NCBI RefSeq assembly: GCF_026967925.1
Contig: NZ_JAPVBI010000001.1
Span: 744,001-808,000 of the forward strand
Reading direction: 5' to 3'
Source: Modestobacter sp. VKM Ac-2985
GTDB taxonomy: Bacteria; Actinomycetota; Actinomycetes; Mycobacteriales; Geodermatophilaceae
DNA length: 64,000 bases
Part shown: positions 1-64,000 of the stretch, piece after piece
Layout: every line of letters begins with the position of its first letter
How positions within the stretch are numbered: position 1 is the stretch's first letter
The notes under the pieces: model-generated
Seen by the model: only the letters and a program-made list of their open reading frames with translations
Told to the model about the DNA's origin: nothing
Database searches by the model: none
Position numbers and translations under genes: made by a program

Positions 1-1
1 C

Positions 2-448
2 CGCGCCCTGGAGATCGGCGAGAACGTCGTCTACGCCGGCATCGCGCTGTTCCTGGTGCTCAGCGCGCTCGTGCTCCTCTTCATCGCCGGGAGGACGACC
101 TGGGGGATGGTCGGTGACCCCTCCCAGGGCCCGGTGCTCGAGCTGCTCGACGTGCTGCTGCTCGTCTTCATCGTCGTCGAGCTGCTGTTCGCCGTGCGGA
201 TCACCGTGGAGCGCCGGGAGCTGGTGGCCGAACCGTTCCTGCTGGTCGGGATCATCGCCTCGATCAAGGAGATCGTCGTGCTGTCGGTCGAGGCGGCGGG
301 GGTGCTGGGCAAGGGCGCGGAGTTCGACGACCGGATCACCGAGATCGCCGTCCTCGGCGTGCTGGTGGTCCTGCTCGGGGCCACGGCCTGGCTGCTCCGG
401 CTGAAGGAGCGCGAGCCGGACGAGGGCGACGCGCCACCGGCAGGCTGA
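2..448 (+). CDS. PsiE-like membrane protein, 5' end cut by window
   Basis: The reading frame enters at the window edge already inside a membrane segment, so the start is missing. The visible 148 residues contain four hydrophobic stretches separated by short charged loops and end in an acidic, proline-containing tail. The pattern, with a conserved-looking 'EPFLLVGIIASIKEIVVL' segment, resembles the phosphate-starvation-inducible PsiE family, whose function is unknown. An internal ATG at 56 is not the true start because coding potential continues upstream. A pstS gene lies about 2.8 kb away on the other strand, but nothing shows co-regulation. Confidence 0.7.
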   Translation, partial: RALEIGENVVYAGIALFLVLSALVLLFIAGRTTWGMVGDPSQGPVLELLDVLLLVFIVVELLFAVRITVERRELVAEPFLLVGIIASIKEIVVLSVEAAGVLGKGAEFDDRITEIAVLGVLVVLLGATAWLLRLKEREPDEGDAPPAG

Positions 449-473
449 CCGGCCGGGTCGCCCCTGCCGGGCC

Positions 474-1049
474 TCACCACCGGTGCGCGACGTCGACCAC
501 GACGCGGGCGCCGTCGGGGTGCCCGGGTGCACCGGCGAGCACGAAGACCCGGAAGGGCAGCCGGGCCCGGGTGCCGACGGCCAGTGACGTCTGTCCCTCG
601 AACGAGCCCGCCCAGGCCACCTGGCGCAGGGTCCGGGCGGCACCGACGTCGACGACCTGGGTCCGGTCGGGCAGGTAGGTGGGGGTCCGCGACCCGTCGT
701 AAGCAGGTGCGCGGACGACGAGCTGGAGGACGGCGCCGCCCGCGACGGGCACGGGGGTGCCCGACCCCTGGGCGCCGACCTGGTCCACGTACCGGACGTC
801 GTAGCCGGTGTCGCCGACCGCAGCCAGGTCGACCACCAGCCGGTCGAAGCACGGGTGCTGCCCGGCGCGGACGTCGGTGACGGTGCCCGGCGGGAAGGCG
901 CCCGCCGGCTGGCTCTCGGGCAGCGAGCCCCAGCGGATCCCGCAGTACGGACCGCTGGTCGCCTGGGCCGGCAGTGTGCCGCCCAGCAGTGCGACGGCGG
1001 CGAGCAGCACGATGACGAGCGTCCGCGAACGCGTTCGTTGCTGGTCCAT
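474..1049 (-). CDS. Secreted AMIN-like domain protein
   Basis: This 191-residue protein starts with a classic export signal: RTRSR, then a hydrophobic run, then an Ala-x-Ala type cleavage region near residue 30. The mature part has paired cysteines (C36, and one in 'GQHPCFDRLVVDL') and a compact beta-rich domain of the AMIN-like type found in actinobacterial exported proteins, thought to bind cell wall or act as a scaffold. The ATG is preceded by an AGGAGG-type ribosome site, which supports the start. It stands alone and convergent with the upstream gene. Partner and substrate are unknown. Confidence 0.75.
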   Translation of the reverse strand: MDQQRTRSRTLVIVLLAAVALLGGTLPAQATSGPYCGIRWGSLPESQPAGAFPPGTVTDVRAGQHPCFDRLVVDLAAVGDTGYDVRYVDQVGAQGSGTPVPVAGGAVLQLVVRAPAYDGSRTPTYLPDRTQVVDVGAARTLRQVAWAGSFEGQTSLAVGTRARLPFRVFVLAGAPGHPDGARVVVDVAHRW

Positions 1050-1201
1050 GACGATCCTCCTCGGTGTCGTCCCTGGTCGTGCCCCCGCACAGGGCTGGCT
1101 GAACGTGACGATCTCGTGACTGCCCGTTCGTACGGCCGTCGAGGCGTCACAGCCCCCGCCGCGGCCGGGCGGCGACCCCGGGATCCGCCTACGGTCGGGA
1201 C

Positions 1202-1996
1202 ATGTCGCTGACCCTCGGTACCGGTCCTCTCGCCCGGCCCTCGGCCGGACAGCTGAACGCCGACCTGTGGTCGGTCGCCCCCGCCCACGCGCTGTACCTC
1301 CACCCGCTGCAGGAGCGCATCCGCGGGGTGTCCGGCGAGCGCACCGTCGTGGACACCACAGGTGCGCAGCTGCTGCACGAGACCGGGCTGCTGCCGCGTT
1401 GGTACCTGCCGGAGACCGACGTGGTGGCCGGTGTCCTGCAGCCCAGTGACACCCGCACCACCTGCCCGTTCAAGGGCGAGGCCCGGTACTGGCACCTGGA
1501 GGTCGACGGACGCCGGGTCGAGGACGCGGCGTGGTCCTACCCGGAGCCCATCGACGGCTGCCCGCCGCTGGCCGGGCTCCTCTCCTTCGACCTGGATCGC
1601 CTGGACTCCTGGTGGATCGAGGACGAGCAGCTGCTCGCGCACCCGCGCGACCCCTTCCACCGGGTGGACGCCCGGCGCTCGTCCCGGCACGTGGTGGTCC
1701 GGGTCGGTGGCCAGGTGGTCGCCGACACCTCCGCGCCGATCGCGGTGTTCGAGACCGGCCTGCCGGTGCGCTGGTACGTGCCGGAGCCCGACGTCCGGGC
1801 CGAGTTCCTGGAGCCGAGCGACACCACGTCGGAGTGCCCGTACAAGGGCGTGGCGAGCTACGAGCACCTGACCGTCGCCGGCCGGCGGTACGAGGACGCG
1901 GTGTGGCGCTACCGGGAGCCGCTGCTGGAGGCGCTGCCGGCGGCCGGGCACCGGTCGTTCGACGGGGACGACATCGAGGTCGAGGTCACCGGCTGA
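1202..1996 (+). CDS. DUF427 protein with two tandem domains
   Basis: The 264-residue protein contains the DUF427 fold twice. Each copy has the run ETGL..RWY.PE.DV, then an S-D-T segment, C-P-(F/Y)-K-G, and an EDA.W.Y.EP ending; the copies fall near residues 58-125 and 180-250. DUF427 proteins are small beta-barrel proteins of unknown role, common in actinobacteria and fungi; the CP-KG motif is their hallmark. Single-domain forms are about 95-120 residues, so this is a duplicated form. No signal peptide or membrane segment is visible. It is monocistronic between oppositely oriented neighbours. Confidence 0.85.
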   Translation: MSLTLGTGPLARPSAGQLNADLWSVAPAHALYLHPLQERIRGVSGERTVVDTTGAQLLHETGLLPRWYLPETDVVAGVLQPSDTRTTCPFKGEARYWHLEVDGRRVEDAAWSYPEPIDGCPPLAGLLSFDLDRLDSWWIEDEQLLAHPRDPFHRVDARRSSRHVVVRVGGQVVADTSAPIAVFETGLPVRWYVPEPDVRAEFLEPSDTTSECPYKGVASYEHLTVAGRRYEDAVWRYREPLLEALPAAGHRSFDGDDIEVEVTG

Positions 1997-2042
1997 ACCG
2001 AGGGCGGCTCGGCCGGCGGACGCCGGCCGGGCGTCGCCGTCC

Positions 2043-3122
2043 TCAGGCGGTGCCCTCCGCGGCGATCAGGTCGGCGACCGCCGCGGGCCGCTCGCTGCAG
2101 TCGTCACCGGAGTCCGGCTCGTCGGCGGCCAGTCCGGTGACGCCGAGGTCCTCGACCGGCTGGAACCCGAGCCGGTCGAGGTGGCCCGGCAGCCGGTTCT
2201 GGGCGTTGACCACGTGCGAGCGGGAGAACCAGCCGAGGCCGTCCTCGACGTCGAAGTCGAGCCCACCCCCAGGGGCGCGGCGGACGTGCCCGGGGGAGGG
2301 CAGCAGGCCGGCGAGCTGGACGGCCTGGTCCGGGTACAGCGTGTCCGGCGGGGTGTCGAAGTAGTACCAGCTGGCCGCGCAGACGCCGTAGAGCGTGGGG
2401 CCGAACTGGGCGTGGTTGACGTAGAGCTCGAGCATCCGCCGGTCGTCGACGACCAGCGCCAGCTCCGCGGCCAGGCCGGCCTCCACCGCCTTGCGCCAGG
2501 CGCTCAGCTCCTGGTTGAGGAAGAGGTTCTTGGCCACCTGCTGCGGGATGGTCGAACCGGACGGGTCGTCCTCGCCGCGCAGGTGGGCTTCCGCGCGGGC
2601 CATCAGCCCGCCCCACTCGAACGCCCCCGAGCGGTAGGGGAGCTGGGCGTCCTCATGGGCGATGACGGCGGCGAGGAAGTTCCGCGAGACGTGCTCGACG
2701 GGCACGGACTGCTGGACGGCGCCACCGGGGTTGGCGGCCATGAACGCCGTCGTCGGCGGGTCGACCCAGCGCAGGGACACCAGCACCAGCGCCTGGACGA
2801 CGAAGACGACGGCGACCAGCCGAGCGAGCGTCCGGAGGGCGCCGCGGCGGCGGCCTGGGCGACGGTCGCGCCAGGACTGCCCGGAGCCCGGCTCCGGGGC
2901 CGGCGGCGGTGGCGCGTCGTCGCTGCCCCTGCGCCGCCAGCGTCGCTGGGGACGGGAGTCCTCCTCAGCCGGCGGGAACGGGTGTCGGCCGGCGGCGTCC
3001 GGCGGCGGGCCGTACCGCTCGTCGCCGTACGGCGGGAACGGGTACGCGGTGTCCGCAGGTGGCCCGTCGGCCGGGCGGCGGAACCGCGCAGTCGGCCGGC
3101 GATCCGGTGGGACGTGGGCCAT
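2043..3122 (-). CDS. Membrane-anchored monofunctional peptidoglycan glycosyltransferase (GT51)
   Basis: This protein polymerises lipid II into glycan strands outside the cell. The first ~85 residues are Pro/Arg-rich and cytoplasmic; one transmembrane helix follows near residues 93-115, then a GT51 domain. Family motifs are visible: an 'IAHEDA' catalytic Glu segment, GSTIPQQVAKNL, RKAVEA and a MLELYVN segment. There is no transpeptidase domain, so it resembles MtgA rather than a class A PBP; at 359 residues the long N-terminal tail explains the extra length. The aromatic/His part of motif 1 is degenerate (EDAQLPYRSGAF), so activity should not be assumed. Confidence 0.85.
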   Translation of the reverse strand: MAHVPPDRRPTARFRRPADGPPADTAYPFPPYGDERYGPPPDAAGRHPFPPAEEDSRPQRRWRRRGSDDAPPPPAPEPGSGQSWRDRRPGRRRGALRTLARLVAVVFVVQALVLVSLRWVDPPTTAFMAANPGGAVQQSVPVEHVSRNFLAAVIAHEDAQLPYRSGAFEWGGLMARAEAHLRGEDDPSGSTIPQQVAKNLFLNQELSAWRKAVEAGLAAELALVVDDRRMLELYVNHAQFGPTLYGVCAASWYYFDTPPDTLYPDQAVQLAGLLPSPGHVRRAPGGGLDFDVEDGLGWFSRSHVVNAQNRLPGHLDRLGFQPVEDLGVTGLAADEPDSGDDCSERPAAVADLIAAEGTA

Positions 3123-3214
3123 GCGGTGGAGCTCCCCAGGGGTCGACGGGAGCCGTCATCGTACGGGCGGCGACCAGGCAGGTGTCGCAGTCGCGCCGAC
3201 ACGCGAGCCCGCCG

Positions 3215-4315
3215 TCAGGAGGCGGTCACGGCGTCGATCGCGGTCAGGGCCTCCTGGCGGAGACCGTCGGAGATGGGTGCCGACCCGGCGACCTGGGCCG
3301 CAGCCTCCTGGCCCTCGTCGCTGACCACGTAGGTCATGAAGGCCCGCAGGAGCTCGGCGACCTCCGGGTCCGCGTAGTCCATGCAGCCGATGTGATAGCT
3401 GACCAGCACGATCGGGTACTCGCCGGAGCCGGTCGTGTCGCGGTTGACCTCGATGACGAAGTCGTGCTCGCCACGGCCCTCGACCCGGGGCGAGTTCTCC
3501 ACGACGGCTGCGGCAGCCTGCGCCGACGGGGCGACGAACTCCTCGCCCACGCCGATGCGGGCCACCCCGAGGTCCCCGGCCTGGGACAGGTCGGCGTAGC
3601 CGATGGCGCCCTGCCCGCTGCGGACGGCGGCCACGACTCCGGAGTTCCCTTGCGCCGCCTCACCACCGGCCACCGGCCAGTCGCCGTCGGGCTCGTGCGG
3701 CCACGCCTCGCCGCCGGCGACGGCGAGGTAGTCGGTGAAGTTCTCGGTGGTGCCCGACTCGTCGGACCGGTTGACCGGCGTGATCGGCAGGTCGGGCAGC
3801 TCGGCCCCGGGGTTGTCCGCGACGACCGCCGGGTCGTCCCACCGGGTGACCTGCCGGTCGAAGATGCCGGCCAGCGTGGTGGGGCTGAGGTCCAGCTCCT
3901 CGACGCCGTCGAGGTTGTAGACGACGGCGATCGGTGAGATGTAGTTCGGCAGCTCGAAGACGCCCGAGGGGCCGCACCGCTCGGCGGCCTGCGTCAGCTC
4001 CTCCTCGTCGAGGGCGGCGTCGGAGCCGGCGAAGTCGGTCCCGCCGGCGAGGAACTGCTCGCGCCCCCCACCGGAGCCGATGGGGTCGTAGCTGACGGCG
4101 ACGTCGGGCTGGACGGCGTTGAACCCGGCGGTCCAGCCCTGCATGGCTGCCTGCTGGGCGCTGGAACCGGCGCCGACCAGGGTCCCGCTCAGCTGATCGA
4201 CGTCCGCGGCACCCACGCCGCGTTCGTTGGGCGGGACGTAGTTCGCCGTGAAGACGACGAAGCCACCGACGGTGACCGCCCCGGCCAGGGCGGCGAGCTT
4301 TCTCCCGACAGTCAC
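3215..4315 (-). CDS. pstS: PstS-type phosphate-binding protein, no lipobox
   Basis: Periplasmic-type binding protein that would capture phosphate for a PstCAB importer. The 366-residue frame shows the family's binding segments: a GAGSS start of the mature domain, a 'DPIGSGGGREQFLAGG' loop, and 'NRSDESGTTENFTDYL'. The GTG start at 4315 has GGAAGG upstream; the frame stays open to 5107, but that part runs under the opposite-strand gene. The N-terminus is one hydrophobic helix (about residues 8-24) without a lipobox cysteine, so it looks signal-anchored or cleaved rather than lipid-linked. No pstC, pstA or pstB is adjacent, which is unusual. Confidence 0.9.
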   Translation of the reverse strand: MTVGRKLAALAGAVTVGGFVVFTANYVPPNERGVGAADVDQLSGTLVGAGSSAQQAAMQGWTAGFNAVQPDVAVSYDPIGSGGGREQFLAGGTDFAGSDAALDEEELTQAAERCGPSGVFELPNYISPIAVVYNLDGVEELDLSPTTLAGIFDRQVTRWDDPAVVADNPGAELPDLPITPVNRSDESGTTENFTDYLAVAGGEAWPHEPDGDWPVAGGEAAQGNSGVVAAVRSGQGAIGYADLSQAGDLGVARIGVGEEFVAPSAQAAAAVVENSPRVEGRGEHDFVIEVNRDTTGSGEYPIVLVSYHIGCMDYADPEVAELLRAFMTYVVSDEGQEAAAQVAGSAPISDGLRQEALTAIDAVTAS

Positions 4316-4441
4316 TGGTGCCTTCCGCGGATGGTCGTCCGGCGGTGGGCCGGACGTCGAGCGTTCAACAGTACGTCCGCCCTGCGCGACGCGGTCGGGG
4401 TCGCGGTGGTGTCCGCTCTCAGCGCAGCGACGAGCCGGGTA

Positions 4442-4461
4442 GTAACTGATTACAAGATTAC
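4442..4461 (+). promoter_or_regulatory. AT-rich repeat: two GATTAC direct repeats plus an inverted half
   Basis: In the divergent gap between pstS and the RHH-type gene there is an AT-rich patch in otherwise GC-rich DNA. GATTAC occurs at 4448-4453 and 4456-4461 (8-nt period), and GTAA at 4442-4445 forms an inverted repeat with TTAC at 4450-4453. This is the usual arrangement of an operator for a small dimeric repressor. The adjacent gene encodes a ribbon-helix-helix-like protein, so autoregulation is a reasonable inference; it is not shown. Confidence 0.4.
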
Positions 4462-4495
4462 GATGCATGGTGTCCGTACCGAACGAGGAGGAACC

Positions 4496-5074
4496 GTGCA
4501 CGCACACCACCGCTTCCCATCCGAGGGCTTCCCCGGCCGCGGGCGCGCCCGTGGCCGTGCGGCGGACGCGCCGCCGCCGGTCGAGCGCGCCGAGGTCGCG
4601 GGCTGGTTCGCCGGCCGGCTGCCCGACGAGTGGTTCACCGGCCCGGTCGAGCTCGTCGTCGACCGTGACGAGATCACCGTCGTGGGGTCGGTCCCCGAGC
4701 CCGACGTCGGCGACGGCGACCCCGCGGCCGCCCGGGCCGGGCGGATCGCCCGCTTCCGCGAGCAGACCCGCGGTCAGCGGATGGCGATCGCCGACGCCGC
4801 CCAGCAGCGCTACGGCCGGTCGGTGGCCTGGGGCGCGTCCTGCGGCGACGTCCGGGAGCTGTTCACCACCCTGTCGGTGCCGGTGATGACCCGGCTGCGC
4901 CAGCCCGAGCGCCTGGTCCTGGACACCCTGGTCGACGCCGGCGTGGCCCGGTCCCGGTCCGAGGCCCTGGTCTGGGCCGTGCGACTGGTCGGCGAGCACG
5001 CCGAGGACTGGCTGGCCGAGCTGCGGCAGGTGATGGCCGCCGTGGAGGAGGTGCGCGCCCGGGGTCCCCAGTAG
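4496..5074 (+). CDS. Ribbon-helix-helix-like protein, unknown function
   Basis: A 192-residue cytoplasmic protein. The GTG at 4496 is chosen because AGGAGG sits at 4486-4491; an in-frame ATG at 4463 has no ribosome site. The C-terminal third looks like a ribbon-helix-helix DNA-binding motif: a short beta segment (SVPVMTRL), a first helix ending DTLVDAGV, then 'RSRSEALVWAVRLV'. The N-terminal two-thirds, starting with a Pro/Arg-rich tail, is not recognised. It is divergent from pstS and 41 nt ahead of the FAD reductase gene. A repressor of one or both neighbours is possible but unproven. Confidence 0.6.
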   Translation: MHAHHRFPSEGFPGRGRARGRAADAPPPVERAEVAGWFAGRLPDEWFTGPVELVVDRDEITVVGSVPEPDVGDGDPAAARAGRIARFREQTRGQRMAIADAAQQRYGRSVAWGASCGDVRELFTTLSVPVMTRLRQPERLVLDTLVDAGVARSRSEALVWAVRLVGEHAEDWLAELRQVMAAVEEVRARGPQ

Positions 5075-5115
5075 GACGCCCCGGGCCCGCGCGGGGATCG
5101 GGGACACTGGGCTCC

Positions 5116-6366
5116 GTGCCCCACACCGCAGAGCCCACCGACACCGACGTGCTCGTGGTGGGGGCCGGCCCGGCCGGTGCAGCTGCCGCTGCGTGGGCCG
5201 CGCGCGGCGGCGCCGAGGTCGTGCTCGCCGACGCCGCCGTCTTCCCCCGGGACAAGACCTGCGGTGACGGGCTGACCCCCCGGGCCATCGCCGAGCTCGA
5301 CCGCCTCGGGCTCGGCGACTGGGTGCGCTCGCACGGCCGCAACCGGGGGCTGCGGGCGGCCGGCTTCGGGCAGGAGCTGCTGCTGCCCTGGCCCGGTGGC
5401 GCGCTGCCCGACCACGGCGGCGCCGTCCCGCGCACGGAGCTGGACGACCGGATCCGCTCGGTGGCGCTGGACGCAGGGGCCACCCCGCTGGAGGGCGCCC
5501 GGGCGGTGGACGTCGAGCGGGACGGCGACCGGGTGGGTGCCGTGGTGTTCCGCCGTCCCGACGGGTCGACGACGACGGTCCGCTGCCGCCGGCTGGTGGT
5601 GGCCGACGGGGTCCGCTCCCCGCTGGGCCGGGTGCTCGGCCGGGAGTGGCACCGCGACACGGTCTACGGCGTGGCCGCGCGCGGCTACGTGCGCTCGGGG
5701 CGCAGCGACGACGAGTGGATCAGCTCGCACCTGGAGCTCCGCGGCGCCGAGGGGGAGCTGCTGTCCGGCTACGGCTGGGTGTTCCCGCTGGGGGCCGAGC
5801 GCGGTGAGGTCAACGTCGGCGTCGGCACCCTGGCCACCGAGCGCCGCCCGGCCGAGGTGGGGCTGCGCGCCCTGCTGGAGCTCTACACCGACCAGCGGCG
5901 GGCAGAGTGGCAGATCGAGGGCGCCGTGCAGGCTCCCGCCAGTGCGCTGCTGCCGATGGGCGGGGCGGTCTCCGGTGTCGCCGGGCGCAACTGGGCGCTG
6001 GTCGGGGACGCCGCAGGGTGCGTGAACCCGCTCAACGGCGAGGGCATCGACTACGGGCTGGAGACCGGTCGCAGCGTGGTCGAGCTGTTCGACGAGGACG
6101 ACTGGTCGCAGGCCTGGCCCACGACGCTGCGGCGGCACTACGGCGAGGCGTTCTCCATCGCCCGTCGACTGGCCGGGCTGCTCACCGTGCCGCGGTTCCT
6201 GCCGGCCGCCGGGCCGGTGGGGATGCGCTCCCGGGTGCTGATGACCGTGGCCCTGCGGGTCATGGGCAACCTCGTCACGGACGCCGACCGGGACCTCACC
6301 GCACGACTGTGGCGTCGGGCCGGGCGGCTCTCGGTGCGCCTGGACGACCGCCCGCCCTTCAGCTGA
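5116..6366 (+). CDS. FAD-dependent geranylgeranyl/menaquinone reductase family protein
   Basis: The 416-residue flavoprotein saturates an isoprenoid double bond, either on geranylgeranyl chains or on the beta-isoprene of menaquinone (the MenJ role in mycobacteria). It has an N-terminal Rossmann fingerprint GAGPAGAAAA (residues 14-23), a 'DKTCGDGLTPRAI' segment typical of the family, and the second FAD motif 'LVGDAAGCVNPLNGEGID' near residue 300. Length matches the family. It starts with GTG; the preceding RHH-like gene ends 41 nt upstream. Which isoprenoid is used cannot be read from sequence alone. Confidence 0.85.
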   Translation: MPHTAEPTDTDVLVVGAGPAGAAAAAWAARGGAEVVLADAAVFPRDKTCGDGLTPRAIAELDRLGLGDWVRSHGRNRGLRAAGFGQELLLPWPGGALPDHGGAVPRTELDDRIRSVALDAGATPLEGARAVDVERDGDRVGAVVFRRPDGSTTTVRCRRLVVADGVRSPLGRVLGREWHRDTVYGVAARGYVRSGRSDDEWISSHLELRGAEGELLSGYGWVFPLGAERGEVNVGVGTLATERRPAEVGLRALLELYTDQRRAEWQIEGAVQAPASALLPMGGAVSGVAGRNWALVGDAAGCVNPLNGEGIDYGLETGRSVVELFDEDDWSQAWPTTLRRHYGEAFSIARRLAGLLTVPRFLPAAGPVGMRSRVLMTVALRVMGNLVTDADRDLTARLWRRAGRLSVRLDDRPPFS

Positions 6367-6410
6367 ACAGTCCGCCGGGCGGGCGGCGCGCCGGACGGGT
6401 GCTGTGCCGC

Positions 6411-6429
6411 TACTGCGTTCTGCGCAGTA
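6411..6429 (+). promoter_or_regulatory. Palindromic operator upstream of padR-like gene
   Basis: TACTGCG at 6411-6417 and CGCAGTA at 6423-6429 form a perfect 7-bp inverted repeat with a 5-bp spacer, 35-53 nt ahead of the ATG of the PadR-type regulator. PadR proteins are winged-helix dimers that commonly repress their own promoter through such dyads, so this is a likely autoregulatory site. Confidence 0.5.
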
Positions 6430-6463
6430 CTGTGCGGTGCACCGACCAACCCGGAGGACGTCG

Positions 6464-6796
6464 ATGGACACCACGCAACTGCTCAAAGGGGTGCTGGACC
6501 TCGCCGTCCTCGCGGTGCTGGACGGCGAGGACGGCTACGGCTACGACGTCGTCCGGCGGCTGCGGGCGGCCGGGCTGGAGGAGGTCGGCGACGCCTCGGT
6601 CTACGGCACCCTCCGGCGGCTGTACGCCGCCGGGCACCTGACCAGCTACGTCGTCCCGTCGGCCGAGGGGCCGCACCGCAAGTACTACGGGCTCAACGTC
6701 TCCGGGCGGGCGCAGCTGGAGATGGCGACCAAGACCTGGCACGGCTTCGCCGACACGATGGCGGCCCTGCTGACCGATCCGGAGGTGGCGGCATGA
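6464..6796 (+). CDS. PadR-family transcriptional regulator
   Basis: A 110-residue winged-helix repressor. The hallmark start is present: 'LLKGVLDLAVLAVLDGEDGYGYDVVRRL', followed by 'SVYGTLRRLYAAGHL' (recognition helix and wing) and a short dimer helix. The ATG at 6464 has GGAGG at 6453-6457; the open frame to 6404 has no better start. Its stop overlaps the ATG of the next gene (ATGA), so the two are translationally coupled. PadR genes next to a HAAS-domain membrane protein are a recurring bacterial pair in which the membrane protein is the regulated or sensing partner. Confidence 0.9.
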   Translation: MDTTQLLKGVLDLAVLAVLDGEDGYGYDVVRRLRAAGLEEVGDASVYGTLRRLYAAGHLTSYVVPSAEGPHRKYYGLNVSGRAQLEMATKTWHGFADTMAALLTDPEVAA

Positions 6797-7791
6797 CCGG
6801 CGCGACGAGTGTGGGCCGGCAGGCCGAGGTGCGGGAGTACGCGGCGGCCGTGCGAGCGGCGCTGACCGACGTCCCGGCCGAGCGGTGCGAGGAGCTGCTC
6901 GAGGACCTCGAGGACCACCTGGCAGAGGTGGCGGCGGACGGCGATGCGCCGCTGGAGTTCCGGCTGGGTTCCCCTCGCCACTACGCCGACGAGCTGCGGA
7001 CCGCCGCCGACCTGCCCGCCGCGCCGGCGGCCGAGCACGACCGGGTCGGGCTGACCGAGCTGGTCGGCCGGGCCCGGGCGTGGGAGCCGGTGCGGCAGGT
7101 CGAGGCGTTCCTCCCCGAGCTCCGCCCGGCGTGGTGGGTGGTGCGCGCCTGGGCCGCCGTGACCGCGGTCGACGTGGTCTTCGTGGGCGGCACGTCCTTC
7201 CCGGTGCCCACCCTCGGGCTCGGCCCGATCGGCCTGCTCGTCACCGGCGCGGCCATCGCCTGGTCGGTGCGGCTGGGCCTGCGCGCCCGGGCGGAGCAGC
7301 GCGAGCCCGGGGGCCGTGCCGCGCTGGCCAACGCCGGGCTGGCGCTGCTGACGCTGGTCGCGCTGGTCGGACTGGCGGCGGGCCCCGGCGTCGCCACCGC
7401 CGAGACGGTGTACGTCGACGACCCCCAGCCCGACCACCTGGTGCACGAGGACGGCACGCCGATCACGAACATCCTGCCGTTCTCCTCGACCGGCGAACCG
7501 CTGCGCGGGGTGCTGCTCTACGACCAGGACGGGCGGCCGATCGACGGCCTCGCCGACGTGACGCTCGACGGCGACCAGGTCGAGGCGGTGCCGGACGCGC
7601 CGTTGCAGCCGGGCAACGCCTATCCGCAGCAGCGCCAGGTGCGGGGCTGGGACGAGTACGGCCAGGAGGCCGTCGTCCCGATGCCGCTCCCGAGCACCGC
7701 ACCCACCAGCGGTGGCGCGCCGGAGGAGCCGGCCCAGGCCGTGCCGGGGGAGACCCCGGTGCCCGACCCGGGGGCGCCGCCGACGCCGTGA
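6793..7791 (+). CDS. HAAS-domain membrane protein, partner of PadR
   Basis: A 332-residue protein whose first ~75 residues resemble the HAAS/DUF1700 domain ('YAAAVRAALTDVPAERCEEL', then LEDLEDHLAEV), usually found beside PadR regulators. Three hydrophobic stretches follow near residues 115-200, then a non-cytoplasmic region with 'VYVDDPQPDHLVHEDG' and a Pro-rich tail. The ATG overlaps the padR stop by 4 nt. The role is unknown; related pairs are thought to link an envelope signal to gene control. No enzyme motif is visible. Confidence 0.75.
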   Translation: MTGATSVGRQAEVREYAAAVRAALTDVPAERCEELLEDLEDHLAEVAADGDAPLEFRLGSPRHYADELRTAADLPAAPAAEHDRVGLTELVGRARAWEPVRQVEAFLPELRPAWWVVRAWAAVTAVDVVFVGGTSFPVPTLGLGPIGLLVTGAAIAWSVRLGLRARAEQREPGGRAALANAGLALLTLVALVGLAAGPGVATAETVYVDDPQPDHLVHEDGTPITNILPFSSTGEPLRGVLLYDQDGRPIDGLADVTLDGDQVEAVPDAPLQPGNAYPQQRQVRGWDEYGQEAVVPMPLPSTAPTSGGAPEEPAQAVPGETPVPDPGAPPTP

Positions 7792-7804
7792 GCGGCCGGG
7801 CGGC

Positions 7805-8626
7805 TCAGGCGAGCGGGGAGTTGTAGAGCGCGAACCAGACGGCGATGTAGTGGCAGATGGCGGCCACGATCGTCATCGCGTGGAACACCTCGTGGTAACC
7901 GAACGTCCCCGGCCAGGGGTTGGGCCGCTTGCTCGCGTAGGCGATCGCCCCGACGCTGTAGAGCAGGCCACCGACGGCCAGCAGCACCATGGCGGTGACG
8001 CCGACCAGCTGCAGGATGTCGACCATCACGAACAGCGCCGCCCAGCCCAGCGCCAGGTAGATCGGCACGCCCAGCCAGCGGGGCGCGTGCGGCCAGACGA
8101 CCTTCAGGGCCACGCCCAGCGCAGCGCCGGCCCAGACCAGGGCCAGCAGCCACCAGCCGGTCGGCTCGGGGACGGCGAGCAGCGCGAACGGCGTGTAGGT
8201 GCCGGCGATGAAGACGAAGATCATCGAGTGGTCGGCGCGCTTCATCAGCTTCCAGCCGCGCGGTGACCAGCGGCGGCGGTGGTACAGCGCGCTGACCCCG
8301 AAGAGCCCGAGGATGGTGACGCAGTACAGCGCCACCGACCAGCCGGCCCGGGCGCCCTGCACGGCGGCGAGCGGGATGAGCACCGCCGCGGCGACGATCG
8401 ACCCGAAGAACGCGAACAGGTGCAGCCAGCCCCGCATCCGCGGGCGGGTGTCGGGGTGGTCGGGGTCGCCGTGCTCCGCCCGGGTCCACTGGGCCTGGCG
8501 CTCGAGGTGCTCGACCCGTTCGCCCTCCTCGTGGACGGTGGAGACCGCCTCGTCGGCCGGCGCCTGGAGCTCGGCGCCGTCGGCGGTGACCCGGACGTGG
8601 TCCTCGCGGTCTGAGGAGACGCTCAT
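7805..8626 (-). CDS. trhA: TrhA/hemolysin III family membrane protein (PAQR superfamily)
   Basis: A 273-residue integral membrane protein with about seven helices. Family residues are visible: 'SALYHRRRWSPRGWK' with the conserved Ser/His, 'RADHSMIFVFIAGTYTPF', and near the C-terminus 'GYHEVFHAMTIVAAICHYIAV' with the His pair. PAQR proteins are predicted metal-dependent hydrolases; bacterial TrhA affects membrane-lipid homeostasis. The first ~65 residues form a charged cytoplasmic extension longer than in E. coli YqfA. It is convergent with the HAAS gene, 13 nt apart. Confidence 0.9.
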   Translation of the reverse strand: MSVSSDREDHVRVTADGAELQAPADEAVSTVHEEGERVEHLERQAQWTRAEHGDPDHPDTRPRMRGWLHLFAFFGSIVAAAVLIPLAAVQGARAGWSVALYCVTILGLFGVSALYHRRRWSPRGWKLMKRADHSMIFVFIAGTYTPFALLAVPEPTGWWLLALVWAGAALGVALKVVWPHAPRWLGVPIYLALGWAALFVMVDILQLVGVTAMVLLAVGGLLYSVGAIAYASKRPNPWPGTFGYHEVFHAMTIVAAICHYIAVWFALYNSPLA

Positions 8627-8753
8627 GAGCCGAGGTTACGGAGCAGTGGGTACCGCGTCATCCCGGGCGGCCTGTGACCTTGCTGCGGGAACGCGCAGGC
8701 CGGGTCCGGCGTGCGGTCCGACCACGGCCGGGGGCGGGACCTAGGGTGAGGAC

Positions 8754-9533
8754 GTGGGGGTGCGCGCGAAGGTCCGGGACGCACTCACCCTCGTCTACGA
8801 GCAGCGGCTGGCGCGCGAGCTGCTCGGGGCCGACACCCCGCGGCACGTCGGCGTGATCATCGACGGGAACCGGCGCTGGGCCCGGGCCATCGGCCTGGAG
8901 GACGTCAGCGAGGGACACCGCCGCGGCGCGGACAAGATCGCCGACCTGCTCTCCTGGTGCGACGAGGCCGGGGTGGAGGTCGTCACCCTCTTCCTGCTCT
9001 CCACCGACAACCTGACCCGCCCGGCTCCTGAGCTCACCCCGTTGCTGCGCATCATCGAGGGCGTCGCCTGTGACCTGGCCGGCCCGGACCGGCGGTGGCA
9101 CCTGCGCGCGGTGGGCGCACTGGAGCTGCTGCCCCCGGAGACCGTCAGCGTCCTGACCCGGGCCGAGCGCGACACCCGGGACCGGCCAGGTGCGACGGTG
9201 AACCTCGCGGTCGGCTACGGCGGCCGCCGGGAGATCGCCGACGCCGTGCGCTCGCTGCTGGCCGAGCACGTCCAGCGGGGGACGACGCTGCCGGAGCTGA
9301 TCGAGGTGCTCGACGCCGACCAGATCGCCGAGCACCTGTACACCCGCGGGCAGCCCGACCCGGACCTGGTGATCCGCACCAGCGGCGAGCAGCGGCTCTC
9401 CGGCTTCCTCACCTGGCAGACCGCCCACTCGGAGTTCTACTTCACCGACGTCTACTGGCCGGAGTTCCGCCGGGTCGACTTCCTGCGGGCGCTGCGTGCC
9501 TACGCCGCCCGGCACCGCCGCTTCGGCGGCTGA
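8754..9533 (+). CDS. cis-prenyltransferase (isoprenyl / Z-farnesyl diphosphate synthase)
   Basis: The 259-residue soluble enzyme condenses isopentenyl diphosphate in Z configuration, feeding undecaprenyl/decaprenyl phosphate synthesis. The catalytic loop 'GVIIDGNRRWA' holds the essential Asp; 'LSTDNLTRP' and the C-terminal 'RTSGEQRLSGFLTWQ' and 'SEFYFTDVYWPEF' segments are family signatures. Actinobacteria often have two such genes, a short-chain Z-FPP synthase (Rv1086-like) and a long-chain one; length and the N-terminal extension suggest the short-chain type, but chain length cannot be fixed here. GTG start. Confidence 0.88.
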   Translation: MGVRAKVRDALTLVYEQRLARELLGADTPRHVGVIIDGNRRWARAIGLEDVSEGHRRGADKIADLLSWCDEAGVEVVTLFLLSTDNLTRPAPELTPLLRIIEGVACDLAGPDRRWHLRAVGALELLPPETVSVLTRAERDTRDRPGATVNLAVGYGGRREIADAVRSLLAEHVQRGTTLPELIEVLDADQIAEHLYTRGQPDPDLVIRTSGEQRLSGFLTWQTAHSEFYFTDVYWPEFRRVDFLRALRAYAARHRRFGG

Positions 9534-9561
9534 CCCGGGCCTCCTCGGGTCGGCGCCCGGG
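9534..9561 (+). terminator. Small GC hairpin after prenyltransferase gene
   Basis: CCCGGGC (9534-9540) pairs with GCCCGGG (9555-9561) right after the stop codon. There is no T-tract. It may slow or end transcription, but such GC stems are common in this genome. Confidence 0.3.
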
Positions 9562-9579
9562 GGCTGACAGACTCGGGGC

Positions 9580-10797
9580 ATGGCAGCCGGCGCGGTCGAC
9601 GTCCCCCTGGAGTACGTGCGGCTGGGGCTGCGCTTCGACCGGCTGGAGCCCGGCTTCGTCGACGCGTACACCGGTGACCAGCGGCTGCGCGCGCAGGTCG
9701 CCGACGAACCGGCGCCGCAGCCGCACCAGCTGCGCGACCAGGCCCGGGCGCTGCTGGCCGAGCTCGACTCCGCCGCCCTGCCGCACCTCCGGACCGCCTA
9801 CCTGCGCGGTCAGCTCACCGGCCTGGAGTGCACGGCCCGCAAGCTGGGCGGTGAGCCGGTCGGCTTCATCGCCGAGGTCGAGGCCTACTTCCAGGTGTCG
9901 GTCGCCCTCGGGGACCCGGCCGAGTACGCCGCCGCGCACGCCGAGCTCGAGCAGCTGCTGCCCGGCAGCGGCTCGCTGGCGGAGCGGTACGCGGTGCACC
10001 GGCGGCGGGAGGAGTGCCCGCCCCAGCGGCTGGAGGAGGCGGTGCACGCGCTGTCCTCCGCGCTCCGCGACCGGGTCCGCGGCCAGTACGGCCTGCCCGA
10101 GGCCGAGACGGTGCGCTATGAGGTGGTCACCGACAAGCCGTGGTCGGGGTTCAACTACTACGAGGGCGACTACCGCTCCCGGGTCGCGATCAACGCCGAC
10201 CTGCCGCACCGGCTCGCGCAGCTGCCGCACCTGGTCGCGCACGAGTCCTACCCGGGGCACCACACCGAGCACTGCCGCAAGGAGCGCGGGCTGGTCGAGC
10301 GCGACCAGCACCTGGAGCACACCGTCTTCCTGGTCAACACCCCCGAGTGCCTGATGGCCGAGGGGCTGGCCGACCTCGGCGTCGAGGCGGCGATCGGCGC
10401 CGGCTGGGGGCCCTGGTCGGCCGACGTCCTCGGTGACCTGGGGCTGCGCTTCGACGGGCACCTGGCCGAGCGGGTCGCCGCCGCGGCTGCGCCGCTGAAC
10501 CGGGTGCGCCAGGACGCCGCGATCCTGCTGCACGACCGCGGCGCCGACCCGGACGTGGTGATCGCGCACCTGCAGCGCTGGGGGCTGGTCAGCCACGACC
10601 GCGCCGTCCAGCAGCTGCGCTTCCTCACCGACCCGCTGTGGCGGGCCTACATCTCCACCTACGTCGAGGGCTACGACCTGCTCTCGACGTGGCTCGCCGC
10701 CCGGCCGGCCGGGCAGCCCGTCGCCGACCGCTTCCTGCGGCTCCTGGACGAGCCGCTGACCCCGGCGGTCGTCGCCGCCGAGCTGGCCGGCGCCTGA
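9580..10797 (+). CDS. DUF885 protein, metallopeptidase-like
   Basis: A 405-residue soluble protein of the DUF885 family, distantly related to zinc metallopeptidases. A zinc-binding helix is visible as 'LVAHESYPGHHTEH' (HExxxxxH-like, near residue 222), with a downstream glutamate segment ('CLMAEGLADLGVEAAIG') as candidate third ligand. No signal peptide is seen, so it probably acts in the cytoplasm. Substrate is unknown; many relatives are annotated only as hypothetical. Start ATG at 9580. The small membrane gene follows after 5 nt. Confidence 0.8.
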   Translation: MAAGAVDVPLEYVRLGLRFDRLEPGFVDAYTGDQRLRAQVADEPAPQPHQLRDQARALLAELDSAALPHLRTAYLRGQLTGLECTARKLGGEPVGFIAEVEAYFQVSVALGDPAEYAAAHAELEQLLPGSGSLAERYAVHRRREECPPQRLEEAVHALSSALRDRVRGQYGLPEAETVRYEVVTDKPWSGFNYYEGDYRSRVAINADLPHRLAQLPHLVAHESYPGHHTEHCRKERGLVERDQHLEHTVFLVNTPECLMAEGLADLGVEAAIGAGWGPWSADVLGDLGLRFDGHLAERVAAAAAPLNRVRQDAAILLHDRGADPDVVIAHLQRWGLVSHDRAVQQLRFLTDPLWRAYISTYVEGYDLLSTWLAARPAGQPVADRFLRLLDEPLTPAVVAAELAGA

Positions 10798-10802
10798 CCC
10801 TC

Positions 10803-10994
10803 GTGGCGGGCGGGACGACGGAGGAGCGGCAGGCCCTGGGGCTCTGGACAGCGGGCTGGATCGCCCTCTTCCTGCTGGCCGGGCTGCTGTGGCTGGGCGA
10901 CGTGGCGCTGCAGTGGCCGGTGCTGCTGGTGCCGGCGGCCTGGGCGATGGTGGTGCTGCGGCCGCGCCGCGAGGGCCGCGGCGCCCGCCGCTGA
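10803..10994 (+). CDS. Small membrane protein, unknown
   Basis: A 63-residue frame starting with GTG 5 nt after the DUF885 stop, so probably co-transcribed. It has two hydrophobic stretches (about residues 13-31 and 35-52) and ends in an Arg-rich tail (RPRREGRGARR), consistent with a two-helix membrane protein with its C-terminus inside. No family is recognised. It is short and could be spurious, but composition and spacing favour a real gene. Confidence 0.55.
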   Translation: MAGGTTEERQALGLWTAGWIALFLLAGLLWLGDVALQWPVLLVPAAWAMVVLRPRREGRGARR

Positions 10995-11055
10995 TCGTCC
11001 GCCGGGAGCGGGACCCGGTCGACTCCTGTCGGTGGGCCGGTGGAGGATCCCCGGC

Positions 11056-12051
11056 GTGATCCACGCCCGCGGGCTCGCCCGCACCTTCCGGAAGAAGAAG
11101 CAGGAGGTGCACGCCGTCGCCGGGGTGGACCTCGACGTCGAGGCCGGCGAGATCGTCGGCTTCCTGGGCCCCAACGGCGCGGGCAAGACCACCACGCTGC
11201 GGATGCTCACCACCCTGCTGACCCCGACCGCCGGCACCGCCACGGTGGCCGGCTGCGACCTGATCGCCGACCCGGTCGGTGTGCGCCGCCGGATCGGCTA
11301 CGTCTCGCAGAGCGGCTCGACCGCGCCCGAGGCCCGCGCCGGGGAGGAGGTCGTCGACCACGCCCGGCTCTACGGGATCAGCACCGAGGAGGCGACCGCC
11401 CGCGGCAAGCAGCTGTTCCGCGAGCTCGACCTCGACGGGCTCTGGGAGCGCCAGCCCAAGGCGATGTCCGGGGGCCAGCGCCGCCGGCTGGACATCGCGC
11501 TGGGCCTGGTGCACGTCCCCGGCCTGGTCTTCCTCGACGAGCCGACCACCGGGCTGGACCCGCAGGCCCGGGCCAACCTGTGGCAGCACATCCGTGGTCT
11601 GCGCGCCGAGCGCGGGACGACGGTGTTCCTGACCACGCACTACCTCGACGAGGCCGACGCGCTCTGCGACCGGATCCTGGTCATCGACTCCGGCCGGATC
11701 GTCGCCTCCGGCACGCCCGACGAGCTCAAGTCCGACGTCGGCGGCGACGTCCTGACCGTCACCGCCGAGCACGCGGACTCGGCCGGGCAGGTCGCCGGTC
11801 TGATGGCCGCCCTGCCCGGGGCCGAGGCGCCCCAGGTCGACGGCCCACGAGTGGTCGGTCGCGCCCCGAACGGCGGGGCTGCCCTGGTCGCGCTGGTCCG
11901 TGAGCTGGACGCCGCCGGCATCGCCGTGGCCGGCATCGAGAGCCGCCGGCCGAGCCTGGACGACGTGTTCCTCGGCCTCACCGGCCGGTCGCTGCGGGAG
12001 ACCGGGGCGCCGGCCGCCGTCCTCGCCGAGCCGCTGGAGGCCACCCGATGA
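11056..12051 (+). CDS. DrrA-like ABC transporter ATPase
   Basis: A 331-residue ATP-binding subunit of the DrrAB (ABC-2) export type. Visible motifs: Walker A GPNGAGKTTT, Q-loop 'YVSQSGST', signature SGGQRRRLDIA, Walker B 'LVFLDEPTTGLD' and the switch His in 'TTHYLDEADAL'. A C-terminal domain (about residues 225-320) follows, as in DrrA. The GTG at 11056 has GGAGG at 11042-11046; the more upstream GTG at 11032 lacks one. It overlaps the permease by 4 nt (ATGA). The substrate may be a drug, lipid or polysaccharide. Confidence 0.92.
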   Translation: MIHARGLARTFRKKKQEVHAVAGVDLDVEAGEIVGFLGPNGAGKTTTLRMLTTLLTPTAGTATVAGCDLIADPVGVRRRIGYVSQSGSTAPEARAGEEVVDHARLYGISTEEATARGKQLFRELDLDGLWERQPKAMSGGQRRRLDIALGLVHVPGLVFLDEPTTGLDPQARANLWQHIRGLRAERGTTVFLTTHYLDEADALCDRILVIDSGRIVASGTPDELKSDVGGDVLTVTAEHADSAGQVAGLMAALPGAEAPQVDGPRVVGRAPNGGAALVALVRELDAAGIAVAGIESRRPSLDDVFLGLTGRSLRETGAPAAVLAEPLEATR

Positions 12052-12857
12052 GCACGATCGCGACCCCGCCGGAGACCCGGCCGACCAGCGCCACCGCGAC
12101 CAGCGACCTGGTCCGGGACACCTACACCGTCTTCGCCCGGGCGATGCGGATGTCGTTGCGCAACCCGGCCTGGCTGGTGATCAGCCTGATGCAGCCGATC
12201 CTGTACATCACGCTGTTCGGCCCGCTGCTGACCTCCGACGCCGTCCAGCTCGGTGCCGGCAACGCCTACCAGGTGTTCGTGCCCGGGATCCTGGTCCAGC
12301 TCGGCATCTTCGGGGCGCTCTTCGTCGGGTTCGGGCTGATCGCCGAGTACCGGGCCGGGGTCATCGAGAGCCAGCGGGTCACCCCGGCCAGCCGCACCGC
12401 GCTGCTGCTGGGGCGGGTGCTGCGCGACGTCGTCGTCCTGCTGGTGCAGGGCACGTTGCTGGTGCTGGTCGCCATCCCGCTGGGGCTGCGCGCGCCGCTG
12501 GTCGGTGTGCTGCTGACCCTGGTGGTCATCGCCCTGCTGGGTGCGGCGTTCGCCTCGGTCTCCTACGCCCTCGCGCTGACGCTGAAGAGCGAGGACGCCT
12601 TCGCGCCGCTGCTCAACGCCGTCGTCCTGCCGGTGCTGCTGCTGTCGGGGATCCTGCTGCCGATGTCGCTGGCCCCCGGCTGGCTGCAGGCGATCAGCGA
12701 CGTGAACCCGCTGAAGCACGTCGTCGAGGGCACCCGCGCCTTCTTCGACGGCGACTACGGCAGCGGCACGGCCTGGTGGGGTGCCGCGCTCACCGTCGCG
12801 ATGGGGGTGGCGGGCTGGTGGTTCGGTGTCCGACGTTTCCGGCAGGAGTCCAGCTGA
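12048..12857 (+). CDS. DrrB-like ABC-2 permease
   Basis: A 269-residue membrane subunit pairing with the upstream ATPase. About six hydrophobic segments are present; the ABC-2 signature region 'SVSYALALTLKSEDAFAPLLNAVVLPV' and the following 'LSGILLPMSLAPGWLQAISDVNP' are typical of DrrB/NodJ-type exporters. The first ~30 residues are a cytoplasmic Thr/Pro-rich tail. It ends the two-gene operon; the next 234 nt before PhoH carry no recognisable gene. Confidence 0.9.
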   Translation: MSTIATPPETRPTSATATSDLVRDTYTVFARAMRMSLRNPAWLVISLMQPILYITLFGPLLTSDAVQLGAGNAYQVFVPGILVQLGIFGALFVGFGLIAEYRAGVIESQRVTPASRTALLLGRVLRDVVVLLVQGTLLVLVAIPLGLRAPLVGVLLTLVVIALLGAAFASVSYALALTLKSEDAFAPLLNAVVLPVLLLSGILLPMSLAPGWLQAISDVNPLKHVVEGTRAFFDGDYGSGTAWWGAALTVAMGVAGWWFGVRRFRQESS

Positions 12858-13091
12858 CGAACGGGAGGTCTCGTCTCACCCCTGTGCGTGTCAAGGGGGT
12901 GTTCCTGTCGGTGTGAGGGCATAGCGTCGGCGGTGGAGGACGAGCTCACCTCGCCCTCCGCGGGAGGCCCGGTTGGTGCGACGCAGTTCGTTCACCAGAG
13001 GGGCCGTGTCCCGGCCCCTGCGCCGGGACCCGGTCACCTTCGAGCCGGGGCGCGCCTTGACACCAGGGTGTCGCTCCACGGGAGCCGATTC
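12858..13091. other. Non-coding gap ahead of phoH-like gene
   Basis: This 234-nt stretch shows no credible gene. It contains a short stem GACACC-AG-GGTGTC close to the phoH-like start, and a run GTGTCAAG followed about 25 nt later by CATAGCGT that could be a promoter. Nothing stronger is visible. Confidence 0.4.
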
Positions 13092-14387
13092 GTGAGCACT
13101 CGCCGTACCTACGTCCTCGACACCTCCGTGCTCCTCTCCGACCCGGGGGCGCTGCTGCGCTTCGACGAGCACGACGTCGTCGTCCCGCTGGTGGTGATCG
13201 GTGAGCTCGAGGACAAGCGTGACCACCCCGAGCTCGGCTGGTTCGCCCGGCAGACCCTGCGGATGCTCGACGACCTCCGGGTGCAGCACGGCCGGCTGGA
13301 CGCACCGCTGCCGGTCGGCGTGCAGGGCGGTTCCCTGCACGTGGAGCTGAACCACAGCGATCCGTCGGTGCTCCCGCCCGGCTTCCGGAACGACAGCAAC
13401 GACAGCCGGATCATGGTCGTCGCGCTCAACCTGCGCAGCGAGGGCCGGGACGTCTGCCTCGTCACCAAGGACGTGCCGCTGCGGGTCAAGGCCGCCGCGG
13501 TGGGGCTGGACACCGAGGAGTACCGCGGGCTGGGCGCGGTCGACACCGGCTGGACCGGGATGACCGAGCTCGCGGTGGAGGAGCCCGACGTCCAGGCGCT
13601 GTACGACGCCGGCACGGTCTTCCTGCCTGCCGCCGCGGAGCTGCCCACGCACACCGGGCTGGTGCTGCTCTCCGGCCGGGGGTCCGCGCTGGGCCGGGTG
13701 ACCCCGGACAAGCAGGTGCGGCTGGTCCGCGGCGACCGGGACGCCTTCGGCCTGCACGGGCGCTCCGCCGAGCAGCGGATCGCCCTCGACCTGCTGCTCG
13801 ACCCCGAGATCGGCATCGTCTCGATGGGCGGCCGGGCCGGCACCGGCAAGTCGGCGCTGGCGCTGTGCGCCGGGCTCGAGTCGGTGATGGAGCGGCGGGC
13901 GCACAAGAAGGTCGTGATCTTCCGGCCGCTGTACGCCGTCGGCGGGCAGGAGCTCGGCTACCTGCCGGGCAGCGAGGGCGAGAAGATGGCGCCCTGGGCA
14001 CAGGCGGTGTTCGACACGCTGGGTGCCCTGGTCTCCGGTGACGTCGTCGAGGAGATCGTGGCCCGCGGGCTGATCGAGGTGCTGCCGCTGACCCACATCC
14101 GCGGCCGCTCGCTGCACGACTCGTTCGTGATAGTCGACGAGGCGCAGTCGCTGGAGCGCGGGGTGCTGCTCACCGTGCTCTCCCGGCTGGGCACCAACTC
14201 CCGCGTCGTCCTCACCCACGACGTCGCGCAGCGGGACAACCTCCGGGTCGGCCGGCACGACGGCGTCACCGCGGTGATCGACCGCCTGAAGGGCCACCCG
14301 CTGTTCGCCCACGTGACCCTGACCCGCTCCGAGCGCTCCCCGATCGCCGCCCTGGTGACCGAGATGCTGGAAGACCTCCCCCTCTGA
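13092..14387 (+). CDS. PIN-PhoH fusion (PhoH2-type) ATPase
   Basis: A 431-residue two-domain protein. The N-terminal PIN nuclease domain starts '[12 protein letters not shown]' with the catalytic Asp and continues with '[16 protein letters not shown]' and '[12 protein letters not shown]'. The C-terminal PhoH ATPase has Walker [11 protein letters not shown] (about residue 245) and Walker B '[12 protein letters not shown]'. PIN-PhoH proteins (PhoH2 of mycobacteria) unwind and cut RNA. The GTG at 13092 begins just before the PIN beta strand; a GTG eight codons upstream at 13068 is an alternative. Transcription converges on the DUF559 gene. Confidence 0.9.
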
Positions 14388-14433
14388 GGTGGAGCCCCCC
14401 GGCCCCCGGGCCGGCCGGGCCTGCCCGGGTTGG

Positions 14434-14511
14434 CCCCGCATTGCACGCCGTTCGTCTGGATCGCACGTGCTGCAGCACGTGCATCGTGACCACAACGCGT
14501 GCAATGCGGGG
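14434..14511. repeat. Nested palindrome, 3' side of DUF559 gene
   Basis: A 15-bp perfect inverted repeat (14434-14448 with 14497-14511) encloses a separate 20-bp perfect palindrome (14463-14482, core CTGCAG). With one bulged base the outer arm extends to a TGCACGCGTT-like end. The structure ends one base before the DUF559 stop codon and lies between convergent genes, so it could serve as a two-way terminator. Its outer arm shares the TGCACGCGTT / AACGCGTGCA core with the hairpin at 15524-15593. Confidence 0.75.
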
Positions 14512-14512
14512 T

Positions 14513-15439
14513 TCAGCGGGTGGCGCGGGTCAGGGCGCGGAGCCACCTGGACACCAGGGCATCGGGTGTGGCCAGGTCGTCCCACACCCAGCGCACGACG
14601 GTCCAACCCTCGTCTCGGAGAGCGTCCTCCCGTCGCTTCTCCTCGAACACGGCGTCCCCGGCGTCCTGCCCGGGCCGGAGCAGTCGCCCGTACTTGACCC
14701 GCCCGTCGAACTCACCGAGCAGTCGCTCGTGCTGCCAACCGAAGTCGGTGCGTCCGACCAGCCGCCCGTCGGGCCGTCGCACATCGACCTGGAGGTCGGG
14801 GAGAGGCAGTCCGGCGTCGATCATCAACGCTCGTGAGCGGCTCTCGCCCACGCTCTCGGACCGGGCGTCGGCGGCGAGCAGGACCCGACGCGCGGATCGG
14901 GTGCCCGGTGTCCCGGCACAGGCGTGCAGCACTGTCATCAGTTCGGCGGGCGTGGTCATCCGTTGCGCCAGCGCCGCATCGGCGACCACGAGCGCCGCTG
15001 CGAACGGGACGGTGCGGGCCACGTCGACGACCGTCCGCGCGACGCTGGTGACCGCGATCCCGCCGTGCAGCACGACGTCGTCCTCGCCGAGCCGGGCGAC
15101 GTGCGACCTCAGCCGGTTCTCGTCCGCGCTGCGTGCTGGAGGCCGGCGGGTGACGTGCACCTGTCGCAACGCCAGCCCCCACAGCGGCAGACCGTGCAGC
15201 GCCGCTGCAGATCCGTGGCTGACGACGGCCGGCTGGCGCAGGCCGGCGAGGGTGGCCCGGACCGCCAGCAGGTGCCTGGCACGTTGGGGCAGCGCGGTCG
15301 GGGCCACCAGGTAGGCGCCGCGCTGCAAGGTGGACCACTGGCCTCGGCGGCGCCGCCGCCTGATCTCGTCGTCGACGAGCCCGGCGGCGAGGGCCTGTGG
15401 TCGCAGGACGAGGCGGGGGAGCGGGTCGGCCGGTTCCAT
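14513..15439 (-). CDS. DUF559 endonuclease-like protein with N-terminal AbiEi-type region
   Basis: A 308-residue actinobacterial protein of the type often annotated as type IV toxin-antitoxin AbiEi antitoxin or DUF559 endonuclease. The N-terminal half contains a winged-helix-like region (QRGAYLVAPTALPQRA, then SHGSAAALHGLPLWG). The C-terminal half resembles the Vsr/DUF559 PD-(D/E)xK fold: GRTDFGW with the Asp, LLGEFDGRVKYG with Glu/Asp, and a final RWVWDDL strand. The ATG at 15439 is chosen by domain start; no strong ribosome site is visible. No toxin partner lies beside it. Related hairpins bracket the gene on both sides. Confidence 0.75.
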   Translation of the reverse strand: MEPADPLPRLVLRPQALAAGLVDDEIRRRRRRGQWSTLQRGAYLVAPTALPQRARHLLAVRATLAGLRQPAVVSHGSAAALHGLPLWGLALRQVHVTRRPPARSADENRLRSHVARLGEDDVVLHGGIAVTSVARTVVDVARTVPFAAALVVADAALAQRMTTPAELMTVLHACAGTPGTRSARRVLLAADARSESVGESRSRALMIDAGLPLPDLQVDVRRPDGRLVGRTDFGWQHERLLGEFDGRVKYGRLLRPGQDAGDAVFEEKRREDALRDEGWTVVRWVWDDLATPDALVSRWLRALTRATR

Positions 15440-15523
15440 GACCACACCGTGCTGGGTGGCGACGCCCCGATGCCCGCCTCTCGACGATCTGGGGACGCGG
15501 CCCACCGCTGTGGACGGTGCGCA

Positions 15524-15593
15524 GCTCTGCACGCGTTCTGCACGGTCTGCTCGCGCTGCGGCACGAGCAAAGTGCACGAAACGCGTGCAGAGC
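15524..15593. repeat. Hairpin on 5' side of DUF559 gene, related to 14434-14511
   Basis: A 14-bp perfect inverted repeat (15524-15537 with 15580-15593) encloses smaller stems: TGCAC/GTGCA (15539-15543 with 15572-15576) and TGCTCG/CGAGCA (15548-15553 with 15564-15569). Arms carry the TGCACGCGTT / AACGCGTGCA core seen in the hairpin at the other end of the DUF559 gene. It also lies just after the last gene of the flagellar operon, so a terminator function is an alternative. Confidence 0.75.
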
Positions 15594-15611
15594 GGCGGCG
15601 GTGTGGCCCGG

Positions 15612-15845
15612 TCAGGTCGGGGTGGCGGGCTGGTCTTCCGGTGCCGTGCGGCTCGGTCGGGTCGGGGGCGGTGGGGTGGTGGCCCAGCGGAGCAGGCCGA
15701 CCGCGACCCAGGCCGCGCCCAGGCACCACAGCAGGCGGACGGTGACGTCGTCGAGGGAGAAGTCACCGCGCAGTCCCAGCAGGAACACCGGGATGGCCAG
15801 CACGAAGCCGGTCACCACGACGTCCCTGCGGAACGGGCTGATCAC
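15612..15845 (-). CDS. Small two-helix membrane protein ending the flagellar operon
   Basis: A 77-residue protein whose GTG overlaps the stop of the FlhF-like gene (GTGA). It has two hydrophobic helices (about residues 9-26 and 34-54), then a Pro/Thr-rich tail. No family is recognised. Its position after fliM-to-flhF suggests a role in, or passenger transcription with, the flagellar export apparatus. The hairpin at 15524-15593 follows the stop. Confidence 0.65.
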   Translation of the reverse strand: MISPFRRDVVVTGFVLAIPVFLLGLRGDFSLDDVTVRLLWCLGAAWVAVGLLRWATTPPPPTRPSRTAPEDQPATPT

Positions 15846-18787
15846 GCCTCCATCTCCTCCAGCCGCTCACACAGCAGCGAGGCCCAGCGGTGCGCGGTGG
15901 CCCGGGTGCCGTCGACCATGGCCACGGGCACCGGGACGTGGTCCAGCACGGCGGCCGGGTCAGCGGTCGAGTCGGTGTCCTCGACGACGACGGCGTCCAG
16001 GCGGGGCAGGCCGTCCAGCCACGGCACGAGGTCCTCGGGCTTGCGGGTGGCCTCCATGACCGCCCACACCGCCGTCGGCGACCAGACGGAGAGCATGTGC
16101 TCCATCCACGGCCCACCGGACGTGCGCAGCGGGGCGTCCACGGCGACGACCGTGACCGCGCCGGTCGTCGCGCTCGTCCGGCGGCGTGCCAGGGCGGTCT
16201 CCACCGAGGTGATCCGGCTGGCCTCCGGGGCCAGGCCGGCCAGCGCACCGGAGGCGGCCCACAGGACGGCCTCGGGCTCCAGCCGCAGCGAGGAGGCCAG
16301 TGACCGGGCGGCGGCGAACGTCTCGGCGCCGGGGCCGACGAGCATCAGCACGTCGCCGGGCTCCGTCGGCGCCGGCGGAGCCGAGGGGAGGCGCTCGGAC
16401 AGGGTGCGGGTCAGCGCGGCGTAGACCCCGCGGGCGGCCGCGTCGCTGGTGAAGTCCGGCCCCAGCAGGGAGTCGGGCAGCCCGAGGGTGAGCAGCCGGA
16501 TGACCAGCTCCTCGGGCCCGCTCATCGGGTAGGGGACGAGCGCCGTGGACGACGGTGCGGGGACCAGCCGGGTCACGGTCGCCAGGCGGCCGCCGGGCTC
16601 GTCGGCGGCCGGCAGCGCAGGGGCAGCCGGCCGGGGTGCCACGGGGAGGGCCGTCGGGCGGGTCGGGGCCTGCGGGCGGCCGGACAGTGCGGGTCGGGTG
16701 CTCGCCGGCACCGGCGGGCGCGACCGGCGGACCGGCGGGACACCGGGACGGGAGGCCAGCAGCGGCTGCGAACCGCCGAAGTGCTGCGGCGGCATCAGCG
16801 ACAGCGGCGGCAGGACGGTGGTGGCGTCCAGCGGCAACGGAGCCGGGTCGCTCGCGGTCCGCGCCATCTCCGGGGCCATCGCGGGGGCCATCGCCGGGGA
16901 CACGACCGGGGACATGACCGGGGAGAGGGCCACCGGGACGGCGAACCGCTCGCGCTGGTCGATCGACGGTGACTCCATGAAGCGGATCTCCTCGGCCGGG
17001 GACTCGTCGACGACGACGGCGTCCACGACCAGGTTCTGGGCGGCGGCGAACTGCGCCGCCCGCTGGGCGATCCGGTCCTCGCTGGCGTAGCCGGCGTGCG
17101 CGTCGGTCCGGTAGGCGCTGGTGTCGTAGGCGTTGGGCTCGGCGCCGGTGGTCTGGTAGGCCCACGGCTGCGGGACGTCGCGCACCCGGTCCTCGGCGAG
17201 CGCCGGGGCGGGCCACGCGCGGGCGGCCGCGGACTCGATGATCGCCGAGGCAGCCGCGACGGCCGCGTCCCCGTCCTGGTCGGCCTCTGCGGCGGTCCGC
17301 TCGGCACCCGCCTCGGGGGAGCGGTGCCGGCCGCGGCCGGAGCCGTTGGCGGCCAGGACCTCCTCGAGCAGGTCGGCCAGCTCCTCGTCCGCACTCCGCA
17401 CGGACTCGACCATCGAGAGGGCCGGGGCCGCCGTCTCGAGGCGGGTGGCCTCGATTCGTGCGGCTTCGATCCGGGCGGCCTCGGCGGCCTCGGCCTGGAC
17501 CCGAGCGGCCTCTGCCCGGGTGCGGGCTGCTTCGATCCGGGCTGCTTCGACGCGCACTGCCTCAGCCGCGGCGGCCTCGGCCTCGGCCTGGTGGCGGGCT
17601 GCCTCGGCGGCTGCTTCGGCCTCGGCCTGGTGGCGGGCTGCCTCGGCGGCTGCTGCGGTCTCGGCCTGGTGGCGGGCTGCTTCGGCGGCTGCTTCGGTCT
17701 CGGCCTGGTGGCGGGCTGCTTCGGCGGCTGCTTCGGTCTCGGCCTGGTGGCGGGCTGCTTCGGCGGCTGCTTCGGTCTCGGCCTGGAGGCGGGCTGCGTC
17801 TGCGGCTGCTTCGGTCTCGGCCTGGAGGCGGGCTGCGTCTGCGGCTGCTTCGGTCACGGCCTGGAGGCGAGCTGCCTCGGCCTGGAGGCGGGCTGCGTCG
17901 GCGGCTGCTTCGGCCTCGGCCTGGAGGCGAGCCGCCTCGATCCGTGCTGCCTCGGCCCGTGCTGCCTCGGCCTGCACCCGGGCGGCCCCGGCGGCAGCCG
18001 CCTCGATGCGCGCGGTGGCCAGCCGGGTGGCCTCCGCGGCCGCGGCCTCGACCGCAGCCGTCTGGGCAGCGGCTGCCTCGGCCGCGGCCAGCTCGGCAGC
18101 GGCCGCCACAGCGGCGTCTTCGACCGCGGCGTCGGCTGCCGCCTGCACCGGGCTGGAGGCGACCATCCGGGTCAGCGCTGCGGCGAAGGGGGAGGGCCCC
18201 GACGGCTCGTCGGCGACCGGTGCGGGCGCCGGCGTCGGCACGAGGTCCTCCGCCGAGAGCATCAGGGTGTGCTTGGCGGGGGTGAACGGCTTGGCCGCCA
18301 CCGGGGCGGCCGCAGCCGCGGCTGCCCGTGCCGGTCGCGCTGCGGACCGGGCGCCGTCGGCGGGACCGGTCGCGCGCCCGGCAGCGGTGCGCCCGGCCGG
18401 CGCGGCGGCTGCGGGCGTGCCGGCCGGGGTCCGCACCGAGCCGGACCGGCCGTAGAGGTCCACGTCCGGGCTGCCCTGCGCGGCCGCACCCAGCAGGTCG
18501 GCGAGCTCCTTCATCCGGTCGTCCATCGACGGCCCGGCAGCGGCGGTCGGCCGCGCAGGCGTGGCGGGGTCCTTCAGCACGGTCGAGGAACCGGTGCTCG
18601 GCCCGGGGGTCGCCCCGGCCGCGGGCACCTCGACCTCGGCGATGAACCGTTCGTTGGTGAAGAAGCCGAACATGCCGCCGGAGCGGATGCGGCGGACCCC
18701 GACCACCCGGGCCGAGGCCCCGAACTCTGCGCGTGCGGCCGCGACGGCCTCGTCACGCGTGGCTGCCTCAACGGATCGCGACGGCAC
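15842..18787 (-). CDS. FlhF-like protein with degenerate GTPase core and Ala-rich repeat region
   Basis: A 981-residue protein in the usual flhF position after flhA. The N-terminal ~50 residues match FlhF ('AATRDEAVAAARAEFGASA', then a basic VRRIRSGG stretch). Residues ~200-460 are an Ala/Glu/Arg coiled-coil-like region with 13-residue tandem repeats (AEAARHQAETEAA type). The last ~260 residues align in layout with the SRP-type GTPase, but the P-loop is lost: VGPGAETFAAA replaces a GPTGVGKTT-type motif, and DAPLRTSG stands where DTAGR is expected. FlhF sets flagellar number and site as a GTP-dependent dimer; this form probably cannot bind GTP. The GTG start overlaps flhA by 20 nt. Confidence 0.7.
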   Translation of the reverse strand: MPSRSVEAATRDEAVAAARAEFGASARVVGVRRIRSGGMFGFFTNERFIAEVEVPAAGATPGPSTGSSTVLKDPATPARPTAAAGPSMDDRMKELADLLGAAAQGSPDVDLYGRSGSVRTPAGTPAAAAPAGRTAAGRATGPADGARSAARPARAAAAAAAPVAAKPFTPAKHTLMLSAEDLVPTPAPAPVADEPSGPSPFAAALTRMVASSPVQAAADAAVEDAAVAAAAELAAAEAAAAQTAAVEAAAAEATRLATARIEAAAAGAARVQAEAARAEAARIEAARLQAEAEAAADAARLQAEAARLQAVTEAAADAARLQAETEAAADAARLQAETEAAAEAARHQAETEAAAEAARHQAETEAAAEAARHQAETAAAAEAARHQAEAEAAAEAARHQAEAEAAAAEAVRVEAARIEAARTRAEAARVQAEAAEAARIEAARIEATRLETAAPALSMVESVRSADEELADLLEEVLAANGSGRGRHRSPEAGAERTAAEADQDGDAAVAAASAIIESAAARAWPAPALAEDRVRDVPQPWAYQTTGAEPNAYDTSAYRTDAHAGYASEDRIAQRAAQFAAAQNLVVDAVVVDESPAEEIRFMESPSIDQRERFAVPVALSPVMSPVVSPAMAPAMAPEMARTASDPAPLPLDATTVLPPLSLMPPQHFGGSQPLLASRPGVPPVRRSRPPVPASTRPALSGRPQAPTRPTALPVAPRPAAPALPAADEPGGRLATVTRLVPAPSSTALVPYPMSGPEELVIRLLTLGLPDSLLGPDFTSDAAARGVYAALTRTLSERLPSAPPAPTEPGDVLMLVGPGAETFAAARSLASSLRLEPEAVLWAASGALAGLAPEASRITSVETALARRRTSATTGAVTVVAVDAPLRTSGGPWMEHMLSVWSPTAVWAVMEATRKPEDLVPWLDGLPRLDAVVVEDTDSTADPAAVLDHVPVPVAMVDGTRATAHRWASLLCERLEEMEA
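17575..17920 (-). repeat. 39-nt tandem repeats inside the FlhF-like gene
   Basis: About eight to nine in-frame copies of a 39-nt unit, each coding 13 residues (A-E/D-A-A-R-H/L-Q-A-E-T/A-E-A-A). The four central copies are almost identical in DNA and step by exactly 39 nt. In-frame repeats can change copy number by slippage or recombination without breaking the gene. Confidence 0.85.
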
Positions 18788-20813
18788 CGCTCACCACTCC
18801 CAAGGACTCGATCTGTGCCGTGCGGGACACCTCGTTGTACGAGATGACCGACAGGCGGGGCAGGACCTGACGGATCAGGCGGGACAGGGCGGCTCGCACC
18901 TGCGGCGAGCAGACGAGCACGGGGGAGAGGTTCATCCGCTCCGCCTCGTCGAGGAGCTCGGTGCAGCCACGGACCAGGACGTCGACGGTGTGCCCGTCCA
19001 GGGCGAGGACCTGGCCGCCCTCGGTCGGACGCACGGCCTCCAGGAGACGCTGCTCGAACGACGGCTCGAGGGTGATGACGTGCAGTCGCTCCTCCTCGGT
19101 CACGTACGGGTGGCTGATGGCCGCGCCGAGGGCCGTCCGGGCCGCCTCGACCAGGCCGTCGAGGTCGGTGGAGACCTTGGCCCGCAGGGACAGGGCCTCG
19201 AAGATGCGCACCAGGTCGCGGATCGACACCCCCTCGTCCAGCAGGGCCTGCAGCACGCGCTGCACCTCGCCGAGGCTGAGCAGCGCCGGGGTGAGCTCGT
19301 CGGCGACGGCCGGGTGCGAGCGGCGGATCATCTCGACCAGCACCTTGACGTCCTCCCGGCCGAGCAGCGCCGAGGCGTTCTGCCGGACGACCTCGGCCAG
19401 GTGGGTGGTGATGACCGAGGAGCGGTCGACGACCGTGGCGCCGGCCATCTCGGCCTGCCGCTGCAGCTCGGCGGGCACCCACTTGGCGGCCAGCCCGAAG
19501 ACCGGCTCCCGGGTCGCCTTGCCGGGCAGCCCGTCGAGGTGGTCACCGATGGCGAGGACGGTGCCGGCCGGGGACGTGCCCTTGGCGGCAGGGACGCCGT
19601 TGAGCCAGATGACGTACTGCGAGGCGGGCAGGTCCAGGTTGTCCCGGGTGCGGACCAGCGGGATGACCAGGCCGGTCTCCATGGCGACCTTGCGGCGCAG
19701 CGCCTTGACGCGGTCGAGCAGGTCCCCGCCGCGGGCGGTGTCCACCAGTTCGACCAGGTCGAAGGCGACCTCGAGCTCGAGGGGGTCCACCCGCATCCGG
19801 TCGGCGATGGCCTCGGGGGAGTCCGGCTGCGGCTCCGCGGCGACGGCGTCCCCGGGGGTGCTCTCGTCGTCGTCCTCATCGACCTGGTCGGTGAGCCGGG
19901 TGGAGATGAACAGGAACAGGCCACCGATGATCAGGAACGGCAGCTTGGGCAGGCCGGGGATCAGGCACAGGGCCAGGGCGCCCAGGCCGGCGATGCGCAC
20001 CGGCTGCTTGTTGCGGGACAGCTGGCTGATCAGGTCCGAGCCCATGTCGCCCTGGGACGCCGAGCGGGTGACGATCAGGCCGGTGGCGGTGGAGATCAGC
20101 AGGGCGGGGATCTGGGAGACCAGTCCGTCGCCGACGCTCAGCAGCGAGTAGGTGGAGATGGCCTCTCCGGGGGCCATGCCCTTCTGCATCATGCCGATGG
20201 CGAAGCCACCGATGAGGTTGATCAGGGTGACGATGATGGCGGCGATGGCGTCGCCCTTGACGAACTTGCTGGCGCCGTCCATCGAGCCGTAGAAGTCGGC
20301 CTCGGAGGTGACCTCCATGCGCCGCTTGCGGGCCTGCTTCTCGTTGATCAGGCCGGCGTTCAGGTCGGCGTCGATGGCCATCTGCTTGCCGGGCATCGCG
20401 TCCAGGGTGAAGCGGGCGCCGACCTCGGCGACCCGGCCGGCACCGTTGGTGATGACGACGAACTGGATGATCGTGAGGATCACGAAGATCACCAGGCCGA
20501 CGATCAGCGAGCCGCCGATGACGAAGTGCCCGAAGGCCTCGATGACCTTGCCGGCGTAGCCGTCGGTGAGCACGAGCCGGGTAGAGGAGACGTTGAGCGC
20601 CAGGCGCATCAGCGTCGCGATCAGCACCAGTGACGGGAAGATCGCGAAGTCCAGCGGCCGCTTGATGTTCATCGACACCAGCAGGATCAGCAGCGACCCG
20701 ACGATGTTCAGCGCCAGCAGCACGTCCAGCACGGGCGCCGGCAGCGGCACGACGAGCATCAGGACGATGGAGACGACCCCGATGGGGACGGCGGCCTTCG
20801 TCAGCTTTCCCAC
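18768..20813 (-). CDS. flhA: Flagellar export apparatus protein FlhA
   Basis: The 681-residue export-gate protein. The N-terminal half has about eight membrane helices, with the conserved block 'MRLALNVSSTRLVLTDGYAG' and a charged loop containing DAMPGKQMAIDADL, the FHIPEP family signature region. The C-terminal half is the cytoplasmic ring domain that docks substrates and chaperones. The GTG at 20813 gives normal FlhA length, with GAGG just upstream. It overlaps the FlhF-like gene by 20 nt. A 180-nt gap with a candidate flagellar-sigma promoter separates it from flhB. Confidence 0.96.
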   Translation of the reverse strand: MGKLTKAAVPIGVVSIVLMLVVPLPAPVLDVLLALNIVGSLLILLVSMNIKRPLDFAIFPSLVLIATLMRLALNVSSTRLVLTDGYAGKVIEAFGHFVIGGSLIVGLVIFVILTIIQFVVITNGAGRVAEVGARFTLDAMPGKQMAIDADLNAGLINEKQARKRRMEVTSEADFYGSMDGASKFVKGDAIAAIIVTLINLIGGFAIGMMQKGMAPGEAISTYSLLSVGDGLVSQIPALLISTATGLIVTRSASQGDMGSDLISQLSRNKQPVRIAGLGALALCLIPGLPKLPFLIIGGLFLFISTRLTDQVDEDDDESTPGDAVAAEPQPDSPEAIADRMRVDPLELEVAFDLVELVDTARGGDLLDRVKALRRKVAMETGLVIPLVRTRDNLDLPASQYVIWLNGVPAAKGTSPAGTVLAIGDHLDGLPGKATREPVFGLAAKWVPAELQRQAEMAGATVVDRSSVITTHLAEVVRQNASALLGREDVKVLVEMIRRSHPAVADELTPALLSLGEVQRVLQALLDEGVSIRDLVRIFEALSLRAKVSTDLDGLVEAARTALGAAISHPYVTEEERLHVITLEPSFEQRLLEAVRPTEGGQVLALDGHTVDVLVRGCTELLDEAERMNLSPVLVCSPQVRAALSRLIRQVLPRLSVISYNEVSRTAQIESLGVVSGAVAIR

Positions 20814-20880
20814 GAGACCTCGATCCTGTGCGGTGCCGCTCCGGCAGCGGAGGAGTGCGCCGGTGCGCGCTCCACCGCCC

Positions 20881-20910
20881 TTCTCGGCAGTCCGGGGAGG
20901 GCTCCGTACC
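20881..20910 (-). promoter_or_regulatory. Candidate flagellar sigma promoter for flhA
   Basis: Reading toward flhA, GGTAC (20910-20906) and GCCGAGAA (20888-20881) are separated by 17 nt, the spacing seen at the other flagellar promoters here. Both boxes deviate from the best form (GGTCA, GCCGATGA), so this is the weakest of the set. It lies in the flhB-flhA gap, 68 nt before the GTG. Confidence 0.4.
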
Positions 20911-20993
20911 GCGCCGCCGGTCGCTGCACCGTGCGTCACAACCGCGCCGCGGACCTCAGCCCGGCGGCGACCCGACGTGGGCGGGACCCTCGG

Positions 20994-22127
20994 TCAGCGG
21001 CGCCGGCCGGCGCGCGGGAGGCCCTCGGTGACCGGTGCCTCGAAGCCGGGGCGGTGCACCCCGCCACGCACGCCGCGCGCGGACAGGTGCATCACGAAGG
21101 CGAGCACCCGGGCGACGGCGGTGAACAGCTGGGCCGGCACCTCCTGGCCCAGGTCGCAGGAGGCGTGCAGCGCCCGGGCCAGCGGGATGTCCTGGACCAT
21201 CGGCACCTTGCACTCCTCGGCCCGGGCGCGCAGCCGGGTGGCCATCTCGTCGGCGCCCTTGGCGACCACCCGGGGCGCGCCCTTCAGCGGGTCGTACTTG
21301 AGCGCGACGGCGACGTGGGTGGGGTTCACCAGCAGCACGTCGGCGTCGGCGACCTCGGCCATCATCCGGTTGCGGGACATCGACAGCTGGGTCGAGCGCC
21401 GCTGGGCCTTCATGTACGGGTCGCCCTCGGCCTGTTTGTGCTCCTGCTTGATCTCGTAGACGCTCATCTTGAGCTGCTTCCGCATCTTGTGTCGCACGAC
21501 GACGTAGTCGGCGACCGCGATGGCCAGGCCGGTGATGCCCACGACCCGGAACATCAGCACCGCGGAGTCGGTGAAGGTGTGCACGATCTCGGACAGCGGC
21601 AACGCCCCGGCGGCGGAGACCAGGTTCATGGCGCGATCGGACGTCACGCCGATGACGACGGCCAGCGCGACGGTCTTGATGATCGCCTTGGTCGCCTCCC
21701 AGAGGCCCTGGCTGCCGAACATCCGCTTGATCCCCGGGAACGGGTTCAGCTTCTTCAGCGTCGGCTTCATCGCCTTCGTGGCGAGGGTGACCCCGCCCTG
21801 GGCCGCCGAGGCGACGGTGCCGATCACCATCATCGCCAGGGCCATCGGCAGCAGGGCGACCATGAAGACGCTCAGCGCGGTGCCGAACAACGCGTTCACC
21901 GTGGCCAGCTGGGGGTCGTTCGCGACCACGCCGACCTGCACGAACAGCTCCTGGATCGAGCCGAAGGCCCCGCTCACGAGCATGGGCAGCAGCACGCTCG
22001 CCGCAGCCGCGCCCAGCCAGGTGCCCAGTTCCTGGGTGCGCGGGATCTGCCCTTCCTTGCGGGCGTCCTTCAGCTTCTTCGGTGTCGGTTCCTCTGTCTT
22101 CTCACCGCCGGGACCGTCCTTGGCCAT
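20994..22127 (-). CDS. flhB: Flagellar export protein FlhB
   Basis: A 377-residue export switch protein. The N-terminus has the typical 'EKTEEPTPKKLKDARKEGQI' block, then four membrane helices, then the cytoplasmic domain with the self-cleaving NPTH motif ('LLVNPTHVAVALKYD', about residue 268). Cleavage at NPTH changes export specificity from hook to filament, in concert with FliK, which is also in this locus. The C-terminal ~30 residues (GVRGGVHRPGFEAPV...) extend past the usual end. It follows fliR by 18 nt. Confidence 0.97.
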   Translation of the reverse strand: MAKDGPGGEKTEEPTPKKLKDARKEGQIPRTQELGTWLGAAAASVLLPMLVSGAFGSIQELFVQVGVVANDPQLATVNALFGTALSVFMVALLPMALAMMVIGTVASAAQGGVTLATKAMKPTLKKLNPFPGIKRMFGSQGLWEATKAIIKTVALAVVIGVTSDRAMNLVSAAGALPLSEIVHTFTDSAVLMFRVVGITGLAIAVADYVVVRHKMRKQLKMSVYEIKQEHKQAEGDPYMKAQRRSTQLSMSRNRMMAEVADADVLLVNPTHVAVALKYDPLKGAPRVVAKGADEMATRLRARAEECKVPMVQDIPLARALHASCDLGQEVPAQLFTAVARVLAFVMHLSARGVRGGVHRPGFEAPVTEGLPRAGRRR

Positions 22128-22145
22128 CAGTCACCCCCTGCCACG

Positions 22146-22910
22146 TCAGCCGCTGCGCAGCGAGGTCATCGCGTCGAGCGCTGCGTCCAGGAGCCCGTCG
22201 AGCGCCGGCGGCAGCAGCGGGAAGGTCAGCCCCAGCAGGGTCAGGGTGATCATGATCTTGACGGGGAAGCCGAAGGCGAAGATGTTCAGCGCCGGCGCGG
22301 CCTTGGACAGCAGCGCCAGGGCGACGTCGGCGAGCAGCAGCACCGCCACCAGCGGACCGGCGATCTGCAGCGCGGCCAGGAACATCATCGAGAACGCGGT
22401 GATCAGCACCGAGCCCAGCTGGTCGGTGGGCACCGAGCCGCCGACGGGGAGCCCCTCGTAGGAGGTGACGAACCCCCGCACCAGCAGCAGGTGCCCGTTG
22501 CTGGTGAACAGCAGGGTGATGGCGAGCAGGTAGTGCAGCCTGCCGATCACCCCCTGCGTGGTCAGCGACATCGGGTCGTAGGCCGGTTGCAGGGAGAAGC
22601 CGCCGGTCACGTCGATCAGGTCGCCGGCCAGCTGGACGGCGCTGAACAGCAGCTGGACGACGAAGCCCAGCGCCGCACCGATGACCGCCTCGGTGACGGC
22701 GCCCGCGACCAGGAACCCGGCCGTCACCTCCGGCAGGGTGCCCGAGATGTGCGGGAAGGTGACCAGGGCGATGCACAGGGCGAGCGCGCCCTTGACCACC
22801 CGCGGGATGCCGTTGGAGTTGAACGGCGGGGCCAGGGCGATGAACCCGGCGGCCCGCGTGCTGGCCAGCAGCAGCGCCGCGAGGGTCGCGGAGGGGACCT
22901 CGAGGTCCAC
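22146..22910 (-). CDS. fliR: Flagellar export protein FliR
   Basis: A 254-residue membrane protein of the export gate (with FliP and FliQ). It begins 'LEVPSATLAALLLASTRAAGFIALAPPF', the usual FliR opening, and has about six helices, with 'GFVVQLLFSAVQLAGDLIDVTGGF' in the middle. Length fits the family. It starts 7 nt after the fliQ stop. Confidence 0.96.
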   Translation of the reverse strand: MDLEVPSATLAALLLASTRAAGFIALAPPFNSNGIPRVVKGALALCIALVTFPHISGTLPEVTAGFLVAGAVTEAVIGAALGFVVQLLFSAVQLAGDLIDVTGGFSLQPAYDPMSLTTQGVIGRLHYLLAITLLFTSNGHLLLVRGFVTSYEGLPVGGSVPTDQLGSVLITAFSMMFLAALQIAGPLVAVLLLADVALALLSKAAPALNIFAFGFPVKIMITLTLLGLTFPLLPPALDGLLDAALDAMTSLRSG

Positions 22911-22917
22911 TGCGGCC

Positions 22918-23193
22918 TCAGGTCCTGCCGAGCAGCCGCGGCAGTGACTCGAACAGCTGATCGGTGAAGGAGACCAGCTCCGAGAGCACCCAGTTGCCGG
23001 TCACGAGCAGCGCGATCGCCACCGCGATCATCTTCGGCACGAAGGACAGGGTCGGTTCCTGGATCTGGGTGGCCGCCTGGAACAGCGAGATCATGAAGCC
23101 GACCAGCAGGGCGGTCAGCAGGATCGGGGCGGACACCTTCGCCGCGACGATCATCGTCTGGGTGGCGATCTCGGTGACGTCGGCGTCGCTCAT
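22918..23193 (-). CDS. fliQ: Flagellar export protein FliQ
   Basis: A 91-residue two-helix subunit of the FliP5-FliQ4-FliR1 gate. The segment 'LLVGFMISLFQAATQIQEPTLSFVPKMIAV' is split by a Gln/Glu-Pro turn, a FliQ signature. Its ATG overlaps the fliP stop by 4 nt. Confidence 0.96.
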   Translation of the reverse strand: MSDADVTEIATQTMIVAAKVSAPILLTALLVGFMISLFQAATQIQEPTLSFVPKMIAVAIALLVTGNWVLSELVSFTDQLFESLPRLLGRT

Positions 23194-24020
23194 CCGTAGG
23201 ACCCCACCAACGCGGTGGTGACGAGCGCCCAGCCGTCGACGATCACGAACAGCATCAGCTTGAAGGGCAGCGACACGATGGTCGGCGGCACCATCATCAT
23301 GCCCATCGCCATCAGCGCGGCGCTGACCAGCATGTCCAGCACCAGGAACGGGATGAAGACGACCAGGCCGATGATGAAGGCGCTCTTGAGCTCCGAGAGC
23401 ACGAAGGCCGGGACCAGCGTCAGCATGCTCACCGACGCCGCGTCCGCCGGTGCCTCCTCCCGGGACAGCCCGACCATCAGCTTGAGCTCGTCCTCCCGCG
23501 TGTTGGCCAGCAGGAAGGTCTTCAGCGGCTCGACGCCGGAGTCGTAGGCCGCCGAGGCGGTGATCGTGCCGTCGAGGTAGGGCTGGACGGCGATCTCGTT
23601 GACCTCGCTGAGCACCGGGCCCATCACGAAGATGGTCAGGAACAGCGCGATCCCGGTGAGCACCTGGTTCGGCGGTGAGGTGGGCAGGCCCAGCGCGTTC
23701 CGGGTCAGCGCCAGCACGACGAGGATCTTGGTGAACGAGGTCACCAGCAGCAGGGCCGAGGGGGCGATCGACAGCACGGTGATCGCCAGGATCAGCGTGA
23801 CCGCGGTGCTCGGGCTGTCCCCGCCGATGGAGATGTCCAGGCCGGAGTCGTCCACCACGGGGGCGACCGGCTCGGACGGCGGGGTCGGCGCGGTGGGCGC
23901 GGCCGAGGCCGGGCCGGCCAGCAGGAGCAGCACGACGACCGTGCCCAGCAGCAGCAACGGCACCAGCCAGGCGGCGCGGCGCGCTTGCATCGCGGGCAGC
24001 CGGACGGGGACGGCGGCCAT
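23190..24020 (-). CDS. fliP: Flagellar export protein FliP
   Basis: A 276-residue gate subunit. A signal-like N-terminus (MQARRAAWLVPLLLLG... ending ASA) precedes the FliP core: 'TSFTKILVVLALTRNALGL', 'PPNQVLTGIALFLTIFVM' and 'GMMMVPPTIVSLPFKLMLF' are family signatures. The ATG at 24020 overlaps the fliO stop by one base (TGATG); a later ATG at the start of the signal segment is an alternative. It acts in the inner membrane as the pentameric export pore. Confidence 0.96.
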   Translation of the reverse strand: MAAVPVRLPAMQARRAAWLVPLLLLGTVVVLLLLAGPASAAPTAPTPPSEPVAPVVDDSGLDISIGGDSPSTAVTLILAITVLSIAPSALLLVTSFTKILVVLALTRNALGLPTSPPNQVLTGIALFLTIFVMGPVLSEVNEIAVQPYLDGTITASAAYDSGVEPLKTFLLANTREDELKLMVGLSREEAPADAASVSMLTLVPAFVLSELKSAFIIGLVVFIPFLVLDMLVSAALMAMGMMMVPPTIVSLPFKLMLFVIVDGWALVTTALVGSYG

Positions 24021-24451
24021 CAGCGGCGCACCGTCCGCTCGCGCAGCTCGTGCACGGCCGACGTCCACGTGCTGCGGTCCAGCACCGAGCCGGCCAGGGC
24101 GCCGCTGCTCGCGCGCGGCACCGGCACCCGCGCGGCGGGCAGCTCGGTGGTCGCGCCGTTCTCGCCGGTGGCCCCGGGGCGGACCTGGGTGGCCAGGGCG
24201 GCCTGCAGCTCGTCGTCCTCCAGCTCGGCCAGCAGGGTGACCTGCTCCTCGGTCGAGCCGACCACCAGCACCCGGCCGGCGACCCGCAGCACCGAGACGC
24301 TGCTGGCCCGGCCCATCCGCTGGCGGGCGACGACCTCGATGACGCCGGTGGCGCCGCCGAGCCCGCGCTTCTTCGCCACCTTGCTCGCGAAGAGCAGCAC
24401 GGCGGCCACGAACGCCAGCGACAGCACCAGGCGGACGATCATCCAGCTCAT
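24020..24451 (-). CDS. fliO: Flagellar export assembly protein FliO
   Basis: A 143-residue single-pass protein: a helix at residues 5-22, then a compact beta domain ('VIEVVARQRMGRASSVSVLRVAGRVLVVGSTEEQVTLLAEL') typical of FliO, and a variable tail. FliO helps FliP assemble. It overlaps fliN by 4 nt. Confidence 0.92.
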   Translation of the reverse strand: MSWMIVRLVLSLAFVAAVLLFASKVAKKRGLGGATGVIEVVARQRMGRASSVSVLRVAGRVLVVGSTEEQVTLLAELEDDELQAALATQVRPGATGENGATTELPAARVPVPRASSGALAGSVLDRSTWTSAVHELRERTVRR

Positions 24452-25194
24452 GCCGGCGGAGCTCCGTACTCGCCGGCCTCGGTCACGATCTCGCTGATCC
24501 GCAGGCCGAAGTCCTCGTCGACGACGACGATCTCGCCGCGGGCGATCAAGGTGCCGTTGACCAGCAGGTCGGCCGGGGCGCCCGCGGCGCGGTCGAGTTC
24601 GATGACCTCGCCGGGGTGGAGGGAGAGCAGCTCGGACACCGTCATCCGGGTCCGGCCGATCTCGACGGTGACCTCCATGGCCACGTTGCGGAGCAGGTCC
24701 AGGCTGCCGCGCCGCTCCCGCGGGCGGGGCAGGGTGACCTGCAGGGCCAGGGTGGCGGCGATCTCGGTGCCGTTGATCAGCGGCACGGCGAGGAAGACGC
24801 CCTTGTCCCGCAGCCCGTCCAGCGCCGCGACGACGTCCTCCACCCGCTCGGCCGCCACCCGCACGCGGCCGAGGGCGCCGGCGGCGGCCTCGAGCGCAGG
24901 GCGCAGCGCGGTGGCGACGTCCATCGGGCCGACCGGGGAGTTGGTCAGCGCGCTGACGATCTCCTCGGAGAGCACGAGCACGATGTCGCCGCTGACCTCG
25001 CCGCCCAGCGCGGCGGTGACGGCCGCGCCGGGGACCGGGGGGAGCGGGACCGACTCGGGGTCGGCCACCGTCTCCCCGGCCCGGAGGACGAGCTCGGCGG
25101 GCATGGCGGCTGCTGCGGCCTGGGCCGCGGCAGCGACGGCTGCGGCGATGGTGTCGGAGTCCGACGAGCGGTCGGTGCCGAAGGCGGTGGTCAT
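24448..25194 (-). CDS. fliN: Flagellar switch protein FliN (FliY-like, long form)
   Basis: A 248-residue switch protein. The C-terminal ~75 residues are the SpoA/FliN domain: 'VEIGRTRMTVSELLSLHPGE', then VIELDR and 'LLVNGTLIARGEIVVVDEDFGLRI'. The N-terminal ~150 residues are extra compared with E. coli FliN (137 aa) and resemble a CheC/CheX-like fold as in FliY (DIVLVLSEEIVSAL; DVATALRPALEAAA). A clear phosphatase D/S/E-xx-N motif is not evident. It forms the lower C-ring with FliM. ATGA overlap with fliM. Confidence 0.93.
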   Translation of the reverse strand: MTTAFGTDRSSDSDTIAAAVAAAAQAAAAAMPAELVLRAGETVADPESVPLPPVPGAAVTAALGGEVSGDIVLVLSEEIVSALTNSPVGPMDVATALRPALEAAAGALGRVRVAAERVEDVVAALDGLRDKGVFLAVPLINGTEIAATLALQVTLPRPRERRGSLDLLRNVAMEVTVEIGRTRMTVSELLSLHPGEVIELDRAAGAPADLLVNGTLIARGEIVVVDEDFGLRISEIVTEAGEYGAPPA

Positions 25195-26162
25195 GCGGGG
25201 TCCTTTCCGCCGGTCGCGGTGTCGGGGACGATCTCGGCCGCCAGGCGGCGCCGGTGGTTGCTGGGGAGGGCGTGGGCGAACGTCACGTCGTTCGTGGTGA
25301 CCTGCAGCGGGCTGTCCTGCGCGTGGCGCAGCAGCAGCACGTCGCCGACGGCCAGGCTCAGCAGGTCACCGGAGGGCACCTCCAGCGGGTTGAACCGCAC
25401 GCTCACGTCGACGGGGACGTCGTTGAGCCGCTCGGTGATCGCCTCGAGCGCGCGCTGCCGCTTGTGCTTGGCGGTGTCCGACAGCTGCGGGGAGGCGGCG
25501 TTGTTCAGCGGGCCGGCGAAGGAGGAGAAGGGCAGCACGAGCGTGACCTCGGGCTCCCGGGCGCCGATCCGCATGCTGTAGGTCGCGACCATGACCGTCT
25601 CGGAACCGGAGGCGGCCTGGGCGAGCTGCGGGTTGTACTCGACAGTGTCCAGCGTCGGCGTCAGTGCGGTGACCGGCGCGAAGGCCTGGCCGAGCTCGTC
25701 GAGCAGCCGGCCCAGCAGGTGCCCGGTGATGGCGCTCTCCATGCCGGTCATCGGCCGGTTCGGCTGGTCGCCGGCGCCGGAGCCGCCGAGCATGTGGTCC
25801 ACCATCGCCATCGCGGAGTCCAGCGGCCAGGCGAGCACGCCCTTGCCGGCCAGCGGCTCGAGGGTGAACGTCGCCGTGAAGTACGACGGCGGCAGGGTGG
25901 CGATGTAGTCGTCGTAGGAGAACTGCTCGATGCCGGTCAGCTCGACCCGGACGCCGGTGCGGAGCAGGGACGTCAGGGTCGTCGTCGCCTGGCGGGCGAA
26001 GGACTCCTGGGTGATCTGCAGGATCCGGACGTGCTCGCGGGACAGCTTCGTCGGGCGACGGAAGTCGTAGGTGCGCGGTTCCCGGCGGCGGGCGCGCCCC
26101 TGCCCCTCAGGGTGCCGGGGGGCGGCGCTCGGGGCGTCGGCCACGGTGTCGGACAGGCTCAC
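25191..26162 (-). CDS. fliM: Flagellar motor switch protein FliM
   Basis: A 323-residue C-ring protein. The core is clear: 'YDFRRPTKLSREHVRIL', 'ITQESFARQATTTLTSLL', 'ATFTLEPLAGKGVLAWPLDSAMAMVDHMLGG' split over the CheC-like middle domain, and a C-terminal SpoA domain ending in 'LSLAVGDVLLLRHAQDSPL'. The GTG at 26162 follows GAGGA. The usual N-terminal CheY-P-binding motif (LSQDEIDALL type) is not recognisable; only LSDTVADAP is present. The predicted promoter ends 8 nt before the GTG, so the mRNA may be leaderless. First gene of fliM-N-O-P-Q-R-flhB. Confidence 0.95.
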   Translation of the reverse strand: MSLSDTVADAPSAAPRHPEGQGRARRREPRTYDFRRPTKLSREHVRILQITQESFARQATTTLTSLLRTGVRVELTGIEQFSYDDYIATLPPSYFTATFTLEPLAGKGVLAWPLDSAMAMVDHMLGGSGAGDQPNRPMTGMESAITGHLLGRLLDELGQAFAPVTALTPTLDTVEYNPQLAQAASGSETVMVATYSMRIGAREPEVTLVLPFSSFAGPLNNAASPQLSDTAKHKRQRALEAITERLNDVPVDVSVRFNPLEVPSGDLLSLAVGDVLLLRHAQDSPLQVTTNDVTFAHALPSNHRRRLAAEIVPDTATGGKDPA

Positions 26163-26170
26163 GCATGTCC

Positions 26171-26200
26171 TCATCGGCGGGGGGTGCGGTGACCCTGACC
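26171..26200 (-). promoter_or_regulatory. Flagellar sigma promoter for fliM operon
   Basis: Reading toward fliM: GGTCA (26200-26196), 17 nt, GCCGATGA (26178-26171). This is an exact match to the two-box motif found upstream of flgB and of the glycosyltransferase gene. The -10-like box resembles the FliA/WhiG class (GCCGATAA). Only 8 nt separate it from the fliM GTG. Confidence 0.75.
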
Positions 26201-26301
26201 GCCGGACACCAGCCGGCGCCGATGTGCTCGGCGCCGGCTGGTGCAGGTGTGTCCCGGTGGGGGAGGAGCGTCGGCCGGGCACACCCGTGAGGTGGTGGAA
26301 C

Positions 26302-26360
26302 GGCCCCCGTGCAGGGTCCCGGCACGAGCGTGCGAGTGCTGGGGGGCAAGGGGGTCCTTC
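26302..26360 (-). repeat. 59-nt structured element after fliL (copy A)
   Basis: This element reaches the fliL stop codon. Across 52 ungapped positions it matches copy B at 28985-29036 at about 42. Both can fold with an outer GGCCCCC/GGGGGTCC stem and an inner stem, here CCGGCAC/GTGCTGG. The inner stem changes in paired fashion between copies. Probably a terminator or 3' mRNA element. Confidence 0.7.
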
Positions 26361-26839
26361 TACTGGGTGACGTACTCCGTGTACCAGAGCTCGTAGACGT
26401 CGCCGTGGTAGGCCTCGATGACCGCCGCCTCGAAGGCGGCCTTCATCGCCTCCCGGTTGGCCTGCACATCGGACAGGGGAGCCCCGGAGAACTGGGAGAT
26501 GGCGATGTCCATCGCCTTCGAGCCATCGGGGGTGGCGCCGCCGCCGTGCCCGCCGCCGCCGGCGTGCTCGTCGTAGGCGAGGGAGAACTGCAGCGTGAAG
26601 CCGAGCTTCAGGTAGCTCCCGCCGGCCAGGTTGATGGCCACCGGTTCCACCGCCAGCACGACGCTGCCCGCCTCCGGCGCGGGTTCGGCCTCGGCCTCGC
26701 CACTGCCGCTGAAGACGAAGAAGTAGGCGGCCGCGCCGAGCGCCAGCACGGCGACCAGCCCCATGATCAGCAGCTTCTTCTTGCCGCCGCCCTTGGCGCC
26801 GTCGACGTCCTCGGGCTCTTCCTTCTTCTTCCTGCTCAT
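26360..26839 (-). CDS. fliL: Flagellar basal-body protein FliL
   Basis: A 159-residue single-pass stator-associated protein. A basic/acidic N-terminus (MSRKKKEEPEDVDGAKGGGK) precedes a helix at about residues 23-45 and a periplasmic-side domain ending 'AFEAAVIEAYHGDVYELWYTEYVTQ', the FliL C-terminal pattern. A His/Gly insertion (HAGGGGHGGG) occurs mid-domain. The ATG overlaps the motB stop by 4 nt. FliL supports stators at high load. The structured element 26302-26360 abuts the stop. Confidence 0.92.
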   Translation of the reverse strand: MSRKKKEEPEDVDGAKGGGKKKLLIMGLVAVLALGAAAYFFVFSGSGEAEAEPAPEAGSVVLAVEPVAINLAGGSYLKLGFTLQFSLAYDEHAGGGGHGGGATPDGSKAMDIAISQFSGAPLSDVQANREAMKAAFEAAVIEAYHGDVYELWYTEYVTQ

Positions 26840-27783
26840 TCCTGGCTCCCCTCGGAGGTCGTGCCGGTGGTCTGGGTGGCTGCCTCGATGCCGGGCAGCA
26901 GTGCGTTGGCCTCCGGGGAGGCGACGGACAGGAGGACGACGTCCACCCGCCGGTTCACGGTCACGTAGCTGGGATCGGTGTCCGGCACGAGCGGCCGGGT
27001 GGAGCTGTAGCCCACTGCCGACATCCGGTCCTGCGCGATGCCGTTGGCGTCGACCAGGTGCCGCAGCACGGTGGTGGCCCGGACCGCGGACAGCTCCCAG
27101 TTCGACGGCCACGGCCCGCCGCGGGTGACCGGGAGGGAGTTCGCGTGGCCCTCGACCCGGACCAGGTTGGGCAGGTCGTTGATCGCCGGCCCCATGGCGT
27201 TCAGCACGGTGACGCCCTGCGGCAGGAGGGCCGCGGACTCCGGGGCGAAGAGCACCGGGTCGGAGACGACGCGCACGACCAGTCCCCGCTCGTCGATGAT
27301 GAACTGGGCGGCCCCGGACTGACCGGCCGCGGCCAGTGCTGCGGCGATCTTGGCCCGTGCTGCCGCGAGCTGGTCGTAGGCCGACTGCGCCTCGGCGCCG
27401 ACGGCCCGGGCCTCGGCCTCGGCGGCGGCGACCGCAGCCGCCTGCTCCGCCTCGGTCTGGGCCGTGCCGTCGATGGCCGCCTCCTGGGCGACCTGGACGG
27501 GCATGAGCGGGCTGTCGTTCTCGGTCGGTGCGTCGATGGCGGCGCCGTCGTTGAGGATGGTGATCGGGGCGCCGCCGCCCTCCCGCGCGCCGGCGGCGAA
27601 GGCGGTGAACTTGGCGGCGTCGATCGAGCTCATCGCGTAGAGCACCACGAAGAGCACGAACAGCAGCGTCATCATGTCGAAGCCGGACACCAACCACCGT
27701 TCGTGGTTCTCGTGCTCCTCGTGCTCCTCGTGCTTCTTGCGGCGGCCCCCACCGTGGCCGCCGTGCCCGCCGCCCTTGCTCAT
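26836..27783 (-). CDS. motB: Flagellar stator protein MotB
   Basis: A 315-residue stator subunit. One helix near residues 33-53 ('SGFDMMTLLFVLFVVLYAMS') holds the proton-binding Asp. The C-terminal ~120 residues form an OmpA-like peptidoglycan-binding domain ('VRVEGHANSLP', 'ELSAVRATTVLRHLVDANGI', 'NRRVDVVLL'). The cytoplasmic tail is His/Glu-rich (HEEHEEHENHE), six His in the first 27 residues, unusual and possibly metal-binding. ATGA-type overlap with motA. Confidence 0.95.
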   Translation of the reverse strand: MSKGGGHGGHGGGRRKKHEEHEEHENHERWLVSGFDMMTLLFVLFVVLYAMSSIDAAKFTAFAAGAREGGGAPITILNDGAAIDAPTENDSPLMPVQVAQEAAIDGTAQTEAEQAAAVAAAEAEARAVGAEAQSAYDQLAAARAKIAAALAAAGQSGAAQFIIDERGLVVRVVSDPVLFAPESAALLPQGVTVLNAMGPAINDLPNLVRVEGHANSLPVTRGGPWPSNWELSAVRATTVLRHLVDANGIAQDRMSAVGYSSTRPLVPDTDPSYVTVNRRVDVVLLSVASPEANALLPGIEAATQTTGTTSEGSQE

Positions 27784-28550
27784 GCCGCCTCGCGCTGCTG
27801 CTCACTGGGCGGCACCAGGGAGCTCAGCTTGGCCCGCACGGTCCGCGGGCTGGTGCCGGCCTGGATCTCCGCGATGCCCTCGACGAGCAGCTCCATCTGC
27901 GCGGCCTGCAGCGCGCTGACCCGCAGGATCTTCGCGCCCATCGGCAGGAACCAGAAGTTGGCCGCCATGACGCCCCACAGCGTGGCGATGAACGCCGCGG
28001 AGACCATCGGGCCCAGCGCCTCGGGGTTGCTCAGGCTGCCCATCACGTTCATCAGGCCGACGATGCAGCCGAGGATGCCGATGGTCGGCGCGTAGCCGCC
28101 CATGTTGTTCATGAACTTGGCGGCGACCTTGTCCTCGGTCTTCTTGGCCGAGATCTCGCCCTCCAGGATGCTGCGCAGGTCCTCGGGGTCGGTGCCGTCG
28201 ATGCTCATCTGCAGCCCGCGCTTCAGGAACGGGTCGTCGATGTCCTTGACCTGCGCCTCCAGCGCGAGCAGCCCTTCCTTGCGGGCCTTCTCGGCGAGGC
28301 TGACCAGGGTCTGGATCTGCTCGGTGGCCGGCGGCACCTTGGCCGGCAGCACGGCCATCTTGAACCAGGTGGGCATCTTCTTCAGGTCGTCCATCGTCTG
28401 GCTGGCCATGGCCGCGCCGAAGGTGGCGACGACGACCAGGACGATCGCCGGGAGGAAGATCAGCGACGTCGGGTCGGCGCCCTCCAGGATCATGAAGACG
28501 ACCAGGGCGATGATGGAGACGACGAACCCGATCAGGGTGGCGGGGTCCAT
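27780..28550 (-). CDS. motA: Flagellar stator protein MotA
   Basis: A 256-residue four-helix stator subunit. Helices at both ends flank a cytoplasmic domain; the family block 'MGGYAPTIGILGCIVGLMNVMGSLSNPEALGPMVSAAFIATLWGVMAAN' (read in parts) contains the conserved Pro and Gly pattern around the ion channel. The cytoplasmic segment carries charged residues expected to touch FliG. It follows flbD by 3 nt. Confidence 0.96.
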   Translation of the reverse strand: MDPATLIGFVVSIIALVVFMILEGADPTSLIFLPAIVLVVVATFGAAMASQTMDDLKKMPTWFKMAVLPAKVPPATEQIQTLVSLAEKARKEGLLALEAQVKDIDDPFLKRGLQMSIDGTDPEDLRSILEGEISAKKTEDKVAAKFMNNMGGYAPTIGILGCIVGLMNVMGSLSNPEALGPMVSAAFIATLWGVMAANFWFLPMGAKILRVSALQAAQMELLVEGIAEIQAGTSPRTVRAKLSSLVPPSEQQREAA

Positions 28551-28553
28551 GGC

Positions 28554-28841
28554 TCAGCGCTCTTCTCGGCTCGGGAACGGCACGACCGAGGAGTCCTCGG
28601 TGCCCTTCACGGTGTGTGCGGTCGGCATCCGGTACTCGCCGCGGTCCATCTGGAAGGCGACCGCCTGGATGCTGGCCCGGTAGTCGCGGACCGCACGGAC
28701 CACCTCGTCGACGGTCTCGGTGACGACGTACTTGGTGTCGTCGCGGAGCGTGACGACGGTGTCGGGGTGGCCCTCCACGCGCTGGATGAGCTCGACGTTG
28801 AGCACGAAGTGCTCGCCGTTGAGGCGCGTCAGACGGATCAC
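28554..28841 (-). CDS. flbD: FlbD-family flagellar protein
   Basis: A 95-residue small cytoplasmic protein with the FlbD core: 'VIRLTRLNGEHFVLNVELIQRVE', 'HPDTVVTLRDDTKYVVTETVDEVV'. FlbD-type proteins of Gram-positive bacteria lie before motA and have no settled role. (This is not the NtrC-like FlbD of Caulobacter.) The GTG at 28841 has GGAG upstream. The C-terminal ~30 residues, with EDSSVVPFPSREER, are an extra tail. First gene of flbD-motA-motB-fliL. Confidence 0.9.
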   Translation of the reverse strand: MIRLTRLNGEHFVLNVELIQRVEGHPDTVVTLRDDTKYVVTETVDEVVRAVRDYRASIQAVAFQMDRGEYRMPTAHTVKGTEDSSVVPFPSREER

Positions 28842-28907
28842 GGGACTGCTCCAGGGGTCGGGTGTGGCGGTGTCGCCACGAACGGGCCTCATCGCGCCGC
28901 AGTCAGG

Positions 28908-28937
28908 TCATCGGCGTGTCGAGGGCGGTGCTTGAGC
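28908..28937 (-). promoter_or_regulatory. Flagellar sigma promoter for flbD-motAB-fliL
   Basis: Reading toward flbD: GCTCA (28937-28933), 17 nt, GCCGATGA (28915-28908). One mismatch from GGTCA-N17-GCCGATGA. The sequence after the first box (AAG) also matches the flagellin promoter at 43573-43602. Leader of about 60 nt to the GTG. Confidence 0.7.
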
Positions 28938-28977
28938 TGAACGGCCCGGCCCCCCCGACGGGGTGACCGGGCCAGAT

Positions 28978-29036
28978 GGCCCCCCTCCAGGGGCCCGCCG
29001 CGAGCTTGCGAGTGGTGGGGAGGAGGGGGGTCCTTC
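28978..29036 (-). repeat. 59-nt structured element after flgE (copy B)
   Basis: Second copy of the element after fliL, one base from the flgE stop codon. The inner stem is CCGCCGC/GTGGTGG, where copy A has CCGGCAC/GTGCTGG, so a G-C pair has become C-G and an A-T pair G-T. Such changes suggest selection on the fold. Probable role: ending transcription or protecting mRNA 3' ends. Confidence 0.7.
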
Positions 29037-29037
29037 A

Positions 29038-30336
29038 TCAGCGCTTGAGCTGGACCAGGTCCTGGAGGATCTCGTCGGAGGTGCTGATCACTCGGCTGTT
29101 GGCCTGGAAGCCGCGCTGGGCGACGATCAGCCCGGTGAACTCCTCGGCCAGGTCGACGTTGGACATCTCCAGCGCCCCGGCCGACAGGCTGCCGCGGCCC
29201 CCGGTGCCGGCCTGCCCGACCAGCGGGTTGCCGGAGTTGTCGCCGGCCCGGAACGAGCTGTTGCCGGCCTTCTCCAGCCCACCGGGGTTGGTGAAGGTGG
29301 CCAGTGCGAGCTGGCCGATGTTCTGCCGCAGCCCGTTGGAGTAGATGCCGACGATCGTGCCGTCGTTGGCCAGCGAGTAGCCCTCCAGGACGCCCATCGC
29401 CGAGCCGCTCTGGGCGGTCGTCTTGGCCGCGGCGTCGCTCTTGCCGCCGAACTGGGTGAGCGAGGACAGGTCGACGACCACGGGCTTGGTCCAGGCCGCG
29501 ACGGCCCCGGTGGGAGCCGCGATGGTGAAGGTGGGGGGCGCCGGGTCGGCGAGCGTGCCGGCGGGGAGGTTCTGCCCGGGGTTGGCCGGGTCGGGATAGG
29601 TGGCGCTGCCGTCGGCGAACTGCAGCTCCACCGCCGTCGGCGTCAACGTCGTCCCGGTGGTGGTGTCGACCAGGTTCACCGACCACCGGTTGGTGGCCGG
29701 GGCGGCCATCTTGGACATGGTGACGCTGACCGCGTGGGCGTTGCCGAGGTCGTCGTACATCTGGATCTGCGAGGTGACGGCCGTGTCCGTGCTCAGCGCC
29801 CCGGCGGAGAGGTTGCCGCTGATCGCCGAACCGGTGGTGGCGACCGGGGCGAGCACCTGGCCGGTCGGGATGCGGAGGGCCTCGATCGGGCCGTTCGGGT
29901 CGACGACGCCCAGGGCGTTGGCCATCCAGCCCTGCAGCTTCGCCCCGTCCGGGGTGACCAGGTTGCCGACGCCGTCGGTGTCGAACGAGCCGGCCCGGGT
30001 GTAGAGCTGCTCGTTGCCGACCTTGGTCATGAAGAAGCCGTCGCCGCTGATCATGAAGTCGCTGGCCCGGCCGGTGTTCTGGGTGGAGCCCTGGCCGAAG
30101 TTCGTGGTGATGCCGGCGACCTTGACGCCCAGCCCGACCTGCGCCGGGTTGGTGCCGGCGACGTCGCCGTTGGGTGCGGAGCCGTTGCGCAGCACCTGGC
30201 TGAGGGTGTCCTCGAAGACGGTCTGGCTGGCCTTGAAGCCGACGGTGTTGACGTTGGCGATGTTGTTGCCGGCGACGTCGAGCTTGGTCTGGTGGGCGCG
30301 CAGGCCGGAGATGGCCGAGAACATGGAACGAAGCAC
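29038..30336 (-). CDS. flgE: Flagellar hook protein FlgE
   Basis: A 432-residue hook protein. It opens with the rod/hook signature 'MFSAISGLRAHQTKLDVAGNNIANVNTVGFKASQ' (split by a GTG-initiated MLRS) and closes with 'EMSNVDLAEEFTGLIVAQRGFQANSRVI', the paired coiled-coil ends that pack in the axial structure. The middle is variable and Thr/Ala-rich. The GTG at 30336 follows AGGAG. It is last in the long flgB-to-flgE run and is followed by the 59-nt element. Confidence 0.95.
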   Translation of the reverse strand: MLRSMFSAISGLRAHQTKLDVAGNNIANVNTVGFKASQTVFEDTLSQVLRNGSAPNGDVAGTNPAQVGLGVKVAGITTNFGQGSTQNTGRASDFMISGDGFFMTKVGNEQLYTRAGSFDTDGVGNLVTPDGAKLQGWMANALGVVDPNGPIEALRIPTGQVLAPVATTGSAISGNLSAGALSTDTAVTSQIQMYDDLGNAHAVSVTMSKMAAPATNRWSVNLVDTTTGTTLTPTAVELQFADGSATYPDPANPGQNLPAGTLADPAPPTFTIAAPTGAVAAWTKPVVVDLSSLTQFGGKSDAAAKTTAQSGSAMGVLEGYSLANDGTIVGIYSNGLRQNIGQLALATFTNPGGLEKAGNSSFRAGDNSGNPLVGQAGTGGRGSLSAGALEMSNVDLAEEFTGLIVAQRGFQANSRVISTSDEILQDLVQLKR

Positions 30337-30380
30337 GGTGGAGCTCCTCGCGATCGGTGTGGGGAGGCGGGGACGCCAGG

Positions 30381-30830
30381 TCAGCGGGTGGTGGTGGTGG
30401 CGGGGGTGGCGACCTCGGGGACGGTGATCTCGGTGATCCGGCCCAGCGGCACCGTCTTCTCGCCGACCACCGCCCGGGGCTCGCTCCCGCCGGTCACGAT
30501 CACCGAGGAGACCGCGCCGGTGACGGTGGTGCCGTCGTCGGCGGTGTAGGCCACGTGCTTGCCGACGAGCGCGCCGGCGCTGAGCGAGCGCTGGAGGGTG
30601 AGCAGCTCGGCGTTCTGCTTGGCGATCTCCTCGAGCTTCTCCACCTGGGTGAAGGTCGCGGTCTGGGCCATGAACTCGCTGCTGCTGGTCGGGTTGCTCG
30701 GGTCCTGGAAGCGCATCTGCGCGACCAGCAGCTTGAGGAAGGTGTCCTTGCCCATCTGGTCCGAGCGGTCGGTCGCGGTGGTCGCGGTGGTGGTCGGCGT
30801 ACCGACGGTCCCGGTGATCGGGGTGGTCAT
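30381..30830 (-). CDS. flgD: Flagellar hook cap protein FlgD
   Basis: A 149-residue hook scaffold protein. The conserved N-terminal block is present: 'MGKDTFLKLLVAQMRFQDPSNPTSSSEFMAQ', then 'FTQVEKLEEIAKQN'. A short beta region follows ('GALVGKHVAYTADDGTTVTGAVSSVIV'). The protein is shorter than E. coli FlgD (231 aa) and lacks the second C-terminal domain, as in many Gram-positives. Confidence 0.94.
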   Translation of the reverse strand: MTTPITGTVGTPTTTATTATDRSDQMGKDTFLKLLVAQMRFQDPSNPTSSSEFMAQTATFTQVEKLEEIAKQNAELLTLQRSLSAGALVGKHVAYTADDGTTVTGAVSSVIVTGGSEPRAVVGEKTVPLGRITEITVPEVATPATTTTR

Positions 30831-30845
30831 CGCACGGTCTCCAGA

Positions 30846-32249
30846 TCAGACGCGGACGTCCACGCCGGCTGACGTGGACTGGTCGGCGGCCGGGGCGGCA
30901 CTGCCACGGCCGAGGGGATCGGTGGTCTGCCCGCTGCCGCGGGAGCCGCCCTGCTGGTCGGGCTGGCCGGAGCGGCCCTGCTGACCGGTCTGGGCGTCGA
31001 AGAGCTGCTGCGCGGTCCGCGCGCCGGTGCCGGCGTCGCCGCCGTCCGCGCCGACCTCGACCCGGCCGGCGGTCAGTCCGGCGCTGTCGAGCTCGCGGCG
31101 CAGGTCGGGCAGGGCGTCCAGCAGCGCCTGCCGGCCGGCCTCGTGCGCGCCGTGCAGGCTCACGTCGAGCACGCCACGGGTGATCGTGACCTGGACCGAC
31201 ACCGGGCCCAGGTCGTCTGGCGTGAGCACCACGGTCATCGTCTGACTGCCGTCCGGGGCGTTGTGCAGCACCGCGAGCTGGCGGCCGAGCTGGGCGGCGA
31301 CGGGGGGCTCCGCCGGGGCCGGCACCGCAGCCCCGGCCGCCGCTGCGGACGCAGCCGCAGCCGGCGTCGGGCCGGGGAGCCCGAACCCGGCATCGGCCTC
31401 GACGGTCGACGGCGCCGGCCCGGTGGCCGCCGGGGTGGGATCGTCCCCGGCGTTCCCCGCCCCGGTGCCCGCCGAGTCCGCGGCCGCACCGGCGGGCAGC
31501 AGCAGCGGCGTCGCCGCGGCGTCGGTGGTGGTCGCCGGGTCGGTACCGGGAGCGCATGCGGTGACCGGGCCAGTCGCGGGGAGCGCCGCCGGAGCACCGG
31601 CCGGATCGACGACGACGATGAGCCCAGCGGCGTCGGCCAGCGCTGCGGTCGCGTCGACAGCGGCCGCAGCGGCGGGGACGGGCGGGGTGGGCAGGAGCGG
31701 GGCGGGCAGCGGCGAACCCGGTGCCGGTGCGGCCGGCGCCGGCCCCGCAGCGGCAGGTACGCCCGGCAGGGGGACGGCGCCGTCGGCGGACTGCCCGGCA
31801 CCGGTGACGGCGCCGATCAGGCCGGCTGCGGCGGCCGTCGTCCCCAGGCCCGCGGTGCTCTCCGCGGTCAGCGGCGCGGCCGCGGCCAGCAGCGCCCACA
31901 GCCCGGGCTGCAGGGGGACCGGCGGAGCAGCGGCGTCGGTGCTGCCGTCGGCGACCTCCGCCGCGGGGTCGGCCGCCGACGGGTCGACCCGGTCGGCGGG
32001 GGCGTCGGTGGGGCGGTCGGGCCGGCCGGTGGGGGAGCGGTCCGGGGTCCGGACGGCGGACCGCTCCGCCGCCCGCTCGGCGGCCCGCTGGGAGGCGTGG
32101 GAGGGGCCGCGCTCGCTGCCGAGCGCGTCGTCGAGGGCGCTGGCGAACGCCGGTGCGCGGTCGCCGGCGGAGGACCGGCCGGAGCCGTGGGTGACGGCAC
32201 CGGATCGGGCCGGGGCCGAGATCACCGGCAGGGTGGTCGGGCTGCTCAT
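30846..32249 (-). CDS. fliK: Flagellar hook-length control protein FliK
   Basis: A 467-residue secreted ruler. Residues ~1-320 are low-complexity Ala/Pro-rich, as expected of FliK. The C-terminal domain is recognisable: 'MTVVLTPDDLGPVSVQVTITRGVLDVSLHG', then 'LLDALPDLRRELDSAGL'. A Gln/Gly-rich tail ends the protein. It interacts with FlhB to switch export. The ATG overlaps the preceding hydrolase stop (ATGA). Confidence 0.88.
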   Translation of the reverse strand: MSSPTTLPVISAPARSGAVTHGSGRSSAGDRAPAFASALDDALGSERGPSHASQRAAERAAERSAVRTPDRSPTGRPDRPTDAPADRVDPSAADPAAEVADGSTDAAAPPVPLQPGLWALLAAAAPLTAESTAGLGTTAAAAGLIGAVTGAGQSADGAVPLPGVPAAAGPAPAAPAPGSPLPAPLLPTPPVPAAAAAVDATAALADAAGLIVVVDPAGAPAALPATGPVTACAPGTDPATTTDAAATPLLLPAGAAADSAGTGAGNAGDDPTPAATGPAPSTVEADAGFGLPGPTPAAAASAAAAGAAVPAPAEPPVAAQLGRQLAVLHNAPDGSQTMTVVLTPDDLGPVSVQVTITRGVLDVSLHGAHEAGRQALLDALPDLRRELDSAGLTAGRVEVGADGGDAGTGARTAQQLFDAQTGQQGRSGQPDQQGGSRGSGQTTDPLGRGSAAPAADQSTSAGVDVRV

Positions 32250-33196
32250 GCGTAGGCCTCCGCGGCTCTGGTGACCTTCTGGACGTAGGACTGGGTCTCG
32301 GGGTAGGGCGGGATGCCGCCGTGGCGCTGCACCGTGCCCGGGCCGGCGTTGTAGGCGGCGAGCGCCAGCTCGGTGGAGCCGAACTGCTTGGTCAGGCTGC
32401 TCAGGTAGCGGGCGGCGCCGTCGATCGAGGACGCGGGGTCGGTGGCGTCCACGCCGAGCCCCGTGGCGGTGGCGGGCATGAACTGCATCAGCCCGGTGGC
32501 GCCTGCGGACGACCTGGCGGAGCTGTTGAACCCGGACTCGGTCTTGGCGACCGCGGCCAGGAGTGCGGGGGAGACGCCGTGCCGGGCCCCGGCCTGGGCG
32601 AAGAGGTCGGCGTAGGGCACCCCGGCGAGGCCGCCGCCGGCCGCGGGGGCGACGGGGGCAGTGCCGGCGCCCTCGGGCAGCACCCGGCGGATCAGGGTCG
32701 GGTCGCCGACGTCCTGGACCTTGACCACGTCGCCGGCCTGCGGGGCGGCGATCATCTTGCCGCCGCCGATGTAGAGCCCGACGTGGTCGATGCCGGGGCG
32801 GGAGGACGTGTTGTCGAAGAACACCAGGTCGCCGGGGAGGGCCTCGGCCAGCGAGGCGACCGGCCGGCCGGCGGTGGCCTGCTGGGCGGAGGTGCGCGGG
32901 ATGGCGATCCCGAGGTCGGCGTAGACCCGCTGGGTGAAGCCGGAGCAGTCCAGGCCGGTCGCCGGGTCGGTGCCGCCCCACTTGTAGGGGACGCCGAGGT
33001 ACTTGGTCGCCGCCCCGACGACCTCGGCGCCGGTGCCGGTCGCTGCGGGGGCCGCCGAGGCCGACGCCGCCGCGCTGCTGCCGGTGAGGCCGGCGGCGGA
33101 GGCCGCGCTGGCCCAGGCGGTCTGCTGGGTCACCGGCGGGGTGAAGCGGGCCTGGATCTGCCCGATCCGGCTGTGCACCGCGATCAGTCCGTCCAC
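32246..33196 (-). CDS. Two-domain wall hydrolase: NlpC/P60 + lytic transglycosylase (FlgJ-like role)
   Basis: A 316-residue protein within the flagellar operon. Residues ~60-170 are NlpC/P60: 'LDCSGFTQRVYADLGI' gives the catalytic Cys and 'GIDHVGLYIGGGKMIAA' the His. Residues ~195-310 are an SLT lytic transglycosylase: 'AVAKTESGFNSSARSSAGATGLMQF' contains the catalytic Glu, and 'LALAAYNAGPGTVQRHGG' is typical. The GTG at 33196 has GGAGG upstream and overlaps fliJ by 13 nt. No clear signal peptide, so export through the flagellar system is plausible. It probably opens peptidoglycan for the rod, as FlgJ does elsewhere. Confidence 0.88.
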   Translation of the reverse strand: MDGLIAVHSRIGQIQARFTPPVTQQTAWASAASAAGLTGSSAAASASAAPAATGTGAEVVGAATKYLGVPYKWGGTDPATGLDCSGFTQRVYADLGIAIPRTSAQQATAGRPVASLAEALPGDLVFFDNTSSRPGIDHVGLYIGGGKMIAAPQAGDVVKVQDVGDPTLIRRVLPEGAGTAPVAPAAGGGLAGVPYADLFAQAGARHGVSPALLAAVAKTESGFNSSARSSAGATGLMQFMPATATGLGVDATDPASSIDGAARYLSSLTKQFGSTELALAAYNAGPGTVQRHGGIPPYPETQSYVQKVTRAAEAYA

Positions 33197-33654
33197 GTCG
33201 TCTCCTCCCTGCTCATCTCGTCCGTGCTGGCTCGGGTGGTGCTGTGCTGGCGGGTGACCAGGTCGTCGACCACGCGTTCCTCGGCGGCGTCGGCCGCTGC
33301 CTGCAGGGCCGCCACGTGCCGTTCGCGCAGGCGTTCGAGGCCCTTGGTGCGCTGGGCGGCGGCGGTCCACCGGGCCCGGACCAGGTCGGCCTGCTCGGCG
33401 CGTGCGACGGCCAGTGCCCGTGCAGCAGACACATCGGCAGCCGCGGCGGCCGATGCGACCATCGCGGCGATGAACGCCGAGCCGGTGGGGTGTCCGGGCA
33501 GCGCGCGCTCGGTCAGCGCGGCGGCGTCCCGCTCGGCGCGCTCGGCGGCCTCGGTCGCCTCGCGGGCGGCCTGGGCCGATGCGAGCGCGGCGGCGCGCTC
33601 CTCGGTCCGGCGCAGCTTCAGCACCGGTTCCAGGCGGAAGGCCGGCTGCTTCAC
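33184..33654 (-). CDS. fliJ: FliJ-like export chaperone/ATPase stalk protein
   Basis: A 156-residue helical protein: 'FRLEPVLKLRRTEERAAALA' at the start and Ala/Arg/Glu heptads throughout, matching the coiled-coil FliJ that inserts in the FliI ring. It follows fliI by 10 nt, the expected place. Sequence identity in FliJ is always low, so the call relies on position and coiled-coil character. Confidence 0.82.
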   Translation of the reverse strand: MKQPAFRLEPVLKLRRTEERAAALASAQAAREATEAAERAERDAAALTERALPGHPTGSAFIAAMVASAAAAADVSAARALAVARAEQADLVRARWTAAAQRTKGLERLRERHVAALQAAADAAEERVVDDLVTRQHSTTRASTDEMSREETTWTD

Positions 33655-33664
33655 CGCGGGTCGC

Positions 33665-34993
33665 TCACGCCGTGGTGGCGATCGCGTGCAGTCGGGCGAA
33701 CGCCTCGGGTGTCGAGGTCGGGTCGTCCACGGCCTGCCGCAGGAAGGCGTCGATCTGCGGTACCAGCCGTCGGGCCCGGTCCACGAGCGGGTCCGAGCCG
33801 GTCTGGTAGGCGCCGATCTCGATCAGCTCCCGCACGTCGCGCAGCGCGGCCATCATCCGGCGGACCTCCCGGGCGTCGGTCATCTGCGGCGACGGGACGA
33901 TGGTCGTGGCGACCCGGGAGATCGACTCCAGCACGTCGATCGCCGGGAAGTGCCCGGCGGTGGCGAGCTTGCGGGTGAGGACGACGTGGCCGTCCAGGAT
34001 CGACCGGGCGGTGTCGGCGATCGGCTCGTTGTGGTCGTCGCCCTCCACCAGCACGGTGTAGAGGCCGGTGATCGAGCCGGTGGTGGAGGTGCCCGCCTTC
34101 TCCAGCAGCTTGGGCATCATCGCGAAGACGCTGGGCGGGTAGCCCCGGGTGGCCGGTGGCTCGCCGGCGGAGAGCCCGACCTCGCGCTGGGCCATCGCGG
34201 TGCGGGTGATCGAGTCCATCATCAGCAGCACGTCGCGGCCCTGGTCGCGGAAGCCCTCGGCGATCCGGGTGGCGACGAAGGCGGCCTTCAGCCGCACCAG
34301 CGGTGGCTCGTCGGAGGTGGCCACGACGACGACGGTGTTCGCCATCCCCTCCGGGCCGAGGTCCTCCTCGAGGAACTCGCGGACCTCCCGGCCACGCTCG
34401 CCGATCAGCCCGATGACGCGCACGTCGGCGTCGGTGCCCCGGGTGATCTGGCTCATCAGCGTCGACTTGCCGACGCCGGACCCGGCGAAGATGCCCAGCC
34501 GCTGGCCGCGGCCGACCGGGACGAGGGTGTCCAGGGCCCGGACACCGGTGGTGAGCTGCCGGTTCACCCGGGCCCGGGTGAGCGCGTTGGGGGTCTGGCT
34601 GGTCAGGTCGACGTACCGGATCGCACTGCCCAGCGGCGGGCCGCCGTCCATCGGCCGGCCGAGCCCGTCGAGCACCCGGCCGAGCAGCGCCTCGCCGACC
34701 GGCACCTGCAGGGGCATGCCGGTGGCCCGCACCCGGGCGCCGGAGCGGACGCCGGAGAGGTCGCCCAGCGGCATGCAGGTCAGCCGGTCCCGCTGCACGG
34801 CGACCACCTCGGCCAGCAGCGGCTGAGGGCCGGTGCGGACCTCGACCAGGTCGCCGACGGCCGCCGAGACGCCCTCGACGGAGAGGGTGAGCCCCATCGC
34901 GCCGGTGACGATCCCGGTCAGCTGGGGTCGGGCAGCCGCACGCGCCCGGTCGATGAGGTCGTTGCTGTCCAGGGCGTCGACGGTCGCCCTCAT
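33665..34993 (-). CDS. fliI: Flagellum-specific ATPase FliI
   Basis: A 442-residue export ATPase related to F1-beta. Visible: 'GRGQRLGIFAGSGVGKSTLM' with the P-loop GSGVGKST, 'RDVLLMMDSITRTAMAQRE' with Walker B, and 'LSAGEPPATRGYPPSVFAMMPKLLE', a FliI signature. The ATG overlaps the fliH stop (ATGA); the frame is open further upstream only because it runs beneath fliH. Confidence 0.97.
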   Translation of the reverse strand: MRATVDALDSNDLIDRARAAARPQLTGIVTGAMGLTLSVEGVSAAVGDLVEVRTGPQPLLAEVVAVQRDRLTCMPLGDLSGVRSGARVRATGMPLQVPVGEALLGRVLDGLGRPMDGGPPLGSAIRYVDLTSQTPNALTRARVNRQLTTGVRALDTLVPVGRGQRLGIFAGSGVGKSTLMSQITRGTDADVRVIGLIGERGREVREFLEEDLGPEGMANTVVVVATSDEPPLVRLKAAFVATRIAEGFRDQGRDVLLMMDSITRTAMAQREVGLSAGEPPATRGYPPSVFAMMPKLLEKAGTSTTGSITGLYTVLVEGDDHNEPIADTARSILDGHVVLTRKLATAGHFPAIDVLESISRVATTIVPSPQMTDAREVRRMMAALRDVRELIEIGAYQTGSDPLVDRARRLVPQIDAFLRQAVDDPTSTPEAFARLHAIATTA

Positions 34994-35850
34994 GACCGGA
35001 GCACCTCGCGGACGCGGTCCAGCGCTGCGCTCAGCTGGGCGTCGACCCGCTGGGTGCCGGCCTCGGCCAGCGCGCCGGCCCGCTCGACGGCGTCGTCCCC
35101 GCGGACGGTGACCGACGCCGGCAGCTGGGCCAGCGCCTCGGCCGGCACCTCGGCGAGGTCGTCGGGGTGCAGCCGGACGACGACCGGCACGTCGTCGGGG
35201 CACAGGGTCAGGGCCCGGCGCAGGGCGTCCAGGCCGGGCTCCGCAGCCATGGCCAGCTCCCGGCCGAACAGGTCGCCGACCAGGATGACGACGGCGTCCA
35301 GGATGCTGTCCCGCAGCTCGTCGACCACCGGGGCGGCGGTCTCGTCCAGCCGCTCGACGGCGGCGCCCATGGCCGCCGTGGCCGAGGCGAGCCGGCGCTC
35401 CCAGCGGGCCTGCACCTCCAGGAGACGCTCCTCGGCGGCCTGCTCGGCGGCGCGGACGACCTGCTCGGCGGCGACGAGGCCCTCGGCGTGGCCGGCGGCC
35501 CAGCCCTCCCGGCGGGCCTCCTCCCGCAGCCGGGCCAGCTGCTCGGCGTAGACCTCGCCCAGCCGGAGCCCGACCCGTGCGGTGGCGGCCCGGTCGCTGT
35601 GCGCCGCCGTGGGGTGCTCGGCGACCGGGGGGACGACGGAGGGCGCCCGGGGTGCCCGGGGCGGGGGGACCGGCGCGGCCGGGGCCGGCGCGACGGCGTC
35701 CTGCGCGGCGGGGCGCACCGCCGACGGCCGGCCCCACACCGGCGCACCCTGCGGTGCGCGCTGGTAGGGGACGGCGCCGGCCGCCGGAGCCCCGCGCAGC
35801 AGCAGGGTCTCGCGTCCGCTGCCGTCAGGCGACGAAGTCATCCTCACCAC
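34990..35850 (-). CDS. fliH: Flagellar export stator FliH
   Basis: A 286-residue regulator that links FliI to the C-ring. The Pro/Ala-rich N-terminus (~75 residues) is followed by a long coiled coil ('YAEQLARLREEARREGWAAGHAEGLVAAEQV') and a V-ATPase E-subunit-like C-terminal domain ('VVRLHPDDLAEVP'). GxxxG-like spacing appears near GWAAGHAEG. Start could be GTG 35850 or ATG 35841; neither has a clear ribosome site because the gene overlaps fliG. Confidence 0.88.
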   Translation of the reverse strand: MVRMTSSPDGSGRETLLLRGAPAAGAVPYQRAPQGAPVWGRPSAVRPAAQDAVAPAPAAPVPPPRAPRAPSVVPPVAEHPTAAHSDRAATARVGLRLGEVYAEQLARLREEARREGWAAGHAEGLVAAEQVVRAAEQAAEERLLEVQARWERRLASATAAMGAAVERLDETAAPVVDELRDSILDAVVILVGDLFGRELAMAAEPGLDALRRALTLCPDDVPVVVRLHPDDLAEVPAEALAQLPASVTVRGDDAVERAGALAEAGTQRVDAQLSAALDRVREVLRS

Positions 35851-36901
35851 CCCGCGAGATGGTCAGCGCACCCTGCTCCTCGAGGGTGCGGATGACCGCC
35901 ACGATCTTGGCCTGCGCCTCCTCGACGGTCCGGGTGCGGACCGGGCCGAGCAGCTCGATCTCCTCGATCAGGTTCTCCCCGGCGCGCTCGGAGAGGTTGC
36001 GGACCACCTTGTCCCGGACGTCGGGCTTCACGCCCTTGAGCGCGGTGGCCAGGTCGTTGGCCTCGACGTCGCGCAGCACCAGCTGCAGCGACCGGTCGTC
36101 GATGGTGACGATGTCCTCGAAGACGAACATCTGCGAGCGGATCCGCTCGGCCAGCTCCGGGTCGCTGTTCTCCAGCCACTCCAGGATCGAGCGCTCGGTG
36201 GGCCGGGAGGAGCGGTTGATGATCTCCACCAGCGTCTCGACGCCACCGACGGTCGCCATGTCCTGGTAGGCCAGCAGCGAGCCCATCCGGCGGCCGAGCT
36301 CCTCCTCGACCATCCGGACCATCTCCGGGGCGGTGCGGTCCATCATCGCGATCCGGTAGGCGACGTCGGCCTGCTGGTCCGGCGGGAAACCCGAGAGCAC
36401 CTCGGCCGACTGCGGCGCCGGCAGGTGCGCCAGCACCAGGGCGACGACCTGCGGGTGCTCGTCCTTGAGGAAGGTGACCAGCTGCCGGACGTCGCTGTTG
36501 CGCAGCGAGGCGAAGGGCAGCTCGGTGTAGACGACGTTGAGCCGGGAGAGGATGCCGTCGGCCTTCTCCTCGCCCAGCCCGGCGGCGAGCACCTCGCGGG
36601 CGAACTCGATGCCGCCGGTGCCGACGAAGCGGCGGGCCTGCATGAGGGCGTGGAACTCGCCGAGCACGTCGTCGACGTCGCTGCCGTTGACCCGCTGCAG
36701 CCCCATGAGCTCGCTGGTCAGCTTCTCGACCTCGGAGGGGCGCATCTGCGCGAGGACGGCGCCGGCCTCCTCCTTGGTCAGCTGGGCCAGGAACACCGCG
36801 GCCTTGCGCAGGCCCGGCAGCTCCTTGCGGGGCTTGGCGAGCTGGGCGGGCGACGTCGTCGCCGGCACCCCGACGAGCTGTTCGACGCTGGCGATGCTCA
36901 C
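35825..36901 (-). CDS. fliG: Flagellar motor switch protein FliG
   Basis: A 358-residue rotor protein. Three domains can be followed: N-terminal ('KAAVFLAQLTKEEAGAVLAQMRPSEVEKLT'), middle with the EHPQ motif ('FLKDEHPQVVALVLAHL'), and C-terminal charged ridge ('ENSDPELAERIRSQMFVFEDIVTIDDRSLQ'). The GTG at 36901 follows GGGAG. A hairpin at 36982-37029 separates it from fliF. Confidence 0.96.
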   Translation of the reverse strand: MSIASVEQLVGVPATTSPAQLAKPRKELPGLRKAAVFLAQLTKEEAGAVLAQMRPSEVEKLTSELMGLQRVNGSDVDDVLGEFHALMQARRFVGTGGIEFAREVLAAGLGEEKADGILSRLNVVYTELPFASLRNSDVRQLVTFLKDEHPQVVALVLAHLPAPQSAEVLSGFPPDQQADVAYRIAMMDRTAPEMVRMVEEELGRRMGSLLAYQDMATVGGVETLVEIINRSSRPTERSILEWLENSDPELAERIRSQMFVFEDIVTIDDRSLQLVLRDVEANDLATALKGVKPDVRDKVVRNLSERAGENLIEEIELLGPVRTRTVEEAQAKIVAVIRTLEEQGALTISRGGEDDFVA

Positions 36902-36981
36902 TGCTCAACTCCCTTCGCGATGCTCACGGCAGTCCTCTTGTCCGGTGGACGCCACCGGCGCCCAGCTCCTGCATCGGCAGT

Positions 36982-37029
36982 CCGGGGCCCCACCCGGCAG
37001 GGCTGGTGCCCCGCCGGGGGAGGCCCCGG
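36982..37029 (-). terminator. Strong hairpin between fliF and fliG
   Basis: Arms at 36982-36998 and 37013-37029 pair over 17 positions with two mismatches, loop 14 nt, starting 9 nt after the fliF stop. No T-tract. In mid-operon it may attenuate fliG and later genes, giving less rotor and export protein than MS-ring protein, or protect mRNA ends. Confidence 0.55.
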
Positions 37030-37038
37030 GCCGTGTGC

Positions 37039-38592
37039 TCACTTGGCGTCGGCGAACCAGCCGCGCAGCATCGTGGCGACCTCGTCGGGACGGTCGCTGA
37101 CCATCTCCGAGATCTCGCCGCGCACCCGCTCGCGCTGCTGGGCCTCCAGCAACGCCGTCCGGTCGTCGAGGGCCGGGTCGCGGACGCTCTCGACCTGGAT
37201 GCGCTCCTCGGCCTCCTCGTCCTCGTACTCCTCGTACTCCTCGCGGTTGCGCCGCGAGCGCAGCCACACGATGAGCACCAGCAGGGCGATGCCGAGGGCG
37301 ATGCCGCCGGTCTTGATCATCGACCACATCTGGGCGGTCTTCTCCGCCTCCTCGGCGGCCGCCAGGTCGGCGGCGGCCCGCTCGGCGGCGGTCTGGTCGA
37401 AGGCCATCGCAGCGACCGTGATGGCGTCCCCGCGGGCGACGTCCAGGCCGACCGCGTTGCCGATCAGGTCCTGGACCTGGGCCTGGTTCAGCGCACCGGC
37501 AGCAGCCTGGTCCATCACCACCGAGACGGTCAGCCGCTGGACGGCACCCGGCGCTCCCTCGATGGTCTCCACGGTCTTGTCGACGGCGTTGTTCCGGGTG
37601 GCCGTCTCCTTGTCGTAGGCGGACTCGCCGTTGCCGTTGACCCCGAGGTCCTCGGCACCGAGCACCCCGCCGACGGCGGCCCCGTTGCCGGCGTAGTTCT
37701 CGATGGTCGTGCTCTCCGACAGCGCCGGGGTGCCCTCGTTGAAGTCGTAGCTCTCGATCGTCGTGCCGCGCTGGTCGAAGTCCAGGTCGGCGCGCACGGA
37801 GACGACCGCGTTGCCGGGACCGGCGACCCGGTCGAGGATCTGCTGGGCGTTGGCGGCCAGCCTGCCCTCGAACTCCTGCTCCATCTGCGACTGGGCGTCA
37901 CCGGCGGCCGAGGACGTGCCCTCGCCGGCGGCGGAGAGGACCGCGCCGGTGGAGTCGGCGACCGTGACGTCTGCCGGGTCCATCTTCTGGACGCTGGAGG
38001 AGACCAGGTGGGTGACCGCCTGCACCTGCTCACCGGCGAGGCTCGTGCCGGGGGCGAGGTCCAGCAGGACCGACGCGGTCGGCTTGCCCTCCTCGGTGGC
38101 GAAGACGTCGTCCTTGGGCAGTGCGACGTGCACGACCGCGGATCGGACGCCGTCCAGCGCCTTGAGGGTGCTGGCGAGCTCCCCCTCCAGCGCACGCTGG
38201 TAGGAGACCTGCTGCTGGAACTCGCTGGTGGTGATGCCCTGCTCGTCCAGGAGGGAGTAGCCGGTCTCGTCGCCGGCCGGCAGGCCCTGGCCGCTCATCG
38301 CCAGGCGAAGGTCGTAGACCTTCTCCTTGGCCACCATGATCGTCTGGCCGCCGTCGGTGAGCTCGTAGGCGACGCCCTGGGCGTTGAGCTCCTCCACGAT
38401 CGCCGAGGCGTCGGTGGAGGCCAGGTTGCTGAACAGCGGCGACAGCGTGGGGGCGGTGACCCACCGGGTGAAGAAGAAGCCGCCGAGGAGCAGCCCGGCC
38501 AGCAGCAGACCGATGACGATCTTCTGGCCGGCGCCGATCGTCGCCAGCAGCGTGCGGACCCGGTCCATCGGTCCGGCGAGCGCGGCGGGCAT
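37039..38592 (-). CDS. fliF: Flagellar MS-ring protein FliF
   Basis: A 517-residue ring protein with helices near residues 25-45 and 425-445. The YscJ-like ring segments are visible: 'NLASTDASAIVEELNAQGVAYELTDGGQTIMV' and 'AMSGQGLPAGDETGYSLLDEQGITTSEFQQQVSYQRALEGELA' read in parts. The C-terminal tail 'MVSDRPDEVATMLRGWFADAK' is the FliG-binding motif. Its ATG overlaps the fliE stop by one base. Confidence 0.97.
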   Translation of the reverse strand: MPAALAGPMDRVRTLLATIGAGQKIVIGLLLAGLLLGGFFFTRWVTAPTLSPLFSNLASTDASAIVEELNAQGVAYELTDGGQTIMVAKEKVYDLRLAMSGQGLPAGDETGYSLLDEQGITTSEFQQQVSYQRALEGELASTLKALDGVRSAVVHVALPKDDVFATEEGKPTASVLLDLAPGTSLAGEQVQAVTHLVSSSVQKMDPADVTVADSTGAVLSAAGEGTSSAAGDAQSQMEQEFEGRLAANAQQILDRVAGPGNAVVSVRADLDFDQRGTTIESYDFNEGTPALSESTTIENYAGNGAAVGGVLGAEDLGVNGNGESAYDKETATRNNAVDKTVETIEGAPGAVQRLTVSVVMDQAAAGALNQAQVQDLIGNAVGLDVARGDAITVAAMAFDQTAAERAAADLAAAEEAEKTAQMWSMIKTGGIALGIALLVLIVWLRSRRNREEYEEYEDEEAEERIQVESVRDPALDDRTALLEAQQRERVRGEISEMVSDRPDEVATMLRGWFADAK

Positions 38593-38918
38593 CAGATCTG
38601 CATCCGCATGATCTCGGTGAAGGCCGCGACCGCCGAGTTCTTCAGGGTCACCACGGTGTCGGTGGCCAGCCGGGCCTCAGTGCTGGCGATCATGTAGTCG
38701 TGGGCGTCCTGCAGGTCACCGGTCGCAGCCTGCAGCGCGAGGGCGTCCGCGTTGCCCTGCACGGCGTTCAGCGAGTCGATCGAGCCGGTGAGGACGGCGG
38801 CGAAGCCACCGTCCCCGGACACGGAGCGCGGAGCGGCGGCGTTGGCCGCGCCGGCGACGCCGGTGACGTCGGTGATGCCCGGCATGCCGATGGAGATGCC
38901 GGCGATGGGTGAGGTCAT
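38592..38918 (-). CDS. fliE: Flagellar rod adaptor FliE
   Basis: A 108-residue protein linking the MS ring and rod. C-terminal helices match FliE: 'QDAHDYMIASTEARLATDTVVTLKNSAVAAFTEIMRMQI' (two pieces). The ATG lies 2 nt after the flgC stop. Confidence 0.93.
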   Translation of the reverse strand: MTSPIAGISIGMPGITDVTGVAGAANAAAPRSVSGDGGFAAVLTGSIDSLNAVQGNADALALQAATGDLQDAHDYMIASTEARLATDTVVTLKNSAVAAFTEIMRMQI

Positions 38919-38920
38919 GA

Positions 38921-39325
38921 TCAGCCCTTCCCGAGCTGGAGGGCCTGCTGGTAGGCCTCGGTGGCGCTCCTGATGGTGGCCAGGTTGGCCTGGTAGCCGC
39001 GCTGGGCCATGAGCAGCTGGGTCATCTGGTCGCCGAGGTCGATGTCGGGGTAGCGGACGTAGCCCTCGCCATCGGCCAGGGGGTTGTTCGGCTCGTAGAC
39101 CATCCGGCCCTCGGCGCTGCCGAGCTCGGTGCCGGCGACGCGCACGCCGCCCTGGCCCGAGCCGTACTGGACCGCCTCGGCGACGACCATCCGTTCCTGG
39201 AAGGCGTCCTCGCCGGGGCCGTTGACCGTGTTGATGTTGGCCATGTTGTCCGCGACGGCGTCCATCCACTTGCGGTGGACGAACAGCGACGAGCCGCCGA
39301 TGCGGAGCGTGTCGAAGACGGCCAT
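38921..39325 (-). CDS. flgC: Flagellar rod protein FlgC
   Basis: A 134-residue proximal rod protein. It opens 'FDTLRIGGSSLFVHRKWMDAVADNMANINTV', an FlgC-type rod motif, and ends 'QLLMAQRGYQANLATIRSATEAYQQALQLGKG'. The ATG at 39325 overlaps the flgB stop by one base; GTG at 39328 is the alternative. Confidence 0.94.
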   Translation of the reverse strand: MAVFDTLRIGGSSLFVHRKWMDAVADNMANINTVNGPGEDAFQERMVVAEAVQYGSGQGGVRVAGTELGSAEGRMVYEPNNPLADGEGYVRYPDIDLGDQMTQLLMAQRGYQANLATIRSATEAYQQALQLGKG

Positions 39326-39672
39326 CACTGCGTCCGCAGGGCGGAGCGCAGCAGGGCGTACTTGCCGTCCAGGGCGCTGATCGACAGCTGGTAGCGCAGT
39401 CCGGTCTCGGTGGCGATGACCGTCTCGGTGTCCAGGTTGACGTTGTTGCCGTCGGTCCGGGTCGGGTCCATCGAGCGGGTGACGGAACTCCGGCCACCCG
39501 CCGGGACCTGACCGTTGACGATCTCGGCCTGCAGCGTCGACTCGAAGTCGACCCGGCCGGCGAGGAAGCCCGGCGTCTGGACGTTGGCGATGTTGTCGGC
39601 GGTCACCCGCTGGCGCTGCTGCAGTCCGGTGAGGGACGCGTGCAGCGCCGTCATGGTCGAGTCGGTGATCAC
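39325..39672 (-). CDS. flgB: Flagellar rod protein FlgB
   Basis: A 115-residue proximal rod protein with 'LHASLTGLQQRQRVTADNIANVQTPGFLAGRVDFE' (rod signature, read in parts) and a C-terminal helix 'LRYQLSISALDGKYALLRSALR'. GTG 39672 gives normal length; ATG 39654 is possible. First gene of the rod-hook-export block. A ~130-nt leader contains a hairpin at 39728-39751. Confidence 0.9.
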   Translation of the reverse strand: MITDSTMTALHASLTGLQQRQRVTADNIANVQTPGFLAGRVDFESTLQAEIVNGQVPAGGRSSVTRSMDPTRTDGNNVNLDTETVIATETGLRYQLSISALDGKYALLRSALRTQ

Positions 39673-39727
39673 CGGACGCCCAGCAGGGAGCGACGGAGCA
39701 CGAGGTACCTCCGGGTACGGCGGGACG

Positions 39728-39751
39728 CGCTCCCAGGGGAACCTGGGAGCG
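39728..39751 (-). promoter_or_regulatory. Hairpin in flgB leader
   Basis: A perfect 10-bp stem (39728-39737 with 39742-39751) closed by a GGAA tetraloop lies 56 nt before the flgB start and after the predicted promoter. It would be in the 5' leader. A GGA in a hairpin loop is the layout CsrA recognises, and csrA is in this locus, so post-transcriptional control is possible; this is inference. Confidence 0.45.
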
Positions 39752-39799
39752 AGGGGGCCGCCGATCCGTGGCGAAGTTGGTGCGTTCCGTGCCCTTGAG

Positions 39800-39829
39800 T
39801 CATCGGCAGCGGCAGCGGCTGTCATGACC
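39800..39829 (-). promoter_or_regulatory. Flagellar sigma promoter for flgB operon
   Basis: Reading toward flgB: GGTCA (39829-39825), 17 nt, GCCGATGA (39807-39800). Exact match to the shared two-box motif. It would drive the rod, MS-ring, switch, export and hook genes. Confidence 0.75.
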
Positions 39830-39869
39830 ACTTGCACCCGATCGGGCGCGTCCAGTCACACAACGCACA

Positions 39870-39911
39870 CGTCCCCCGCGACAGAAATGGCCATTTCTGT
39901 CGCGGGGGACG
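39870..39911. repeat. 42-bp perfect palindrome between fliT-like gene and flgB
   Basis: The two 21-bp halves are exact reverse complements with no spacer; the centre is AAATGGCCATTT and the arms are GTCCCCCGCGACAG-type. It begins 26 nt after the fliT-like stop and 41 nt upstream of the flgB promoter. As RNA it would form a strong hairpin (possible terminator for fliD-S-T); as DNA it could extrude a cruciform or bind a dimer. The AT-rich core in GC-rich DNA is striking. Confidence 0.85.
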
Positions 39912-39937
39912 GGGGAGTGCCGGTGGTGCGGGTGGGG

Positions 39938-40312
39938 TCAGAGCACCCGGTCGATGAAGGAGGCGACCGGCCGGGTCGGTGCGTAGGACATCCGGGCGGC
40001 GACGTCCCGCTGCTTCTGCGACTGGGTGATCTGCTCGACCAGCGCCTCGGCGACCGCCAGCTGGTGCTGCAGCAGCCGGGCGGCGCGCTCGCGCAGGTCG
40101 TCGGGCAGCGGGCCCAGGTTGCTCGGCGGGATCCAGTCGGTGGACCGGCGGCCCCAGGCCGCGATCTCCTCGGCCCGCCCGCGGGCGAGGGTCTCCTCGG
40201 CCTCGTACACGTCGCCCTCGAGCGCGTCCAGCACCGCCGGCCAGTTCCGCCCGCCGGCCAGGGCGGGGACGTCCCCGACCCGGTTGCGCCCGGCGGGCGG
40301 GCCGGCGGTCAC
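39938..40312 (-). CDS. FliT-like flagellar chaperone candidate
   Basis: A 124-residue mostly helical protein directly after fliS, the usual fliT position. Helix segments include 'WPAVLDALEGDVYEAEETLARG' and 'LRERAARLLQHQLAVAEALVEQI'. FliT binds the cap protein FliD. The GTG overlaps the fliS stop (GTGA). Sequence similarity to FliT is weak by eye, so the call rests on position, size and helicity. Confidence 0.65.
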   Translation of the reverse strand: MTAGPPAGRNRVGDVPALAGGRNWPAVLDALEGDVYEAEETLARGRAEEIAAWGRRSTDWIPPSNLGPLPDDLRERAARLLQHQLAVAEALVEQITQSQKQRDVAARMSYAPTRPVASFIDRVL

Positions 40313-40695
40313 GCGGGAGCCACGGCGAGGGAGGCCGCGGCCTCCCGCCAGGCGTCGCGCAGCGGCTCGACGATCTTGCGGCAGTCGGCGACCCGGCGCA
40401 GGTCGGCCTTGAGGATCGCCTGGCCGAGCTCGGTGATCAGCCAGTTGTAGAGGGCGGCCAGCCGGGGAGCGCCGTCCCAGGCGTCGACCTGCAGGCTCTC
40501 CAGCAACCCGAAGACGACGTCCTGGGCGTGCTGCAGCTGCTCGGTCGCCGCGTCACGGTCACCCGCGGTCAGGGCGGCGTGCCCGCGCTCGAGGTCCAGG
40601 GCGAGGCGGTCGTACAGCATCACCAGCAGGCGCTGCGGGGAGGCGGTCGTGACCGTGTCACCCAGGTAGCGGGCGCGGAGGGAAGCGGTGCTCAT
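40309..40695 (-). CDS. fliS: Flagellin export chaperone FliS
   Basis: A 128-residue chaperone with the FliS opening 'RARYLGDTVTTASPQRLLVMLYDRLALDLERG' and 'LQHAQDVVFGLLESLQ'. It binds the flagellin C-terminus to prevent premature polymerisation. It lies between fliD and the fliT-like gene. Confidence 0.95.
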   Translation of the reverse strand: MSTASLRARYLGDTVTTASPQRLLVMLYDRLALDLERGHAALTAGDRDAATEQLQHAQDVVFGLLESLQVDAWDGAPRLAALYNWLITELGQAILKADLRRVADCRKIVEPLRDAWREAAASLAVAPA

Positions 40696-40732
40696 CGGGA
40701 AGATGCTCCAGGTCGGTGGCGGGTCAGCGGGA

Positions 40733-42130
40733 TCAGGAGTTGGACTTCGACCAGGAGGGCAGGCCGGCGATCTGTGAGTTGAGCCAGGAGGCCTGGTTCT
40801 GCATCGTGCCCAGGGCCTTCTCCATGGCGGTGAACTGGCGGGTGATCGTGTCCTTGCGCATGGCCAGCCGGGTGTCCCAGTCGGCGATGCGCTCGGTCAG
40901 GTCGGTGGCGCGCGCGTCCTGGCTCTTGGCCAGCAGGGTGAGCGACCCGGTGGTGGCGTCCGACGCGCCCTTGGCCAGGGCCTCCAGCCGGGCGGCGATC
41001 CCGACCGGTGCGGTGACGTCGTCGGCGTTGCCGCTGATCCCGTCCGCGCCGGTGCTGGTGATCGTCTTCTTGGTGAAGAGGTCCCGCACGACCGTGGGGT
41101 CGCTGGCCAGCTTGGCCGTGAACACCGCCGTGTCGAACGTGAGCTTGCCGTCCCGGGTGGTCTGCACGCCGGCGATCGAGGCCGAGGCCCCGCCGATCGC
41201 GCTGGAGACGACGTCGAGGATCTCGTTGGCCAGGCCGCGCAGGGTGCTGTCGCCCTTGAGCAGGGCGGTCGCGCTCTTGGGGTCGGTGTAGGACGTGATC
41301 GAGTCGAGCAGGCCGTTCGCCGCGTCGACCAGGTTCTTCACCTTCGTCGCGGCAGCGCTCGGGTCCTTGGCGACCGAGACGGTGACGAGGGCGGCCGGGT
41401 CGGCCTTGGAGACCGTGAAGGTCGTGTCGGCCATCAGGCCGGTGAAGGTGTTGGTCGCCGAGGTGACCTCGTACTTGCCGATCCCGGTGCCGACGGTGAC
41501 CTTCGCGTCCACGCCGTCGACGACCGACTTGTAGCCGGTGTTGTCACCGATCGTGAAGACGGCGTCAGCACCGGAGGCCTTCGCGGTGAGCTGGAGCCGG
41601 TAGCTCCCCGTGCTCACCTGCACCGCCGTGGCGGTGACGCCGGCCTTCGGGTCGGCGTTGATGGCCGCGACCGCGTCGGCGAGGGAGGGGTCGCCCGCGG
41701 TGGAGGAGGTGATCGTGACGGCGGTGGTCGTGCCGCCGCTGGTGATCGAGATCGAGCCGGCGCCGTAGGCCTGGTCGGTGCCCGTCCAGGTGGCGTCGGT
41801 GATCATCGAGTGGGAGGTGGCGAGCCGGTCGACGGCGAAGGTGACCGACCCGGCCAGGGCCGCGGGGCCGGCGGTCGCGGTGACCGCGGTGGAGGAGCTG
41901 CTGGCCTTCGTGGCGGTCCAGGCCGCCGGGTCGTTGAGGGCCGCGGCGGCCGAGCGGAGCGTGTCGAACCGGGTGTTGACGGCGCGGTATGCGGTCGCGT
42001 CGGACTGCGTCGCGGTCAGCTGGTTCTTCAGCAGGCTCTGCGGGTTCGCCTCCACCTGCATCAGCTGGCTGATCATGGTCTGGTAGTCGATGCCCGAGAT
42101 GAGACCGGTGCTCACGCTCATGCCTGCCAT
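40733..42130 (-). CDS. fliD: Flagellar filament cap protein FliD
   Basis: A 465-residue cap protein (HAP2). The N-terminal 'SVSTGLISGIDYQTMISQLMQVEANPQSLLKNQL' (read in parts) and C-terminal 'WDTRLAMRKDTITRQFTAMEKALGTMQNQASWLNSQI' pair are the FliD hallmarks; the centre is Thr/Ala-rich. ATG at 42130 follows GGAGGT. A flagellin terminator-like hairpin lies only 34 nt upstream, so fliD may depend on read-through. Confidence 0.95.
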   Translation of the reverse strand: MAGMSVSTGLISGIDYQTMISQLMQVEANPQSLLKNQLTATQSDATAYRAVNTRFDTLRSAAAALNDPAAWTATKASSSSTAVTATAGPAALAGSVTFAVDRLATSHSMITDATWTGTDQAYGAGSISITSGGTTTAVTITSSTAGDPSLADAVAAINADPKAGVTATAVQVSTGSYRLQLTAKASGADAVFTIGDNTGYKSVVDGVDAKVTVGTGIGKYEVTSATNTFTGLMADTTFTVSKADPAALVTVSVAKDPSAAATKVKNLVDAANGLLDSITSYTDPKSATALLKGDSTLRGLANEILDVVSSAIGGASASIAGVQTTRDGKLTFDTAVFTAKLASDPTVVRDLFTKKTITSTGADGISGNADDVTAPVGIAARLEALAKGASDATTGSLTLLAKSQDARATDLTERIADWDTRLAMRKDTITRQFTAMEKALGTMQNQASWLNSQIAGLPSWSKSNS

Positions 42131-42163
42131 GGGGTACCTCCGGTGCTCGGGACGGTGAGTGCA

Positions 42164-42197
42164 GTGAGGGGGGAGGCCCGGGGGCCTCCCCCCTCAC
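42164..42197 (-). terminator. Terminator hairpin after flagellin 1
   Basis: Arms 42164-42179 and 42182-42197 are perfect complements (16 nt each), giving a long GC stem 29 nt after the flagellin stop. No T-tract, as is common in actinobacteria. Confidence 0.7.
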
Positions 42198-42225
42198 CGG
42201 GTGGTGCTCAGGTGGTGCGGGTGGA

Positions 42226-43503
42226 TCAGCCCAGCAGCTTCAGGATGCCCTGCGGAGCCTGGTTGGCCTGGGCCAGCATCGCGGTGCCGGCCTGGGTCAG
42301 GATCTGCGTACGGGTGAAGTTCGTCATCTCCTGGGCCATGTCGGTGTCGCGGATCCGGCTCTCGGACGCCGACAGGTTCTCGACGGCGACGTTGAGGTTG
42401 TTGATGGTGTGCTCGAACCGGTTCTGGATGGCACCCAGGTCGGCGCGAGTGGTGGAGACCGACTTGATCGCGGCATCGATGGCGTCGATGGCGTCGGTGG
42501 CGCCGCTGCCGGCCGTGAAGGTCGGGGTGGCGTCGTTGATCTGGGCGGCGGTGCCACCCAGGGCGAACCCGCCGGCACCGGTGTAGCCGGTGACGGCCTC
42601 GTTGACCTGGAAGGTCAGGTCACCGGCGGCGGCGGTGAACGGGCCGGTGGCGCTGGTCAGCCCGAGGGCTGCCTTGGCCGCGGTGTTCAGGGCCGCGAGG
42701 GCCTCGACGTCGCTGACGGCGCCGTCGCCACCGCTGTCGGCCTTGGCCACGGAGTAGTCGACCGTGTTCAGGTCGAAGCTCTTGCCGGCGAAGCTGATCG
42801 TGCCGGACAGGTTCTCGTAGGCCGCCGAGCTGCCGCTGGCGGCCTGGAAGTCCGCCTCACCGGTCGCCTTGGTGAACACCATGTCGGAGTTCGCCGCGGT
42901 GGTCGCGTTGGTGGTGGTCACGCCACCGGCGGTGCCCGAGGTGGCGTTGGTGGTGTAGGCGCCGGCCTTGGTGACGTCGACGCCGGCGACGTCGAGACCC
43001 TTCTGCCCCATCGCGGTGCCGATGGTGACGGCGATCGTCTCGCCGGAGTTCGCGCCCACCTGGAAGGTGGTGGCGTACTTGCCGTCGAGCAGCTTCTTGC
43101 CGTTGAACGTCGTGGTGTCGGCGATGCGGTCCAGCTCGGACTTGAGCTGGCCGATCTCGGACTGGATGTTCTTCTTGGCGTCGGCGTTCAGCGAGCCCTC
43201 GTTGGAGGCCTGCACCGACAGGTCGCGCATGCGCTGGAGGATCTTGTGCGTCTCGGTGAGCGCACCTTCAGCGGTCTGCACGACCGAGATGCCGTCCTGG
43301 GTGTTGCGGACGGCGACCTTGAGGCCACCGATCTGCGAGCGGAGGCCCTCGGAGATGGCCAGGCCCGCCGCGTCGTCGGCGGCGCGGTTGATGCGGAAGC
43401 CGGAGGAGAGCTTCTCCAGCGACTTGCTCATCTGGTTGTCGGTGACCGACAGGTTGCGGTACGAGTTCATCGCCGCGATGTTGTTGTTGACGCTCAGACC
43501 CAT
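42226..43503 (-). CDS. fliC: Flagellin 1
   Basis: A 425-residue filament subunit. N-terminal D0/D1 ('NNNIAAMNSYRNLSVTDNQMSKSLEKLSSGFRINRAADDAAGL' in parts) and C-terminal D1/D0 ('FEHTINNLNVAVENLSASESRIRDTDMAQEM', ending ILKLLG) are canonical. The middle, residues ~170-330, is Ala/Thr/Gly-rich surface domain. It is almost identical to flagellin 2, with ten differences. A strong ribosome site (AAGGAGGAAC) precedes the ATG. The Ser/Thr-rich exposed domain could be a glycosylation target. Confidence 0.96.
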   Translation of the reverse strand: MGLSVNNNIAAMNSYRNLSVTDNQMSKSLEKLSSGFRINRAADDAAGLAISEGLRSQIGGLKVAVRNTQDGISVVQTAEGALTETHKILQRMRDLSVQASNEGSLNADAKKNIQSEIGQLKSELDRIADTTTFNGKKLLDGKYATTFQVGANSGETIAVTIGTAMGQKGLDVAGVDVTKAGAYTTNATSGTAGGVTTTNATTAANSDMVFTKATGEADFQAASGSSAAYENLSGTISFAGKSFDLNTVDYSVAKADSGGDGAVSDVEALAALNTAAKAALGLTSATGPFTAAAGDLTFQVNEAVTGYTGAGGFALGGTAAQINDATPTFTAGSGATDAIDAIDAAIKSVSTTRADLGAIQNRFEHTINNLNVAVENLSASESRIRDTDMAQEMTNFTRTQILTQAGTAMLAQANQAPQGILKLLG

Positions 43504-43572
43504 GGTGTTCCTCCTTGGAAGGGGCCTACAGGGACATCCGCTGCATCCGTGCTGCGGGGTGTTGCACTCCCT

Positions 43573-43602
43573 GTTACGGCTGGGACTGAGCCGGTCTTGA
43601 CC
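43573..43602 (-). promoter_or_regulatory. Flagellar sigma promoter for flagellin 1
   Basis: Reading toward the gene: GGTCA (43602-43598), 17 nt, GCCGTAAC (43580-43573). The first box and spacing equal those at flgB and fliM; the second differs at three positions. Flagellin genes 2 and 3 have similar sequences in the same place. Confidence 0.7.
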
Positions 43603-43656
43603 CGAACGCAGGACTGATTTCCGGTCCGGTCCGCCCGCGGTCGCGGGCGCGCGGAG

Positions 43657-43688
43657 GAGAGGGGGAGACCCGGAGGTCTCCCCCTCTC
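43657..43688 (-). terminator. Terminator hairpin after flagellin 2
   Basis: Perfect 14-bp stem (43657-43670 with 43675-43688), loop CGGA, 31 nt after the flagellin 2 stop. Placement mirrors the hairpin after flagellin 1, so the duplicated unit includes its terminator. Confidence 0.75.
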
Positions 43689-43718
43689 ACCGGGTGGTGC
43701 TCAGCTGGTGCGGGTGGA

Positions 43719-44996
43719 TCAGCCCAGCAGGCGGAGGATGCCCTGCGGGGCCTGGTTGGCCTGGGCCAGCATCGCGGTGCCGGCCTGGGTCAGGATCTGG
43801 GTCCGGGTGAAGTTCGTCATCTCCTGGGCCATGTCGGTGTCGCGGATCCGGCTCTCGGACGCGGTCAGGTTCTCGACGGCGACGTTGAGGTTGTTGATGG
43901 TGTGCTCGAACCGGTTCTGGATGGCACCCAGGTCGGCGCGAGTGGTGGAGACCGACTTGATCGCGGCGTCGATGGCGTCGATGGCGTCGGTGGCGCCGCT
44001 GCCGGCCGTGAAGGTCGGGGTGGCGTCGTTGATCTGGGCGGCGGTGCCACCCAGGGCGAACCCGCCGGCACCGGTGTAGCCGGTGACGGCCTCGTTGACC
44101 TGGAAGGTCAGGTCACCGGCGGCGGCGGTGAACGGGCCGGTGGCGCTGGTCAGCCCGAGGGCTGACTTGGCCGCGGTGTTCAGGGCCGCGAGGGCCTCGA
44201 CGTCGCTGACGGCGCCGTCGCCACCGCTGTCGGCCTTGGCCACGGAGTAGTCGACCGTGTTCAGGTCGAAGCTCTTGCCGGCGAAGCTGATCGTGCCGGA
44301 CAGGTTCTCGTAGGCCGCCGAGCTGCCGCTGGCGGCCTGGAAGTCCGCCTCACCGGTCGCCTTGGTGAACACCATGTCGGAGTTCGCCGCGGTGGTCGCG
44401 TTGGTGGTGGTCACGCCACCGGCGGTGCCCGAGGTGGCGTTGGTGGTGTAGGCGCCGGCCTTGGTGACGTCGACGCCGGCGACGTCGAGACCCTTCTGCC
44501 CCATCGCGGTGGAGATGTTGACGGCGATCGTCTCGCCGGAGTTCGCGCCCACCTGGAAGGTGGAGGCGTACTTGCCGTCGAGCAGCTTCTTGCCGTTGAA
44601 CGTCGTGGTGTCGGCGATACGGTCCAGCTCGGACTTGAGCTGGCCGATCTCGGACTGGATGTTCTTCTTGGCGTCGGCGTTCAGCGAGCCCTCGTTGGAG
44701 GCCTGCACCGACAGGTCACGCATGCGCTGGAGGATCTTGTGCGTCTCGGTGAGCGCACCTTCAGCGGTCTGCACGACCGAGACACCGTCCTGGGTGTTGC
44801 GGACGGCGACCTTGAAGCCACCGATCTGCGAGCGGAGGCCCTCGGAGATGGCCAGGCCCGCCGCGTCGTCGGCGGCGCGGTTGATCCGGAAGCCGGAGGA
44901 CAGCTTCTCCAGCGACTTGGCCATCTGGTTGTCGGTCGAGGACAGGTTGCGGTACGAGTTCATCGCCGCGATGTTGTTGTTCACGGACAGACCCAT
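43719..44996 (-). CDS. fliC: Flagellin 2, near-identical paralogue of flagellin 1
   Basis: A 425-residue flagellin. The ATG at 44996 with GGAGG upstream is the real start; open frame beyond it is not flagellin. About ten residues differ from flagellin 1: most in the conserved N-terminal region (for example S20 for V, A26 for S, F61 for L), one in the variable domain, two near the C-terminus. The period is 1493 bp. This is a recent duplication or gene conversion. Confidence 0.96.
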   Translation of the reverse strand: MGLSVNNNIAAMNSYRNLSSTDNQMAKSLEKLSSGFRINRAADDAAGLAISEGLRSQIGGFKVAVRNTQDGVSVVQTAEGALTETHKILQRMRDLSVQASNEGSLNADAKKNIQSEIGQLKSELDRIADTTTFNGKKLLDGKYASTFQVGANSGETIAVNISTAMGQKGLDVAGVDVTKAGAYTTNATSGTAGGVTTTNATTAANSDMVFTKATGEADFQAASGSSAAYENLSGTISFAGKSFDLNTVDYSVAKADSGGDGAVSDVEALAALNTAAKSALGLTSATGPFTAAAGDLTFQVNEAVTGYTGAGGFALGGTAAQINDATPTFTAGSGATDAIDAIDAAIKSVSTTRADLGAIQNRFEHTINNLNVAVENLTASESRIRDTDMAQEMTNFTRTQILTQAGTAMLAQANQAPQGILRLLG

Positions 44997-45054
44997 GGTG
45001 TTCCTCCTTGGACGGGGTGACCGCGGCATCCGTGCCGTGGCCTTCGTACCCCTG

Positions 45055-45084
45055 TCAACGGAGTGGGCCGGTGGGTCCTTGAGG
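45055..45084 (-). promoter_or_regulatory. Flagellar sigma promoter for flagellin 2
   Basis: Reading toward the gene: CCTCA (45084-45080), 17 nt, TCCGTTGA (45062-45055). A diverged member of the set; AAG follows the first box as at flagellin 1. Confidence 0.5.
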
Positions 45085-45123
45085 GTGTTGCGGTGATGTC
45101 CCCCGTTCGGGTGGGAGACCCGG

Positions 45124-46287
45124 TCAGACCAGCAGCTGCAGCACGCCGCGCGGCGTCTGGTTCGCCTGGGCCGCCATCGCCGTGCCGGCCTGGGTGAGGA
45201 TCGACGCCCGGGTCGCCGTGGACATCTCCGCGGCGATGTCGGCGTCCCGGATCCGGCTCTCCGAGGCCGCGGTGTTGTCCAGTGCCACGCCGAGCTTGGC
45301 GATGTTGTGCTCGAACCGGTTCTGCGCGGCACCGAGCTCGGCGCGGGCGGTGGAGACCTGCCCGATCGCCGCATCGATCGCCTCGAGCGCCCTGGTGGCT
45401 CCCGTGGCGGGTGAGAACAGGACCGTCGCGTCGGCCAGGTCCCGGGCCGAGGCGCCGGGCGGCGGCGCCGTGCCGGTGAGCACCAGCCCTCCCGAGTTGG
45501 TGGCCGTGACGGAACCGGCGCCGAAGGTCGTCGTCAGGGCCGCGTCGATCTGGGCCAGCTTCTCGGTGGCGGTGTCGGACGGGCCGAACCGGAGCGACCC
45601 CAGGTCGAGGGTCCGGCCGTCATGGCTGACGGACCCGCTGAGGGAGTCGAAGTCGGCGGCGGCGAGGGTCGCGGTGCCGAGGGTGATCGAGGAGGCGGTG
45701 CCCACGGCGGCGGTGGTGGCGGACGAGGCCGTCGTCCCGCCGGTGCCGGCGGCGGTGACGTCCACGCCGGCCAGCCCGAGGCCGGCTGCGCTCATCGCCG
45801 GCCCGAAGCCGACGGTGATCGTGTGCCCCGCGTCCGCGCCCACCTGGAAGGTGCCGCGGTAGCTGCCGTCCAGGAGCGTCCGGCCGTTGAAGGACGTCGT
45901 CTCCGCGATCCGGTCGAGCTCGGCCCGCAGCTGCCCGATCTCGGTCTGCACGTTGGCCCGGGCGGCGTCGTCCAGCCCGCCGGTGTTCGCCGCCTGGACG
46001 GCGAGGTCCCGCATCCGGTGCAGCAGGGAGTGGGTCTCGGTGAGCGCGCCCTCTGCGGTCTGCAGCACCGAGATGCCGTCCTGGCTGTTGCGCAGCGCGA
46101 CCTTGAACCCGCCGATCTGGGTGCGCAGGCCCTCGGCGATCCCCAGGCTGGCGGCGTCGTCCGCGGCGCGGTTGATCCGCAGGCCGGAGGAGAGCCGCTC
46201 GATCGACGTGCTCTGTTGCCGATCGGCGATGCCGAGGACGCGGGCTGAGTTCAGCCCGGCGATGTTGCTGTTGACGACCAGGCTCAT
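45124..46287 (-). CDS. Flagellin 3, divergent
   Basis: A 387-residue flagellin, clearly different from the pair downstream: it begins 'SLVVNSNIAGLNSARVLGIADRQQSTSIERLSSGL' and ends 'QANQTPRGVLQLLV'. Terminal domains are intact, so it can polymerise. The variable domain is shorter and of different sequence. It may form a distinct filament segment or a minor component. Confidence 0.95.
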   Translation of the reverse strand: MSLVVNSNIAGLNSARVLGIADRQQSTSIERLSSGLRINRAADDAASLGIAEGLRTQIGGFKVALRNSQDGISVLQTAEGALTETHSLLHRMRDLAVQAANTGGLDDAARANVQTEIGQLRAELDRIAETTSFNGRTLLDGSYRGTFQVGADAGHTITVGFGPAMSAAGLGLAGVDVTAAGTGGTTASSATTAAVGTASSITLGTATLAAADFDSLSGSVSHDGRTLDLGSLRFGPSDTATEKLAQIDAALTTTFGAGSVTATNSGGLVLTGTAPPPGASARDLADATVLFSPATGATRALEAIDAAIGQVSTARAELGAAQNRFEHNIAKLGVALDNTAASESRIRDADIAAEMSTATRASILTQAGTAMAAQANQTPRGVLQLLV

Positions 46288-46351
46288 GCGGGCCCTCCGT
46301 GGACCGGGAACGAGAAGGAACCGCCGCAGCCGTGCGGCGGGATCGATCTCT

Positions 46352-46381
46352 TCTACGGTCCGGAGACCCCGGTCTCAACCC
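46352..46381 (-). promoter_or_regulatory. Flagellar sigma promoter for flagellin 3
   Basis: Reading toward the gene: GGGTT (46381-46377), 17 nt, ACCGTAGA (46359-46352). The surrounding sequence CGTTCGGGT..AGACCGG is shared with the flagellin 1 promoter, which supports common origin. Confidence 0.55.
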
Positions 46382-46430
46382 GAACGGGTGAGGTCCGTGG
46401 TGTGGATGTGACTGGGGCCGGGCGGTCGGC

Positions 46431-47396
46431 TCAGGCGGGTTGGGCGGCCGGGCCGCGCTCGGGGATCACCCAGCCGTGCCGGGCCCGGCCACGTGGCTGG
46501 GGGACCGGGAAGGGGAGCGGTGCCGCCGCGGTCCGGCCGGCGGACTGACGGGCGGCGACCCGCTCGACGTAGGCGCGCTGCTGGTTGCGGGCGCGCACAC
46601 CCCCGTCGGCGGGGACGGCGGTGCCGTCCCAGATCTCGCTCATCGCGGCGTGCAGCAGGGTGAGCGCGCGGGCCCGCATCTGCGAGACACGGGAGAGGGT
46701 GACGCCGAGGGAGTCGGCGATGTCGGTGAGGGACTCGTCGCCGAAGAAGTTGCGCTCCACGACCTCGTCGAGCTTGTCGGGGAGGGCGCGGATCGCCTCG
46801 TGCAGGTGCCGGGCCCGCTCCCCGCGCAGCAGTGCGCGCTCGGGGGAGTCGCCGGTGTCCGGCAGGTCGAGCGAGCCGCCGTCGGTGCCGGTCTCGGCGT
46901 CCATGCTCACCATCACGGCCCGGTGCACGTCGATCTGCAGGGAGTCCAGCTCCGAGCGCTGCACGCCGAGGCTGGCGGCCAGCTCCTCCTTCGTCGGCGG
47001 GCGGCCCAGGCTGATCGTCAGCGCATCGGTCGCCGCGTCCGTGCGCCGCGCTGCGGCCCGGACCGAGCGGCTGGCCCAGTCGCCGGAGCGCAGCTCGTCC
47101 AGGACGGCGCCCTGCAGGCGCGGCAGGGCGTAGGTGGCGAACGTCGCCCCGGCGGTCGGGTCGAAGCGGCGGGCCACCTCGACCAGCGCGACGCTGGCGC
47201 AGGAGAGCAGGTCGTCCCGGCTGACGTGGCTGGGCAGCGAGATGCGCGAGGCCACCGCGTTCACCGCGAACTGGGCGAGCGCGAGATGGGTGGTCACCAG
47301 CGCGTCGACGTCTGCGGGTCGGCGCTCACTCACTACGGGGCGGGCTGCGGTCACACCCTCCTTCTCGGCTGACCGTCGACCGCGTGGCACCGCCAT
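46431..47396 (-). CDS. fliA: Flagellar sigma factor (FliA/WhiG class)
   Basis: A 321-residue sigma-28-type factor. Region 2: 'SRDDLLSCASVALVEVARRFDPTAGATFATYALPRLQGAVLDELRSGDWASRSVR' (read in parts) is the FliA/WhiG signature. Region 3: 'GRPPTKEELAASLGV'. Region 4: 'LTDIADSLGVTLSRVSQMRARAL'. A 60-residue basic tail follows. Start ATG 47396 has GGAAA; GTG 47354 and GTG 47333 are alternatives. It should read the GGTCA-N17-GCCGATGA promoters here. No flgM anti-sigma gene is visible. Confidence 0.9.
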   Translation of the reverse strand: MAVPRGRRSAEKEGVTAARPVVSERRPADVDALVTTHLALAQFAVNAVASRISLPSHVSRDDLLSCASVALVEVARRFDPTAGATFATYALPRLQGAVLDELRSGDWASRSVRAAARRTDAATDALTISLGRPPTKEELAASLGVQRSELDSLQIDVHRAVMVSMDAETGTDGGSLDLPDTGDSPERALLRGERARHLHEAIRALPDKLDEVVERNFFGDESLTDIADSLGVTLSRVSQMRARALTLLHAAMSEIWDGTAVPADGGVRARNQQRAYVERVAARQSAGRTAAAPLPFPVPQPRGRARHGWVIPERGPAAQPA

Positions 47397-47429
47397 CGGC
47401 ACATTTCCGGGTGACCTTGAGCCATCTCG

Positions 47430-47459
47430 GCTTGACCGGGCGCTGCCGGGTGCCGAAGT
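47430..47459 (+). promoter_or_regulatory. Candidate flagellar sigma promoter for flgN-flgK-flgL
   Basis: GCTTG (47430-47434), 17 nt, GCCGAAGT (47452-47459), followed by flgN 81 nt later. Partial match to the shared motif, in the divergent gap with fliA. Confidence 0.4.
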
Positions 47460-47540
47460 GGAGATCGACAGCGCCCGCCGGTCCCGGTGGGCGCAGGCCC
47501 TGCACGACGGGCTGCACACGACGACGGAAAGGCGGCCGGC

Positions 47541-48029
47541 ATGGACCACCAGCACCTGTCGACGTTGCTCTGGCGAGAGCAGGAACTGCTGGACCTCCTG
47601 CTCTTCAAGGCCGAGGAGAAGCAGTACCTCATCGTCACCGGCAAGAGCCGGTGGCTGGCCCGGATCGCCCACGAGATCGAGGTGGTCCTGGAGCAGCTGC
47701 GGACCCTCGAGCTCGAGCGGGCCGCGGCCACCGAGCAGATCGCCGGCCGGCTGGGGCTGGAGGCCAACCCCTCGCTGCGCCAGCTCGCCGACTCGGCCCC
47801 GGCCCCGTGGGACGACCTCTACGCCAAGCACCACGAGGCCCTCCTGGTCCTCGTGTCGGAGCTGCGCGGGCTCTCCGACGCCAACAAGGAGCTGATCGAG
47901 AGCGGCCTGGCCGTCATCAACGACGCCCTGAACACCACCCAGCCGAACACGGCGGCCGGCACCTACACCCAGTCCGGCCGCGCGGCCGGCAACGCCTACC
48001 GCTCGGTCACCCTGGACGGTGCGCTGTGA
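47541..48029 (+). CDS. flgN: FlgN-like chaperone
   Basis: A 162-residue helical protein before flgK, with 'LSTLLWREQELLDLLLFKAEEKQYLIVTGKSRWLARIAHEIE' (read in parts), a FlgN pattern. FlgN carries the hook-filament junction proteins FlgK and FlgL to the export gate. The ATG follows AAAGGC; the stop overlaps the flgK GTG. Confidence 0.88.
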   Translation: MDHQHLSTLLWREQELLDLLLFKAEEKQYLIVTGKSRWLARIAHEIEVVLEQLRTLELERAAATEQIAGRLGLEANPSLRQLADSAPAPWDDLYAKHHEALLVLVSELRGLSDANKELIESGLAVINDALNTTQPNTAAGTYTQSGRAAGNAYRSVTLDGAL

Positions 48030-49474
48030 GTTCCTTCTCCGGTCTGAACACGGCGACGACGGCTCTCTGGGCGCAGCAGCGCGGGCTCGACGTCACCGGC
48101 CAGAACATCGCCAACGTCAACACCGCCGGTTACTCCCGCCAGCGCGCGGAACTGCAGTCGATCGGCGGCAACGCCGTCCCGGCGATGTACGCGGTCAGCA
48201 ACCAGGTCGGCCAGGGCGTCGACGCCGACAAGGTGATCCGCATCCGGGACGGCTTCCTGGAGAGCCGGGCGCAGATCGAGTCCGCCTCGACCGCCCGGAT
48301 GACCGCTCAGGATGCCACCCTCGCGCAGATCGAGCAGGCCTTCCGTGAACCCGGTGAGACCGGCATCCAGGCGAAGCTCACCGGCGTCTTCACCGCCTGG
48401 GGCGACGTCGCCAACCACCCCACCGAGGACGGCGCCCGCACGGCCGTGCTGCAGAAGACCGCCACGCTGGTCGCCGAGCTGCACACCACGAGCGCCAACC
48501 TGGACAAGCAGTGGACCCAGACCCGCGACAGCCTGGACACGCTGGCGCAGGACGTGAACGCGACGACCCAGTCGATCGCCGACCTGAACCGGGCGATCAA
48601 GCGCGCGACCCAGGCCGGCCTGCCGGTCAACGAGCTGGCCGACAAGCGGGACGGGCTCGTGCAGGACCTGGCCACCGCCATCGGTGCCACGTCCAGCCCC
48701 GGGGACGACGGGCAGGTCGACGTCTCCGTCGCCGGCGCGATGCTGGTCTCCGGCGTCTCGGCGATCGGCATCCGGGTCGTCGGCACCGAGGTGCCCGCGG
48801 AGGCCACCGCCCTGGACCCCTCGTTCGTCACCGACCCCGGTGGCACCCGGCTGGCCCTCGGCGGCACGGCGGGCGGTGCGCTGACGGCGCTGAGCCAGAC
48901 GATCCCGCGGTACCAGCAGAAGCTGGACGCGGTCGCCCAGCAGCTGGCCGACCAGGTCAACGCCGTGCACACCGGTCCGGGCGCCTACGACAAGACCGGC
49001 GCCCCGGGCGGCCCGATGTTCGGTTCGGGCGCCGTGCCCGCCGTTCCGGTCACCGCAGCGAACATCACCCTGCTGATCACCGACCCGGCGAAGCTGGCTG
49101 CCGCGTCGACGGCGCCGATCCCGGCGGTCGCGGGACCGCCGGCGGTCCCCGCCAGGCCGTCGGCCGACGCCGGCAACGCCGCGAAGCTGGCCGCCATGGC
49201 GAAGGCGGACTCCGGGGCGGCCGTCGCCTACCGGCAGCTGATCGTCGACCTCGGCGTCGAGGCGTCGGTGGCCACGAGCAACCTCAAGACCCAGACGGTC
49301 GTCGCCGCGCAGGTGGACGCGTCCCGCGAGTCCGTCTCGGGGGTCAACCTCGACGAGGAGATGACGAACATGCTGCAGTTCCAGCACGCCTACTCCGCCG
49401 CCGCGCGGATGATCACCGTCATCGACGAGACGCTCGACGTGCTGATCAACCGCACCGGCCGAGTGGGGCTGTGA
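48026..49474 (+). CDS. flgK: Hook-filament junction protein FlgK
   Basis: A 482-residue HAP1 protein. N-terminal 'FSGLNTATTALWAQQRGLDVTGQNIANVNTAGYSRQRAEL' (in parts) and C-terminal 'SRESVSGVNLDEEMTNMLQFQHAYSAAARMITVIDE' are diagnostic. GTG at 48026 overlaps the flgN stop (GTGA). Confidence 0.96.
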   Translation: MSSFSGLNTATTALWAQQRGLDVTGQNIANVNTAGYSRQRAELQSIGGNAVPAMYAVSNQVGQGVDADKVIRIRDGFLESRAQIESASTARMTAQDATLAQIEQAFREPGETGIQAKLTGVFTAWGDVANHPTEDGARTAVLQKTATLVAELHTTSANLDKQWTQTRDSLDTLAQDVNATTQSIADLNRAIKRATQAGLPVNELADKRDGLVQDLATAIGATSSPGDDGQVDVSVAGAMLVSGVSAIGIRVVGTEVPAEATALDPSFVTDPGGTRLALGGTAGGALTALSQTIPRYQQKLDAVAQQLADQVNAVHTGPGAYDKTGAPGGPMFGSGAVPAVPVTAANITLLITDPAKLAAASTAPIPAVAGPPAVPARPSADAGNAAKLAAMAKADSGAAVAYRQLIVDLGVEASVATSNLKTQTVVAAQVDASRESVSGVNLDEEMTNMLQFQHAYSAAARMITVIDETLDVLINRTGRVGL

Positions 49475-49478
49475 CCTG

Positions 49479-50390
49479 ATGCGGATCACCCAGCGCTCGC
49501 TCGTCGTCACCGCCCTCCAGGGCATCGACAGCAACCGGGCGGCCATCTCGAAGCTGCAGGCGCAGCTGACGTCGGGCAAGACCATCAACAAGCCCTCCGA
49601 CGACCCCACCGGCACGAACGCCGCGATGCAGACCCGCCAGGAGCTCGCCGGCGCCGCGCAGTACGCCCGGAACATCAGCGACGGGATCGGCCTGCTCGAC
49701 GCGACGGACTCCGCCCTGCAGAACATGATCAAGCAGGTGCAGAACGTCCGGGCGAAGACGGTGGCCGGCCTCAACGACGGCGCCCTGTCCGGTCCCTCCC
49801 GTGCCGCGTACCAGACCGAGGTCGCCGGGATCCGGCAGAGCCTGCTGGGTCTGGCGAACACCACGGTCCAGGGCGTGCCCGTCTTCGGCGGGGTGACGAG
49901 CGGGTCGACGGCCTACGACGTCACGACCGGCGCGTACCAGGGCTTCGGTGGCACGACGGTGCCGCCGGTGCCGGTGATCCCGGTCAACCGCCAGGTGTCC
50001 GACGCCGACACCATCCGGGTCGATCTGACCGGGCCGGAGGCCTTCGGGGACCCGGCGACCGGTGACCTGTTCTCCGTCGTCCAGTCCATCGCCACCGACC
50101 TGGTCGACGACCCGGCCGCCCTCGCCGGGCACCTCGACGACCTGGACGCCGTGCTGAACCGCATGCTCACGGCGGCCGCGGACATCGGGACGCGCACCAA
50201 CCGGATCGAGACGGCACAGCAGGTGAACAAGGACCTGGAGCTGTCGCTGACCAGCCGGTCCGCGGTCATCGAGAACGTGGACCTGCCCAAGACGATCATG
50301 AACCTGCAGATGCAGCAGGTCGGTTACGAGGCCGCGCTGGGGGCCACCGCGAAGGCCATCCAGCCCACTCTGCTGGACTTCTTGCGCTGA
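49479..50390 (+). CDS. flgL: Hook-filament junction protein FlgL
   Basis: A 303-residue HAP3 protein: 'MRITQRSLVVTALQGI', 'LQAQLTSGKTINKPSDDPTGT' and 'ARNISDGIGLLDATDSALQNM' are typical. It begins 4 nt after flgK and ends 'QVGYEAALGATAKAIQPTLLDFLR'. Hairpins at 50395-50427 and 50442-50469 follow. Confidence 0.95.
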   Translation: MRITQRSLVVTALQGIDSNRAAISKLQAQLTSGKTINKPSDDPTGTNAAMQTRQELAGAAQYARNISDGIGLLDATDSALQNMIKQVQNVRAKTVAGLNDGALSGPSRAAYQTEVAGIRQSLLGLANTTVQGVPVFGGVTSGSTAYDVTTGAYQGFGGTTVPPVPVIPVNRQVSDADTIRVDLTGPEAFGDPATGDLFSVVQSIATDLVDDPAALAGHLDDLDAVLNRMLTAAADIGTRTNRIETAQQVNKDLELSLTSRSAVIENVDLPKTIMNLQMQQVGYEAALGATAKAIQPTLLDFLR

Positions 50391-50394
50391 TCGT

Positions 50395-50427
50395 CGGCAG
50401 GTGGCCCTTTCCGCGGCCCACCTGCCG
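50395..50427 (+). terminator. Hairpin after flgL
   Basis: Perfect 10-bp stem CGGCAGGTGG/CCACCTGCCG (50395-50404 with 50418-50427), 13-nt loop, starting 4 nt after the flgL stop. No T-tract. Probably ends or reduces transcription into csrA. Confidence 0.55.
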
Positions 50428-50441
50428 AGAGAACAGGAGCA

Positions 50442-50469
50442 GGGCGTGCCCACCCGGGTGGGCACGCCC
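50442..50469. repeat. 28-bp perfect palindrome in csrA leader
   Basis: Two 14-bp halves are exact reverse complements without a spacer; the centre is CCCGGG. It lies 62 nt before the csrA ATG, close after the flgL hairpin. It could be a second terminator stem or an operator for a csrA promoter. Confidence 0.7.
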
Positions 50470-50531
50470 GGTCCCGCCGACCGGCGGGGCGATGCCACGG
50501 ACGGCCCACACGAACCCATGGAGGGGTACCC

Positions 50532-50780
50532 ATGCTCACTCTCACCCGCAGCGTCGGCGAGAGCATCCGGATCGGCGAGGACATCGAGGTCTACGTCGTC
50601 GAGGTCCGCGGCGGGACCGTGCGGCTGGGCTTCAAGGCCCCCCGCGAGGTGACGATCCACCGCGAAGAGGTCTACCGGCAGATCGCCGAGGCGCAGAGCC
50701 TGGCCGCCGAGGTGGCCGCAGATGCGCTGGCCGCGTTGTCGGCATTTGCACCAGGGCCGGACCAGTCGACTGTCAAGTAG
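50532..50780 (+). CDS. csrA: Carbon storage regulator CsrA
   Basis: An 82-residue RNA-binding dimer. 'MLTLTRSVGESIRIGEDIEVYVV' and 'VRLGFKAPREVTIHREEVYRQI' are the full CsrA core with the key Arg residue near 44 retained; ~20 residues are added at the C-terminus. In flagellated Gram-positives CsrA blocks flagellin mRNA and is held by FliW, usually encoded beside it; no fliW is seen in this window. GGAGG lies inside a small stem CATGG/CCATG (50517-50521, 50530-50534) covering the start codon, suggesting self-control. Confidence 0.95.
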   Translation: MLTLTRSVGESIRIGEDIEVYVVEVRGGTVRLGFKAPREVTIHREEVYRQIAEAQSLAAEVAADALAALSAFAPGPDQSTVK

Positions 50781-50922
50781 TGCCACAGGGGTAGTCAATA
50801 CGCCGCAATAACAGCTCACCCCAGCCGTCACAGTAGTCACAGGGCGGCGAGTCTCGCCGTCGGCGGCCTCGATCGTGCGCAAGTCTCTCCCCACAGCACC
50901 ACGGTTACAGGGGGAGACGAAC
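50781..50922. other. Leader of the 197-residue unknown gene
   Basis: A 142-nt gap with lower GC than its surroundings. It holds a small stem GGCGA-GTC-TCGCC and short repeats of TAGTCA. No clear two-box promoter of the flagellar type is found. GGGGAG at 50911-50916 is the ribosome site of the next gene. Confidence 0.4.
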
Positions 50923-51516
50923 ATGGAACTCAGCGCACTCGCATCGGGCCTGGCACACGGCGTCGAGCTGTCGGTCGACCTGCGCGTCGGGCCGTCCGGC
51001 GCCGACGACCTGCGTCCCTGTGATGCCGTCGACGGCTTCTCCGGTGAGCCGGCTGCCGCGGCCTGGTCGGAGACGGTGGTCGTGCACGTCCAACTGCGCC
51101 CCCGTCGGCCGGCCACCCGCCGGTGCCTCGCCGCCCTCACGGGGCTGGCCGCCCGGCACGAGTCGGTGGCCTTCGCGCTGACCGGCCTCAGCGGCGACGA
51201 CCGCGCCGTCCGGATCACCGTGGGCGTCGAGCTCGGCCCGCGCGAGCTGATCGCGAAGTTCTCCGACCAGGCGCAGGCCGCCTACGCCTTCGTGGACGGG
51301 CTCTTCACCGACCTCTACGACTTCATGCCGGTGTACGTCGCCGAGCCGAACGAGGTCGAGCGCGCAGCGGCCGCCGGTGTGCTCGAGGCCGTCGAGACGC
51401 CCCGGCCCCGCATGCCGGCGCCGCGGGTCCCGGCCCCGCGCATCCCCTCGCCCCGCCGTCCCTCCGGTGACAGCGTCCACGCCCCTGCCCGCCGCGGGGT
51501 GCCCGCCCTCGTCTGA
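50923..51516 (+). CDS. Unknown protein after csrA
   Basis: A 197-residue soluble protein, not recognised. ATG at 50923 has GGGGAG 7 nt upstream. It has a mixed alpha/beta pattern for about 150 residues ('ETVVVHVQLRPRRPATRRCLAAL', 'DRAVRITVGVELGPRELIAKF', 'AAYAFVDGLFTDLYDFMPVYV') and a Pro/Arg-rich tail with repeated PAPR-type units. No signal peptide or helix. Its place between csrA and a sigma-like gene suggests a regulatory or flagellar link. Confidence 0.6.
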   Translation: MELSALASGLAHGVELSVDLRVGPSGADDLRPCDAVDGFSGEPAAAAWSETVVVHVQLRPRRPATRRCLAALTGLAARHESVAFALTGLSGDDRAVRITVGVELGPRELIAKFSDQAQAAYAFVDGLFTDLYDFMPVYVAEPNEVERAAAAGVLEAVETPRPRMPAPRVPAPRIPSPRRPSGDSVHAPARRGVPALV

Positions 51517-51619
51517 GGCCGGACGCCGTCGGCCCACCGTGGCCGGCTCCCCGCTCGCTGCCGCAGCACCCCAGGCACGCCCCACCCCAGCCCACCTGCA
51601 CTTCCCCTCAGGAGGACCG

Positions 51620-52717
51620 GTGTCCCAGGACATGCTCACCACCCAGCTCGCCACCGACCCCGCCCGGACCCGTGAGCCGCTCGTCTTCGGCGGCCTCACC
51701 GAGGCCGAGGGCTGGGCGCTGGCCCCGATCACCCCCCGCGACCGGGTGCACTTCCGCACCGACCGGGAGCTGCCGCTGGACACCTTCCGGGCGGCCCTGC
51801 CGGCCGAGGTCACGGTGACCTACGACGAGGGCGACGGCCTGTACCGGGTCGACGGCGAGACCGGGACGGCCGAGGAGCTCGCCGGACTGATCCGGGCCTG
51901 GTGCGGCACCGAGGGCTACGCGACGGTCGGGCTGCGGCCGGAGACCGGCGTGCGCCGCCGGGCGCCCCGCGACCTGCCCGCCGCCTTCCTCGACGGGCTG
52001 TGCCGGCACTACTGCCGGGTCAGCCTCAAGCGCCTGCAGCGGAACATGAGCACGATCCGGCTGCACCTGCCCGACAACGACGACGTCGACCAGCAGGTGG
52101 CCGAGTGGGTGCTGAAGGCGGTGAGCCAGTACGACGAGACCAAGTCCGTCCCCTTCGGCGCCTTCCTGGCGACCCAGCTCTCCAAGTGGGTCCACGACCT
52201 GGGACGCAACGCCTACGGCCGGACCGCGGCGGACACGGAGAACAAGCAGCAGAAGGCGGTGGCCGCGTTCACCGCGGAGCACCAGCGCCGGCCCAGCGAG
52301 AAGGAGCTGGCTGCCTACATGGGCCAGAGCGTGGCCACGCTGCGCCGCAACTCCCAGACCGTCGCCACCCTGAACGGTCTGCGCAACCTGCAGTCCCTGG
52401 ACGGCGGGGCGGACACGGTGGAGTTCGTGGTCCCCGACAGCGCCGAGGTGCCCGACGAGATCATGGGCGAGGCCGAGCAGAGCCTGCTGTCGCACGCCCT
52501 GACCGCCGCATGCGCCCCCGACCCGACGGCCCGGCGGGACCAGCGGGCGGCCCAGCCGAACGTGCTGGGCTGGGCGACCTGGTACCTGACGACCTGGGGC
52601 GGGCAGACCAAGACGCAGCTGTCGGCCGACCTGGGCACGTCGGTGCGCAACATGAACGTGCACGCCGATCGTGCCGAGAAGGCCCTCAAGGACCGTCTCT
52701 CCGAGCTGGGCGGCTGA
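51620..52717 (+). CDS. Divergent sigma-70-like protein with N-terminal extension
   Basis: A 365-residue protein. GTG 51620 has AGGAGG at 51610-51615. Residues ~1-125 are not recognised. From ~145 a region-2-like segment appears ('VAEWVLKAVSQYDETKSVPFGAFLATQLSKWVHDLGR'), then a region-3-like helix-turn-helix ('RRPSEKELAAYMGQSVATLRRN') and, at the C-terminus, a region-4-like one ('TKTQLSADLGTSVRNMNVHADRAEKAL'). It may be an alternative sigma factor, or a sigma-derived regulator since promoter -10 contact residues are degenerate. Its proximity to csrA and flgL suggests a motility role. Confidence 0.65.
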   Translation: MSQDMLTTQLATDPARTREPLVFGGLTEAEGWALAPITPRDRVHFRTDRELPLDTFRAALPAEVTVTYDEGDGLYRVDGETGTAEELAGLIRAWCGTEGYATVGLRPETGVRRRAPRDLPAAFLDGLCRHYCRVSLKRLQRNMSTIRLHLPDNDDVDQQVAEWVLKAVSQYDETKSVPFGAFLATQLSKWVHDLGRNAYGRTAADTENKQQKAVAAFTAEHQRRPSEKELAAYMGQSVATLRRNSQTVATLNGLRNLQSLDGGADTVEFVVPDSAEVPDEIMGEAEQSLLSHALTAACAPDPTARRDQRAAQPNVLGWATWYLTTWGGQTKTQLSADLGTSVRNMNVHADRAEKALKDRLSELGG

Positions 52718-52793
52718 GCTCGCCGGGCCGCCGGCACGTGCGGCGGCTCGGTGTCCGGGAGCTGGCGACGGTGGGCGGAAAAGGTTGCGATCC

Positions 52794-52823
52794 GGGTCCA
52801 TCGGGCCTCTCACCTGCCGATAT
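52794..52823 (+). promoter_or_regulatory. Flagellar sigma-type promoter for 52.9-54.0 kb gene pair
   Basis: GGGTC (52794-52798), 17 nt, GCCGATAT (52816-52823). The second box is close to the classical sigma-28 -10 (GCCGATAA). The next gene starts 84 nt downstream. Confidence 0.6.
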
Positions 52824-52907
52824 CCAAGTCGTGAACGCGCCGGAGCCCACTCGCCGCACTGCGCGGGCCGGTCGTCCGGTCGGGGCCCAGCGCCCGGCGG
52901 TGGGGGA

Positions 52908-53255
52908 GTGAGCGGCCCCCCGGCCGAGGACCCGGCGCAGGCGGTCCTGGTGCCGCACTGGTTGAGCAGCCCGGACCGGCTGGAGGTCGAGCGGGCGGTG
53001 CGCGCCGCGCTCGACGGCGGACCGCTGCACCCGGTCGCCGCCGTCCACCTGGGCGAGGTGCTCACCGAGCTGCACGTGGCCGCCGCCCGCGAGGTCGTCT
53101 GGCCCGCGCCCACCGCGCGCGTCCGCCGGGCCACCGGCTGGTCCGACGACGTCGTCCCGGTGCGGCTGTCCGCCGTCGAACTGGCGAGCGTCTTGTCCCT
53201 GCCCGGTCTGGCGACCGTGGCCCGAGAAGCCCTGACCGGAGGTCGCAGCGCATGA
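52908..53255 (+). CDS. Unknown small protein, likely flagellar regulon
   Basis: A 115-residue soluble protein with no recognised domain: 'SSPDRLEVERAVRAALDGGPL', 'VAAVHLGEVLTELHVAAAREVVW', 'VVPVRLSAVELASVLSL'. GTG 52908 is preceded by a G-rich ribosome site almost touching it. Its stop overlaps the ATG of the following gene (ATGA). The sigma-28-like promoter upstream ties the pair to motility. Confidence 0.55.
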   Translation: MSGPPAEDPAQAVLVPHWLSSPDRLEVERAVRAALDGGPLHPVAAVHLGEVLTELHVAAAREVVWPAPTARVRRATGWSDDVVPVRLSAVELASVLSLPGLATVAREALTGGRSA

Positions 53256-54013
53256 CCGGAGCGCTCTTCGGCACCCCTGCCGGGCTCCTGCAGAGACTGA
53301 ACCGGGCCGAGGTCCGGGTGCCCGACGTGTGGGCGGCCGTGGAGCTGCTGGCCGACCGGGGCGTCCACCCGGACCTGGAGCTCGGCGTCCTGGACGGGAC
53401 GGGCCGCGGCCCGATGCTGGTGCTGGACGACACCGGTCGTCGCACCCGCGTCCTGCTCGCCGAGCTCGCCGCGGAGATGACCCGGGCCCGGGTGCCCGTG
53501 ACGGCCGAGTCGGTCGCCACCGCGCTGGGTGCCTGGCTCGCCCGCCGCCCGGTGCCCGACCCGGTCGCCCTGGCCACCGGCGTCGCCGTCCTGGACTGGT
53601 CCGACGCCCGGCACACCGCGCTGGGCTGGCGGGTGGTGGTCGCCCGCGAGCAGCTGCTCGTGCCCTGGCGCCCGTCCCGCACCGCGACGCTGCCCCTGGT
53701 CCACCGGGTGCGCTCGGCGGCGCTGGGCCGCGCCGCGATCGTCCGGACCGCGCTCCGGGTCGAGGGCCCGGTGGGCCTGTGGACCTCGACGAGCGTCCCC
53801 GGCGTGGACACCGCGGTGCTGGTGCGCCCCGAGGAGCTGCTCGTCGAGATGGCCACCGCGGGGCTGCGGCTGCACGACATGCACGTCGTCGTCACCCCGC
53901 ACCGGCCGGTCGCCTGCGCGGACGCCGCCGTGGCGCGCCGGCTGGTGGCGGAGGCGACCGATGCCTGCGCCACCCTGCCGTGGCAGGAGCTGGCCGACCT
54001 CGGCTGGGCCTGA
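53252..54013 (+). CDS. Unknown protein, translationally coupled to preceding gene
   Basis: A 253-residue soluble protein, not recognised. The N-terminal part is helical ('GLLQRLNRAEVRVPDVWAAVELLADRG'), followed by alternating strands ('GPMLVLDDTGRRTRVLLAEL', 'GWRVVVAREQLLVPW', 'VDTAVLVRPEELLVEM', 'DMHVVVTPHRPVAC'). No catalytic motif stands out. ATGA overlap with the 115-residue gene implies joint function. It converges on the peptidase gene, 23 nt apart. Confidence 0.6.
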   Translation: MTGALFGTPAGLLQRLNRAEVRVPDVWAAVELLADRGVHPDLELGVLDGTGRGPMLVLDDTGRRTRVLLAELAAEMTRARVPVTAESVATALGAWLARRPVPDPVALATGVAVLDWSDARHTALGWRVVVAREQLLVPWRPSRTATLPLVHRVRSAALGRAAIVRTALRVEGPVGLWTSTSVPGVDTAVLVRPEELLVEMATAGLRLHDMHVVVTPHRPVACADAAVARRLVAEATDACATLPWQELADLGWA

Positions 54014-54036
54014 CCCGCTGGGTGGTCCTCGGCTCC

Positions 54037-55986
54037 TCAGCCCAGGTCGCCGTACTCCCAGTGCCACGGCTCCGGGTTCTGCCCGCCCGAGCGTGCCCAG
54101 TCCGGCTGCAGCCAGCCGAAGTGTCCCGCGGTGAGCTGCATCCACGCCGTCTGCGCGGTGCCGAACGCGTTGATCCCCCCGCACAGGTCGACCGCCAGGG
54201 CCCAGCCGTGGTTGGAGGTCCCCGGCACCGCGGTGATCCGCGGCTTCCGGTGGTGGACGTCGACCTGTGCGTCGAGGGACCGGTAGGAGTCGGTGATGCA
54301 CAGCGGGGCGCCGAAGGCCTGCGCGTAGGCCGCGGACATCGCCCGGTAGGCGGCCGCCGCGTCACAGCGCAGCCGGTGCCCCCCGCCGATCGAGCAGAGC
54401 TGGTCGGCCGGGATCTGTCCGTTGGCCCAACCGCCCCAGGCGCCGGTCACCGGACCCGGAGTGCTCCCCGGTGCCGGCAGCGGCGCACTGCACGTCGCCG
54501 AGACCGGGCCGGTGACCGGGACCTGCGCGGGCGTGGCCGGCGGCACCGTCACGCGGACGGCGGTGCTCAGGTCGGACAGCTCGCGCACCGCCACCTGCCC
54601 CTGGTCCGAGGAGGCGGAGAGCACGCTGGTGCCGCCCAGGTACAGGCCGACGTCGTCCAGCCCGCTGCGCGGGTCGGTGCTGAACACCAGGTCGCCCACC
54701 TGCAGCTGGCCGGCCGGGACCGGGGTGCCCGACGCCCACTGCCCGGGCAGGTCGGCGGGCAGCCCGATGCCGCCCTGCGCCCACGCGGTCGCGGCGAACC
54801 CACCACAGCCGTAGCCGTCGGGTCCCTGCTGCCCGACCAGGTAGGGCTTGCCGAGCTGGGCGAAGCCGGCGCTGACCGCAGCGACGGTCTCGGCGGAGAG
54901 CACGGTCAGCGTGCCCCCGGCCGCGTAGGTGGTGGCGGTGCCGGGCACCGGCGCGCCCGTGGCGTCGCGCAGCGCGGCGAGGCCGGTCGGCAGCGCACCG
55001 GGGTCGGTCAGGTCCGCGGCGGGGGGCGGGGTGACCCCGGCGGCAGCCAGCCGTCCCAGGTGGTCCTGCCAGCCGGCCAGCGCGGCGGTGTTGCGCGCCT
55101 GCTGGTCGGCCGCGGCGGCGCTGGTCGACAGCGCGGCCCACTGGGCGCTCACGGTCGGGTCGAGGTCGGCGACGATCGTGCGGACCTCGGCGAGCACGTC
55201 GGCGGCCCGGCCGCGCGCCTGCGCCGCGGCCGCCTCGGCCGCTGCGGCGGTGTCGGTGTGCTGCGCCGCCTGCACGGCAGCCAGGGCGGCGCGGGCGACC
55301 GAGCGGTCCTGCCGCTCGGCCAGCTGCTCGGCCAGGCCCTGCACGTGCAGGACGTCGGAGGTCGACCCGGGCTGGTGCAGGGAGAGCTGTGCCAGCGGCC
55401 AGCGCTCCTCCGGGTTGCGTCGGTACGCGGTGGCCGCGTGCGCACCGACGGCAGCCCGGTCGGCGGTGACCCTGGCCAGGGCGGCCGCGCCGGTGTCGCG
55501 GGCCTGCTGTGCCTGGTCGTCGAGCGCATCCGCCTCGGCCAGCGCGGCCCGGTGGCGCGCGGCCGCGTCCGCGAGGGTGGCGGCGATGGCTGCCACCTCA
55601 CCGGCGGCGGCTGGTGCGGGCACCTGGCCGGCCTCGGTGGGCGGCTGGGCGCTGACGGCCAGGACGCCGATCAGGGCCAGCGTCGCACCGCCGACGACGG
55701 CCAGGCGGTGCCACCAGCGCCGGGGATCACCGGGGGTGCGGCCGCGCGCGGGTCGGCGGGTGGCCGGAGCCGGCCGGCGGCCGGCGGGGACGGTCTTCCG
55801 CCCCGTCGTCTGGCGGGCCTGGGGAGTGCCGACCGCGGGCTTCCTCGCGGGCGTCTTCCGGGCGGGGACCTGCTGGGCGGGGGCCTTCCGTGCGGGGGCC
55901 TTCCGCACCGGGGCCGTCCGGGGGGGCTGGCCGGTGGAGCGGGCACGGGGCCGCGGCGCAGGAGCCTGCGCGCGTGCTGCAGACAC
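54037..55986 (-). CDS. Secreted wall peptidase: coiled coil + NlpC/P60-like + VanY-type carboxypeptidase
   Basis: A 649-residue envelope protein. A basic Pro/Arg/Lys-rich tail (residues 1-90) precedes one helix (~95-113), a coiled coil (~130-310), an NlpC/P60-like domain (~355-470) and a C-terminal M15/VanY domain. In NlpC/P60 the Cys is in GYGCGGFAATAW, but the His position reads LDDVGLYLGG, with Asp for His, so this domain may be inactive. VanY zinc residues are visible in 'GTSNHGWALAVDL' and 'EPWHWEYG'. GTG 55986 has GGGGGGA upstream. Likely role: D,D- or L,D-peptide trimming. Confidence 0.85.
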   Translation of the reverse strand: MSAARAQAPAPRPRARSTGQPPRTAPVRKAPARKAPAQQVPARKTPARKPAVGTPQARQTTGRKTVPAGRRPAPATRRPARGRTPGDPRRWWHRLAVVGGATLALIGVLAVSAQPPTEAGQVPAPAAAGEVAAIAATLADAAARHRAALAEADALDDQAQQARDTGAAALARVTADRAAVGAHAATAYRRNPEERWPLAQLSLHQPGSTSDVLHVQGLAEQLAERQDRSVARAALAAVQAAQHTDTAAAAEAAAAQARGRAADVLAEVRTIVADLDPTVSAQWAALSTSAAAADQQARNTAALAGWQDHLGRLAAAGVTPPPAADLTDPGALPTGLAALRDATGAPVPGTATTYAAGGTLTVLSAETVAAVSAGFAQLGKPYLVGQQGPDGYGCGGFAATAWAQGGIGLPADLPGQWASGTPVPAGQLQVGDLVFSTDPRSGLDDVGLYLGGTSVLSASSDQGQVAVRELSDLSTAVRVTVPPATPAQVPVTGPVSATCSAPLPAPGSTPGPVTGAWGGWANGQIPADQLCSIGGGHRLRCDAAAAYRAMSAAYAQAFGAPLCITDSYRSLDAQVDVHHRKPRITAVPGTSNHGWALAVDLCGGINAFGTAQTAWMQLTAGHFGWLQPDWARSGGQNPEPWHWEYGDLG

Positions 55987-56126
55987 CGTCGTCCCCCCAG
56001 CTGCGTCGGATCGGCCCGGTCGCCAGGTGGCGTCCGTTGTCCTGATCCCATCGACGTGCCAGCCGGGCCGGTGGAGGTCCCTCACCGGTTCGGGGGGTGC
56101 AGCTCACCCCTTCGGGGGGAGACGAC

Positions 56127-56160
56127 GAGGCCCCGCCGTCCAACAGGACGGCGGGGCCTC
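56127..56160 (-). terminator. Terminator after citrate synthase gene
   Basis: Perfect 15-bp stem (56127-56141 with 56146-56160), loop AACA, 19 nt after the gltA stop. A second small CCCC-TTCG-GGGG hairpin lies at 56107-56118. Confidence 0.75.
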
Positions 56161-56179
56161 GGGTGGTGCGATCCGGCGG

Positions 56180-57481
56180 CTACCGGTTGTCGAGCTCCAC
56201 GAAGGAGCGCTCGGCCGGGCCGGTGTAGACCTGCCGCGGGCGACCGATCTTCGTGGCCGGGTCCTCGATCATCTCCCGCCACTGGGCGATCCAGCCGGGC
56301 AGCCGGCCGATCGCGAACAGCACGGTGAACATCCGGGTCGGGAAGCCCATCGCCCGGTAGATGAGGCCGGTGTAGAAGTCGACGTTCGGGTAGAGCTTGC
56401 GCTCGACGAAGTAGTCGTCGGAGAGCGCGATCTCCTCCAGCTGCCGGGCCAGGTCGAGCAGCTCGTTGTTGCCGCCCAGCTTGTCCAGCACCGTGTCGGC
56501 GGTCGCCTTCACCAGGGCCGCGCGCGGGTCGTAGTTCTTGTAGACCCGGTGCCCGAAGCCCATCAGCTTGACGCCGGGCTCCTTGTCCTTCACCCGCGCG
56601 ACGAAGCGGTTGATGTCGCCGCCGTCGGCCTTGATCGCCTCGAGCATCTCCAGCACCGACTGGTTCGCCCCGCCGTGCAGCGGGCCGAACAGCGCGTTGA
56701 TGCCGGCCGAGACGGAGGCGAACATGTTGGCCTGCGAGCTGCCGACCAGCCGGACCGTGGAGGTGGAGCAGTTCTGCTCGTGGTCGGCGTGCAGCACGAA
56801 GAGCATGTCCAGCGCCTTGACCAGCTCCGGGTCGGCCTCGTACGGCTCGGCCGGGAAGCCGAAGGTCATCCGCAGGAAGTTCTCCACCAGGCCCAGGGAG
56901 TTGTCCGGGTAGAGGAACGGCTGCCCGATCGACTTCTTGTAGGCGTAGGCGGCGATGGTCGGCAGCTTGGCCAGCAGGCGCACGGTCGACAGCTCGACCT
57001 GCTGCTGGTTGAAGGGGTCGAGCGAGTCCTGGTAGAAGGTCGACAGCGCGCTGACCGCCGAGGAGAGCACCGGCATCGGGTGCGCGTCGCGCGGGAAGCC
57101 GTTGAAGAACCCCTTGAGGTCCTCGTGCAGCAGGGTGTGCCGGCGGATCCGCTGGTCGAACTCCCCCAGCTGGTCGGCCGTCGGCAGCTCGCCGTAGATC
57201 AGCAGGTAGGAGACCTCGAGGAAGCTCGCCTTGCCGGCCAGCTGGTCGATCGGGTAACCGCGGTACCGCAGGATGCCCTGGTCGCCGTCGATGTAGGTGA
57301 TCGCCGAGGTGCAGGACGCGGTGTTCACGAACCCGATGTCCAGGGCGACCTGGCCGGTGGTGGCCAGCAGCTTGCTGGTGTCGATTCCCTCGGACCCCTC
57401 GGTCGCGGGGACGACCCGGAGCGGCAGTTCGCCGCCGGGCCAGCGCAGGGCTACGTCTGGGGTGCTCGCTGTCTCGCTCAT
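56180..57481 (-). CDS. gltA: Citrate synthase
   Basis: A 433-residue TCA-cycle enzyme joining acetyl-CoA and oxaloacetate. Catalytic blocks are present: 'LHADHEQNCSTSTVRLVGSSQANMF' with the first His, 'LFGPLHGGANQSVLEML' with the second, 'GFGHRVYKNYDPRA' with the third, and the Asp region near 'VDFYTGLIYRAMG'. Length and motifs fit the hexameric type II enzyme of bacteria. Start ATG 57481. Housekeeping gene separating motility and sugar clusters. Confidence 0.97.
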   Translation of the reverse strand: MSETASTPDVALRWPGGELPLRVVPATEGSEGIDTSKLLATTGQVALDIGFVNTASCTSAITYIDGDQGILRYRGYPIDQLAGKASFLEVSYLLIYGELPTADQLGEFDQRIRRHTLLHEDLKGFFNGFPRDAHPMPVLSSAVSALSTFYQDSLDPFNQQQVELSTVRLLAKLPTIAAYAYKKSIGQPFLYPDNSLGLVENFLRMTFGFPAEPYEADPELVKALDMLFVLHADHEQNCSTSTVRLVGSSQANMFASVSAGINALFGPLHGGANQSVLEMLEAIKADGGDINRFVARVKDKEPGVKLMGFGHRVYKNYDPRAALVKATADTVLDKLGGNNELLDLARQLEEIALSDDYFVERKLYPNVDFYTGLIYRAMGFPTRMFTVLFAIGRLPGWIAQWREMIEDPATKIGRPRQVYTGPAERSFVELDNR

Positions 57482-57567
57482 CAGTGCTGGACGCTACTGC
57501 TTCCCGGGGCCAGGAGCAGCGCGCAGGGTCCCCGTCCCGGTCCGTCGTGTCGGTTCGCGCGCGGCGA

Positions 57568-59457
57568 TCAGGCGGTGGCGAGCACGGTCGTCGCCCGAAC
57601 CGGTTCCGGTCCGGGACCCCACCCGGGTGAGGCGAGCAGGTGCTCGAGCCAGTCGAGGGCCTCGGCCGTGAGGGGGAGCTCGCCGGTCACGCGGGGCACG
57701 GCGTCGCGGGGGTCGGACGAGGAGACGTCGATGTCCCCGCAGTCCTCGGGGGTCTGGCCGAGACGACGGAGCAGGTCGACCAGGACAGCCGTGCTCCGGG
57801 ACCCGGCCACGTCGTCGTCGGCCGCGAAGGGGAGGCTGACCGAGAGACGAGGGTGGTCCGACGCGAGCACGAGGAGGCGCGACGTCCAGTCCGGCTGGTC
57901 GTGCCAGCCCGGTGCGCAGCGAACCGTGAGCGAGCCCCCCCGATCACGGTGGGCCAGTGCGAAGAGGTCCGCCTGCAGCCGCTCGTCGCCGAGGTGCTCC
58001 ACCGGCTGGAGGGCGAGCTGTGGGTCGGGGCTCACGGCGCCGGCCCCCGCGGTGAACGTCACGAGCATGGCCCCGTACCGCTGGTCCTCCACGGCGGGCC
58101 CGAGGTCCGCCGCGTCGACGGCGGAGCTGCTGCGCGCCTGGGCGTACAGCGCCTCGAGCGCAGCCACCCACCCGGGACCGCAGTGCACTGCGGCCACGGA
58201 CGACCGCACGGCCGCCCCACGGCTCGCCCTGAGCTCAGGATCGGCAACGAGTGCGCGCAGCTGGTGGACGTACTGCTCAGGGGTCGTGGCGCGTGGCTGA
58301 CCGACCATCCCCGGCATGTCGGCCTGGTAGACGTTGATCAGGTCGTCGGGGGGGAGATCCGTGAGGGTCAGCACGGGCAGCCCGAGGAGTGCGGCCTCCA
58401 GCACCGAGGTGCCGGCGCGGGTCGGGTAGGACTCCAGGTAGATGTCGGCGGCGGTGTAGTAGGGCGTTGCATCCGGCACCGGGCCAAGGGCGCGCAGCCG
58501 GCCGGGGTGGCGCGCAGCGAGCCGTGCCCAGGGCCCGGCGGGCGGCGCGCCGACGAGGAGGACGACCAGCTGCGGGCACCAGGTGAGCGCCCGGTCCAGC
58601 AGGTGGTCCATGCCCCGGCCCCACAGCGGGGCCAGCTTGTTGTGAGCGGCCACGGTGAGACCCACGACGGCGTCCTCCGGCAGGCCCAGGACGCGACGGA
58701 CCTCATCCCGCGGCAGTCCGGCCTCGGCCGGATCGACCGGCAGCGGGAGCAGCACGGACCGCTCGGCCGGCACGCCCCGCAGCTCGGCTGCCAGTCGCTG
58801 ACCGAAGGGGCGGAAGCTGCTGACGACGTCGGCCGCCGCGGTGCCCAGCCAGAACGCGTGGTCCGCGTGGTCCTCGAGCACGACCGGGGGTCGCACGCCC
58901 GGCAGGCTGACGGCGGCCAGCGCCACGGCGTCGTAGGGGTGCACGTGCAGGACGACGAGGTCGGCCTGGTCGATCAGGCCGCGCAGCGCCGTGGCCCGCT
59001 CCAGGAGGGTGCCGCAGGCCGAGCGGAGGTCGGTCACCTGTCCGCCCGATGCGGTCGCCGCCGCCTCGATCTGCTCCGGCACCGGACCCGAGTGGTTGGT
59101 GAGAGCGATGTCGCTGCGGCGGTGGTCCCGTGAGATCCACCGCCAGGCGAGTCGGGTGTGGCCGCCGACCGAGTAGGCCTCGGACAGCACGTGCAGGACA
59201 CGCCCGGCCGACCGGGTGCCGTCCACGGTCGTCCGCCCGGTGCCCTGCACCGACGACACCACGAGCCGCTCGAGAGCCGGGTCGCTGAGGAGTCCGTTCG
59301 GGGCGTGCCAGGCATGGCGGGCCGCCACCGTCGCGCTGCGCAGCACGCGCTCCACGTCGCCCGCAGCTGCGTGGTGGCGCACCAGGTCCAGCAACCGGCT
59401 GTAGTGCAGACGGTTCTCGCTGAGCACCCGGAGGGTGTCGGCCGGGGGTCGGTACAC
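57568..59457 (-). CDS. GT-B glycosyltransferase, likely flagellar regulon
   Basis: A 629-residue soluble protein. The middle (~80-450) resembles a GT4-like GT-B fold: 'LHVLSEAYSVGGHTRLAWRW' (N-domain glycine loop), 'VVGLTVAAHNKLAPLWGRG', and 'DIYLESYPTRAGTSVLEAALLGLPVLTL', the nucleotide-sugar site with the conserved Glu. The last ~170 residues are not recognised. GTG 59457 follows GGAGG. The promoter upstream is an exact match to the flgB and fliM motif, so filament glycosylation is a good guess; the acceptor is not known. Confidence 0.75.
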   Translation of the reverse strand: MYRPPADTLRVLSENRLHYSRLLDLVRHHAAAGDVERVLRSATVAARHAWHAPNGLLSDPALERLVVSSVQGTGRTTVDGTRSAGRVLHVLSEAYSVGGHTRLAWRWISRDHRRSDIALTNHSGPVPEQIEAAATASGGQVTDLRSACGTLLERATALRGLIDQADLVVLHVHPYDAVALAAVSLPGVRPPVVLEDHADHAFWLGTAAADVVSSFRPFGQRLAAELRGVPAERSVLLPLPVDPAEAGLPRDEVRRVLGLPEDAVVGLTVAAHNKLAPLWGRGMDHLLDRALTWCPQLVVLLVGAPPAGPWARLAARHPGRLRALGPVPDATPYYTAADIYLESYPTRAGTSVLEAALLGLPVLTLTDLPPDDLINVYQADMPGMVGQPRATTPEQYVHQLRALVADPELRASRGAAVRSSVAAVHCGPGWVAALEALYAQARSSSAVDAADLGPAVEDQRYGAMLVTFTAGAGAVSPDPQLALQPVEHLGDERLQADLFALAHRDRGGSLTVRCAPGWHDQPDWTSRLLVLASDHPRLSVSLPFAADDDVAGSRSTAVLVDLLRRLGQTPEDCGDIDVSSSDPRDAVPRVTGELPLTAEALDWLEHLLASPGWGPGPEPVRATTVLATA

Positions 59458-59511
59458 GGGGGCCTCCAGGTCGCAGGCGAGGGGAGTTCCTCCACCTGGC
59501 TCCGGGCCCTG

Positions 59512-59541
59512 TCATCGGCACCCCGGGCCCGGACCGTGACC
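59512..59541 (-). promoter_or_regulatory. Flagellar sigma promoter for glycosyltransferase gene
   Basis: Reading toward the gene: GGTCA (59541-59537), 17 nt, GCCGATGA (59519-59512). Exact match to flgB and fliM promoters. Leader about 48 nt. Confidence 0.75.
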
Positions 59542-59549
59542 GGTCTGGG

Positions 59550-60671
59550 TCAGGGGCGGAAGGACCGGACGGCGTCGATCACGAACTCCTGGTCGGCAGG
59601 GCTGAGGGTGGGACCCATCGGCAGGCTGAGCACCTCGCGGGAGAGCGTGTCGGCCACCGGCAGGTGCGCCAGCGCGACCGGTGTGCCGGCGAAGGCGGCC
59701 TGGCGGTGCGGTGGGACGGGGTAGTGCACGCCGGTCTCCACGCCGCAGCCGCTCAGGTGCTCCTGCAGCCGGTCCCGGTGCGGCGTGCGCACCACGTAGA
59801 GGTGCCAGGCGGACGTCGCTCCCGGGGCCACCTCGGGGAGCACCAGGTCGAGGTCGGCCAGGCCCTCGTCGTACCGGCGGGCCACTGCCGCCCGGCGCGC
59901 GTTGTGCTCGTCGAGTCGGCGCAGCTTCACCGACAGCAGGGCTGCCTGGACCTCGTCCAGCCGGCTGTTCCAGCCGACCTCGTCGTGCTGGTACTTCGTC
60001 GTCGACCCGTAGTTCCGCAGTGAGCGCAGCCGACGCTCGGTCTCGGGGTCCGACGTGGTCACCGCGCCGCCGTCGCCGAGCGCCCCCAGGTTCTTCCCCG
60101 GGTAGAAGCTCCACGCCGTGGCGTGGGTGAGGCCGCCGATCGGCCGGTCGAGGAGGCGGGCGCCGTGGGCCTGGGCCGCGTCGTCCAGGACCACCAGGTC
60201 GTGGCGCGCGGCGAGGCGCAGCACGGGGTCCAGGTCCACGGGATGGCCGTACAGGTGCACGGGCAGGACGGCCCGGGTCCGCGAGGTGACCGCGGCCGCC
60301 AGGGCGTCGACGTCCCAGCCGGCGGTGCCGGGGAGGACGTCCACCGGCACGGGTACGGCGCCGACGTGGACGACGGCCAACCAGGTGGCGATGAAGGTGT
60401 GCGATGGCACCAGGACCTCGCTGCCGGGGTCGACGCCCAGCGCCCGCAGCCCCAGTGACAAGGCGTCCAGACCGCTGCCGACGCCGATCGCGGCGCGTGC
60501 GCCCACGGCAACCGCCCACTCTTCCTCGAACCGGTGCAACTCGGGGCCGAGGAGGAGCCGCCCGCTGCGGACGACCCGGAGGGCAGCCTCCTCGAGCTCG
60601 TCCTGGATCTCCTCGTGCAGCCCCACGAGGTCCAGGAACGGGATGGGGGTGCGCACCGCGGTGTGGCTCAT
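59550..60671 (-). CDS. DegT/DnrJ/EryC1/StrS sugar aminotransferase (FdtB-like)
   Basis: A 373-residue PLP enzyme that converts a keto-sugar nucleotide to an amino sugar. 'PFLDLVGLHEEIQDELEEA' opens the family; 'VGSGLDALSLGLRALG' binds PLP phosphate; 'DDAAQAHGA' and the catalytic Lys in 'SFYPGKNLGALGDGGAV' are clear. ATG 60671 overlaps the FdtA-like stop (ATGA). With FdtA beside it, the likely product is dTDP-3-amino-3,6-dideoxyhexose. Confidence 0.9.
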   Translation of the reverse strand: MSHTAVRTPIPFLDLVGLHEEIQDELEEAALRVVRSGRLLLGPELHRFEEEWAVAVGARAAIGVGSGLDALSLGLRALGVDPGSEVLVPSHTFIATWLAVVHVGAVPVPVDVLPGTAGWDVDALAAAVTSRTRAVLPVHLYGHPVDLDPVLRLAARHDLVVLDDAAQAHGARLLDRPIGGLTHATAWSFYPGKNLGALGDGGAVTTSDPETERRLRSLRNYGSTTKYQHDEVGWNSRLDEVQAALLSVKLRRLDEHNARRAAVARRYDEGLADLDLVLPEVAPGATSAWHLYVVRTPHRDRLQEHLSGCGVETGVHYPVPPHRQAAFAGTPVALAHLPVADTLSREVLSLPMGPTLSPADQEFVIDAVRSFRP

Positions 60672-61186
60672 CGGGCGGTTGCCGGCAGGGGAGCGATGCC
60701 CGCGACCTCGGCCTCGTGCCGGGCCGACAGGAACTCGTCGTAGTCGCGGAAGTAGTCGTCTTCGGAGTAGACCTGGGAGGCCAGCACCAGGCACACGCTC
60801 CCCGAGGAGAAGTTGCCCAGCTCCCGCCAGGTGAACGGCGGCAGGTACAGCCCGTAGTACGAGCGGTTGAGGTGGAACCTGGCGGTCGTGGTGCCGTCGC
60901 CGACGACGACGTCGAAGCTGCCGGCCGCGGCCACGATCAACTGCTGGAGTCCGCGGTGGGCGTGCCCGCCCCGGGACTCCCCGCCCGGCACGTCGTACAG
61001 GTAGTAGACGCGCTTGATGTCGAACGGCACCTCCGCCTTGCCCTCGACGAAGGTGAGGTTCCCCCGCGGGTCGGTGACCCGGGGCAGGTCGATGATCCGG
61101 CAGCCGGCTCCGTCGCCCACAGGACCGGCGGTCCAGTCCGTTGCACGACGGCCCGGGATGAGTGAACGACGGGCTGCATTGGTCAC
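60668..61186 (-). CDS. FdtA/QdtA-like sugar 3,4-ketoisomerase (cupin)
   Basis: A 172-residue cupin. 'VTDPRGNLTFVEG', 'KRVYYLYDVPGGESRGGHAHRGLQQ' and 'LYLPPFTWRELGNFSSGSVCLVLAS' are typical of WxcM/FdtA enzymes that move the keto group of dTDP-4-keto-6-deoxyglucose to C3. His residues of HAHR are the probable catalytic pair. The GTG at 61186 lies 7 nt after a flagellar sigma promoter box, so the mRNA may lack a leader. Confidence 0.85.
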   Translation of the reverse strand: MTNAARRSLIPGRRATDWTAGPVGDGAGCRIIDLPRVTDPRGNLTFVEGKAEVPFDIKRVYYLYDVPGGESRGGHAHRGLQQLIVAAAGSFDVVVGDGTTTARFHLNRSYYGLYLPPFTWRELGNFSSGSVCLVLASQVYSEDDYFRDYDEFLSARHEAEVAGIAPLPATAR

Positions 61187-61193
61187 CCCTCGG

Positions 61194-61223
61194 TCATCGG
61201 CAGCGGCCCCTACGTCCGAGACC
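61194..61223 (-). promoter_or_regulatory. Flagellar sigma promoter for FdtA-like/DegT operon
   Basis: Reading toward the gene: GGTCT (61223-61219), 17 nt, GCCGATGA (61201-61194). One mismatch from the best form. Links sugar-nucleotide synthesis to the flagellar regulon. Confidence 0.65.
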
Positions 61224-61324
61224 GGGAACACCCTGATGGGGATGGTGAGACTCCCCGGGTGCATGGGGCGGCGCAACCTCTCGCCTCCCCGTGTCCGCGG
61301 ACGACGTCGTCCATGGTGGGTGCC

Positions 61325-62272
61325 ATGCCCGACACGAAGACGGCGGACAGGCCGGCCGTGGCCCGCCTCGACCGCCAGGCGCACCCCGCACTGGTGTGCA
61401 TGAACGAGGCGCTGCGGGTGAGGCACCGGTTCGCTGCCGACATCGTCGACCGCAGTGTCGCTCTGTTCGGGACTCGCTGGGCCGATGAGTTCGAGTCCGT
61501 CGTCGGCGCCCTGTTCCCCACGGCTGATGCGGTCGCCGGGGCCGTGAGGGGATACGCGGCGTTCGCCATGCAGTCGATGCGGTTGCAGGCTGCCTTCGAG
61601 GTCGAGGGGCAGTACCGGCCCAAGACCTACGACGAGGCGGCCAGCGAGGTCTACTTCAACGAGCAGCACATGATGCAGGAGTACCTGCCGGGCCTGCTGT
61701 TGTCGCACTTCCTCTGGCCGCACCACTACCGGCAGCTCCAGTTCTTCGACAGCGCCTTCGTGGACGCCATGCGGGTGGCCGGCGCGTCCTCCTTCGTCGA
61801 GGTCGGCATCGGCACGGGGTTGTACTCTGGCTTCCTGCTCCGCCGGCTCCCGGACGTACGGGGGACCGGTTTCGACATCAGCCCGTTCTCGAAGCAGTTC
61901 ACCGAGGCGCATCTCGATGCACTGGGAGTCGGGGACCGGTACGAGGTCGAGTTGCGCGACGTCACCGTCGAGCCCATCGACCCCCGGGCCGACTGGCTGG
62001 TCTGCGTCGAGGTGCTCGAGCACCTGGAGGACCCGGTCGCCTTCCTCCGCGGCCTGCGCGCGACGATGGCCCCGGGCGGCAAGGCGTTCATCACGGCTGC
62101 GCTCAACGCCGCGCACGCTGACCACATCCATCTCTACCGGGCTCCCGACGACGTGCTGGCCCAGCTGGTCGAGGCCGGCTTCACCCTGGAACAGTCGTTC
62201 GTCGGCGCGGCCTACCGACCTTCGGCGCCCGGGGTGCCGGTCCCGCTGGCCGCCGCGTTCGTCGTCTGCTGA
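61325..62272 (+). CDS. SAM-dependent methyltransferase
   Basis: A 315-residue protein with an N-terminal helical extension (~130 residues) and a class I methyltransferase domain: 'SSFVEVGIGTGLYSGFLL' (motif I), 'TGFDISPFS', 'WLVCVEVLEHLEDPVAFLRGL' and 'MAPGGKAFIT'. ATG 61325; ATG 61313 is four codons upstream. Head-to-head with the FdtA-like gene. Possible target: the amino sugar or an acyl group. Confidence 0.85.
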   Translation: MPDTKTADRPAVARLDRQAHPALVCMNEALRVRHRFAADIVDRSVALFGTRWADEFESVVGALFPTADAVAGAVRGYAAFAMQSMRLQAAFEVEGQYRPKTYDEAASEVYFNEQHMMQEYLPGLLLSHFLWPHHYRQLQFFDSAFVDAMRVAGASSFVEVGIGTGLYSGFLLRRLPDVRGTGFDISPFSKQFTEAHLDALGVGDRYEVELRDVTVEPIDPRADWLVCVEVLEHLEDPVAFLRGLRATMAPGGKAFITAALNAAHADHIHLYRAPDDVLAQLVEAGFTLEQSFVGAAYRPSAPGVPVPLAAAFVVC

Positions 62273-62288
62273 GCGGGTGTCGAACTCC

Positions 62289-62870
62289 ATGGCCATCGAC
62301 GACAGGGTGCTCCGAGGGGAGTTCGTCAACCTGCGCCCGCTGAGGGTCGCGGATGCCGAGCTGACCTTCCGCTGGCGCAGTGCCGACAGGGCACGGTTCC
62401 TCAACGCGGGGGCCCGGACCGTCGAGGAGCAGGCCGACTGGATCGCTGCTCGCCCGGTCGCCGAGCACAACTTCATCATCGAGCTCGCCGACGCACGCCC
62501 GGTCGGCATGGTGTCGCTGACCGACATCGACCGGGTGGACCGCCGCGGTGAACCCGGGCGGTTCCTGATCGGTGACGAGGTCGCCGTCCACGGTGTCCCG
62601 GCCGCCGTGGAGGCCATGAAACTGCTCTACCGGCTGGCGTTCGACGACCTCGACCTGGTCCGCGTGTGCGGCACCGTGGCCGCCGAGAACAAGCTGATGC
62701 TCAAGTGGCAGAAGTTCCTCGGCATGCGGGAAGAGGGCCGGCTGCGCGACCACCTCCTCCTGGACGGCCGGTTCCAGGACGCCGTCCTCCTCGGCCTGCT
62801 GGTGGAGGACTACCGCACGACGACCCTGCCGCGCATGAACGCACTCATCGCCGCTGCCCGCAGCCGATGA
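62289..62870 (+). CDS. GNAT acetyltransferase (RimJ/RimL type)
   Basis: A 193-residue N-acyltransferase: 'NLRPLRVADAELTFRWRSADRA' opens a RimJ/PseH-like GNAT fold, 'NFIIELADARPVGMVSLTDID' holds the central strands, and 'VCGTVAAENKLMLKWQKFLGMREEG' is the C-terminal half. Such enzymes acylate amino sugars (FdtC role) or proteins. Start ATG 62289 (or GTG 62277). It follows the methyltransferase by 16 nt. Confidence 0.82.
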   Translation: MAIDDRVLRGEFVNLRPLRVADAELTFRWRSADRARFLNAGARTVEEQADWIAARPVAEHNFIIELADARPVGMVSLTDIDRVDRRGEPGRFLIGDEVAVHGVPAAVEAMKLLYRLAFDDLDLVRVCGTVAAENKLMLKWQKFLGMREEGRLRDHLLLDGRFQDAVLLGLLVEDYRTTTLPRMNALIAAARSR

Positions 62871-62893
62871 CCTACTCCCCGGAGGAACTCCCC

Positions 62894-63208
62894 ATGCTGG
62901 ACCACCGCTTGGACCACGATGCCGTGCAGGGCATGGTCCTGCACGCCCTCGAGACCCTCAACGACGAACGTGGCGCGGACGACGAGCTCGTCGTCGGCCC
63001 GCGGACACGGCTCTTCGGCGCCGACGCCGAGCTCGACTCGCTCGCCCTCGTCTCGGTCATCGTCGACGTGGAGGAGGCAGTCTCCGCGGCATCCGGCCGC
63101 ACGATCAGCCTCACCGACGACCGTGCCATGAGCCAGGAGACCTCGCCCTACACCGACGTCGAGTCGCTGACCGCCTACGTGGTGGAGCTGCTCTCCGAAC
63201 CGGCGTGA
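62894..63208 (+). CDS. Acyl carrier protein-like
   Basis: A 104-residue acidic protein with an ACP core: 'DAELDSLALVSVIVDVEEAV', where the Ser of DSL is the phosphopantetheine site. ATG 62894 has GGAGGA at 62881-62886; an ATG at 62867 overlapping the GNAT stop is an alternative. It overlaps the SDR gene by 4 nt. It likely carries an acyl group made by neighbouring enzymes for transfer by the GNAT protein. Confidence 0.82.
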   Translation: MLDHRLDHDAVQGMVLHALETLNDERGADDELVVGPRTRLFGADAELDSLALVSVIVDVEEAVSAASGRTISLTDDRAMSQETSPYTDVESLTAYVVELLSEPA

Positions 63209-63921
63209 CCGCCTCCGGGTACGAGGGCAAGTGGGTCCTGGTCACGGGCAGCCGCCGGGGCCTCGGCCGGCTCATGGCGGAGCACGTCCTGCGCAACGGT
63301 GGCCGCGTCGCCGGTTTCGCCCGGGGGGAGTCGACCATCGACCACCCGGACTACGTGCACTTCCGGGTCGACGTCGGTGATCCCGCGTCCGTGGTGGCCG
63401 GGTTCGCAGAGTTGAGGAAGGTCACCGACTCCCTGCAGATCGTGGTCAACAACGCCGCGGTGCTGACCTCGCAGTACTCGATGATCATGGCCCCGTCCGC
63501 AGCGCGGGCCATGCTGGACACGAACCTGCTCGGTGCCTTCCTGGTCTCCCGGGAGGCGTCCAAGTTGATGCGACGGGCGAGATGGGGCCGGATCATCAGC
63601 ATCAGCTCCATGGCAGTGAGCCTCGAGCCGATCGGTGACTCGATGTACGCCGCCACCAAGGCGGGCCTCACCACGATGACGAACGTGATGGCCCGGGAGC
63701 TCGCACCGCTGAACATCACCTGCAACACCCTCGCGGTGAGCGCCATCGCGACCGACATGCTCGCCCAGTTGCCGCAGGAGAAGGTCGCCCAGGTCGTGGC
63801 CGGGCTGCCGCTGCCACGTCTCGCCGAACCGGACGACGTCTTCAACGTGCTGGACTTCCTGGCTGCCGAACGGAGCTCCTACGTCACCGCGCAGACCATC
63901 TACCTGGGCGGGGCGAACTGA
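63205..63921 (+). CDS. SDR oxidoreductase (FabG-like)
   Basis: A 238-residue short-chain dehydrogenase. NAD(P) loop TGSRRGLG, 'VVNNAAVL', catalytic 'SISSM' and 'YAATKAG' with Tyr and Lys are all present. GTG overlaps the ACP stop (GTGA). Next to an ACP it could be a 3-oxoacyl-ACP reductase, or act on a sugar. Confidence 0.88.
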   Translation: MTASGYEGKWVLVTGSRRGLGRLMAEHVLRNGGRVAGFARGESTIDHPDYVHFRVDVGDPASVVAGFAELRKVTDSLQIVVNNAAVLTSQYSMIMAPSAARAMLDTNLLGAFLVSREASKLMRRARWGRIISISSMAVSLEPIGDSMYAATKAGLTTMTNVMARELAPLNITCNTLAVSAIATDMLAQLPQEKVAQVVAGLPLPRLAEPDDVFNVLDFLAAERSSYVTAQTIYLGGAN

Positions 63922-63922
63922 C

Positions 63923-64000
63923 GTGGCGACGCGCGTCGGTGACTGGGGCGCCGGAGCCGTGTGGCGGGTCACCAGCGGCGTGTTCCCGTCGAACGCCTAC
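63923..64000 (+). CDS. Partial gene, start only; possible MBL-fold hydrolase
   Basis: GTG at 63923, one base after the SDR stop, opens a frame that continues past the window end (26 residues). 'VWRVTSGVFPSNAY' resembles the first strands of metallo-beta-lactamase-fold hydrolases, but this is too short to be sure. Confidence 0.4.
   Translation, partial: MATRVGDWGAGAVWRVTSGVFPSNAY

Follow-up and report, generated by a model that had tools for sequence, protein, structure and literature searches.

A predicted AbiEi-Vsr-type nuclease gene bordered by copies of its own dispersed palindrome in Modestobacter: a probable REPtron-like pair

The window, by which we mean the whole 64,000-nucleotide stretch of Modestobacter DNA analysed here, harbors a stand-alone, intergenic, predicted nuclease gene that has a complete palindromic element on each side and that does not interrupt a target of its own, whether as an intron, an intein or an insertion in a split site. 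The features of this locus are as follows.

12888-14387: PhoH-type gene, convergent with the nuclease gene and adjoining it on one side
14434-14511: 3' hairpin of 78 nt, with the 70-nt element core at 14438-14507 and an inner palindrome at 14463-14482
14513-15439, minus strand: nuclease gene, an open frame of 308 aa with its ATG at 15437-15439 and its stop codon at 14513-14515 (TCA)
14516-14854, minus strand: predicted Vsr / I-Bth0305I-like nuclease domain, residues 196-308, from structure and profile matches
14864-15436, minus strand: predicted AbiEi-like DNA-binding part, residues 2-192, from structure matches and PADLOC AbiEi
15508-15515, minus strand: GTCCACAG, a DnaA-box-like motif between the start codon and the 5' hairpin
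15524-15593: 5' hairpin, carrying the 70-nt element of the 3' hairpin once more
15612-15845: 77-aa ORF on the other side of the nuclease gene, overlapping the end of the flhF-like gene
15842-18787, minus strand: flhF-like gene of 981 aa, located upstream of flhA

Orthologues of the nuclease are found in many genomes, at identities of 54-91%. The flhF-like gene is named from its start and its position beside flhA and not from Pfam, which gave no match for either this gene or the 77-aa ORF. Its 981-aa product contains a long, repetitive Ala-rich insert made of ETEAAAEAARHQA.. units.

The hairpin at 14434-14511 is composed of perfect 15-bp outer arms, CCCCGCATTGCACGC / GCGTGCAATGCGGGG, around a perfect inner palindrome of 20 bp, GCACGTGCTGCAGCACGTGC, and ends a single base (14512) short of the stop codon. 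The hairpin at 15524-15593 has perfect 14-bp outer arms, and the ATG begins 84 bp further on. The original prediction had given these coordinates, the inner palindrome and its distance from the stop codon correctly. As single-stranded DNA the two hairpins fold at -33.2 and -28.7 kcal/mol (z -7.7 and -5.7, respectively), in both cases better than 200/200 dinucleotide shuffles. By a crude stem score, both are ordinary in this GC-rich window, where they rank 8 and 15 and score close to the best stems of random sequence, and the 10-mer core TGCACGCGTT is not enriched in the genome, with 14 sites compared to 15 for its reversed control. The case therefore rests on comparison. An Rfam search gave weak, chance-level matches and nothing more. 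The arm sequence that the hairpins had been predicted to share is part of a larger identity: both are copies of one 70-nt element, of which a covariance model finds independent, full-length copies in the genome with E-values down to 4e-16. The hairpins are considered to lie beyond chance because they represent a single element, because this element has independent genome copies, and because matched hairpins surround most related genes, as described below.

In the element of the window, referred to here as the TGCACG type, the 70-nt alignment is without internal gaps and TGCACG is found at positions 5-10 and 25-30, mirrored in the opposite arm. Each element carries four copies of a motif of about 10 bp, two in each arm at a distance of 20 bp (two helical turns), with the arms mirroring each other, and the copies retrieved by the covariance model are nearly all exactly 70 bases long. 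When 101 hairpins were searched for the repeat of a 10-mer within an arm, a lag of 20 bp was found in 52 and any other lag in 7 at most. The spacers of the TGCACG family co-vary such that symmetry is kept (covariation 0.219 versus 0.138 when shuffled, 0/500), and the same applies to a second palindrome family (0.218 versus 0.163, 0/500). A GTAG or CGTC tag is absent from the aligned elements and from the surroundings of 40 dispersed solo copies.

The motif GTCCACAG resembles the actinobacterial DnaA box, TTGTCCACA (PMC4285127), and is a putative DnaA site. Its placement is directional: it falls in the 200 bp ahead of the start in 74/80 orthologues and in the 200 bp following the match in 1/80, with a background of 0.03 per 200 bp, and it also precedes most divergent paralogues, in some of them inverted. 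One paralogue with perfect matched hairpins (L055) has three tandem DnaA-box-like sites, CGTCCACAGG, TGTCCACAGG and TGTCCACAGG, at 20-bp spacing and about 144-184 bp ahead of the called gene start. In the flanks of three further paralogues (L322, L330 and L332), a tandem double short perfect palindrome, such as GGGCCATGTTCGCGAACATGGCCC twice, replaces the single long hairpin.

The comparison of flanks encompassed 80 named orthologous loci from Modestobacter, Geodermatophilus, Blastococcus, Goekera, Trujillonella, Nakamurella, Pseudonocardia, Rhodococcus, Prescottella, Aldersonia, Antrihabitans and Skermania; an alignment of highly diverse paralogues proved too divergent for use in the contig scan, and orthologues were taken instead. 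The typical layout is a hairpin 60-150 bp ahead of the start and another at the stop codon. The upstream flank of each locus was compared with its own downstream flank by local alignment, with a threshold of 32, the maximum of control stretches. The median score was 53.5 for own pairs versus 21 for mismatched pairs, in which the downstream flank came from another locus. Own pairs exceeded the threshold in 60/80 loci, though the sequence varies by lineage, and the flanks did not match each other by this measure in 20/80. The best match of an upstream flank was its own downstream flank in 34/80 loci, where about 1 is expected. Among 44 further loci, mostly divergent paralogues of many subfamilies in this and related genomes, 36 scored above 32, as against 77/1892 mismatched pairs, and the flanking palindromes are family-specific (GGCATAGGAAGCT.., GAGTGAGCAGTTGTGGTCG.., GATCATGGAGCTGGCG.., GGCAGAAATGGCCATTTCTGCC and others). 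Among 60 called genes of the window, used as a control, flank similarity was 32 or less in all except one; this exception (42226-43503) scored 153 and is probably a tandem gene duplication rather than a case of hairpins. The original prediction held that it would fail if other DUF559-type genes lacked such flanks; most of the genes tested have them.

These matched flanks also bear on the view that the hairpins are mere transcription terminators that resemble each other by chance. They are strong, GC-rich stems at gene ends, mainly between convergent genes, and the original prediction had remarked that both sites lie where terminators would be useful. However, an intrinsic terminator scan of the hairpins gave no match and no T-tract, the upstream copy precedes a start codon, and at one site a separate terminator-like stem is found besides the element. 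Shared sequence is unnecessary for termination, yet left and right copies match and families differ. Because the sequences on the two sides are matched and family-specific, which a terminator role does not explain, we regard this view as very improbable, although the hairpins may also terminate transcription.

The palindrome is not confined to the gene. When this genome is searched with a covariance model trained on copies that flank the genes, 11 sites are obtained, namely the two flanks and nine solos. A related nuclease gene is absent within 2 kb of all 40 solo sites retrieved from seven genomes. The original prediction took hairpins without the gene as a refutation; they do occur literally, yet dispersed solos are what a REP-like system predicts. 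Solos are found mainly at convergent gene ends, a position occupied by 22 of 31 context-resolved solos versus 10 of 61 gene pairs of the window (Fisher p 4e-7), and REPs are likewise located at convergent 3' ends (PMC3733652). A second family (L012 type), CAGAAATGGCCATTTCTG, occurs as an exact match 28 times in this genome and 24 times in genome G008, and its reversed control yields none. Two of the G008 copies bracket the nuclease paralogue gene, the orthologues of which in other species are bracketed by different palindromes. One of the 28 copies is a solo in the window, with CAGAAATGGCCATTTCTG at 39882-39899 in a stem at 39863-39918.

The type of palindrome tracks the nuclease allele rather than the host. 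Genomes G013 and G021 have a PhoH protein 97-98% identical to that of this genome, yet in the nuclease the identity is 54-56% and they carry hairpins of the CTCTTGCG type. By PhoH, G014 lies further away (94%), yet its nuclease is 76% identical and its hairpins are of the TGCACG type. With phylogeny ignored, element counts are higher in the presence of the cognate gene (TGCACG, p 0.001; CTCTTGCG, p 0.014) and the share of TGCACG versus CTCTTGCG elements follows the allele (p 0.004). The relation of counts to gene presence is imperfect, in that G020 and G006 have many TGCACG solos with no cognate-type gene seen, and G009 has strong CTCTTGCG solos alongside the other nuclease allele. A clean double dissociation between the two palindrome types and the two alleles was not obtained, and the association is statistical because old solos persist. 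We hold the pairing of gene and palindrome itself to be virtually certain.

The AlphaFold model of the window protein (pLDDT 88.5, pTM 0.84) has two parts, from which an AbiEi-like DNA-binding domain followed by a Vsr/I-Bth0305I-like nuclease is predicted. In structure comparisons, residues 2-192 match the AbiEi antitoxin 6y8q (Z 12.3, rmsd 6.0 over 177) and Rv2827c of M. tuberculosis (1zel; Z 10.3). PADLOC assigns the protein to AbiEi (E 3e-17), and the sole Pfam match is a weak one to AbiEi_4, at 19.9 bits for a cut-off of 25. Residues 196-308 match the homing endonuclease I-Bth0305I (3r3p; Z 12.9, rmsd 2.2 over 96) and Vsr (1cw0; Z 10.3), both of which are also retrieved by a sequence profile of the nuclease family, with D232 aligned to the Asp of the Vsr RPDF segment. 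The acidic residues E199, D232 and E243, which belong to the predicted active site, do not vary among 13 divergent relatives or 16 orthologues, and K249 occupies a position that is His in many relatives. The DUF559 nuclease-like label of the original prediction is borne out in part: the modelled fold is Vsr-like and 8 of 13 aligned relatives match DUF559, but Pfam finds no DUF559 in the window protein itself. NCBIfam and PHROGs searches gave nothing useful. A HuH Y1 transposase of the IS200/IS605 kind was considered and rejected, as both parts of the chain are explained by the AbiEi and Vsr folds and a His-x-His motif is absent from the sequence.

Such a protein could also be an autoregulated AbiEi-type regulator, for which the palindromes serve as operators, as in the abiE promoter, while the nuclease domain is put to some other use, such as defence. 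AbiEi binds inverted repeats in its own promoter and represses it through them (PMC3985639), one palindrome is always found ahead of the gene, and the PADLOC match fits. Nonetheless, a second full copy is present at the stop codon, solos lie mainly at convergent gene ends and not at promoters, and one palindrome family reaches tens of copies per genome. The AbiEii nucleotidyltransferase toxin was likewise not found among the adjacent genes checked (the PhoH-type gene, the 77-aa ORF, the flhF-like gene, flhA and ABC transporter genes). We consider a regulator of this kind improbable.

Orthologous sites differ in what they hold. At one solo site (L187), where the upstream gene is up to 99% identical, the TGCACG element is found in five genomes, the family element of another paralogue (L010 type) in four, still different hairpins in others and nothing in several; it is in this comparison that a separate terminator-like stem was seen to coexist with the element. 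At a second site (L195), where the queried flank is 94-96% identical among close relatives, the 70-mer is present in G004, G013, G018 and G021 and absent from this genome and G008, and the element of a third family (L011 type) is found in G002. At the phoH site, G006, G007 and G020 hold a gene of a different subfamily with its own hairpins, G005 has both hairpins around an internally deleted gene, G010 has one hairpin of the same type as those of G005, solos of other types are found in G003 and G017, and a terminator-like stem alone in G016. This G016 stem (L064), which follows the phoH stop, is CCCCGCCGTCCAGCTGGACGGCGGGG, and the site also has a GGTCAGGAGGTG-type repeat in three copies. Filled and empty sites, when compared, showed no constant target-site duplication or junction, and one solo (L182) was discarded as an empty-site case as its surroundings are too rearranged to define one. 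The pattern of presence and absence can be explained in part by gene loss. For the mobile unit originally proposed, the variable presence of solos at orthologous sites and the full, deleted and solo states at one site are indirect evidence.

The same sites might be ascribed to selfish homing, in which the nuclease cuts an unoccupied solo and repair inserts the whole hairpin-gene-hairpin unit, such that solos are empty targets or leftovers. The predicted C-terminal domain is nearest to that of a homing endonuclease, related genomes have, at the phoH site, the unit with its gene, the unit with the gene deleted and a solo, all of one type, and a unit of an unrelated subfamily sits at this very site. 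However, the window-type gene remains at the phoH site within the genus and is not found within 2 kb of the 40 solos, and a complete element is present at both flanks with no split target. Homing in this form appears unlikely.

We favor the interpretation that the AbiEi-Vsr-type gene and its dispersed palindrome family probably constitute a REPtron-like pair in which the enzyme is not a RAYT. Specific recognition of the palindrome by the nuclease protein is likely, and dispersal of the palindrome by the nuclease is rather more likely than otherwise. The AbiEi-like N-terminal part would read the motif of about 10 bp, and the Vsr/I-Bth0305I-like C-terminal domain would cut or nick there. Repair of the break could then copy the element to new sites, mainly the 3' ends of genes, where insertion would do little harm, and recombination between two flanking copies would delete the gene and leave a solo behind. 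We know of no direct precedent for such transfer in the Vsr-like nuclease class. Homing of the whole gene, an operator role and plain termination each cover some of the observations, and operator and terminator functions may be additional to dispersal. The system looks like an independently evolved counterpart of REP/RAYT with an unrelated enzyme. Whether it represents a second palindrome-dispersing class, with AbiEi-Vsr fusions each recognising and spreading a private palindrome family, a dozen or so pairs per actinobacterial genome, and a DnaA-type box possibly tying expression to replication, we judge to be evenly balanced.

The pairing of an enzyme with dispersed palindromes is known from REP elements and RAYT, for which the mode of spread is still an open question (PMC8266576). 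If the interpretation is true, an unrelated enzyme that behaves alike in the genome, with many parallel pairs in each, would permit movement, retention and specificity change to be tested by comparison. It would also explain many intergenic palindromes of high-GC Gram-positive genomes that are so far unaccounted for, proposing an origin for the dispersed palindromes of actinobacteria and a role for a common family so far named only as a domain of unknown function. Moreover, it would provide a large natural collection of nuclease/target pairs for working out recognition. No earlier description of an AbiEi-Vsr/palindrome system was found in a literature that excludes preprints and most subscription journals, and a search for DUF559 in connection with palindromes or hairpins gave unrelated papers only. 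The Vsr-type MTES_1575 nuclease domain has been described, with AbiEi unmentioned there (PMC3710099).

Three known systems share parts of this arrangement. The AbiEi antitoxin and Rv2827c, of type IV toxin-antitoxin systems, have the N-terminal fold in common with the modelled window protein (Z 12.3 and 10.3), but here there is an extra predicted nuclease domain, the palindromes flank the gene on either side and are also spread across the genome, and the adjacent genes checked include no toxin. I-Bth0305I and Vsr have the C-terminal nuclease fold in common with it (Z 12.9 and 10.3), whereas the window protein has a predicted AbiEi-like fusion and K249 in place of the His of many relatives, and its gene has complete flanking palindromes and no intron or intein. 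The REP/RAYT analogy of the original prediction extends to genomic behaviour and not to the enzyme. As in REPtrons, which pair REP/BIME elements with TnpAREP (RAYT), the gene is bordered by cognate palindromes, intergenic copies are dispersed close to the 3' ends of convergent genes, the enzyme varies together with the palindrome, and the gene is mostly a fixed single copy (PMC8266576, PMC3733652). In contrast, the HuH enzyme of REPtrons is replaced here by a predicted AbiEi-like part with a PD-(D/E)XK Vsr-like nuclease, the GTAG/CGTC tag by an untagged element of about 70 nt with two motif copies per arm, and each genome harbors several independent gene/palindrome pairs at lower copy number.

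Follow-up and report, generated by a model that had tools for sequence, protein, structure and literature searches.

A conserved sigma-28-type promoter and a predicted leaderless ORF precede a coupled pair of unannotated genes near the flagellar genes of Geodermatophilaceae

What do two overlapping genes with no recognisable relatives do at the edge of a flagellar gene cluster? The question was raised by the window, a 64,000-nucleotide stretch of a Modestobacter genome in which gene A (52908–53255, plus strand; GTG start, TGA stop) encodes 115 amino acids and gene B (53252–54013, plus strand; ATG start, TGA stop) encodes 253, the stop of A and the start of B sharing four nucleotides (ATGA). 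An earlier note on this DNA had reported two proteins of these sizes, a 4-nt overlap and no recognised family, and all of this was borne out: neither protein had any match in Pfam, NCBIfam or PHROGs, and PADLOC gave a single chance-level match, to A (E 0.016). Scanning of 45 relatives of A and 43 of B returned weak, scattered matches at most. Sensitive profile searches, which the note had suggested, found nothing in PDB below E 0.37 with the A or B profile; structure prediction, also suggested there, gave poor models (pLDDT 53 and 42 for A and B, respectively, from shallow alignments of six sequences each). The alignments of relatives comprised 44 (A1) and 42 (A2) of the 56 loci of a first set, each plus the window; near-duplicates were left out, as were L078 and L097 from that of B, their starts being uncertain.

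No obvious hydrophobic segment was seen in A or B (KD19 maxima 1.59 and 1.07). A is under purifying selection, with pairwise dN/dS values of 0 to 0.29 against the window copy, and selection on B is weaker (0.14 to 0.58; ten comparisons for each). The 4-nt overlap between the stop of A and the start of B was found in 91 of 101 loci and took the form TGATG in three more; seven loci of genus g5 had no overlap. By eye, the order of secondary-structure elements in B resembles that of YtpQ (DUF1444). However, none of the 43 B members matched PF07285 at E values up to 10, and this assignment was rejected; in 59 genomes no protein exceeded the PF07285 cut-off. Four weak plasmid matches to B, in ABC permeases or unannotated sequence, were likewise discarded. 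Because homologues are undetectable, any biochemical role given to A or B is a guess.

The distribution of A was compared with that of flagellin (PF00669) in 112 genomes of Geodermatophilaceae. A was present in 101 and flagellin in 100, the two occurring together in 98; A was found without flagellin in three genomes (G155, G186 and G207), flagellin without A in two (G176 and G206), and neither in nine (G204, G181–G185 and G187–G189). The nine double-negative genomes belong largely to one group of genera (g50–g52), so that the pattern amounts to about one evolutionary event and not to 112 independent ones. Two of the three exceptions carried the usual neighbours of the flagellar-cluster loci and thus look like incomplete assemblies: G155 (84% complete) retains csrA-orf213-sigX-A-B-peptidase-citrate synthase on L151, and G207 (72% complete) retains sigX-A-B-peptidase on L152, a locus outside the 101 counted here. 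These 101 loci correspond to about 100 genomes, since L161 is very probably a duplicate of L025 (Modestobacter; each has 16,016 bases). A link to motility had been proposed in the earlier note, which would have given way had homologues occurred mainly in non-flagellated species; with flagellin in 98 of the 101 A-bearing genomes, the link stands.

Beyond the family, a sample of 121 genomes from across the order gave strong B matches in 15, all of them Geodermatophilaceae, and weak ones in four more. Class-wide searches gave two family members and one weak match with the A profile (394 genomes), and one family member and eight weak matches outside the family with the B profile (384 genomes); scoring covered 7 to 11 candidates per genome, so that distant homologues may have escaped. 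The weak class-level matches (one genome for A, eight for B; E 1e-3 to 1e-2) were put down to chance, and in L149, the one inspected, the matching frame lay among unrelated genes. In G001, a flagellated relative from another family, A and B are absent at the flagellar cluster. As judged by these searches, neither protein was found convincingly outside Geodermatophilaceae.

The pair had been placed just after flgN-K-L-csrA. It does lie nearby, but not just after: csrA (50532–50780), the last recognised gene of the flagellar operon, ends 2.1 kb before the start of A, and two genes intervene, orf213 (50923–51516; 197 amino acids from the ATG at 50923; a conserved partner of sigX whose family was not recognised) and sigX (51632–52717; 361 amino acids, divergent and sigma-70-like; conserved directly upstream of the A–B promoter), all three on the plus strand. 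Eleven larger loci (L025–L035), ten of them from genera other than that of the window, were set against it, and all keep the order flgN-flgL-csrA-orf213-sigX-A-B, so that the conservation beside flagellar genes that was to be checked in related genera was found; flgK rows were excluded from every gene-order count. B is followed in all 11 loci by a cell-wall peptidase gene with NlpC/P60 and VanY domains (54037–56085, minus strand, in the window) and, in the ten longer ones, by citrate synthase. About 2.5 kb separates sigX from A in L026 and L027. Both carry extra opposite-strand genes in the stretch from sigX to the A promoter (5670–7905 and 5853–7834, respectively), promoter and leader being intact despite them, and so does L151 (2377–3603). 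A gene for a FliA/WhiG-family sigma factor lies on the minus strand at 46431–47300, its true start perhaps further upstream; it matched TIGR02479 with E 2.4e-44, its 151.7 bits falling short of the curated cut-off (189.6).

The promoter named in the earlier note, GGGTC-N17-GCCGATAT of flagellar type, is present and proved to be part of a family-wide footprint. In the window, GGGTC (52794–52798) is followed by a 17-nt spacer and GCCGATAT (52816–52823), the whole site reading GGGTCCA-N15-GCCGATAT (52794–52823, plus strand). Among 53 unique rows, which exclude L031 with its differing upstream half, the footprint upstream of A was GGGTC[C/G]A-N13-CTGCCGATATCCA, in which GCCGAT was invariant, CTGCCGAT nearly so, and the base after GCCGAT was A in 47 rows and G in six; its distance from A ranged from 15 to 155 nt. 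A promoter-like site preceded A in all 101 loci, with GG-N20-GCCGAT exact in 99. The strict motif GGRTYSA-N15-GCCGATR was found in 44 of the 56 first-set loci and in 80 of 101 loci overall, and shuffling of the upstream regions (11,200 sequences) never produced it. For flgN, a similar upstream site, G[GA]CT[TC][GA]A-N15/16-GCCGAW, was seen in 13 of 14 loci. In the window by itself, GCCGATAW occurred once against 0.40 expected, which is not significant. An unanchored window scan for the promoter was uninformative, with 291 sites against 263 expected. In its own genome, the exact A–B motif occurs once, and with up to one mismatch ten sites were found against 11 for a reversed-pattern control, so that no regulon could be drawn.

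The published consensus of the FliA/WhiG (sigma-28) regulon is TAAA / GCCGATAA (PMC8325347). The A–B promoter shares with it the -10 element GCCGATA, and it shares with regulon promoters flagellar neighbours and a cluster that includes a sigma gene of the FliA/WhiG family. By contrast, in place of the published TAAA at standard spacing, the -35 region reads GG[G/A]T[C/T][C/G]A-N15 (GGGTC[C/G]A-N15 in the footprint), and we therefore call the promoter sigma-28-type and not a canonical member of the class. The sigma factor encoded at 46431–47300 likely reads it, and we infer from sequence that the A–B promoter depends on FliA/WhiG.

The footprint extends beyond the -10 box as CGTGAC, which places a GTG at +15 when counted from the G of GCCGAT. 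In the window this GTG opens a predicted leaderless leader ORF of 26 codons plus TGA (52831–52911, plus strand), the TGA of which overlaps the GTG of A by 4 nt; the two-gene operon of the earlier note thus stands as a pair, which a short ORF additionally precedes. The leader was first seen in the 56 loci, and 45 more, L151 included, were then used as a test set, which shares genera with the first set and in which L161 duplicates L025. An RTG, always GTG, was found at +15 in 88 of 101 loci (48/56 and 40/45 in the first and test sets, respectively). In 86 of these 88 it lies in the coupling frame, ending on the start of A; in L102 and L105 it opens A itself, and the third frame is empty. The leader TGA overlaps the start of A as RTGA in 83 of the 88 (43/46 in the first set, 40/40 in the test set), so that the coupling prediction held for every test-set locus with an RTG (39/39 without one duplicate). 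The leader stop reads CTGA in three of the 88. In L085, L094 and L099, of genus g54, A seems to start at a CTG overlapping the leader stop. Leader lengths fall into 18 classes of 18 to 47 codons, all in the coupling frame, where free lengths would give each class a one-in-three chance; since the species are related, no exact probability is claimed for this. The leader is not universal, as 13 of the 101 loci lack a GTG at +15, namely all seven g5 loci examined and single cases such as L029, L082, L084 and L151.

The leader peptide is unconserved past its first codons, and no coding bias was detected in the leader (GC1–3 of 0.79/0.83/0.83 vs 0.85/0.55/0.95 in A), which indicates that start and frame are kept and not the peptide. 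In 34 of 83 leaders a CGCCGC hexamer (52852–52857 in the window) begins 21 nt downstream of the GTG; third codon positions are the most conserved, and no consistent RNA hairpin was found to account for the hexamer. Nor was a conserved hairpin seen at the start of A (mean pairing 0.68 vs 0.67 overall). Two observations point to +15 as the transcript start, as we infer it: the use of that GTG as the start of A in L102 and L105, and the spacing in family f49, where each of the four pilT genes recognised has an annotatable ATG at precisely this distance from a GCCGAAA box, counted from its G, against an RTG at +15 for five of 35 GCCGAWA sites overall. The f49 pilT genes themselves appear to be leaderless from these boxes.

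As judged from this arrangement, leader and A would match the leaderless coupled small ORF architecture described in mycobacteria, where leaderless small ORFs are RTGA-coupled to the downstream gene (PMC4633059). Common to both are an unconserved peptide, a TGA overlapping the next start as RTGA, and a function residing in the downstream gene; the RTG at the 5' end is, for the present case, a prediction. The present case differs in its Geodermatophilaceae host and FliA/WhiG-type promoter, in 18 leader lengths over about 100 species, in a second RTGA coupling that follows, and in that the leader is predicted from sequence.

The genes between csrA and the promoter were traced further. SigX matched the FliA/WhiG model TIGR02479 weakly (E 1.8e-6, 27.9 bits) and its homologues scored 20.6 to 30 bits or gave no match; these scores lie far under the cut-off of 189.6, and SigX is therefore described as sigma-like and not as a proven sigma factor. 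It may no longer be a working one. Among 394 genomes of the class, sigX was found in ten, two from Geodermatophilaceae and eight from family f49. An orf213-type gene precedes sigX in seven of the eight f49 loci; in the eighth, L133, sigX is matched and a spurious reverse ORF was called over the orf213 stretch. The f49 neighbours of sigX (L129–L136) are type IV pilus genes, that is, pilin and/or pilus ATPases, pilC and prepilin peptidase, as read from the gene listing and checked against Pfam for one locus, L134. Profile comparison (hhalign) of orf213 (97.6%, E 2.6e-12) and sigX (99.9%, E 3.7e-33) with their f49 counterparts confirms, at the level of sequence profiles, that they are true homologues of the pilus-cluster genes. 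Where seen, a 238-amino-acid protein of no known identity follows orf213-sigX in f49; homology of A or B to it or to the next protein was rejected (hhalign probability 0.1 to 0.5%), and searching the f49 stretches with the A and B profiles gave nothing below E 0.12.

In G186, the third A-bearing genome in which flagellin was not detected, the orf213-sigX-A-B block has as its neighbours a pilin gene (N-methylation motif, E 8.1e-10), another gene that is prepilin-like and a sigma gene of WhiG type (E 8.6e-96; its 320.7 bits narrowly miss the cut-off of 343). This evidence comes from a single contig, the MAG being 74% complete, and is the sole pilus-side case for A–B themselves; sigX was not found in the other searched genomes of g50–g52.

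Combined, these observations incline us, tentatively and short of conviction, to regard A–B as a sigma-28-type, translationally coupled pair within a regulatory motility block, and not as part of the flagellum itself. Gene order, the promoter footprint, the leader with its kept frame, the two couplings and the restriction to one family are all seen in the sequence; what follows is a model. RNA polymerase would start at or beside the G of the GTG at 52831, which would leave an mRNA without a 5' leader; the ribosome would load directly on that GTG, translate a short peptide of no fixed sequence, reach the TGA on the start of A (RTGA) and re-initiate there, and a second RTGA would lead to re-initiation on B. 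The two couplings would place A and B under a single promoter and keep their amounts in a roughly constant ratio. A and B would be two cytoplasmic proteins, possibly forming a complex, made together and late, while a FliA/WhiG-type sigma factor is active. The four genes orf213-sigX-A-B would form a block, with A–B at its output end, attached to motility genes: those for flagella in nearly all Geodermatophilaceae and those for type IV pilins in one. Most likely, A and B would act on or with SigX, or on FliA, adjusting the expression of late motility genes. A regulatory role is favoured over a structural one by the sigma-like gene upstream, the lack of an obvious membrane segment, the absence of the pair from G001 and its company of pilin genes in G186; the same four points weaken the earlier suggestion that the two proteins are themselves motility components.

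Three other readings concern what the proteins do. A and B could be flagellum-specific assembly helpers, such as chaperones for export or accessories of the motor, whose late expression would coincide with that of flgK, flgL and flagellin. The near-coincidence with flagellin, the invariant position after flgN-flgL-csrA and the flagellar type of the promoter all suit such helpers, and we hold this to be rather unlikely; it is harder to reconcile with the intact block beside pilin genes in G186, with a flagellated relative that does without A and B at its flagellar locus, and with the failure of either protein to match a flagellar family. Alternatively, the block might mainly serve surface attachment or type IV/Tad pili and be merely lodged beside flagellar genes, sharing their sigma factor. 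All eight f49 loci place orf213-sigX in pilus clusters and G186 does so for the whole block; moreover, WhiG-type control is reported for type IV pili in Rubrobacter and for pili and flagella in Actinoplanes (PMC8325347), and tad genes are reported for all Geodermatophilaceae genomes studied in PMC9686282. Against this, the block stays in the flagellar cluster of flagellated Geodermatophilaceae, f49 has neither A nor B near it, and within the family the presence of A tracks flagellin, which together make the pilus reading quite improbable. A role for A–B as a CsrA partner replacing FliW is suggested by the failure to detect FliW (PF02623) in Modestobacter, where csrA is kept. It is highly improbable, given that FliW and A coexist in six genera and that neither A, B nor orf213 matches PF02623; for orf213 alone, the same replacement is weakened by this co-occurrence. 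Detection of FliW varied across the family: it was present in g2, g4, g6, g53, g54 and g55 (70 of 112 genomes), whereas Modestobacter (g1), g3 and g5, all of which keep csrA, gave no detectable FliW, and the usual CsrA antagonist is, by these searches, apparently lost in the latter three. In G001, fliW lies between flgL and csrA.

A further reading concerns the leader. CGTGAC after the -10 box might be a DNA or RNA signal, such as a regulator site or an element of the initially transcribed region, and the ORF incidental to it. Strong nucleotide conservation of CGTGAC, and of CGCCGC some 21 nt after the GTG, would fit a signal, as would a peptide that is neither conserved nor biased in its codons. 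Such a signal would not, however, account for 18 leader lengths that all keep the TGA on the start of A with the third frame empty, nor for the two frame-0 loci, L102 and L105, that use the GTG as A's own start, and we consider an incidental ORF improbable. The preferred reading, a coupled regulatory pair behind a frame-keeping leader, has a parallel in the RsiG–WhiG c-di-GMP switch, another actinobacterial control unit of sigma-28 type whose motility or developmental outputs vary: it governs sporulation in Streptomyces but type IV pili in Rubrobacter, with WhiG-type control of pili and flagella cited for Actinoplanes (PMC8325347). The same source lists RsiG for all 16 of its Geodermatophilaceae species and gives its c-di-GMP motifs as E(X)3S(X)2R(X)3Q(X)3D; unlike that switch, no RsiG or WhiG identity is claimed for orf213, SigX, A or B. 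Flagellar, chemotaxis and tad genes are described across Geodermatophilaceae in PMC9686282, where motility was not observed in the Blastococcus strains studied. In open-access PubMed Central, no description was found of the A–B pair, the leader or the orf213-sigX block.

A bolder proposal, which we judge unlikely in its full extent, would make orf213-sigX(-A-B) a portable module for the control of motility, with a divergent sigma factor as its core, wired to type IV pili or flagella according to lineage. A–B would have been gained in Geodermatophilaceae as a new kind of sigma-acting pair, its dose governed by a leaderless leader ORF that is locked in frame but free in sequence.

Two unannotated protein families that track flagellin in Geodermatophilaceae are now named, and their promoter and leader are defined exactly enough to be cheap to test. 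An RTGA-coupled leader held in frame over 18 lengths and about 100 species would mark this architecture as a product of selection rather than noise. If the block truly serves both pili and flagella, the rewiring of a single control unit between surface and swimming motility would become testable in actinobacteria.
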